Source: Acetobacteraceae bacterium
GTDB taxonomy: Bacteria; Pseudomonadota; Alphaproteobacteria; Acetobacterales; Acetobacteraceae
Direction: 5' to 3'
DNA: 33,171 bases
NCBI GenBank assembly: GCA_027311485.1
Contig: DAICYU010000002.1
Coordinates: 1-33,171 of the forward strand
Shown: one piece after another, positions 1-33,171 of the stretch
Numbering within the stretch: the stretch's first letter is position 1
How the letters are laid out: the number at the start of each line of letters is the position of its first letter
Position numbers and translations under genes: made by a program
The notes under the pieces: generated by a model
The model's input: only the letters and a program-made list of their open reading frames with translations
Told to the model about the DNA's origin: nothing
Database searches by the model: none

Positions 1-165
1 AGCTATCCGCTGCGGTCGAGTTGCGCCGGCACTTTCCAGGCATAACGGATAACGAGAACGCCCGACGCTGCGCCCGCACGATCGCAGGGTGGACAGCGTT
101 CCCTGTCCTCCAGGGGCCAGCGCAGAAAGGCACTGGACGCAGCGGGGCATAACCCCAAGCACACG

Positions 166-426
166 CTACAGGCGCCTGAGCCACTGCCGTGTGCGCCGCA
201 AGGCCTCGGCCGAAGCCGGGTCCAGGCGCCAAGGCCGTTCATCCGCGTCGGCAACAGATTGTTGGCGTGCACAACCGGGGCACCGCGTCTCTCGGCCCGC
301 CGGTCCGACCCGTACCCGTGTGCCGCACCATCCGCACACGATCCGGCCGCGCGGGTCGTCCGCGGCGGCCTGAATGACCTCCGCCAGCAGCGGCGCCCTG
401 ATCCTGCCGATCGGTAAGTACTTCAT
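166..426 (-). CDS. Small zinc-ribbon-like hypothetical protein (86 aa)
   Basis: CxxC...CxxC pattern (CGWCGTRVRVGPAGRETRCPGC) and a strong Shine-Dalgarno (AGGAGG) just upstream of the ATG at 426. Confidence 0.5.
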   Translation of the reverse strand: MKYLPIGRIRAPLLAEVIQAAADDPRGRIVCGWCGTRVRVGPAGRETRCPGCARQQSVADADERPWRLDPASAEALRRTRQWLRRL

Positions 427-980
427 GCAAGACGCCTCCTGTACGCAGGGTGGGTACTTCCCGACCGAGCTGAATGTTCAGCCAGCCAGAATCGCCATTG
501 CCCGTTGGCGGCGTCGTTGGTCGGGATCGTTCAGGTCTTCGTGGCCCACGGCAATGCCGGCGGTCCATTGTCTCGCCCGGATCTGCACACTGCAACCGGC
601 ATAGCAGGACGCCCCCTATCCCTGATGCAGACCGCAAAGCGGCGGGGCCAATCAACGACACAATTGACCACCCCGGGGCAGCAACACTGCCGGCACCATG
701 TATAATGGATAGGCCGGCCAGCTCGTCGAGACGCAGGAGCGCCTTTCATTCGCCAACCACGAAGTATTTGCGGACGGTGTATTTGTCACGAACATGTTAT
801 TGTTTTGTTGTTGTTGAAAATACCCGCTGGCCATTACGGTGTTCGTGCAACGGCAGGAATGCGTCCGTCGCCGTGGCAGGACTGGTCTGCGTATCTCTGC
901 ATAACCCGCTGATAATGCCGCTGCAAAGCCGGCCAGGGGTTCATAAACCGTGATGTCAACGCAAGCAGAAGGATAATCCA

Positions 981-1163
981 ATGATTCGTTTACTGGCCAG
1001 TCAAGCGCTCGCTTTCCGGCCTTTTTTGAATGACCGGAAGGGCGTTACAGCTCTGGAGTACGGCTTGATCGCCTCATTGGTCGCAATTGCGATTGTCAGC
1101 GCGATCACAACGTTCGGCTCCAATCTCTCGACCGAATTCTCCTACATTTCTCAGGAAGTCTAG
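981..1163 (+). CDS. flp: Flp/Fap-type pilin (orphan copy)
   Basis: 60 aa with Flp motif G|VTALEYGLIASLVAIAIVSAITTFG (prepilin cleavage Gly, Glu+5, Tyr+6); AAGGAT RBS upstream. Confidence 0.95.
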   Translation: MIRLLASQALAFRPFLNDRKGVTALEYGLIASLVAIAIVSAITTFGSNLSTEFSYISQEV

Positions 1164-1304
1164 GACCAGGATAGCCGGTATCACCCGAACCCTGATCGCC
1201 GGCACTGCCGGAAGCAGAACGGACCGGTCGCCCGTATCCGTCATCACGGCGCCAAGAGTTGGATACGGCACGGGCGTAACGCCCCCATGCGTGAGGTGTA
1301 TTCC

Positions 1305-1769
1305 ATGGACTGGATAATTGAGCGGATCCGTGCTGAAGCATCCGCCCACCATTATTGGCTGAAGACACAGCATGGTGCGTCGGATGTGCTTGATATCCTG
1401 AAACAGGTACTTGCACCGGACTGGACCGTCGACCGGACAACCGATTGCGACGGCGGGGAGTCCATCATTATCCTGCCATCCAGTCTTGAATCGACTGTCT
1501 CATTCATCCTCTATGAGGAAGCGGGTTCGATCATCGTGGCAACGATCATTGATGATGAGTGGGCCGGGATAAGCAGCTTTGCTTCCTTCAGGGCTGCGGT
1601 GACGGCTCTCATGATCATGACACGATACAGCAACAGAATGCGCGATGCCGACGAACCGCCAGAGCAGGACATCCGGGAAGTGCCGGCCGCGCCGGAGATA
1701 CGAATTGAACCGGAGGCGATCGCCATCGAGCACGTTGCAGGCAGGTTCTTCATAGCGCCTCTGGCGTAG
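1305..1769 (+). CDS. Hypothetical protein downstream of the orphan flp
   Basis: ORF of 154 aa from the ATG at 1305 preceded by GAGG; the ORF track gives an alternative start at 1287. No family recognised. Confidence 0.6.
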   Translation: MDWIIERIRAEASAHHYWLKTQHGASDVLDILKQVLAPDWTVDRTTDCDGGESIIILPSSLESTVSFILYEEAGSIIVATIIDDEWAGISSFASFRAAVTALMIMTRYSNRMRDADEPPEQDIREVPAAPEIRIEPEAIAIEHVAGRFFIAPLA

Positions 1770-1795
1770 CCCTGATCCAGCCTCGGCAGCCGTGC

Positions 1796-1810
1796 GTGGG
1801 GTTAACCGAC
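1796..1810 (-). repeat. Isolated iteron copy upstream of the PAP2-like gene
   Basis: GTGGGGTTAACCGAC, the exact reverse complement of the GTCGGTTAACCCCAC iteron. A partial copy, GTCGGTTAAC, lies at 1864-1873. Confidence 0.85.
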
Positions 1811-1901
1811 GCAGGCCACGACCTGCTGGTGCGGCAGGCCGATCCGGTATCAATCGGTACGGAGTCGGTTAACGGTCATTCCGACACAAGGACTTCAGGA
1901 C

Positions 1902-2792
1902 ATGATGCTGTCCGCACTGATCTGGCTGTTTATCATCGCCATTGCCGCAGCCGATGGCCTGCTGCTGACTTTTCAGCATCTGGCCGTGATCATGCCATGG
2001 TCCTGCCTGCTGGGTACCGGATGCCTGTGTGCGCTGGCCTTTCTGTACCAGCATCGCTCCCCGCCGCTGGCGCGTCTGGCCATGGCCGGGGCGCAGCTGG
2101 TTGCCTTCAGCAATGCCGTGGCGCTGCTGACCTACGCCGCCATGGCAGCCACGCCGTTTCCCCTGGCGGATGCCTTGCTGGCACGGGCTGACGCGGCCCT
2201 GGGCTTCGACTGGGTGGGCTGGCTGCACGTCGTCAACGCGCATCCCTCCGTGCACCTTGCCCTCTCGCTCGCCTATGCCAGCGTCTCGGTGCAGGGGCTG
2301 TTCCTGATCGGCTACCTGGCCATCACCCGTCCGGAACGCGCCCAGGCGCTGCTGCTGGCGGGTATCCTGTCCATGATCCTCATCACGCCCATCATGGCAT
2401 TGCTGCCCGCCGCCGGCGCTCGCTACGCCTATGGTGTGGGCGGCATCGAGTCATGGACGTACGACGTCCTGGCCCTGCATGCCCACACGATGCGCACGAT
2501 CGACCATTTCGACGGCATTGTCGCGTTTCCGTCCTATCACACCGTCCTGGCTGTACTGTTCGCGTATGCGGCGCGTGGCCAGCGTTGGTTTCTGCCAGTG
2601 CTGTGCCTCAATCTGGTGATGATTGCATCCGTCATGACCGAAGGCGCCCATTATGCCGTCGATATGCTGGCTGGCCTTGTGACCGCCGGTGTTGCCATTG
2701 CTGCGACCCAGGCGCTTGTCGGTCGGCTGCGGAACCGTCGTCTGTCGCTGCCCACCCGTTTCGCGAAGGCGCCGGAACCGGCGCTTCCATAA
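1902..2792 (+). CDS. PAP2-superfamily membrane phosphatase / AUR1-like (inositolphosphotransferase-like) protein
   Basis: Multi-TM protein with PAP2 motifs FPSYHTVLAVLFAYAARG and EGAHYAVDMLAG. Confidence 0.8.
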   Translation: MMLSALIWLFIIAIAAADGLLLTFQHLAVIMPWSCLLGTGCLCALAFLYQHRSPPLARLAMAGAQLVAFSNAVALLTYAAMAATPFPLADALLARADAALGFDWVGWLHVVNAHPSVHLALSLAYASVSVQGLFLIGYLAITRPERAQALLLAGILSMILITPIMALLPAAGARYAYGVGGIESWTYDVLALHAHTMRTIDHFDGIVAFPSYHTVLAVLFAYAARGQRWFLPVLCLNLVMIASVMTEGAHYAVDMLAGLVTAGVAIAATQALVGRLRNRRLSLPTRFAKAPEPALP

Positions 2793-2799
2793 CCGGGGT

Positions 2800-2814
2800 G
2801 TGGGGTTAACCGAC
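2800..2814 (-). repeat. Isolated iteron copy overlapping the repA stop codon
   Basis: GTGGGGTTAACCGAC; the repA TAA is the complement of 2806-2808, inside the repeat. Confidence 0.85.
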
Positions 2815-3741
2815 CGCCAGCCGAGGCACGGGGGGACGGGAAGGGTGCAGGGTGATGCCTTTTTCCTCGATCTCGACCTGCGCTTCCGGATAGGCGGCAA
2901 GGGCGGCGCTCATGGCCTCGATAAAACTCGGCTTGAAGTGCTTCATGGCCCGGAAACCGCCGCCGAACTGCGCAAAGATCGCCGGCCAGGAGATCGCTGT
3001 CGGCTTGCCAAGCTGGTGGCACCGCCAGGCGAGCCAGACATAGATGTCCAACGACATGGAACGGTCCCGAAGCTGTCGGATGGCCGCCTCCAGCAGCGGA
3101 ACCGGATGCTCCTTCAGCGCCCGCCAGAATACCTCATCCAGCACGACACGTTCTTCCCACAGGCTTCCCTGCTCGTTTTCCGGCACTTTGAACCGCAAGC
3201 CGGACGTTACGATCGCGCCGCGTGTCCAGCCTTCCTGTTCCTCGTCTTCCCAGAAAAATTTTAGGGTGCAGGCGGAAATCCGCGCGGCCTGTTCGCGCAG
3301 GCTTTTGGCGGTTTCGCCGCCGATCGCCAGTCCCATCCGCTCCATCCAGTCGCGCATCGATCGGCCGAGGGCGACTTCCCGGCTGCCGGTGCGCACGGCC
3401 TGGGTCTGCAGATACAGCAGGATCATCCGGGCGCGGGCGCCATAGGGAACGCCATAGTTGACCACTTTGCCACGGGTTTTCATCCGCCCGGGCTCCACCC
3501 ACAGCGTGACCCGGTGGCCTTTCTTTTCCCATGTCTGGTCGTCGGGCAGGCGCTTATGCGGCAGGCTGGTCAGGCAAAAGCCAGTATAGCTGATGCCGAT
3601 GCGCTGGCTTTCGTCGGCCAATACTTCAGCGGCAATATCCACCAGCGACCGCTGATTGGCCGGAACCATATTTCTGGCCTGTTCTCGGCCATGCAACAAC
3701 ACAAGCTGGTGGATGCTATTGGGTGCAGCCGGGCTGTTCAC
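2806..3741 (-). CDS. repA: Plasmid replication initiator, RepA family (RepA_C-like)
   Basis: 311 aa, GTG start. Resembles alphaproteobacterial plasmid RepA (GRMKTRGKVVNYGVPYGARARMILLYLQTQA..., SLDIYVWLAWRCHQL, WPAIFAQFG). Adjacent iteron array supports the role. Confidence 0.85.
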   Translation of the reverse strand: MNSPAAPNSIHQLVLLHGREQARNMVPANQRSLVDIAAEVLADESQRIGISYTGFCLTSLPHKRLPDDQTWEKKGHRVTLWVEPGRMKTRGKVVNYGVPYGARARMILLYLQTQAVRTGSREVALGRSMRDWMERMGLAIGGETAKSLREQAARISACTLKFFWEDEEQEGWTRGAIVTSGLRFKVPENEQGSLWEERVVLDEVFWRALKEHPVPLLEAAIRQLRDRSMSLDIYVWLAWRCHQLGKPTAISWPAIFAQFGGGFRAMKHFKPSFIEAMSAALAAYPEAQVEIEEKGITLHPSRPPVPRLAVG

Positions 3742-3800
3742 ATTGCCCTCATGACCAGATCGTTCCGCACACTGCCCACAAGAAAATCCTCATGTTAACT

Positions 3801-3990
3801 GTGGGGTTAACCGACCAAGCTATTAGAAGTTAGTAGATTCTTAATTAGTAGTTCAGCCGGTTAACCCCACGGGATAACCCCGAGTCGGTCGGTTAACCCC
3901 ACACCTTGGTCGGTTAACCCCACGGGATAACCCGACACCGCTGTGGATAGTATGCCGTCGCCGCCCGCCCGGTCGGTTAACCCCACGGGA
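3801..3990. repeat. oriV: Iteron array / candidate oriV
   Basis: GTGGGGTTAACCGAC at 3801-3815 (inverse), then GCCGGTTAACCCCAC 3856-3870, GTCGGTTAACCCCAC 3888-3902, 3909-3923 and 3972-3986. Three of these are followed directly by GGGATAACC[C/T]. AT-rich stretch at 3816-3855. Confidence 0.85.
3942..3950 (+). promoter_or_regulatory. DnaA-box-like 9-mer inside the iteron array
   Basis: TGTGGATAG, one mismatch to TGTGGATAA, between iterons 3909-3923 and 3972-3986. Confidence 0.6.
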
Positions 3991-4813
3991 TAACCTGCGC
4001 CCGAGTCGCGCTGCCGTGATCATGTTGTTGCCGTTGCGACTCGGGTCGCTTCTGTCCCCGGCCAAAGCGGCGGCTCAGCGTCACCGACGGTTGCTCGACC
4101 GTCCGCCACAGCACCCATCCGGTCAGCACGGCCACAGGAATCGCCGGAATAGCCGCCCACGGACCCCAGCACCGAACGGCCGCCGACAGGACGAGCCAAT
4201 GCGACAGATACAGGCTGTAGGATACGGTGCCGAGCCATTGCGGGATTGCGCGTTCGAGCCAGGGCAGGCGGGGGACACGCCGGTGCAGCACCGCACCGGC
4301 CAGAAAGCACGCGCCGATGCCGATCCTGCCATCCAGCATCGTCAGGCCGAACCACGCCAGCGCGCCGGCGGCCAGACGCCAGCGCGGCCCTGTCACGCTC
4401 CATACGATCGCAGGCATGAACAGCATCGCCCATGCCTCGACACACAGCGACCAGCCCGGCGGATCGGCCGGCGAGGACACGACCGGATACCAGACGAATT
4501 CCGACCAGGAGGAGACGGGGTGGACCAGCACCGATCCGGCGGCCAGGCAGGCCGCATAGACCGGCCAGAGCCTGACAAGGCGCCGCACCAGGAAGACCAT
4601 GACATGGCCGTCCCAGGCCCGGGTCAGCACATGGGCGGATATGGCGAAGAACACCAGGACAGCCAGGCCGCCCAGGTTGTTGAGCAGCGGGGCCGCCATG
4701 CGCACGGCCAATCCACCGGCGCCGCCCGCGGCCAGCATGCCTGCGGCGTGGTCCAGCACCACGATCAGCGCCAGAACGCCGCGAAGCCCGTCCAGCGCGG
4801 CAATACGCTTCAT
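3977..4813 (-). CDS. Acyltransferase family 3 (OafA/YrhL-like) membrane protein
   Basis: N-terminus MKRIAALDGLRGVLALIVVLDH (typical RIxxLDGLRG motif), multi-TM, and YSLYLSHWL near the C-terminus. ORF track start is 4882; the ATG at 4813 fits the family better. Confidence 0.85.
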   Translation of the reverse strand: MKRIAALDGLRGVLALIVVLDHAAGMLAAGGAGGLAVRMAAPLLNNLGGLAVLVFFAISAHVLTRAWDGHVMVFLVRRLVRLWPVYAACLAAGSVLVHPVSSWSEFVWYPVVSSPADPPGWSLCVEAWAMLFMPAIVWSVTGPRWRLAAGALAWFGLTMLDGRIGIGACFLAGAVLHRRVPRLPWLERAIPQWLGTVSYSLYLSHWLVLSAAVRCWGPWAAIPAIPVAVLTGWVLWRTVEQPSVTLSRRFGRGQKRPESQRQQHDHGSATRAQVIPWG

Positions 4814-4951
4814 CGGCCAGCAGCCTGAACAGCCATCGATGATCCTGCCGTTATCCGGCCCGGGCGGAAGGCCGCCAGGCATTCCCTGTACCGGACCGGC
4901 GAACGTGCAGAATTCGGGATGGATGTTTTCATGTAACGTAAATGTTATTAC

Positions 4952-6670
4952 TCAGGCGCCGGGCTTGTGGCATGTGCGCCCGACCGCGACATCCGCACAC
5001 ACCACCCCCGCCCCCAGCCGGTCCGGTCGCAGACGATCGCGGACGGATGGCAGGAACAGCCGCGTCTCCCCGGCAATCAGCGGCGCATCCAGCCCGGCTT
5101 CCAGGGCCCGCGCGCAGACCGCATCGGTCGGCGGATGCACCAGCCGCATATCCGTCAGCCTGGCCCCGGCCCGCAGCGCGATCAGCTGGTATGCGGTTGC
5201 CGCGACCGCCCCGGCCCCGCATCGCGGCACGACGCGGAACAGCGTTGTGCCCGGCGGTATCGTGAACGGCGCCGGTACTGCGAACGCAGCGGGCACGGCA
5301 TCGGTGCCGGCCAAATAGCGCCGAAGACCGGCGCGCAGAGGCGCATCGTCCACCCATTGCAGCACAAGACCTGCCGCCAGCAGTGGTGCCAGCAACGCCG
5401 GCCGCAGCCTCGTCGCCAGCAGCCCGACCGCCGCCACCACCCCCGCATCATCCACCACCCACACCGCTCGGCCGGACGCGCGGACCACGCCGAAAATCTG
5501 CTCCAGCAACCGCGATTGCAGCGGAATCAGGTCGAGGGCGCCAAGCGTGACATGCGGCGTCACCGCCAACCCGGACAGTCCCAGCAGGACCAGGATCAGT
5601 CCGGCCCAGCGGCGGCGTATCGTTCGGCGGGACGCCGAACCGATCCACAGCAGGCAGGCAGCGGCTGCGGCCAGCAGCAGCAGGATGCCGGCGCCCAGGT
5701 AGTTGAACCCCTCATACTGGTAACCTGTCGCATCCAGGATCGGCAGATCCGCGCCGAACAGGCCGGATTTCTGTGGCAGAACCGGCGACAGCAGGTTCAT
5801 CGAATACAGGCCGAAACCGGGGCCGCCCTGTCCCAGGCCGCCATTCAGCAGAACGAACAGCCCGACCGGCAGCACGACGGCCAGGCCGAACCGGCGTGCC
5901 TCGGCGCGGGTGCCTTCGGCGCGCCGGAGCATCATCCCGACCAGGGGTGCCGACAGCGTCGCGGCGCAGAACAGATACAGATAGGGGTGGACCAGCACCG
6001 CCAGCAGCAGCAGGGCGAACATCGCCCCGGACCGCGGCGGCGCTTCGGTTGCCAATGGCCGAGCCGCCAGCCCCAGCGCCGCCAGCAGGAGGAACTGGCC
6101 CATCAGGTTGATGTGCACGATGCGGAACAGATACGCCGGCAGCAGCAGCGCCAGACCGGCCGCCGCAGCCGCTGCAAGCCATGCGTTCAGGCGCCCGGGA
6201 GCCGGCTGCAGGGCGGTGAAGGCGCGCAGCGCATAGACGGCGGCGATGGGCTGCAGGATGAAACAGCCAGCCAGCCAGACGCCGAACAGATTGACCGTGT
6301 GGCCCAGGGCTCCGGCCAGCGGCTTGGCCAGCAGCGAAACCGCCGGGTTGCTGTCGGTCATGGCGATCGACACGCCATCCGGCCACGCCAGCGCAGGTGC
6401 GCGCAGCAACGGCCAGTGCCAGCCCGGCGCCTGAAAGGCGATATGGCCCGCCAGGTTCGTCGGCAGATCGCCGCCAGGCACGGCGAACATCCCGCCCGTA
6501 CCGGCCAGCACCGCCCAGGGCAGGACATACAGGACCCAGGACAGGCCGATCAGGGCGGCCAGGCCGTATTGCGCCAGCCAGTCGTCCTGCATCAGCCAGT
6601 CCGGCCAGGCCCCGGTTCGGCCCGGCCGGGCAATACTGCACCGGCCATACTTCGTTCCGGAGCCGATCAC
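4952..6670 (-). CDS. Large polytopic membrane protein, DUF6311-like / GT-C-like
   Basis: Long hydrophobic ORF; shares YSMNLLSP..PQ[KR]SGLF...QYEGFNYLGAG with ORF 13159-15192. Start uncertain (internal Met at about 6592 possible). Confidence 0.75.
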   Translation of the reverse strand: MIGSGTKYGRCSIARPGRTGAWPDWLMQDDWLAQYGLAALIGLSWVLYVLPWAVLAGTGGMFAVPGGDLPTNLAGHIAFQAPGWHWPLLRAPALAWPDGVSIAMTDSNPAVSLLAKPLAGALGHTVNLFGVWLAGCFILQPIAAVYALRAFTALQPAPGRLNAWLAAAAAAGLALLLPAYLFRIVHINLMGQFLLLAALGLAARPLATEAPPRSGAMFALLLLAVLVHPYLYLFCAATLSAPLVGMMLRRAEGTRAEARRFGLAVVLPVGLFVLLNGGLGQGGPGFGLYSMNLLSPVLPQKSGLFGADLPILDATGYQYEGFNYLGAGILLLLAAAAACLLWIGSASRRTIRRRWAGLILVLLGLSGLAVTPHVTLGALDLIPLQSRLLEQIFGVVRASGRAVWVVDDAGVVAAVGLLATRLRPALLAPLLAAGLVLQWVDDAPLRAGLRRYLAGTDAVPAAFAVPAPFTIPPGTTLFRVVPRCGAGAVAATAYQLIALRAGARLTDMRLVHPPTDAVCARALEAGLDAPLIAGETRLFLPSVRDRLRPDRLGAGVVCADVAVGRTCHKPGA

Positions 6671-6853
6671 GTAATTTTCATCCGTTTTTACTGATGTGGA
6701 AGAAGACGATATTATAACGTATGTTAAATCTTATCTGACCGAACCAGACATCCGGAAATACGGGGATCACCGGATTGTGGCCGACATGGCACCAATTGTC
6801 TCGACCACGCAGCAACCCCCGCTTGCTTCGGGCGCATTCGCAAGAGGTCCGCA

Positions 6854-8410
6854 GTGGATACGTACGTTATGGCGGAACCATGCCCGGGCCAGCCCCGTCA
6901 GGCCGCGACGATGTCCGCCAGGGGCACCCGCGCCGATCCGGTTCCGGTCATCGCCGGCTGCCTGGCATTCGCCCTCGTGCTGTTCCTGCCGCCAATCCTG
7001 AACGACGGCGATACACTCTGGCAGATCAGCACCGGCGCCTGGATCCTGGATCATCGCGCGATCCCGGTCACCGATCCGTTCTCCTTCACCGCGGGGCATG
7101 TACGCTGGTTCGCGCATGAGTGGCTCGCTGAAACCCTGATGGCGCTGGCATTCCGCGCGGGCGGCATGCCGGGCGTCATGGTGCTGACCGCTGCGGCGGT
7201 CGGCGCGACAACGGGCCTACTGCTGCGCCATTTGCGGCAGTTCCTGCCAGGGCCTTATGCCCTGGCCGCGCTGGCGGTCGCGCTGTGCAATGCGGCCCCC
7301 TCCATGCTCGCCCGCCCGCATCTGCTGGCCTGGCCCTGCCTGGTGCTGTGGTGCGGCGGACTGGTGGCCGCACGCGCTAGGCGCACCGCACCTTCCGTCG
7401 CGCTGCTGCCGGTCATGCTGCTGTGGGTCAATCTGCATGGCAGCTTCATGCTGGGGCTGCTGCTGCCGGTCGCCTTCATGATCGAGGCCCTGTGCGACCC
7501 CGGCGTTGACCGCCGCCGCGTCTGCGCCGACTGGGCCGGCTTCATCGCCGCGGCCTGGATGGTGGCGCTGCTCAACCCCGATGGCCTCGCCGGCCTGCTG
7601 TTTCCGGTGCACATGCTGGGGCTGCACAGCCTGGCCTGGATCGGCGAATGGGAACCGGCCGACTTTTCCCACTTTTCGCCGCTGGAGGTAACGCTTCTGG
7701 GCGGTCTCGCGCTGGGCCTTTCAGGCAAGGCGAGGCTGCCGCCGGTCCGGCTGCTGCTGCTGCTGGGCCTGGTTCACGCGGCCCTGGCGCATGGGCGCAA
7801 CGAACAGCTTCTGGGTCTGGTCGGCGTGCTGGTCCTGGCGGAACCGCTGGGCGCCAGCCTTGCCCGTGATACGGCCCATGATGGGGCGTCCAGCGGGATG
7901 CCCACTGCAACACATGCTGGGACGCCTATGTCCAGCCGCACCGCCTGGCGCCGCCGGTCCGCCGCGATGCTGATCGCGCTGGCGGCCCTGACGCTGCGCA
8001 TGGCCGTGCCGTTGAGCCCCGCACGCACCGGCGCGACCTTCGCCGCCATGCTCACTTCCGTTCCCGCTTCCCTGCGGGACCGGCCTGTCCTGAACGCGTA
8101 TGGCCTTGGCGGGCTGCTGATCTTCAACGGTGTCCGCCCGTTCGTCGACAGCAGGGCCGATCTGTATGGCGATGCCTTCCTGGCCCGCTATCGTCGTATC
8201 ACGGCGCCCGATCGCGCTGAGCTGGCGCGCACCCTGTCGGCCTATGACATCGCCTGGACGATCTTCCCGTCAGGTCATGCGGTCGTTGCCGCCATGGATC
8301 AACAGCCCGGATGGAAGCGGCTGGTCGATGCGAACGGCATCGTCATCCACGTGCGGCAGGACTGGGGGCGGCAGGACAGGCTACCCGGCACTGCCGCACC
8401 GCCACCATGA
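6854..8410 (+). CDS. Polytopic membrane protein, GT-C glycosyltransferase-like
   Basis: Multi-TM with NDGDTLWQISTGAWILDHRAIPVTDPFSFT...WFAHEWLAE, typical of uncharacterised GT-C-like membrane proteins. Start uncertain (6854, 6869 or about 6911). Confidence 0.75.
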   Translation: MDTYVMAEPCPGQPRQAATMSARGTRADPVPVIAGCLAFALVLFLPPILNDGDTLWQISTGAWILDHRAIPVTDPFSFTAGHVRWFAHEWLAETLMALAFRAGGMPGVMVLTAAAVGATTGLLLRHLRQFLPGPYALAALAVALCNAAPSMLARPHLLAWPCLVLWCGGLVAARARRTAPSVALLPVMLLWVNLHGSFMLGLLLPVAFMIEALCDPGVDRRRVCADWAGFIAAAWMVALLNPDGLAGLLFPVHMLGLHSLAWIGEWEPADFSHFSPLEVTLLGGLALGLSGKARLPPVRLLLLLGLVHAALAHGRNEQLLGLVGVLVLAEPLGASLARDTAHDGASSGMPTATHAGTPMSSRTAWRRRSAAMLIALAALTLRMAVPLSPARTGATFAAMLTSVPASLRDRPVLNAYGLGGLLIFNGVRPFVDSRADLYGDAFLARYRRITAPDRAELARTLSAYDIAWTIFPSGHAVVAAMDQQPGWKRLVDANGIVIHVRQDWGRQDRLPGTAAPPP

Positions 8411-8443
8411 CCGGGCTCGGCGGCAGCCGGCCCGACGCGCGCC

Positions 8444-9205
8444 TTACGGCTTCCGCGCGGCGACAAAGGCCGTAAGGCCGGCGATCCGGTTGGACTGGCA
8501 CCAGGGCAGCTCCATGCGGCAGGCCAGCCAGAGCAGGTTGTTGACCAGCGGCGAATGGGTGCGCATCTGCGAGCGGGCAGGGGCTTTTGATGCCGGCGCG
8601 ACCAACAGGCGCTGCAGCACCGCCAGCGGCAGGACGGTGCCGTAGAAGTAACATCCGGTCGTCACCTCCAGCCCGGCCGCCGCACAGACAGCCTCGATCC
8701 CGGCCAGCGTGTAGCGGCGGTAGTGTTCCAGGAACACGTCATGCTCACTCCATAGCCAGTTGAAGGCGGGAACAGTGATGACGAACCGCGTGCCGGGGGC
8801 CGCCGGCGCGACGTAGGAGGACAGCAACGCGGCGTCATCCTCCACATGCTCCAATACATCCATCAGCAGCACCAGGTCGGCGATGGCGGAGGAGGTCGCA
8901 CGGCGGAAACGGATCGGCTTGCCAGAAATGGTTTCATCTGTATCGGCCAGGTATCCGGGATCGACGCAGGTCGCCGACCGGCAGTCCGTGTGCAGCAGCA
9001 ACTGCCGCGCGAAAAAGCCGCTGCCGGCGCCAACGTCGAGAATCCGGTTCGCCGGCTTGTCCGCAACCAGTTTCAGCAATGTGGCGAGCTTGGCCCTGTA
9101 GTACCAATGCCCATCGGCCGCATCCCCAAGAAGCGTCGCCTCCTTCAGGTCCATGCGGCACCCGTCGATACCGCCCGCCGCCGCTCGATCCAGCACACAC
9201 CCCAT
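8444..9205 (-). CDS. Class I SAM-dependent methyltransferase
   Basis: Motif I RILDVGAGSGFFARQLL; DLVLLMDVLEHVEDDAALL; WSEHDVFLEHYRRYT. Confidence 0.85.
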   Translation of the reverse strand: MGCVLDRAAAGGIDGCRMDLKEATLLGDAADGHWYYRAKLATLLKLVADKPANRILDVGAGSGFFARQLLLHTDCRSATCVDPGYLADTDETISGKPIRFRRATSSAIADLVLLMDVLEHVEDDAALLSSYVAPAAPGTRFVITVPAFNWLWSEHDVFLEHYRRYTLAGIEAVCAAAGLEVTTGCYFYGTVLPLAVLQRLLVAPASKAPARSQMRTHSPLVNNLLWLACRMELPWCQSNRIAGLTAFVAARKP

Positions 9206-9281
9206 GCATTCCGGCCACGCGCACGCTCGGCCGGACCTTTATTCTTCCTGTTGTGGACTGCCATTTTTTGGATTCCGGTAA

Positions 9282-9302
9282 AACAACGCATGGCGCGTTG
9301 TT
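9282..9302. promoter_or_regulatory. Inverted repeat upstream of the methyltransferase (hairpin or operator)
   Basis: AACAACGC-ATGGC-GCGTTGTT, perfect 8-bp arms. Confidence 0.35.
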
Positions 9303-9415
9303 GTTATGCCGGGATGTTATCCAACAAGGTGATGGGGTATAATAAAAAACCGTAATAGTTATTGTATTATCACGATGGATTGAAACGGCGGATTGAGTTC
9401 CACCCGGCCCGGCCA

Positions 9416-9856
9416 TCAGCCGCTGAAGGCGGCCTGGTACAGGCAGACGGCCGCCGCACCGGCGCCTGCAAAAAACGCGAAGATCAGGGAGGCTACGACG
9501 GCAATAAGATCAACGATCGAATTCAGGAACGGATTGCCTTCCACGCCGAGGAAGGTCCCCAGCAGACTTGCCAGCCAGGAAATATCGCTGAAGGCCAGAG
9601 TGAAAGCGGTGTAGGAAACCTCCTGATACGGCACGTGCATTGTCAAGGCGGAATGGCCGCCGTAAAGCATCGATAACACCATGGCTATGGCGCCCGGGGC
9701 GCCAAGTGCGAAGCCGGCACCGCGCTGAATTCCGAACCCGAAACCGGCTGCCTGGCGGCGTTTTTTCCGGGTGACAATGGGCGCAGGCTCGTCGGAGCCA
9801 TAATGGCCGCCGTAACGCGCGTCATTGTAGGTTCTTTTATCAAGCCGGAGGTTCAT
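9416..9856 (-). CDS. Small hypothetical membrane protein
   Basis: Likely start MNLRLDKRTYND at 9856 (ORF track start 10006); at least two hydrophobic segments (GAPGAIAMVLSMLYGG; FLNSIVDLIAVVASLIFAFFAGAGAAAV). Confidence 0.6.
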   Translation of the reverse strand: MNLRLDKRTYNDARYGGHYGSDEPAPIVTRKKRRQAAGFGFGIQRGAGFALGAPGAIAMVLSMLYGGHSALTMHVPYQEVSYTAFTLAFSDISWLASLLGTFLGVEGNPFLNSIVDLIAVVASLIFAFFAGAGAAAVCLYQAAFSG

Positions 9857-10299
9857 TGCGGGCTGTTCCTGGCAAAACCATGATCTGGCGCGCCGCCTCG
9901 GCATGGGCAGGCGGACAATGCAGTCGTCGGATCGTCCTTTCTGACGGGACATGTCTCTATTACTATAAGATCCGGCCCGCCAGACCGTCAAAAGAACGCG
10001 AGACAAACGCCGTATTCATCACGTGATAATACAAAGCAATATAACGCGTTTTTGTACGCAGGGCATTCACTGAAATGTTGCGCTTCATACAAATCAGTTA
10101 TTATGACGTTTTCGCATCATAAACCCGTACGCTTATCGCCTGCGATCATGTCGATGTGATGTCGATTGCCGCGTAGAGGCCCGGGAATACAGGCCTTCAT
10201 CCAGGGCTTTTCGCAGCTTGGGCTGCCGAGCATGGATGGCGGATCAGGGACTGCCATGACTCCGAGAGATCATTACATATCATCAGGAACGCCCGCACC

Positions 10300-11568
10300 A
10301 TGATCCAGCCCAACCGGACATATTTTCGCTGGATAAGCGCCCCGCTTTTCCTGTCGCACGCCGCCTGGCTGAACCGCGGCCGCATCATCGGGTGGGGCGG
10401 CGTGCTGCTGATGCTTCAGGTCCTGTTCCTCGGCTTTCTCGTGCTGTGGTACCATGATGTATTCGGTCCGGTAAATCCGCCGGTCGCCAGCGATTTCGTC
10501 AGCTTCTATGCGGCCGGCAAGCTTGCCCTGGCTGGCACGCCGGCGCTGGCCTACGACCAGGCCGCGCATGCCGCCGCCGAAATCGCGGTGTCCGGGCCGG
10601 GCATTCTGTACCAGTTCTTTTTCTATCCGCCGGTTTATTTGCTGTTGTGCGCGCCCCTGGCGCTGCTGCCGTACCTCGTCGCGTTCGTGGTGTTCCAGGC
10701 GGCGACGCTGGCCGGCTGGCTGCTGCTGATGCACCGCATCCTGCGGGAACGTGGCTGGACCTGGTGCATCCCCGTGCTGGCCTATCCGGCTGTGTTCTGG
10801 ACGTTGGGGCAGGGGCAGAATTCCTTCCTGACCGCGACATTGCTCGGCGCGATGACGCTGCTGATCGACGAGCGGCCGGTGCTGGCCGGCATGCTGGTGG
10901 GCATGGTCTGCTACAAGCCGCATCTGGCGCTGCTGGTGCCGGTCGCGCTGGCCGCGAGCGGCCGTTGGCGGGCGTTCGCCGCCGCCGCGGTGACTGTGAC
11001 GGTCCTGGTGGGCCTGTCGGCCGTGCTGTTCGGCACCGAAACCTGGCATGCCTATCTGGAGGCGTTTTCCGGATCGCAGTCGGTTTACGAAACCGGCCGG
11101 ATCGACTTCAACGCCTTCGTGACACCGTACGGCGCGGTGCGCGTCCTGGGCTACGGGGCAGGGGCGGCGCAGGCGATGCAGGCCCTTGTCACCGTGTTGA
11201 CGGCCATCACGGTCGGCTGGATCTGGCGCCGCGATCCGGGTCCGGCGGAGCGCTCCGCCGCGCTGATCGCCGGCATCCTGCTGAGCGTTCCGCTGGCCCT
11301 GGTTTACGACCTGCTGCTGCTGACCGTGGCAATTGCCTGGCTGGTCCGCGCCGGACGTGCCGCTGGCTTCCTGCCCTGGGAGAAGTTTGCGCTGTTCTGC
11401 TGCTATGTGGTCCCGCTGGTATCACGCCATCTGGGGCGGGAGGCGCATATTCCGGTTGCACCATTGGCCTGTGCCGCCCTGCTGATGTTCTGCCTGGTGC
11501 GCACCCTGCGGAAGGTACCGCGGCGCACGCCGGCCAGTGGGCTGCTGCCCCAATATTCCCGGGCATGA
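10300..11568 (+). CDS. GT87 / DUF2029-like polytopic glycosyltransferase
   Basis: Multi-TM with PPVASDFVSFYAAGKLALAGTPALAYD, FFYPPVYLLLCAPLALLPY and GQNSFLTATLLGA, typical of the GT87/DUF2029 family. Confidence 0.85.
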   Translation: MIQPNRTYFRWISAPLFLSHAAWLNRGRIIGWGGVLLMLQVLFLGFLVLWYHDVFGPVNPPVASDFVSFYAAGKLALAGTPALAYDQAAHAAAEIAVSGPGILYQFFFYPPVYLLLCAPLALLPYLVAFVVFQAATLAGWLLLMHRILRERGWTWCIPVLAYPAVFWTLGQGQNSFLTATLLGAMTLLIDERPVLAGMLVGMVCYKPHLALLVPVALAASGRWRAFAAAAVTVTVLVGLSAVLFGTETWHAYLEAFSGSQSVYETGRIDFNAFVTPYGAVRVLGYGAGAAQAMQALVTVLTAITVGWIWRRDPGPAERSAALIAGILLSVPLALVYDLLLLTVAIAWLVRAGRAAGFLPWEKFALFCCYVVPLVSRHLGREAHIPVAPLACAALLMFCLVRTLRKVPRRTPASGLLPQYSRA

Positions 11569-11734
11569 TATGGGATTGAACACAATCCTGCCGCCACAGT
11601 GACGTTTCGGCGCATCATTGGCCAAGGCCAGACCAATTAAAGGCACCAGTCACGCGCCCGTCTGCTGCCGGGACCGCGCTTCACCCGGGTGGGCTGCTCA
11701 GCCGCCGGGGGCCCGGTCCAGAGCGCTTTCGGTT

Positions 11735-11787
11735 TGACCGTAGACGGTCAGTCTTCGGGCGGTTGGCATGATCGCATGATTGACGCC
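11735..11787. repeat. Hairpin plus dispersed-repeat copy A
   Basis: TGACCGT-AG-ACGGTCA (11735-11750) followed by ATCGCATGATTGACGCC (11771-11787); matches copy B at the window end. Confidence 0.5.
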
Positions 11788-11919
11788 CCGTCGGCATTCC
11801 GCCTGGGCCTGTATGATATTATATCGATATGGTTCTGGTCATGAATGGCCATTGTGCCGGAAATCTTCGGCTGATCGCGCGATTCAGACCTGCGGCGATT
11901 CGCCTTCGGTCATCGCGCT

Positions 11920-13008
11920 CTAACCGGATGCCGCGCTGCTCTGCAGCCGAGCGGTGTGGGCTTGCGCGGGTAGTTTGCCCTGCTTGATGGTTTCCGCGTC
12001 GAGCGGCACATCGCGAATAACTTCGCCAGGCCGACCCAGCGGGGCGGATGTCGTGCCATCCACGATAATTTCCGTAAGCCCGGCATTCCCGGTGGAGAAC
12101 AACAATCCTGGTGCATTCGGCACGGCCCAGGTTTCGCCGGGATGCAGCTCGCGGCTCAGCCATGTCTGGCCGCTCTGGTTGCGCACGCGCATCCAGACCG
12201 TGTCGCGCGCGCGCAGCACGATGCGGTGCTCGCCCGTATTCCAGGCCGCTTGCGTGGCGGCAACCTGCACCCGCGGGGCAGTCGCCGACGTGGTCGCCAG
12301 CTTCGGCGATGACGGCACGTTTGCCTGCGCCGCGAGCCGCCGATCCTCGCCCTTCACCCGCCTGCGGGCGATCGTAAGCGCGGCCTCGACCTGCGGGGAA
12401 TCACCGGTATGCGCCAGGTCTTCCAGCATCGGCAGCGCCGCATCGGCGCCGCCGTTCAGCAGCAGCGCCAGGGCCAGGTTGCTGCGGGCGGGCACGTCCT
12501 GCGGGCGCAGCGCGAGCGCCTTGCGGAACGCCTCGGTCGCGTCTGTCAGGTCACCCTGTTCAGCCAGTACGACGCCCCTGCCGTTCAGCGCTTCCGGGCT
12601 GTTGGGATGTTGTTCGGCAATCTTCTGGTAGATGTCCAGGGCGTCGGCGAGGCGGCCTGCCCGGACGGCCAGGCGCCCCACTTCAAGCCCCATGGCCATG
12701 TCGTTGGGGTGCAGGGCGAAGGCCAGCTTCGCCTCGGTGATGCCTTCATCAACCTGTCCGGCCGCGACCAGCCCGCTGGCATGGGTCAACGGATCGGTCG
12801 CCGGGGCTGACTGGCCGGCGTCCTGGCCGCCTGCCGTGGCGCCGCCGCCCTGCATCGCCTGGGCAAGCTGGGCGCGGACGTTGTCGGTGATCAGCGGTGT
12901 GCCGGAGGAGGATGCACAGCCCGCCAGGGCAACCACCAGGGCAACCGACATGATCTGCAACGGATATGTACGGGAATCCTGGCCCCTGGACATGGGATAT
13001 CCTGACAA
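11920..13008 (-). CDS. tadD: TadD-like TPR lipoprotein with C-terminal RodZ-type (DUF4115-like) domain
   Basis: Lipobox VVALAGCASS; TPR segments (ADALDIYQKIAEQHPNSPEALNGRGVVLAEQGDLTDATEAFRKALALRPQDVPARSNLALALL); C-terminus HRIVLRARDTVWMRVRNQSGQTWLSRELHPGETWAVPNAPGLLFSTGNAGLTEIIVDG...LGRPGEVIRDVPLD resembles the RodZ C-terminal domain. Confidence 0.8.
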   Translation of the reverse strand: MSGYPMSRGQDSRTYPLQIMSVALVVALAGCASSSGTPLITDNVRAQLAQAMQGGGATAGGQDAGQSAPATDPLTHASGLVAAGQVDEGITEAKLAFALHPNDMAMGLEVGRLAVRAGRLADALDIYQKIAEQHPNSPEALNGRGVVLAEQGDLTDATEAFRKALALRPQDVPARSNLALALLLNGGADAALPMLEDLAHTGDSPQVEAALTIARRRVKGEDRRLAAQANVPSSPKLATTSATAPRVQVAATQAAWNTGEHRIVLRARDTVWMRVRNQSGQTWLSRELHPGETWAVPNAPGLLFSTGNAGLTEIIVDGTTSAPLGRPGEVIRDVPLDAETIKQGKLPAQAHTARLQSSAASG

Positions 13009-13158
13009 AGTTGGTTACGACAGGACGTATCATTATCACAATAGGAACGGATTCATACAGAATACAGACGGCCTTGCCCGGTCCTCACGATTATTTGGGG
13101 CGACTCTCCCGGGGTGGATGAATGTCCGGCCTGAAACAAGACGGCATCCGACACCAAA

Positions 13159-15192
13159 ATGGACATGCGCCCCTTCCTCTGCCTGAGGACAAAGGATCAT
13201 GCCGTTTCTTCGCAGGCCGGAAATTTCATGGTCAATATTTCGTGTGTATGCGGTGATGAGCCGGCTTTTCTATGCCACGTGGATGACATTGCCGATATGA
13301 TCCGATCTGCGCATGCAGCCCAGGCCGGATGCGATCCTGTCCGTTGTACTGGCGATGAATGCATCGACATTGAATGTACTGGTACCGAACCGTCATGGGC
13401 CGGTCATGCGCATGAATGCACGATGGCTCCTGCGGAAGCCGGCCGGCCGATGAGACCGCTTCTCCTGATCACGCGCTTCCTGGAACGGGACCGGAGCCCT
13501 GCATGGCTGGTCACCTGCGGCATGGCGCTGGCGGCAGGCTATGTCTGCGTCACGTTCGGCATGGCGTTCCTTCTGGGCACAGGCCCGTTCTGGGCCAACC
13601 CGCGCGGCCCGTGGCTGATGGACCCCAACGACAGCATCGACAGCGTCGACGTCCTGGTCATGCGGGTGGCCTACCAGGCCTTCGTGCACGCACCCTGGGG
13701 CCTGCCCCTGTTCTACGTGCCGGGCCTGGGTGCGCCGGCGGGCACCAGTGTGGCGTTGCTGGACGTCCTGCCCCTGGTCGCCCTGCCCGGCAAGGCCCTG
13801 ACATGGGTAACCGGGGCATGGTCAACCGGAGCAGGCGCAACCGGGCCGATGCTGAATCCCTACGGCATCTGGGTCGCGGCCTGCTTCATCCTGGCGGCGC
13901 TGTTCGCCGTCCTCCTGCTCATGGCCCTGGGGCAGAAATCCTTGCTGGCGGCCATCGCCGCGAGCCTGCTGGCCATCTCGATGCCCGCCTTGCTCTACCG
14001 CTTCGGCCACATCGCCCTGCTGGGCCAGTTCATCCTGATCGCCGCCCTGTGGCGCTACGTGCGCGACCTGCCTGCGCGCGAGGCAGGGCGCCGCTCGGCC
14101 TGGTGGGTCGGCCTGCTCTGCACGGCGGCCCTGATCCATCCCTACCTGCTCGCCATGGCCGGCGCGATCTATGCCGCGGCGGTGCTGCGCCGCTGTGATG
14201 CCGAGCGCCCGGGCTGGCGCGGTGTGTGGCGGGAGCCTGTGACGATCGCGGGCTGCATTGCGGCCGTGCTGGTGGCTTGCGGCTATGTCGGCAAGGGCAC
14301 CGGCACATCGGCGTCCGCCGACGGCTTCGGCTATTTTTCCATGAACCTGTTGTCGCCGTTCTGGCCACAGCGAAGCGGCCTGTTCCCGGGCTTCCACGAT
14401 CTGCTGGCAGGGCGGGCAGGGCAGTATGAGGGGTTCAACTACCTGGGGGCAGGCGTGCTGCTGCTGGTCGCCGTGGCGGTCGCGGCATCCTGGCGATCCC
14501 TGCCGGACCTGCTGCACCGGCATCTGATTCTGCTTGTTACATTCGTCTATCTGACGTTGTTCGCGGTCTCGAACATTGTCTATGGCGGCACGCACCTGCT
14601 GCTTTACCTGCCGCTGCCCGATGCAGTGCAGTTCCTGGCGGGCATCTTCCGCTCCTCCGGCCGCATGTTCTGGCCCTGCGGCTATGCCATTGCCCTGTTC
14701 AGCCTGGCGCTTGCGCTGCGCCACCTGCCGTTCGGCTGGAAAACGGCGGTCGTGCTGGGCTGTTGTGCGTTGCAGGTGATCGATGCCAATCCGCTGCGCG
14801 CGCGCATGACCCAGCTGGCGCACCGGCAAGCGCCGCTGCAGCTCGATCACGCCGCATGGGCGGCACGGATGCGCCAGGCGGACCAGATCCTTGTAACGCC
14901 GCCCTTTGGCTGTGGCCGGCTTGCCCTGGATGCCGTGCAGTTGGAGCTGCAGCAGGTTGCCATAACCACGGGGCGGCCCATCAACACGGTGTATAATTCC
15001 CGGTTGCGGGATGACTGTGCCGCCAGCGTGCGGGCCGCGATGCAGGGGCCGTGGGATGCGCACACGCTGTACGTGTTCCTGCAGGCGAACGGGATCGAGA
15101 GTACGCCGCCGGACTGGCGCCCGCCCGGGCTGGCCTGCACGCTGTTCGGCCATGGCGTCTGGTGCCTTGGCCGTCAGGACGACGCCGAATAG
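13159..15192 (+). CDS. Large polytopic membrane protein, DUF6311-like (paralogue of 4952-6670)
   Basis: Shared motif FGYFSMNLLSPFWPQRSGLF...GQYEGFNYLGAGVLLL. Start may be internal (MRPLLLI at 13450), because the first ~97 aa are not membrane-like. Confidence 0.75.
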   Translation: MDMRPFLCLRTKDHAVSSQAGNFMVNISCVCGDEPAFLCHVDDIADMIRSAHAAQAGCDPVRCTGDECIDIECTGTEPSWAGHAHECTMAPAEAGRPMRPLLLITRFLERDRSPAWLVTCGMALAAGYVCVTFGMAFLLGTGPFWANPRGPWLMDPNDSIDSVDVLVMRVAYQAFVHAPWGLPLFYVPGLGAPAGTSVALLDVLPLVALPGKALTWVTGAWSTGAGATGPMLNPYGIWVAACFILAALFAVLLLMALGQKSLLAAIAASLLAISMPALLYRFGHIALLGQFILIAALWRYVRDLPAREAGRRSAWWVGLLCTAALIHPYLLAMAGAIYAAAVLRRCDAERPGWRGVWREPVTIAGCIAAVLVACGYVGKGTGTSASADGFGYFSMNLLSPFWPQRSGLFPGFHDLLAGRAGQYEGFNYLGAGVLLLVAVAVAASWRSLPDLLHRHLILLVTFVYLTLFAVSNIVYGGTHLLLYLPLPDAVQFLAGIFRSSGRMFWPCGYAIALFSLALALRHLPFGWKTAVVLGCCALQVIDANPLRARMTQLAHRQAPLQLDHAAWAARMRQADQILVTPPFGCGRLALDAVQLELQQVAITTGRPINTVYNSRLRDDCAASVRAAMQGPWDAHTLYVFLQANGIESTPPDWRPPGLACTLFGHGVWCLGRQDDAE

Positions 15193-15247
15193 GTCAGGCG
15201 GCCCGAAAACAGGTTCGGCGCAGAACGAGGCCGGCCCGTCGCCCGGG

Positions 15248-16480
15248 TTACTGGGGGACGCGGATCATGTTGCCGGGCTGTTCAGCCTTTGGCGATCGCG
15301 TTCCAGCGGACGCGCGGCGTGTTCTGCCTGTTGACCAACCCTGCAAACATCCGCGCAGAAGGCGCCGGTAGACCGTCTGGCATTCGAAGACCCGGGCAAA
15401 TCCGATCGTGAACAGGATGACCAGACCGGCGGCGCCGGCCGCGACCACTGCCGTACGGGCATAGGACGGCCCCATCCAGTTTTGCGTCAGCGACAACGCC
15501 AGCATCAGCAGCGGCCAATGGACCACGTACAGGCTGTATGAAATCCCGCCGGATGCCACCAGCCAGCCTGGATACCGCCAGCGCGGCGGCGCCTGGATCA
15601 GGATGCAGCAGAAAAGCCCGCTCAACAGCAGTTGCGCCACCTGGCCCTCGGCCGTGGTCACGCCGGCAAACCAGCCTGGCCTGAGGACGACCAGGACCAC
15701 CACCAGTCCGGCCAGGACAGCGGCCAGACGGTGCGCGGCTCGGCGGCCGAGGGGGAACAGGTTGGCCGCCGCCCCCATCAGCCATGTGGCGACGAAAACC
15801 GGGCATCGCAGCGCCAGCAGCAATTCCAGCAAGGCCAGGATCGTCCATGCCAGGATCATCCATCCCGGGCGGGACCGGCCAGCCCCGAACCAGACCGCGA
15901 CACCGGCCGCGACGATATACAGGTTGAACTCGATATACAGGGTCCAGAGCGGGCCGTTGGCGTTGAGCATCCCCTGGACCATCGCCAGGCTGAGCGGCAC
16001 CTCCCACCACGGGAAACCATAGGCGTCCCGCGCCCGGTAGAGATCGGTTGGCAGCCCGTACGACACATGTCCCGGCAGATCGAACCCGATGATGAGGCCC
16101 CATACGGCGACACAGACCACGATCGCCCCGATGAACGGCGGATAGATCCGCGCGATGCGCGCGATCATGTAATCCGCCACGGCGAACCAGCCATTGCGGC
16201 CGATATTCAGCCGGATGCTCTGGGTGATCAGGTAGCCGGACAGCAGGAAGAAGATCAGCACGGCAAGCCGGCCGACAAGCCCGCACACGGTCACCACGGG
16301 CGAGGCTTCGCCCAGCAGCCGGACGAACAGCACATGATCGATATGGACGGCGAATACAGCGCCGGCGGACAGGCCGCGCAGGACATCAAAATGACGATAG
16401 AGACCATCTTGGTCCCTGTCCGTCGCCATGGCCATTCCGCGTCTGCCCAACCGGTCGGAAAAATCAAGGATTCCGCGCAT
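15248..16480 (-). CDS. Acyltransferase family 3 membrane protein (second copy)
   Basis: HFDVLRGLSAGAVFAVHIDH; FFLLSGYLIT; ISYSLYVVHWPLL. Start chosen at MRGILDF (ORF track start 16570). Confidence 0.85.
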   Translation of the reverse strand: MRGILDFSDRLGRRGMAMATDRDQDGLYRHFDVLRGLSAGAVFAVHIDHVLFVRLLGEASPVVTVCGLVGRLAVLIFFLLSGYLITQSIRLNIGRNGWFAVADYMIARIARIYPPFIGAIVVCVAVWGLIIGFDLPGHVSYGLPTDLYRARDAYGFPWWEVPLSLAMVQGMLNANGPLWTLYIEFNLYIVAAGVAVWFGAGRSRPGWMILAWTILALLELLLALRCPVFVATWLMGAAANLFPLGRRAAHRLAAVLAGLVVVLVVLRPGWFAGVTTAEGQVAQLLLSGLFCCILIQAPPRWRYPGWLVASGGISYSLYVVHWPLLMLALSLTQNWMGPSYARTAVVAAGAAGLVILFTIGFARVFECQTVYRRLLRGCLQGWSTGRTRRASAGTRSPKAEQPGNMIRVPQ

Positions 16481-16796
16481 GCAGTTTATTACCTGATAAC
16501 AATTGTAATTTTCTCGATTCTGCCACGAAGCGGCAACATAAATCTCCGTCCCTGGCGGCAATATGATCAAAAACCTTGAATTCTGCTCGCGTGAGGATAC
16601 ACGCCCGGGCTGGCCGGCGTTCCGATTTAATTGAATTAAGTTCGACTTTGATCTGTGTCAGTAGATGCAACGGCCGATGCCGGCGCAGGAAACGGGTATC
16701 CGCGGATGATCCGCGCTGGCAGCGACGTCCGGCAATCCAGGCGCGCGTGACCTGGCGATATTTAGTAACAATATCAGAATGACTGAAAGATCGCAG

Positions 16797-18545
16797 ATGA
16801 ATCTATCCAGTCTTGCCGGGGCCGTCGGTATCGGTTTGCTTGTCTCTACGGCCGCCCTGGCACAACCGGAACCGCAATCCGGGGGAATTCTGCATTTTGC
16901 GGTTGAAGCGGAACCGTCGAACTACGATTGCCAGGCGAATGTTTCACTCGCTTTCCTTGAATCAGTTGCCCCCAACTACTCGACACTTCTGAAGTTCGAT
17001 CCGCAGGATTACCCGCGGATCGAAGGCGACCTGGCGGAATCCTGGTCCGTCTCGCCCGACAAACGGAGCTACAGCTTCCGGCTGCGCCCCGATGTGCTGT
17101 TCCATGACGGCACACAGCTGACCTCATTGGATATCAAGGCGACCTACCAGCGCATCCTGCACCCGCCGCCGGGCGCCATCTCCGCCCGGCAGGCCGACTA
17201 TGCCGCCATCAGCGCGATTGAAACGCCCGATCCGCTGACCGTCATCTTCCATCTGCAGCGGCCCGACGCGGCCATGCTGGCGAAATTCGCATCCCCCTGG
17301 AACTGCATCTATCAGGCCGCGAAACTCGCCGCCGATCCGCAGTTTCCCGCGACGCATGTGCTGGGGACCGGGCCTTTCGTGTTTGCCGAACACCGGAAAG
17401 GCCAGTTCTGGGCCGGGCGGCGCTGGGATCATTACTACAAGCCGGGCAAGCCATACCTGGATGGCTACGAAGCCGATTTCATGAGCGGACCGCGCGTGGT
17501 CAGCAGCCTGCAATCAGGTGAGATCCTGGCCGGCTTCCGCAGCTTCACCCCGGCCGAACGCGACACCCTGGTTGCCACGATGGGCGACCGCATCAACGTG
17601 CAGGAGTCGCCGTGGCTGATGAACACGCTGCTGGTGTTCAACACCCGCCAGCCGCCCTTCGACGACGTGCGCGTCCGCAGGGCCTTGTCCCTGGCCATCG
17701 ACCGATGGGGCATGGCGCAGACGCTGTCGCATGACACCGTGCTCAAATTCGTCGGCGGCCTGCTGCGGCCGGGGTTCATCCCGAAGTCCGGCCCGGGGCT
17801 TGCCACGGCCACACCGGACGCCAACCTTTCCACACTGCCCGGCTTTTCACACGACATCCACGCCACACGCGCCGAGGCTCGGCGTCTGCTGGCCGAAACC
17901 GGGCTGCACGACATCAACATCACGCTGATCAGCCGCGACCTGCCCAACGCGTACGGGCCACGCGCCGACGCCATCATCGATGCCTGGCGAGCCATCGGGA
18001 TCAACGCGCATGAGGTCAGGCTGAGCGGCGGGGACTGGCGCATGGCGCTGGCAAGCGGCCACTACGCCGTGGCGCTCGACTTCGGCGGAGATGCCTTCGA
18101 CGAGCCCAGCCTGCAACTCGCCAAATATGTCTCCCGCGCCCTCTCGCCACTGAATTACAGCGGTGCATCCGACCCGGTGCTCGACCAGCTCTACCGCGAT
18201 CAGGCGGCGAGCACGGACCCGCAGGAACGGGCCAGGATCATCCGGGATTTCGAGCAGCGCGCGCTGACCCAGGCCTATGAGGTCCCGGTGCTGTGGTGGA
18301 ACCGGATCGTCGTGACCGCGGCCCGCCTGAAGGGCTGGACCGTCTCGCCCAGCCCCTATATCGGGCAGGACCTGGTCGATGTCTGGATCGATCGCCGGAT
18401 GACCGGCGCCAGCAAGCCGCAGCCACAGGGCACAGAGAAAGCCGCAACGGCAGACCAGCCAGCCGGGGCCACACCGTCCGCCCGGGTATCCGTCAGCAGC
18501 CCGCCGGCAGCGCCGTTACCGAACGCCGGCCGGGGGAATGGCTGA
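16797..18545 (+). CDS. ABC transporter substrate-binding protein, family 5 (peptide-type)
   Basis: Signal peptide (MNLSSLAGAVGIGLLVSTAALAQ), then GGILHFAVEAEPSNYD...LAESWSVSPDKRSYSFRLRPDVLFHDGTQLTSLDIKATYQRI and GTGPFVF. ORF track start 16779. Confidence 0.9.
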   Translation: MNLSSLAGAVGIGLLVSTAALAQPEPQSGGILHFAVEAEPSNYDCQANVSLAFLESVAPNYSTLLKFDPQDYPRIEGDLAESWSVSPDKRSYSFRLRPDVLFHDGTQLTSLDIKATYQRILHPPPGAISARQADYAAISAIETPDPLTVIFHLQRPDAAMLAKFASPWNCIYQAAKLAADPQFPATHVLGTGPFVFAEHRKGQFWAGRRWDHYYKPGKPYLDGYEADFMSGPRVVSSLQSGEILAGFRSFTPAERDTLVATMGDRINVQESPWLMNTLLVFNTRQPPFDDVRVRRALSLAIDRWGMAQTLSHDTVLKFVGGLLRPGFIPKSGPGLATATPDANLSTLPGFSHDIHATRAEARRLLAETGLHDINITLISRDLPNAYGPRADAIIDAWRAIGINAHEVRLSGGDWRMALASGHYAVALDFGGDAFDEPSLQLAKYVSRALSPLNYSGASDPVLDQLYRDQAASTDPQERARIIRDFEQRALTQAYEVPVLWWNRIVVTAARLKGWTVSPSPYIGQDLVDVWIDRRMTGASKPQPQGTEKAATADQPAGATPSARVSVSSPPAAPLPNAGRGNG

Positions 18546-18573
18546 CCGGCCGTTCGGCCGCAATCCGCCTAAC

Positions 18574-18594
18574 GTATTACGCGTCGCGTAATAC
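18574..18594. promoter_or_regulatory. Palindromic operator upstream of higB
   Basis: GTATTACGCG-T-CGCGTAATAC, perfect 10-bp arms, 10 bp upstream of the higB ATG at 18605. Confidence 0.75.
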
Positions 18595-18604
18595 TTTCTC
18601 TGTC

Positions 18605-18886
18605 ATGGCTATCCAGTCCTTTCGTGACGTGGACACCGAGACGCTTTATCGCACCGGACGCAACCGGCGATGGACCAACATTGCGACAGTCGCCTTGCGA
18701 AAGCTGGATATGCTGAATGCCGCGGCCGCCCTGAACGACCTGCGCATCCCGCCTGCCAATCGGCTGGAGGTGCTGCTGGGCGACCGCGCCGGGCAGCACA
18801 GTATCCGGATCAACGACCAATGGCGGGTGTGCTTCCGTTGGATCGAGGCTGGCCCGGCCGATGTCGAGATCACTGACGATCATTGA
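18605..18886 (+). CDS. higB: HigB-type (RelE superfamily) toxin
   Basis: MAIQSFRDVDTETLYRTGRNRRW...RKLDMLNAAAALNDLRIPPANRLEVLLGDRAGQHSIRINDQWRVCFRW. ORF track start 18293 is an artefactual extension. Confidence 0.9.
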   Translation: MAIQSFRDVDTETLYRTGRNRRWTNIATVALRKLDMLNAAAALNDLRIPPANRLEVLLGDRAGQHSIRINDQWRVCFRWIEAGPADVEITDDH

Positions 18887-18893
18887 GGACAGC

Positions 18894-19194
18894 ATGCACA
18901 CGGATCGGATCACGACCCATCCCGGCGACATTCTCCACGAGGAGTTCATGGTGCCGCTCGGCCTGAGCGCGAATGCGCTGGCGCGCGCTGCACGTTCCGC
19001 CGAACCGGATCACGGCCATCATCGCGCGGGAAAATCCCCGCGCCGTGACGCCGGACACCGCCCTCCGGCTCAGCCGGTATTTCGGCACCACGGCGGAATT
19101 CTGGCTGAACCTGCAAACGATGTTTGATTTGTCGCAGGCCCGCGCGATGAGCGCCGGACGTATCAAGGCGGAGGTAAGGCTCCGATCAGCGTAG
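18894..19194 (+). pseudogene. higA: HigA-type antitoxin, apparently frameshifted
   Basis: MHTDRITTHPGDILHEEFMVPLGLSANALARA in one frame; ALHVPPNRITAIIARENPRAVTPDTALRLSRYFGTTAEFWLNLQTMFDLSQA continues in another. Junction at GCGCGCGCTG (18981-18990). Confidence 0.8.
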
Positions 19195-19259
19195 CCTGAT
19201 TACATACCTAAAAAGCAGAATTCACAAGCTGCACAGGTTCAGCCGAGATCCCGGTCACA

Positions 19260-19838
19260 CTACGGGTAAGGCTCGGTCGGGATGCCGTTCGCACGCAGTT
19301 CCGTCATGGTGAACCACCGTACGGATGCCGCCTCGGTGCTGACGATCGTCGCCGTCGTATCCAGCGCATAACCAAGCTGGGTGAGCCAGTGGCGCAGGAC
19401 GATATCCGCGTCATGCGTTTCCACCCGGCGGTCCCCCTGAAGCAATGACATCGCATGAAAGCCAATCTGCGCGTCGGCGCCGAGCATACGCGTCTGCCCG
19501 GCCAGCCAGATCATTGAACACGCCGATGCACACCGCTCCCCGCCCGGCACCAGGGTGGACCATCCGCGCGCACGGATTTCGCTGCCGATGATGATGGCCG
19601 GGCGGACACTGCCACCCGGCCCCGTGGTGATGACCAAGACCCTGCCCAATGTCCCGGCCAGGGCTGTTCCGGCCAGGGCATGAAAGGCGGTCTCGTCGCC
19701 CGGGACAATGGTCCCTGACAGGACGATGGCCTGTTTCCCGTCCGGCATGTTCTGTGACCGGATATCCGCACTCTCCGCCATCCGGCCCGAAGCCATTAGC
19801 AAAATGAAGGCTGCCAGGAACCCTCTGAGCGGTTGCAT
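19260..19838 (-). CDS. Predicted periplasmic ClpP/crotonase-fold-like protein
   Basis: Signal-peptide-like N-terminus, IVLSGTIVPGDETAFHAL, TTGPGGSVRPAIIIGSEIRARGWSTLV, GGERCASACSMIWLAGQTRM. Likely start at 19838 (ORF track 19892). Confidence 0.65.
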   Translation of the reverse strand: MQPLRGFLAAFILLMASGRMAESADIRSQNMPDGKQAIVLSGTIVPGDETAFHALAGTALAGTLGRVLVITTGPGGSVRPAIIIGSEIRARGWSTLVPGGERCASACSMIWLAGQTRMLGADAQIGFHAMSLLQGDRRVETHDADIVLRHWLTQLGYALDTTATIVSTEAASVRWFTMTELRANGIPTEPYP

Positions 19839-19940
19839 CCGGCGCGTCCAGGAGACTTTACACCTATTATAAGGAATATTTTCTTGACGCATGTTTCAAC
19901 CTGGAGTAGAGGCCGCCGCATCACTTCCCGGGCTCGTGGC

Positions 19941-20786
19941 ATGACCGACATTCCCGCCGAAACAATCGCCACCACCAGCCCCGCCACCATAAGCCCTGGG
20001 GACATTCTGCCGGATGTGATCATTGCTTTCCTGGCGCCGCTGTTCGCCGCCGCCTGTGGCGGCGACATGCAACGCGCGCGTGCGGCGGCGCGGGCGACCA
20101 TGGCCTCCTGCCATGCCCGCAACCATACGGACATGATCGCGATCGGGCAGATTATCGCATGCGGCCTGGCTGCCCTGTCGTCCATCAGCCGGTCGATGGA
20201 TGACAGTCTTTCGGCGTCCCTGGTGCTGCGCCTGCGCGGCAACGCCGTGACCCTGAACCGCGCCGCGGAACAGAACCGCCGCGTCTTGCGGGACAACAAT
20301 CCAAGGCCGGGAACCGGGTTTGGCAGCACCGTACCGGACCCCGATGAATACTGTGACCTCGATCCGACCGGCATCATGCTGACGGCCGCACCGGAACGCC
20401 CCCTCGAACACCTCTCGGCATCCCTTGGAACATCCCCTGGGGCACCCCCTGGGGCACCCCCTTTGGAAAACATGCCTCCGCTGCCGGAAGCTGACATGGC
20501 AGAAGCTGGCATGGCGGCGGCTGGCCTGGCGGAGGCTGGACCACAGGCCGCGTGGGGCGCGGTCATGGCGCAAATGGCCGGGGAATATGCCGCGAACCTG
20601 CCGCATCTGCCGCCGGCGGAACGCAGGCTCGTGAAAATGCGGGCCTCCTTCCTGGGCAGTGCCGCCAATGAGCTGTTGGGCGGCCGCAACCGGATGCCGG
20701 CCGAAGCCTGGACGCCGGAGCCGCTGCTGCCCGCCGCGCCGTCCATCATCCGCCCAGCCGAACCCGGACCGCCGCCGCGGGTGTGA
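19941..20786 (+). CDS. Hypothetical protein with Pro/Gly/Ala-rich linker
   Basis: ORF with a helical region (ARATMASCHARNHTDMIAIGQIIACGLAALSSISRSMDDSLSASLVLRLRGNAVTLNRAAEQNRRV) and a low-complexity repeat region. Likely start 19941 (ORF track 19833). Confidence 0.6.
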   Translation: MTDIPAETIATTSPATISPGDILPDVIIAFLAPLFAAACGGDMQRARAAARATMASCHARNHTDMIAIGQIIACGLAALSSISRSMDDSLSASLVLRLRGNAVTLNRAAEQNRRVLRDNNPRPGTGFGSTVPDPDEYCDLDPTGIMLTAAPERPLEHLSASLGTSPGAPPGAPPLENMPPLPEADMAEAGMAAAGLAEAGPQAAWGAVMAQMAGEYAANLPHLPPAERRLVKMRASFLGSAANELLGGRNRMPAEAWTPEPLLPAAPSIIRPAEPGPPPRV

Positions 20787-21654
20787 TGACCCTGGGCAGA
20801 CGTCCGGACGGCCGCATGGCAACGAAAGGATCCACTGCCGGATTGACGGCCCGGGTGGTGAGGGCCGCGGCATGAGCCGGCGCCAAAGCGCGATGAGCGA
20901 AGGCGGAATCGCCGTCGGTCTGAAGCGCGCGATCATGCAAAGATTTGGAGCGGGATAGCCGTTCATACCTGAAGTCATCCCGCTCTGATGGGGATACCGG
21001 AGCCGATGCAGCTACGCCGGGCGTCCAGAGGCGGATGCCCATGATCTCCTGATACGGCAGCGGCGACAGGGGATTGGTTTGCGTCGCGGCCCCCTGCGGC
21101 AGGCCCAGCCAGGTGGCGAACACAGCCTCCCGGTAGGGTATGCCGAACGACGGGGTGGAGGAATGGTAGGATGCCACGGCGGTTTCCCAGCTTCCCGTGC
21201 GGTCGTGCAGTTCCGCCAGGAAACGGGCGGCATAGGCGGCGTTGGCGGCGGGATCGAATGCCTCATCCAGGGAGGCAAAGGCCAGCGGATGCGATTTCAG
21301 GTTGATCTGGAAGCAGCCGACATCGATCGATGGGTTGCCGGATTGCTGCGCGGCAGCAACGTATGCCATGGCCGCTTCCCGTGATTCGAACAGGCGGCCT
21401 TCGCCTGCGCGGTTCACCGCCCACGGCCAGGGCAGCATACCGCCGGCCTGTGGGTCGAAGCGGCCGCTTTCACGCTTGCCGATCGCCAACAGCAGGCCGG
21501 CCGGAATGCCGGCGACGCGTTCGGCGGTCATGGCCTGATCGCGGCACGTCTCGCCGGCACCCGCCCGCGCCGGCCTTGCGCCGGTAAGGAACAGAACCGT
21601 GCACAGCACCGCAGCCGCGACGATCCTGTGCCCGCAACAGACGATCGCCGCCAC
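20746..21654 (-). CDS. Lytic transglycosylase (SLT-like)
   Basis: IPAGLLLAIGKRESGRFD (catalytic Glu region), DVGCFQINLKSHP, NAAYAARFLAELHDRTGSWETAVASYHSS. Likely GTG start at 21654 after the TadG stop; ORF track start 21756. Confidence 0.85.
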   Translation of the reverse strand: MAAIVCCGHRIVAAAVLCTVLFLTGARPARAGAGETCRDQAMTAERVAGIPAGLLLAIGKRESGRFDPQAGGMLPWPWAVNRAGEGRLFESREAAMAYVAAAQQSGNPSIDVGCFQINLKSHPLAFASLDEAFDPAANAAYAARFLAELHDRTGSWETAVASYHSSTPSFGIPYREAVFATWLGLPQGAATQTNPLSPLPYQEIMGIRLWTPGVAASAPVSPSERDDFRYERLSRSKSLHDRALQTDGDSAFAHRALAPAHAAALTTRAVNPAVDPFVAMRPSGRLPRVITPAAAVRVRLGG

Positions 21655-21676
21655 GATCCGACCTGCTCCCGCCGGC

Positions 21677-23308
21677 TTACTTGGAGAACTTGGCCGGCTG
21701 GTTGACCGCCGACTGGAAGAATGTCTGCAGGGCGGTCTTGATCGAGGCGGCGTCACTGGCCTGGATGTAGTCCTGCGGTGCCGAAGCGCAGGCCTGCAGG
21801 TTGTACGTTACGCTGCCGGGGCCGGTGCCCTCCACAAGGCTGGCCATATTGCTCAGGTAGTATCCGTTCATCAACGGATAGTATGGCGTGTAGAGCACGT
21901 AGACCACATACCCGAGATTCTTGAAATTCTGGCAGTAGCTGGGGTCCATCGCCGCCAGTTGACGGTTGCCGTTGCTGTCCGTGTAGTCCTGCACGCCATC
22001 CGTTATCAGGAACAGCACCTTGCGTGGCGTGGTGGACGTCATGCCGTCGCCGGAAGCCGTCAACTGCGACCCGAGCGACGTCATGGCATCGGGGAAATCC
22101 GTGTCGCCGCCATTATCGCCGCCATAGGGCTGGATCCCGGTATCCGGCCCGTTCGCGACGGTCGGCGGTCCACCGACATCCGCCAGCGCGGTTGTCCAAT
22201 CGTCACCAGCCTCGCCGCTGGCCGGATACACCTGGGTCAATGCATGGTCGAAGGTGAAGACGCCGACCTGCAGATTCTTGATCGGCAGGTCATTCGACTG
22301 CATCGTGGAGATAAGGTTGTTCACGGCAGCCTTCACCACATCGAACCGCAAGGTGACCTGGTTGCTGGCCCCGATCGTGCTTCTGGCGATGGCATAGTAA
22401 TCATTGCCTGCGCCGGCCGGCTTGCTGGTATCGAAATGGCAGGCGAAGGCGCAGGGCGGCCCGGCCTGGGGATATTGCGTTCCCCCCGAACCTCCGCCCC
22501 CGTCCCGTCCATGCCGTCCACCACTGCTGCCGCTCAGCGGACTCAGGTAGCCCTGGCAGCTTGGCCCTCCGCTACTGCTGGATGGATTGAAATAGGAGAA
22601 TGTATAGGGCGCGTTGGCCGGTATGGGACAGGCCAGCGACCCGCTGTAGTTGATCCCGCCCGAGGCGCATTGATAGGCATTGTACCACTGACCGGACGGC
22701 GGTGTGGTGCTGGTGCTGTAGATGGCACCCGGCGACGTCGTATAGGACGAACCGCCCGTGGCGCAGGGGGTCAGCTGCTGCAACGTCTCGATGTCGCTGT
22801 TCGTCGCGCCGATTTCCATGGACGGCGAGTTGTCCAGCATGATTTCGATATTGAGATAAGGCGCCGACAGCATGCCGGTGACCGAGGATGATCCGGTCAG
22901 CGGCCACGACGTCACCCCGAACAGTTTTCCGAAGAACGGCCTATAGGTTGCTGCCCAGTTGGTTTTCGCGACAATCGTCGTGCCCGCCCGCGTCAGCGAC
23001 ACGTTGATGACCGGCGACCCGACCGTCGATATATGGCCGACCTGCGCATTGAATCGTGCCTGGCCGGCCGAGACCCCGTCGGCGAGATAGTTGTTGGGAT
23101 CGGTTATCAGCGCATTGCTGGCTGCCATGATGCCCGCCAGGGATCCCGCGTCGGCACTGAGTTCAAGTTTCGTCTTGGCTGCCAGAACGCCCGAGAAATC
23201 AATCGCCAACCCGACAAGCGCGATCAGGACCGGCGCCATCAGACCAATGACGATTGCCGTCGAGGCGGCACGGTCTCGGCGGAATTGCATGCGTCGCTGG
23301 CTTATCAT
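21677..23308 (-). CDS. tadG: TadG-like pilus protein (TadE/G N-terminus plus VWA-like region)
   Basis: FRRDRAASTAIVIGLMAPVLIALVGLAIDFSGVLAAKTKLELSADAGSLAG; LDNSPSM MIDAS-like motif; CAFACHFD. Confidence 0.85.
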   Translation of the reverse strand: MISQRRMQFRRDRAASTAIVIGLMAPVLIALVGLAIDFSGVLAAKTKLELSADAGSLAGIMAASNALITDPNNYLADGVSAGQARFNAQVGHISTVGSPVINVSLTRAGTTIVAKTNWAATYRPFFGKLFGVTSWPLTGSSSVTGMLSAPYLNIEIMLDNSPSMEIGATNSDIETLQQLTPCATGGSSYTTSPGAIYSTSTTPPSGQWYNAYQCASGGINYSGSLACPIPANAPYTFSYFNPSSSSGGPSCQGYLSPLSGSSGGRHGRDGGGGSGGTQYPQAGPPCAFACHFDTSKPAGAGNDYYAIARSTIGASNQVTLRFDVVKAAVNNLISTMQSNDLPIKNLQVGVFTFDHALTQVYPASGEAGDDWTTALADVGGPPTVANGPDTGIQPYGGDNGGDTDFPDAMTSLGSQLTASGDGMTSTTPRKVLFLITDGVQDYTDSNGNRQLAAMDPSYCQNFKNLGYVVYVLYTPYYPLMNGYYLSNMASLVEGTGPGSVTYNLQACASAPQDYIQASDAASIKTALQTFFQSAVNQPAKFSK

Positions 23309-23335
23309 CGCCTTTTCCTTCCATCGCTGCAGGCG

Positions 23336-24118
23336 TTAGGCCGGACTTGTCGCGACCGGATAGTTGGGACAGACGGTTGTCGTGTCGGACGCACCGCCGG
23401 GGTAATATTGCACCCAGCTACTTGCGAGACCGATACGAGGTGAAAAATAGGCCGATTGCTTCATCGGGATGGGCCCTGTGAAGAACTTGTAGAAGAACGG
23501 ATAGAACGTGTAGTTGACATCGACCACCAGCAAAGGACCGACTCCCTGGGTATCGGTCGGCAGTGTCGCGGGGGACGATCCCGCGGTATCCGCAACGAAA
23601 CTGAGCGTGCCGCACTGCCGTGTCGTCCCTGAGCCCTGGAAGGTGCCGCTCCACGCCACATTTGCGGTGTAGGTGCAGGCCGTGGTGCAGCCGCTGACGG
23701 TCGGCTGCATCACGACGGATGAAATGACCACGCCGAACGCCGGCGGCGACGCCGACTGGGTGGCTGGCAGATACGCATAGATGGCCGAGGCCGCGGTTGT
23801 GACCTGCGACAGGGTCAGCTGGTTTGTCCCCGCCGTGGTCGCCGCCATGATCGTGGCAATCTCGGCGATCGCCTGTGCGGTCAGGCTGACGCGCTTCCAG
23901 GCGATGAACGCGGTCGTCAGATCGTACAGGCCGGCTGAAACCGCCATGAGAAGGGGGGCGAGCAAGGCAAACTCCAGCGCCGCGACCCCGCGGCCCGACC
24001 GTGCCAGCCAGTTTCTGCCGAACCGGCCGCCGCGTTCGGACCGGGGTGGGAAGCGGCGCAGGTGTCGGCGCGCCATGTCCTGCATGCACTGTCGCATCGC
24101 GCCGTCCCTAGAATTCAT
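23336..24118 (-). CDS. TadE/TadF-like pilus protein
   Basis: RSGRGVAALEFALLAPLLMAVSAGLYDLTTAFIAWKRV; in the tad operon, overlaps the upstream gene by 11 bp. Confidence 0.85.
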   Translation of the reverse strand: MNSRDGAMRQCMQDMARRHLRRFPPRSERGGRFGRNWLARSGRGVAALEFALLAPLLMAVSAGLYDLTTAFIAWKRVSLTAQAIAEIATIMAATTAGTNQLTLSQVTTAASAIYAYLPATQSASPPAFGVVISSVVMQPTVSGCTTACTYTANVAWSGTFQGSGTTRQCGTLSFVADTAGSSPATLPTDTQGVGPLLVVDVNYTFYPFFYKFFTGPIPMKQSAYFSPRIGLASSWVQYYPGGASDTTTVCPNYPVATSPA

Positions 24119-24548
24119 TCTGATAGGCGGCCGTGCCGACGATTGTCATGACATTCAGCGGCCAGACCGGAAGCCCCGTCGTATAGGTGGCCCGCAACAG
24201 CATCAGGCTGTTCGCGCCGCCGGCATTGAACGGCGCGGACGGCGCCGTCACTGCCTGGAAGCTGGTAACCGGCTGAAGAACGATCGTGACATTGGCGCAG
24301 TTCAGGAAAGCGGCCAGGAACGGGCAGAAGACCACGGACTGAAACCCCGATGGGCTGGCCGGGTTTGCCTGTCCGGTCTGCATCTGGCGCGCCGCTTCCC
24401 GCGCAGCGTAATCCATCGCCGTCTGCGCATAGAGCAGAAACCCAAGCTGCAGAATCAGCAGGGTAAGACCGAAAAAGGCTGTCATGGTCAGCGCGAATTC
24501 AAGCGCGACGGTGCCCGATCTGAGTCGGTGCCGGCGTGATGTCTTCAT
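24108..24548 (-). CDS. tadE: TadE-like pilus protein
   Basis: RSGTVALEFALTMTAFFGLTLLILQLGFLLYAQTAMDYAAREAARQMQTG; ATGA overlap with the tadC stop supports the start at 24548. Confidence 0.85.
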   Translation of the reverse strand: MKTSRRHRLRSGTVALEFALTMTAFFGLTLLILQLGFLLYAQTAMDYAAREAARQMQTGQANPASPSGFQSVVFCPFLAAFLNCANVTIVLQPVTSFQAVTAPSAPFNAGGANSLMLLRATYTTGLPVWPLNVMTIVGTAAYQNEF

Positions 24549-25474
24549 GGCGAGAGCATCGTCCGCATCACTTCCAGCGCCGCCGGCCCGCCGACGACGA
24601 TGAAGATGCAAGGCAGGATGAACACGATCATAGGGATGGTCAGCAGCACCGGGATCCGGGCGGCCCGGGCCTCGAAGCGCATCAGGGCGCTGTGCCGCAT
24701 TTCCGCGGCCAGGGTGCGCAACGCCTGGGCCAGCGGCGTGCCGTATTTCAGGCTTTGCGCCAGCACGGCGCCCAGCCGGATCATGGAGTCAAGGCCGGTC
24801 CGCGCGCCCATGTTCGCCAGCGCCCGGTGCCGGTCCGCCAGCACCTTCATTTCCATGGCGGTGATACGCAGCTCATTGGCTGTCGCGGCGGCGCCGTCCC
24901 GCGCCTCGGCACCCACGCGCTCGAACCCCGCCTCAAGCGCCATGCCGGCCTCGGCGCAGATGATCAGCAGGTCAAGCGCAGCCGGCATGCCGGTTTCCAC
25001 GGACCTGAGGTATCGCTTGCGGTTGCTGCGCACCAGGTAGTCTGGGGCCATCAGCCCGATGATCCCGCCGATCCCCATCACCAGCGGCGCCGACATCGCG
25101 ATATGCGCCGCGCGGATGAAGATCAGCATCAACAGCGGCAGCCCGACAGCCAGGACCAGCTTCGCGCCGACGAACAGCGGCAGCGCGAGACCGCTGCGGT
25201 TGCCACTGGCATTCACCGTTTCCCGCAGGTCGTTGATCGCCTTGCCTGACAGCAGGCCGCTGCGCAGCACGGTTTGCCCGATCACCCCCAGCAGCCGGAT
25301 CCAGACCGGAACGCGGTCCTCGATGACCTCATCGCGGTCGTCATACGGCGTGCGGAGCGAGCGGATGCGGGTTTCGACCTGCGCGTTCCGCTGCGCCAAC
25401 GGCATCATCAGCACGCCTGCGACCGCGCACAGCACCGACAATGCGATCGCCAGTTCCCAGATAAGGCCGCTCAC
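24545..25474 (-). CDS. tadC: Type II secretion F family protein TadC
   Basis: GMPAALDLLIICAEAGMALEAGFERV...ARIPVLLTIPMIVFILPCIFIVVGGPA; GTG start at 25474 overlaps the tadB stop (GTGA). ORF track start 25636. Confidence 0.9.
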   Translation of the reverse strand: MSGLIWELAIALSVLCAVAGVLMMPLAQRNAQVETRIRSLRTPYDDRDEVIEDRVPVWIRLLGVIGQTVLRSGLLSGKAINDLRETVNASGNRSGLALPLFVGAKLVLAVGLPLLMLIFIRAAHIAMSAPLVMGIGGIIGLMAPDYLVRSNRKRYLRSVETGMPAALDLLIICAEAGMALEAGFERVGAEARDGAAATANELRITAMEMKVLADRHRALANMGARTGLDSMIRLGAVLAQSLKYGTPLAQALRTLAAEMRHSALMRFEARAARIPVLLTIPMIVFILPCIFIVVGGPAALEVMRTMLSP

Positions 25475-26432
25475 GACAGGCTCTTCCTGATGATCGCCTG
25501 CATCGATATGAAGCCCATGCAGAGCAGGATGATGCCGGCGAACAGCAGCTTCTTGCCGCCCGGGGTGGTGACCATCGGGGTCAGATAGTTGGGGGAAAGG
25601 ACCATCAGGGCGCCTGTCATCAGGAACGGCAGGCACCCCAGCACATACATTGTCATGCGCGCCTCGGAGGACAGGGCGATGCCGCGCTGCTTCAGGGCGA
25701 CACGCTTGCGCACCACGTCCGCCAGGTTTTCCAGCGTTTCACTCAGGCTGCCGCCGGACTGGTTCTGCAGCGCCAGGGCAACCGCCAGAAAGCGGTATTC
25801 CAGCAGGGCGCTGCGCTGCGCCAGTTTCATCAGCGCACCATGCAACGAATTGCCCAGCCGCACCTCGTCGATGACCCGGCGGAACTCGGCCGAGGTCGGC
25901 CACTGCCCTTCCTCGCTGATGATGCGAAGGGCATCTCCCACGGTGAACCCGGCGCGGACCGACCGCACGGCCATCGCCAGGGCATCAGGCAGCTGGGTGT
26001 AGAGCTGGCCGGAGCGTCGCTGGCGAAAGTACCGGAAGACCAGGCGGATCAGCATGAACAGATCGAGCGGCAGCGAGAACCAGGCCACGGACCCGATGAA
26101 GAATTCGCTGATGCTGACGCCTGCGACGGCCAGTCCGCAGGTGATCAGCAGAACGACCCACCACGGCGCCGGGTACAGGTCCGGCCGGTCGGTCTCGATC
26201 CCAAAACGGGCCAGGGTGCGGCCGGCAAGGCCGATATCGCTGACCGGCTTCTTCCAGGGGCGCCGCACCTCGATCACCGGCGCACTGGTTGGTGAGCGGA
26301 TGGGCGTTGTCACGCTGGCAATCCGCTGGCTGGCAGCCCGCGTGCGCCGATCCGCCGCATACAGCAGGGCGGCTGCCGACATCATCGTGACGCTGCCCCC
26401 GACGATGAAGACAAACGGGTTTGGTATTGCAA

Positions 26433-26436
<4 letters not shown>
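25471..26436 (-). CDS. tadB: Type II secretion F family protein TadB
   Basis: LPDALAMAVRSVRAGFTVGDALRIISEEGQWPTSAEFRRVIDEVRLG...ALQNQSGGSLSETLENLADVVRKR; ATGA overlap with tadA. Confidence 0.92.
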
Positions 26437-27817
<1,381 letters not shown>

Positions 27818-27821
<4 letters not shown>

Positions 27822-29044
27822 CGGCCGATCCACCGCAGCAGGCGGGGGCGCGACGCCTTGGCTTCAGGCCGCTGTGGCAGCAGCTCCCGCGCCAGGGTGG
27901 ATATGGCCGCCTGGAACGGGCCGCGCCGCCTGACGGCGGGCTGGCCGAGGGTCGCCGCCGCATGCAGCCGCTTGGGGAGCCACGGGATCGCCACGTCGAC
28001 GTCCCGGCCCAGCCCCTCGATGACCTGCTTGCGGGTCAGCGTGCCGGGCGCGCCGAGGTCGTTCAGCACCAGGATCGGGCGTGACGCCTGCCGCGGCCCG
28101 TTCGGCAGGCTGAGATGGCGCAGCGCGTCCTGCAGCGAGGGCAGGGTGGCATCCATCACCAGCACCCGGACATGCGCCAGGTCACGCAGTTCGTGGTTCA
28201 GCGGCGTCACGTGGCGCGGCAGGTCGACGACGACGAAGTTGAACCGGCTGCAGAGCAGGGATGACAGATGTTCGGCCGCGCCTGGCGGCGGTGTCACCAG
28301 CCTGTTGAGCGGCTCCTCGGCCGAGAGCAGGTGCAGCCGGTCACTGACCGCGGGGGAGGACCGTTCCGCGAAAAGCACGTCCACCCGCTCGGGGTTCTCC
28401 AGGGCCGCCCGCAGGCCGCCGCCGCTTTTGGTGGATAGCATCAGGGCCGCGGCGCCGCCATGCAGGTCGGCATCGAACAGCAGGACATGGTGGCGCGAAC
28501 GGTCGGCGAGTTCCACCGCCAGGTTGACGGCAATGGTCGTGGCGCCGACGCCGCCGCGCACGCCGGTCACGGTCACGATCCGCCCGCCGCGTGCCGCGGA
28601 TGCATTGCCGCCGGTCAGTGGCGGCAGCAGCCGGCGCGCGACAATCTCCCGGTTGAGCGGCTTGGAGAGGTATTCCTGCGCGCCCAGGCCGCGGACGACC
28701 TGGCGGTAGAACTCCATGTCCTCGATGTCGCCGATGACGAAGACCCGCACGCTGGGCTCGATGTAATGCGCCAGGTTCTCGAGCGCACCGAGCGGGTCGG
28801 TCTGGCCGGAGATGTCCACGAGGAGGGCGGCGATGGGGGTGTCGAGACGCTGCAGCCCGGCGCGCGTCTCGGCGATGTCGCCGGTGCGGAAGTCGGCGGC
28901 CGGTCCCAGTACCGGTGCCAATACATCTGTCAGGACAGACAGCGTTTCGCGGTCGTTGACATAGGCCAGCAGGGGCACGCGCGTCGAACGAAGGCTTTCG
29001 TCGCGGACCTGCTCCGGCTCGAGAAGATGATCCACGGCCGTCAT
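27818..29044 (-). CDS. tadZ: CpaE/TadZ-like localisation ATPase (receiver-like plus MinD/ParA-like)
   Basis: Receiver-like N-terminus (VRVFVIGDIEDMEFYRQVVRGLGAQEYLSKPLN), then TVTGVRGGVGATTIAVNLAVELA and HHVLLFDADLHGGAAALML. Confidence 0.9.
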
Positions 29045-29379
29045 GGCGCGCTCGCCGAGGCGGAGCCGGGCGATCCTGTCGCCTGGGAGGTGGGCGAGAA
29101 CGGACCAAGCTCCAGCGAGGGGAGTGGCTTGACGTGATCCGTCAACAGCCGGTTGACCGCGGCCGAGGAGAGGATTCCCGGGCTTGCGTTATCATTGACG
29201 CCCTGCTGCAGGTGGTGCGGGTTGGCCACCATCACCATCAGGTTGGCGTCATTGAGGTTTTCGGCCTGCCAGGTTCCCTCGCGCTGGAATGGATCATTGA
29301 GGCCTGCGCAACCGGCGACACCCAGCAGGAGCGCAAGGCAGGCCAGTTGCCGGAAGCGTGGTGCAGCATGAAGTGGCAT
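29041..29379 (-). CDS. Short CpaD-like pilus lipoprotein
   Basis: Lipobox LLLGVAGCAG; AENLNDANLMVMVANPHHLQQG resembles CpaD; position between cpaC and cpaE. Confidence 0.65.
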   Translation of the reverse strand: MPLHAAPRFRQLACLALLLGVAGCAGLNDPFQREGTWQAENLNDANLMVMVANPHHLQQGVNDNASPGILSSAAVNRLLTDHVKPLPSLELGPFSPTSQATGSPGSASASAP

Positions 29380-29400
29380 GTCGCTGTCCCCCTTTTGCGA

Positions 29401-30867
29401 TCAGTGCAGGATGAAGCCGGTGCCGGGGGGCAGATCGCCGGCGCCCAGGCTTGCGGTCTGGTGGCTTGCGATCTGGCGGAGTGCGTTCGGCGACGGCGGG
29501 ACGACCGCATCCGGCCCGGTTCCGAGTGCCCGCTGGCGCATCAGCAGCAGCCGGCCCAGATCCCCCGCCGGCACGAAGTCGTCGGTCGGCGTATGCAGCG
29601 CGTTCGGTGAGCTGACCGGGTTCACCAGGTAGGGGGTGACCACGATGACCAGTTCGGACTGGTCACGCTGGAACGCATCCGACTTGAACAATGCCCCCAG
29701 CACCGGGATTTCCCCGGCATAGGGCAGCCCGCGGCTGTTCATGCTGTTGTCGTGCTGCAGCAGGCCGGCGATCGCAAAGCTCTGGCCTGATCCCAGCTCG
29801 ACCGTGGTATCCGCCCGCCGCACCGTGATCGCCGGCACGGTCACGATGGAGGAGCCGAACAGGCCGGTGCTGATCGGCAGGGACACCGCACCGACATTGG
29901 TCAACTGGCTGACCTCGGGGTGCACATGCAGGCTGATGCGGCCGTCGGACAGCACTGTCGGGACAAAGGCCAGCGACACGCCGTACTGCTTGAAGGCCAG
30001 GGTGATCTCGCCGTTCTGGCCGGCGACCGGGATCGGGTACTCACCGCCGGCCAGGAAGCTGGCTGTCTCCCCGCTGCGCGCGGTGAGGTTCGGTTCGGCG
30101 AGCATGGTGATCAGCTGATCCTGGGCGAGCAGGTCCAGGATGGTGTTGACCGAGCCGCCGGGCGAGCTGACGGACAGCGTGTTGGGCGGGCTGGAGGCGG
30201 AACTGAGCCCGTCGGTGACGGCGGCCGCCAGACCCCAGCGGCCGATATTGGCCAGCGCGATCCAGTTGATGCCCAGCTGGCGCGTAATGGTGCGGGAGAT
30301 TTCGGCGATGCGCACGCGCAGGGTGACCTGCACGGATGACGTGATGCTGGACCGGTCGAAGACCTGCTGCTTGTCACTGACGTAATTATGCGCCGCCGCG
30401 GCCACCCCTGCCGCGGCGGCGGGGTTGGAGAACTGCCCGTTCACCACGATGCCGTCCGGGGTTCCGGTGAAATGCGCATCCGCGCCGGGCACTTCGCGGC
30501 GAGCCAGGGCGCCGGCCTGGCCGGCGCTGTACGACGACGGCAGGATCGTGACATCGTACTGCGAAAGCGTGTTGCCGGCATCATCCAGGGCGGCGACGGT
30601 TGTGCGGCCGGGGCCGACGCCGAAGATGAAGACGCTGTTGTGGCTTGCCGGCCGGACCTCCACGACTTTCGGATCGGCCGCGAACAGGCTGGCGATCGTG
30701 CCGTTGATGCGGAACACGCGGCCAGCCCCGGCTTCGAGGACGATGGAGCCGATCCCGGAGCCGGCGCGGGCGCGTGCCGGGGCCTGATCCGCGTATGAAG
30801 CCGTCGCGATGGGCAGAAGCGCGAGCACCGCGACGGCGGCGGCCCGGGCCAGGCTGATCTTCGGCAT
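29401..30867 (-). CDS. cpaC: CpaC/RcpA outer-membrane secretin
   Basis: VVEVRPASHNSVFIFGVGPGRTTVAALD; VTLRVRIAEISRTITRQLGINW; secretin core LAEPNLTARSGETASFLAGGEYPIPV...SDAFQRDQSELVIVVTPYLV. Confidence 0.95.
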   Translation of the reverse strand: MPKISLARAAAVAVLALLPIATASYADQAPARARAGSGIGSIVLEAGAGRVFRINGTIASLFAADPKVVEVRPASHNSVFIFGVGPGRTTVAALDDAGNTLSQYDVTILPSSYSAGQAGALARREVPGADAHFTGTPDGIVVNGQFSNPAAAAGVAAAAHNYVSDKQQVFDRSSITSSVQVTLRVRIAEISRTITRQLGINWIALANIGRWGLAAAVTDGLSSASSPPNTLSVSSPGGSVNTILDLLAQDQLITMLAEPNLTARSGETASFLAGGEYPIPVAGQNGEITLAFKQYGVSLAFVPTVLSDGRISLHVHPEVSQLTNVGAVSLPISTGLFGSSIVTVPAITVRRADTTVELGSGQSFAIAGLLQHDNSMNSRGLPYAGEIPVLGALFKSDAFQRDQSELVIVVTPYLVNPVSSPNALHTPTDDFVPAGDLGRLLLMRQRALGTGPDAVVPPSPNALRQIASHQTASLGAGDLPPGTGFILH

Positions 30868-31757
30868 CAGAAATGCACCTCCTCAACGTCCTTGCCCCGG
30901 TTCACGCGGATGCTGCCGCTCTTGCCGCGCAGGGCCGGCGACACATCGCTGCTCCAGGCCACGGCCGGGGGGGCGGGTGGCGGGACCGAGGCGGTATCGG
31001 GAACTTCGCTGTCGGCTGCGGGCCGGTCGTCCGCTGCGGCGCGCACCGCCAGGGACAGCCGTCCGAGACGGGCGGCAACGGCGACGCGTTCGGCATCGAA
31101 GGGGGTTGCCTCGAGCGTCACGGTCCGGTTGGCGCTGGCCACGGCCGTCGGGTTCGCCTGCGTCCCCTGGCCGCCTTCGACCAGCTGCTGGTCGACGGCG
31201 ATCACCCGCACGTTGGTCAGTATCGTTTCACCCGATACCCGATGCTCGACCGGCTGGTCCTTTTCGTCGATCGCCTGGGTCAGGACGACATCGACATGAT
31301 CGCCGGGCCAGATCAGCCCCGCGGTGCCGCTGACCGGGTCGACCCCGATGGTCACGGCCCGCATCCCCGCGCCAAGGACGGCGGCGAGGAAGCCGCGATC
31401 GCCGGGGTTCAGCACGTCGCCGGCGATGATCGGCTCCCCGGGATTGAGGCTGCGCCGGATCATCGCGCCGCGCAGTGATGACCGCGCCGCGATCGTATCG
31501 ATGTAGCTGCCGGCCGGCGGCTGATGTGTGGGCGCGTCGGCGGCGGCGACGTCTTCCATCAGCAGCAGGGCGCCGGCACGCAAGGCCCGGGCGGCGACAA
31601 GGATACGCGGTTTCGGCACAGGGGCTGGTGGCGGCGCCGGCGCGGCAACGACCTGCGGGGCCGGTGCCGGTGCGGGTTTCTGCGCCGAGATCAGGGCGAG
31701 GCCGATGCCGGCCAAGCCCAGAAGCCCGAGCAGCACGGCCATGATGCGAAGGAACAT
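30867..31757 (-). CDS. cpaB: CpaB/RcpC pilus assembly protein (SAF domain)
   Basis: RILVAARALRAGALLLMEDVAAAD...GAMIRRSLNPGEPIIAGDVLNPGDRGFLAAVLGAGMRAVTIGVD...GDHVDVVLTQ; TAATG overlap with cpaC. Confidence 0.95.
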   Translation of the reverse strand: MFLRIMAVLLGLLGLAGIGLALISAQKPAPAPAPQVVAAPAPPPAPVPKPRILVAARALRAGALLLMEDVAAADAPTHQPPAGSYIDTIAARSSLRGAMIRRSLNPGEPIIAGDVLNPGDRGFLAAVLGAGMRAVTIGVDPVSGTAGLIWPGDHVDVVLTQAIDEKDQPVEHRVSGETILTNVRVIAVDQQLVEGGQGTQANPTAVASANRTVTLEATPFDAERVAVAARLGRLSLAVRAAADDRPAADSEVPDTASVPPPAPPAVAWSSDVSPALRGKSGSIRVNRGKDVEEVHF

Positions 31758-31763
31758 GGTACC

Positions 31764-32273
31764 TTACCGGGAAAACGTATTGATGAAGATCGGCAGCGCG
31801 CCGCAGGCGATCGCCACGGCGTAAGGCAACGGTCCGCGGCGGTGCATGCGCCATGCCTCGGCCTTCATGATGCGGGGGAGGAGGCCGTGGCGCGGGCCAG
31901 GCTCGGGCCGTCGGACGACGAACGACAGCGCGAGGTAGATCAGTGCCAGCACACCGCCGGCGAGAGTCATGAAAAGAATAAACTGAAGAACATCCGCGGG
32001 CGGCAGGACCAGGGCGACGGCGGGTATGAGTTTCATATCGCCTCCCCCAATAAATCCCCGGCGCCACAATGCGGCGGAAATGCCGAGCAGTATTGCGGCA
32101 TTGACGAGTGCCGCCGCCGCGCTGCCCTGGCCGAAGCGGAGCAGCAGGCCGGCGGCGGCAAGGCTTGCCGGTATCCAGTTCGGAATTGTCCGCGCCGCCG
32201 CATCATGCAGCCCCGCGACAACAAGCAGCGCCACGCCAAAGAGCGCGACCATCGGAGCCAGAATTTCTGTCAT
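31764..32273 (-). CDS. cpaA: CpaA/TadV prepilin peptidase (A24 family)
   Basis: Multi-TM with FIGGGDMKLIPAVALVLP (GxGD-type) and RTIPNWI; first enzyme after flp. Confidence 0.92.
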   Translation of the reverse strand: MTEILAPMVALFGVALLVVAGLHDAAARTIPNWIPASLAAAGLLLRFGQGSAAAALVNAAILLGISAALWRRGFIGGGDMKLIPAVALVLPPADVLQFILFMTLAGGVLALIYLALSFVVRRPEPGPRHGLLPRIMKAEAWRMHRRGPLPYAVAIACGALPIFINTFSR

Positions 32274-32362
32274 GTCCCGCCTGTCTGTAGAGAGGACGGA
32301 GCAGGAAGGTTGAAGACCTGCAGTAAACCTACAATGCCATCAACCTTCTTCCTTGCGAGATA

Positions 32363-32545
32363 TTAGACTTCAACCGAGATGTAGCTGAACTCGGTCGACA
32401 GCTTGCTGCCGAAGGTGGTGATCGCAGAGACGATGGCGATCGCAACCAGGGAGGCGATCAGGCCATACTCCAGGGCCGTGACGCCACGGCGGTCATGCTT
32501 GAAGTTGTGCAGGCGAACCGCGAGATAAGTAAGGGCATTCATCAT
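32363..32545 (-). CDS. flp: Flp/Fap-type pilin (operon copy)
   Basis: MMNALTYLAVRLHNFKHDRRG|VTALEYGLIASLVAIAIVSAITTFGSKLSTEFSYISVEV; AAGGAT RBS; ORF track start 32560. Confidence 0.95.
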   Translation of the reverse strand: MMNALTYLAVRLHNFKHDRRGVTALEYGLIASLVAIAIVSAITTFGSKLSTEFSYISVEV

Positions 32546-32612
32546 GGCTTTATCCTTCATGCATGTTTACGTTGCGTCCATCTTCAATAACGACGCCGCG
32601 TATGACGGAGAT

Positions 32613-32633
32613 GCCACAATAACCGTTTGTGGC
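32613..32633. promoter_or_regulatory. Inverted repeat upstream of the tad operon
   Basis: GCCACAA-TAACCGT-TTGTGGC, 7-bp arms, about 70 bp upstream of the flp start. Confidence 0.35.
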
Positions 32634-33067
32634 GCCGAACCATTTTGGTTCCGACAAAATTTTCTATACGAGAGGTAATTTGCCGTCGTCAATGAATGCA
32701 TTTGAAATATAACAGGAACGTGTATTAGTTATTTGCCCGCCAGCAAGAAGATGCACAGAAAGGCACAAATGCGTGTTGTCACGCTTCTGTGCAACAACTG
32801 TCTGTCATTACTTGCAGGTGGCGGGCACGTGGCATCGTGGCCGCCGTCGCCATTATATGAGGCGCGTATAATTCCGCCGCGCCAGCAAGGCGGCACGCGC
32901 GCCGGAACACGGATCGCTCATGCGGTAGGCTGAAGCGGGGCATCCATTTGCGTGCAGCCCCCGAATACCCCTGGCTGTCCTGCACGGAACATGAGATCCA
33001 AAATCAGCTACATTCAAAAATATTGTTTTATCAATATTATATTGGACGTACTTCGTGCTGATTTATA

Positions 33068-33102
33068 GATCATGATCGGGTCAGGTTGACCCGATCATGA
33101 TC
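33068..33102. repeat. Long perfect inverted repeat (terminator or mobile hairpin)
   Basis: GATCATGATCGGGTCA-GGT-TGACCCGATCATGATC: 16-bp arms, 3-nt loop. Confidence 0.85.
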
Positions 33103-33117
33103 TGGAAGTCTTTGTTA

Positions 33118-33164
33118 ATCGCATGATTCACGCCTTCCGGCTTTCAGCCTCAGGCGATCATGCT
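33118..33164. repeat. Dispersed-repeat copy B
   Basis: ATCGCATGATTCACGCC (33118-33134), 16 of 17 identical to 11771-11787, followed by CGGCTTTCAGCCTCAGGCGATCATGC, which can pair back imperfectly. Confidence 0.55.
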
Positions 33165-33171
33165 CTAGTTT

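Follow-up and report, generated by a model that had tools for sequence, protein, structure and literature searches.

TadD of Pseudomonas aeruginosa, a TPR lipoprotein of ~27 kDa with no further domain, is the pilotin of the Tad (type IVc) secretin RcpA, whose last four residues are gripped by the TPR groove of TadD (PMC10499894). The Caulobacter orthologue, CpaO, is dispensable for pili, and cryo-tomograms of the same organism revealed a peptidoglycan-associated density under the Tad secretin (PMC13170226). The type IVa secretin PilQ carries one to three N-terminal AMIN domains, which bind peptidoglycan and bring the type IVa machine to the poles and the septum (PMC5285504, PMC10653833). In RodZ, an HTH_25 domain is followed by a transmembrane helix, a linker and the RodZ_C domain. 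E. coli can largely do without the periplasmic domain of RodZ in keeping its rod shape; RodZ self-associates in this compartment via its disordered part, and a protein lacking most of the cytoplasmic part is still localised to the septum (PMC6946637).

We analysed a stretch of 33,171 nucleotides from an Acetobacteraceae bacterium (the window), which contains a tad locus and, on the same strand, a gene joining a TadD-like lipoprotein to RodZ_C (Table 1). The minus-strand frame 11920-13008 is open for 362 aa and extends to a TTG at 13008; the best start is the ATG at 12993 with AGGA upstream, giving a protein of 357 aa. The lipobox Cys (LAGC) is codon 31 of the open frame. Pfam profiles matched TPR_16 (E 2.5e-17) and, over residues 264-332, RodZ_C (PF13464; E 6.3e-14, profile positions 1-70 of 72). 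With 52.1 bits the latter score is more than twice the curated cut-off of 23.9 bits and the match is far beyond chance, while HTH_25 gave no Pfam match in this ORF. The same TPR and RodZ_C architecture is kept in two orthologues (genomes G099 and G593). Both halves of the initial annotation of this protein, a TadD-like TPR lipoprotein and a RodZ C-terminal (DUF4115-like) domain, were thus borne out, the former also by the confident model of the TPR part and the linkage with tad described below; the domain limits first read, 11960-12275, were right as well.

Table 1 Features of the window and RodZ_C-bearing secretins of genus g59
Feature	Position	Strand	Basis
TadD-RodZ_C fusion gene	11920..12993	-	ORF, sequence, Pfam, start with AGGA
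RodZ_C domain and conserved LDxxxIKxGKL tail	11971..12225	-	Pfam, comparison with resident RodZ, AF2
Ala/Pro-rich linker, presumably disordered	12226..12339	-	sequence; pLDDT <50 at residues 230-262
TPR region (TadD pilotin body), ~5 TPR-like helix pairs	12340..12792	-	Pfam TPR, AF2, Foldseek
Lipoprotein signal peptide, lipobox LAGC	12916..12993	-	sequence; Cys invariant in 12 TadD proteins
SLT lytic transglycosylase, end of tad cluster	20746..21756	-	PF01464 E 2.7e-7
TadG	21677..23308	-	PF13400
TadE-like minor pilin	23336..24118	-	PF07811, just below its cut-off
TadC	24545..25636	-	T2SSF
TadB	25471..26436	-	T2SSF
CpaF/TadA ATPase	26433..27833	-	T2SSE E 1.5e-65
CpaE/TadZ	27818..29044	-	
Small conserved putative lipoprotein, CpaD/RcpB position	29041..29379	-	small ORF in same gap in L150, L064, L077
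RcpA/CpaC secretin without RodZ_C; C-terminal tail GFILH, presumed TadD ligand	29401..30867	-	PF00263 E 1e-39
RcpC/CpaB	30867..31757	-	PF16976
Prepilin peptidase TadV/CpaA	31764..32273	-	PF01478
Flp pilin	32363..32560	-	PF04964 E 9.5e-16
Secretins of g59 with one to three N-terminal RodZ_C	L064:3244-6030, L065:6537-9503, L067:5673-7553		

Elsewhere in the genome of the window a canonical RodZ (HTH_25 and RodZ_C) is encoded beside an ispG-like ORF. Its RodZ_C domain shares 51% identity with the fused one, and an LDxxxIKxGK tail follows the domain in both; a generic beta-sandwich unrelated to RodZ was ruled out by the profile score together with this identity. Like RodZ, the fused protein has a flexible linker before a C-terminal RodZ_C, but it lacks the HTH domain and the inner-membrane helix, and RodZ_C hangs instead from the outer membrane on TadD.

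The TPR part was modelled by AF2 with pLDDT ~90 over residues 71-220, and Foldseek returned TPR matches for it. The full-length AF2 run was made without an alignment and its RodZ_C part is unreliable; modelled as a separate domain, RodZ_C was beta-rich with pLDDT mostly 80-90. For the comparison with RodZ C-terminal structures envisaged at the outset, the domain model offered this beta-rich fold, but the PDB contained neither a match to it at E <0.001 nor any homologue of RodZ_C that could be found. Foldseek gave only weak cupin/TRAP-like matches, and the predicted fold matched none of the solved wall-binding domains. As no solved structure is significantly similar, the identification of RodZ_C rests on sequence.

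Among the products of the tad cluster, no TPR family match was detected with Pfam and no TadD was found; likewise, the small ORF between the secretin and CpaE had no Pfam match. The cluster does end with a lytic transglycosylase gene, as noted initially, and an SLT homologue is found near tad also in other genomes. The fused gene itself is not a member of the tad operon: it lies ~8 kb past the operon end, on the same strand, with plus-strand genes between. Elsewhere in Acetobacteraceae, tadC is directly followed by a plain homologue of this TPR lipoprotein (L069, L071, L072, L074, L075), or such a homologue is located beside SLT/GT87 genes adjoining tad (L076, L077). The window's genome has a second tad locus, in which a plain TadD is encoded right after TadC (L145). 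The fused gene and the same type of tad locus are linked in three genomes of the Rhodopila group, the window's own (G000), G593 and G099. In the latter two CpaF is 81-83% identical and the fused gene lies ~12-18 kb off on the same strand, and the fusion proteins of the three genomes share 45-48% identity. An alignment query found a relative, an uncultured Rhodopila (Acetobacteraceae) MAG (L160), and a single-sequence query of named genome contigs gave no match. Because of the conserved linkage with tad and the TPR homology, and because the operon contains no TadD and the second locus has its own plain one, the fused gene is most probably the TadD of the window's tad locus, moved out of the operon.

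With the TadD/CpaO pilotin the window protein shares the lipobox, the TPR body and the linkage to tad, and the partner secretin likewise has a conserved C-terminal GFI tail. All 12 secretins compared here end in GF[IL][LVA][HNQE], 11 of them in GFI plus two residues. Unlike the P. aeruginosa protein (PMC10499894), the window TadD adds a linker and RodZ_C. By analogy with Caulobacter CpaO, TadD may matter less in the window's lineage than in Pseudomonas.

A sample of 200 Acetobacteraceae genomes, the window's own included, contained 16 with more than one RodZ_C. On Tad outer-membrane proteins the domain was found in five genera, namely on TadD in four (1-3 copies) and on the secretin in one. 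In the window's genus (g1), TadD-RodZ_C was present in 3 of the 33 genomes examined, which agrees with the early impression of an unusual architecture; since the fusion is this uncommon, it is not needed for Tad function. In genus g35 (G034), TadD-RodZ_C directly follows TadC, and the same position is taken in genus g98 by a TadD with three RodZ_C (G197). In a second g98 genome, G097, non-overlapping contigs hold the TPR part and two copies of RodZ_C, so the fusion there is inferred. In genus g84, TadD-RodZ_C directly after tadC in G147 was reconstructed as one frame of 435 aa from a 127-nt contig overlap; further cases are G083, joined by a 20-nt overlap, and G191, by similarity only.

In three genomes of genus g59 (G058, G134, G183) TadD is plain, and RodZ_C is found on the Tad secretin itself, where one to three copies precede the N-domain; Pfam matches established this for G134 and G183, homology for G058. 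The N-terminal repeats of these secretins matched RodZ_C and not AMIN in Pfam. These fusions are probably more striking than the window case. Wherever TadD is fused the secretin is plain, that is, each tad locus examined has one RodZ_C carrier.

Further RodZ_C proteins of the family were observed beside the Tad cases. The domain is located at or near the end of other proteins in genus g58 (L109:1-1731, L111:1450-2247, L117:1-1773, L080:6298-8175) and in G167 (L084:2279-3919), for which Pfam detected no further domain. In G133 the RodZ_C protein shows a TM-like segment and an extended linker rich in Pro/Ala, and its gene neighbourhood includes a tryptophan-halogenase-like ORF.

Roughly 500 genomes sampled outside Acetobacteraceae contained no Tad-RodZ_C fusion. 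Among ~380 genomes of the class outside the family, the only cases of a second RodZ_C were tandem copies within a single ORF, presumably RodZ, of a different alphaproteobacterial genus (g166; L133, L134, L135), one sub-threshold match (G366) and one genome with 7% contamination (G206). In a phylum sample partly overlapping the class sample, none of ~107 other genomes with a match had more than one RodZ_C. More than one match was found in 15/182 family genomes and 5/283 genomes of the class sample (Fisher p 0.0015). Of the matches on Azospirillum plasmids, the one scanned proved to be a usual RodZ, with HTH_25. Tad pili, TadD and RodZ_C are each known, but the open-access literature yielded no paper that connects RodZ to Tad pili or DUF4115 to secretins, nor a description of this architecture, of its recurrence on the secretin-pilotin pair or of its confinement to one family within this sample.

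A TadD tree built on the TPR columns only placed the fused proteins in at least three separate positions, and a single clade was rejected (AU p 6e-66). In the RodZ_C domain tree, which comprises 85 columns only and whose finer branching is not to be trusted, the fused domains of g98 and g84 grouped with the RodZ of their own genus (support 97/87 and 98/93), and the g59 secretin domains adjoined their own-genus RodZ with weaker support (87/77); the g1 placement was not resolved and G034 formed a long branch. One clade of all Tad-linked RodZ_C domains (p 0.003) and one of the TadD-linked domains (p 0.002) were both rejected by AU tests. Thus, a single ancestral fusion is rejected on both trees. 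The simplest reading of these phylogenies is that RodZ_C was captured at least four times by TadD or its partner secretin and that, at least in g84 and g98, the resident RodZ was the donor.

What the captured domain might do is suggested by where it sits. Two ends of the secretin-pilotin pair stay free, the N-terminal one of the secretin and the C-terminal one of TadD, and RodZ_C was added exactly at these. The lipid of TadD would anchor the protein in the outer membrane and the TPR groove would grip the C-terminal GFI tail of the secretin, while the flexible linker would let RodZ_C reach into the periplasm and bind whatever is bound by RodZ's own copy. With peptidoglycan or an elongation-machinery component as the target, each ring of ~13-14 secretin subunits would be tethered or directed to that site. 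The free-end placement, the AMIN precedent and the Caulobacter density all speak for RodZ_C as a periplasmic tether of the Tad secretin-pilotin complex to peptidoglycan or its synthesis machinery; against it, the RodZ periplasmic domain of E. coli is largely dispensable (PMC6946637), CpaO of Caulobacter is dispensable for pili (PMC13170226), the fusion is uncommon and the predicted fold resembles no solved wall-binding domain, and on balance we consider the chances of a tether about even. The resemblance to PilQ with its AMIN repeats (PMC5285504, PMC10653833) is greatest in the g59 secretins, where one to three envelope domains precede the N-domain, and an anchoring or targeting role can likewise be proposed for RodZ_C as a functional analogy only: RodZ_C is not AMIN, Tad is not a type IVa system and the domain is mostly found on the pilotin.

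The initial annotation had also suggested a link between Tad pili and peptidoglycan elongation. This idea gains strength from the independent RodZ_C fusions on TadD and on its partner secretin, and for the fused TadD such a link may be proposed, although the RodZ periplasmic domain is largely dispensable in E. coli (PMC6946637). More tentatively, and with somewhat more doubt than confidence, RodZ_C could be regarded as a portable domain reading wall growth that was plugged repeatedly into the Tad secretin-pilotin pair by Acetobacteraceae, placing or anchoring pili at wall synthesis.

A rather unlikely alternative is that RodZ_C serves generically as a folded spacer or an oligomerisation module, which binds neither the wall nor the elongasome and makes the outer-membrane complex stiffer or longer on its periplasmic side. 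One to three tandem copies on Ala/Pro-rich linkers are indeed spacer-like, and to our knowledge RodZ_C has no ligand, proven binding partner or established binding function. The periplasmic self-association of RodZ would fit as well, though it involves the disordered part (PMC6946637). However, any domain could serve as a mere spacer, whereas the same one was taken repeatedly from the resident RodZ, and its core motif (GE.W.VP, TGNAG, VDG, LG) was retained in most TadD fusions. It is unlikely that RodZ_C acts instead through protein-protein targeting, letting the Tad machine bind RodZ or its partners directly so that pili form only at active elongation or division sites. The grouping of the g84 and g98 fused domains with same-genus RodZ would be expected if compatibility with native partners were kept, and E. 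coli RodZ reaches the septum without most of its cytoplasmic part (PMC6946637), but the fused domain of the window's genus was not resolved with the genus RodZ, with an identity of only 51%. That the fusion arose neutrally or through assembly error and has no consequence, for which its rare and patchy distribution might speak, is highly improbable given that it is in-frame in three divergent genomes with conserved synteny and that, in five of the seven or eight genera with additional RodZ_C, the independent cases hit two outer-membrane proteins of a single machine which physically interact.

The repeated fusion on the pore protein or its helper suggests a recurrent way to tie a pilus machine to the cell wall or its growth machinery. 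Should the tether reading be true, an AMIN-like solution would have evolved independently, with a part of the elongasome. The capture of RodZ_C by exactly two interacting Tad proteins offers a natural experiment on how Tad passes and holds peptidoglycan and on what the periplasmic domain of RodZ does, and both questions are testable with one purified domain.

Two further features of the window were recorded. The contig that carries the tad locus also encodes a plasmid-type RepA_C replication protein (2806-3741) and may be plasmid or chromid DNA. Two DUF6311 membrane proteins (4952-6670 and 13159-15192) are encoded near GT87, methyltransferase and acyltransferase genes, and these genes around the fused tadD possibly form a surface glycan cluster; a DUF6311 gene is located beside the fused tadD also in G099 and G593.
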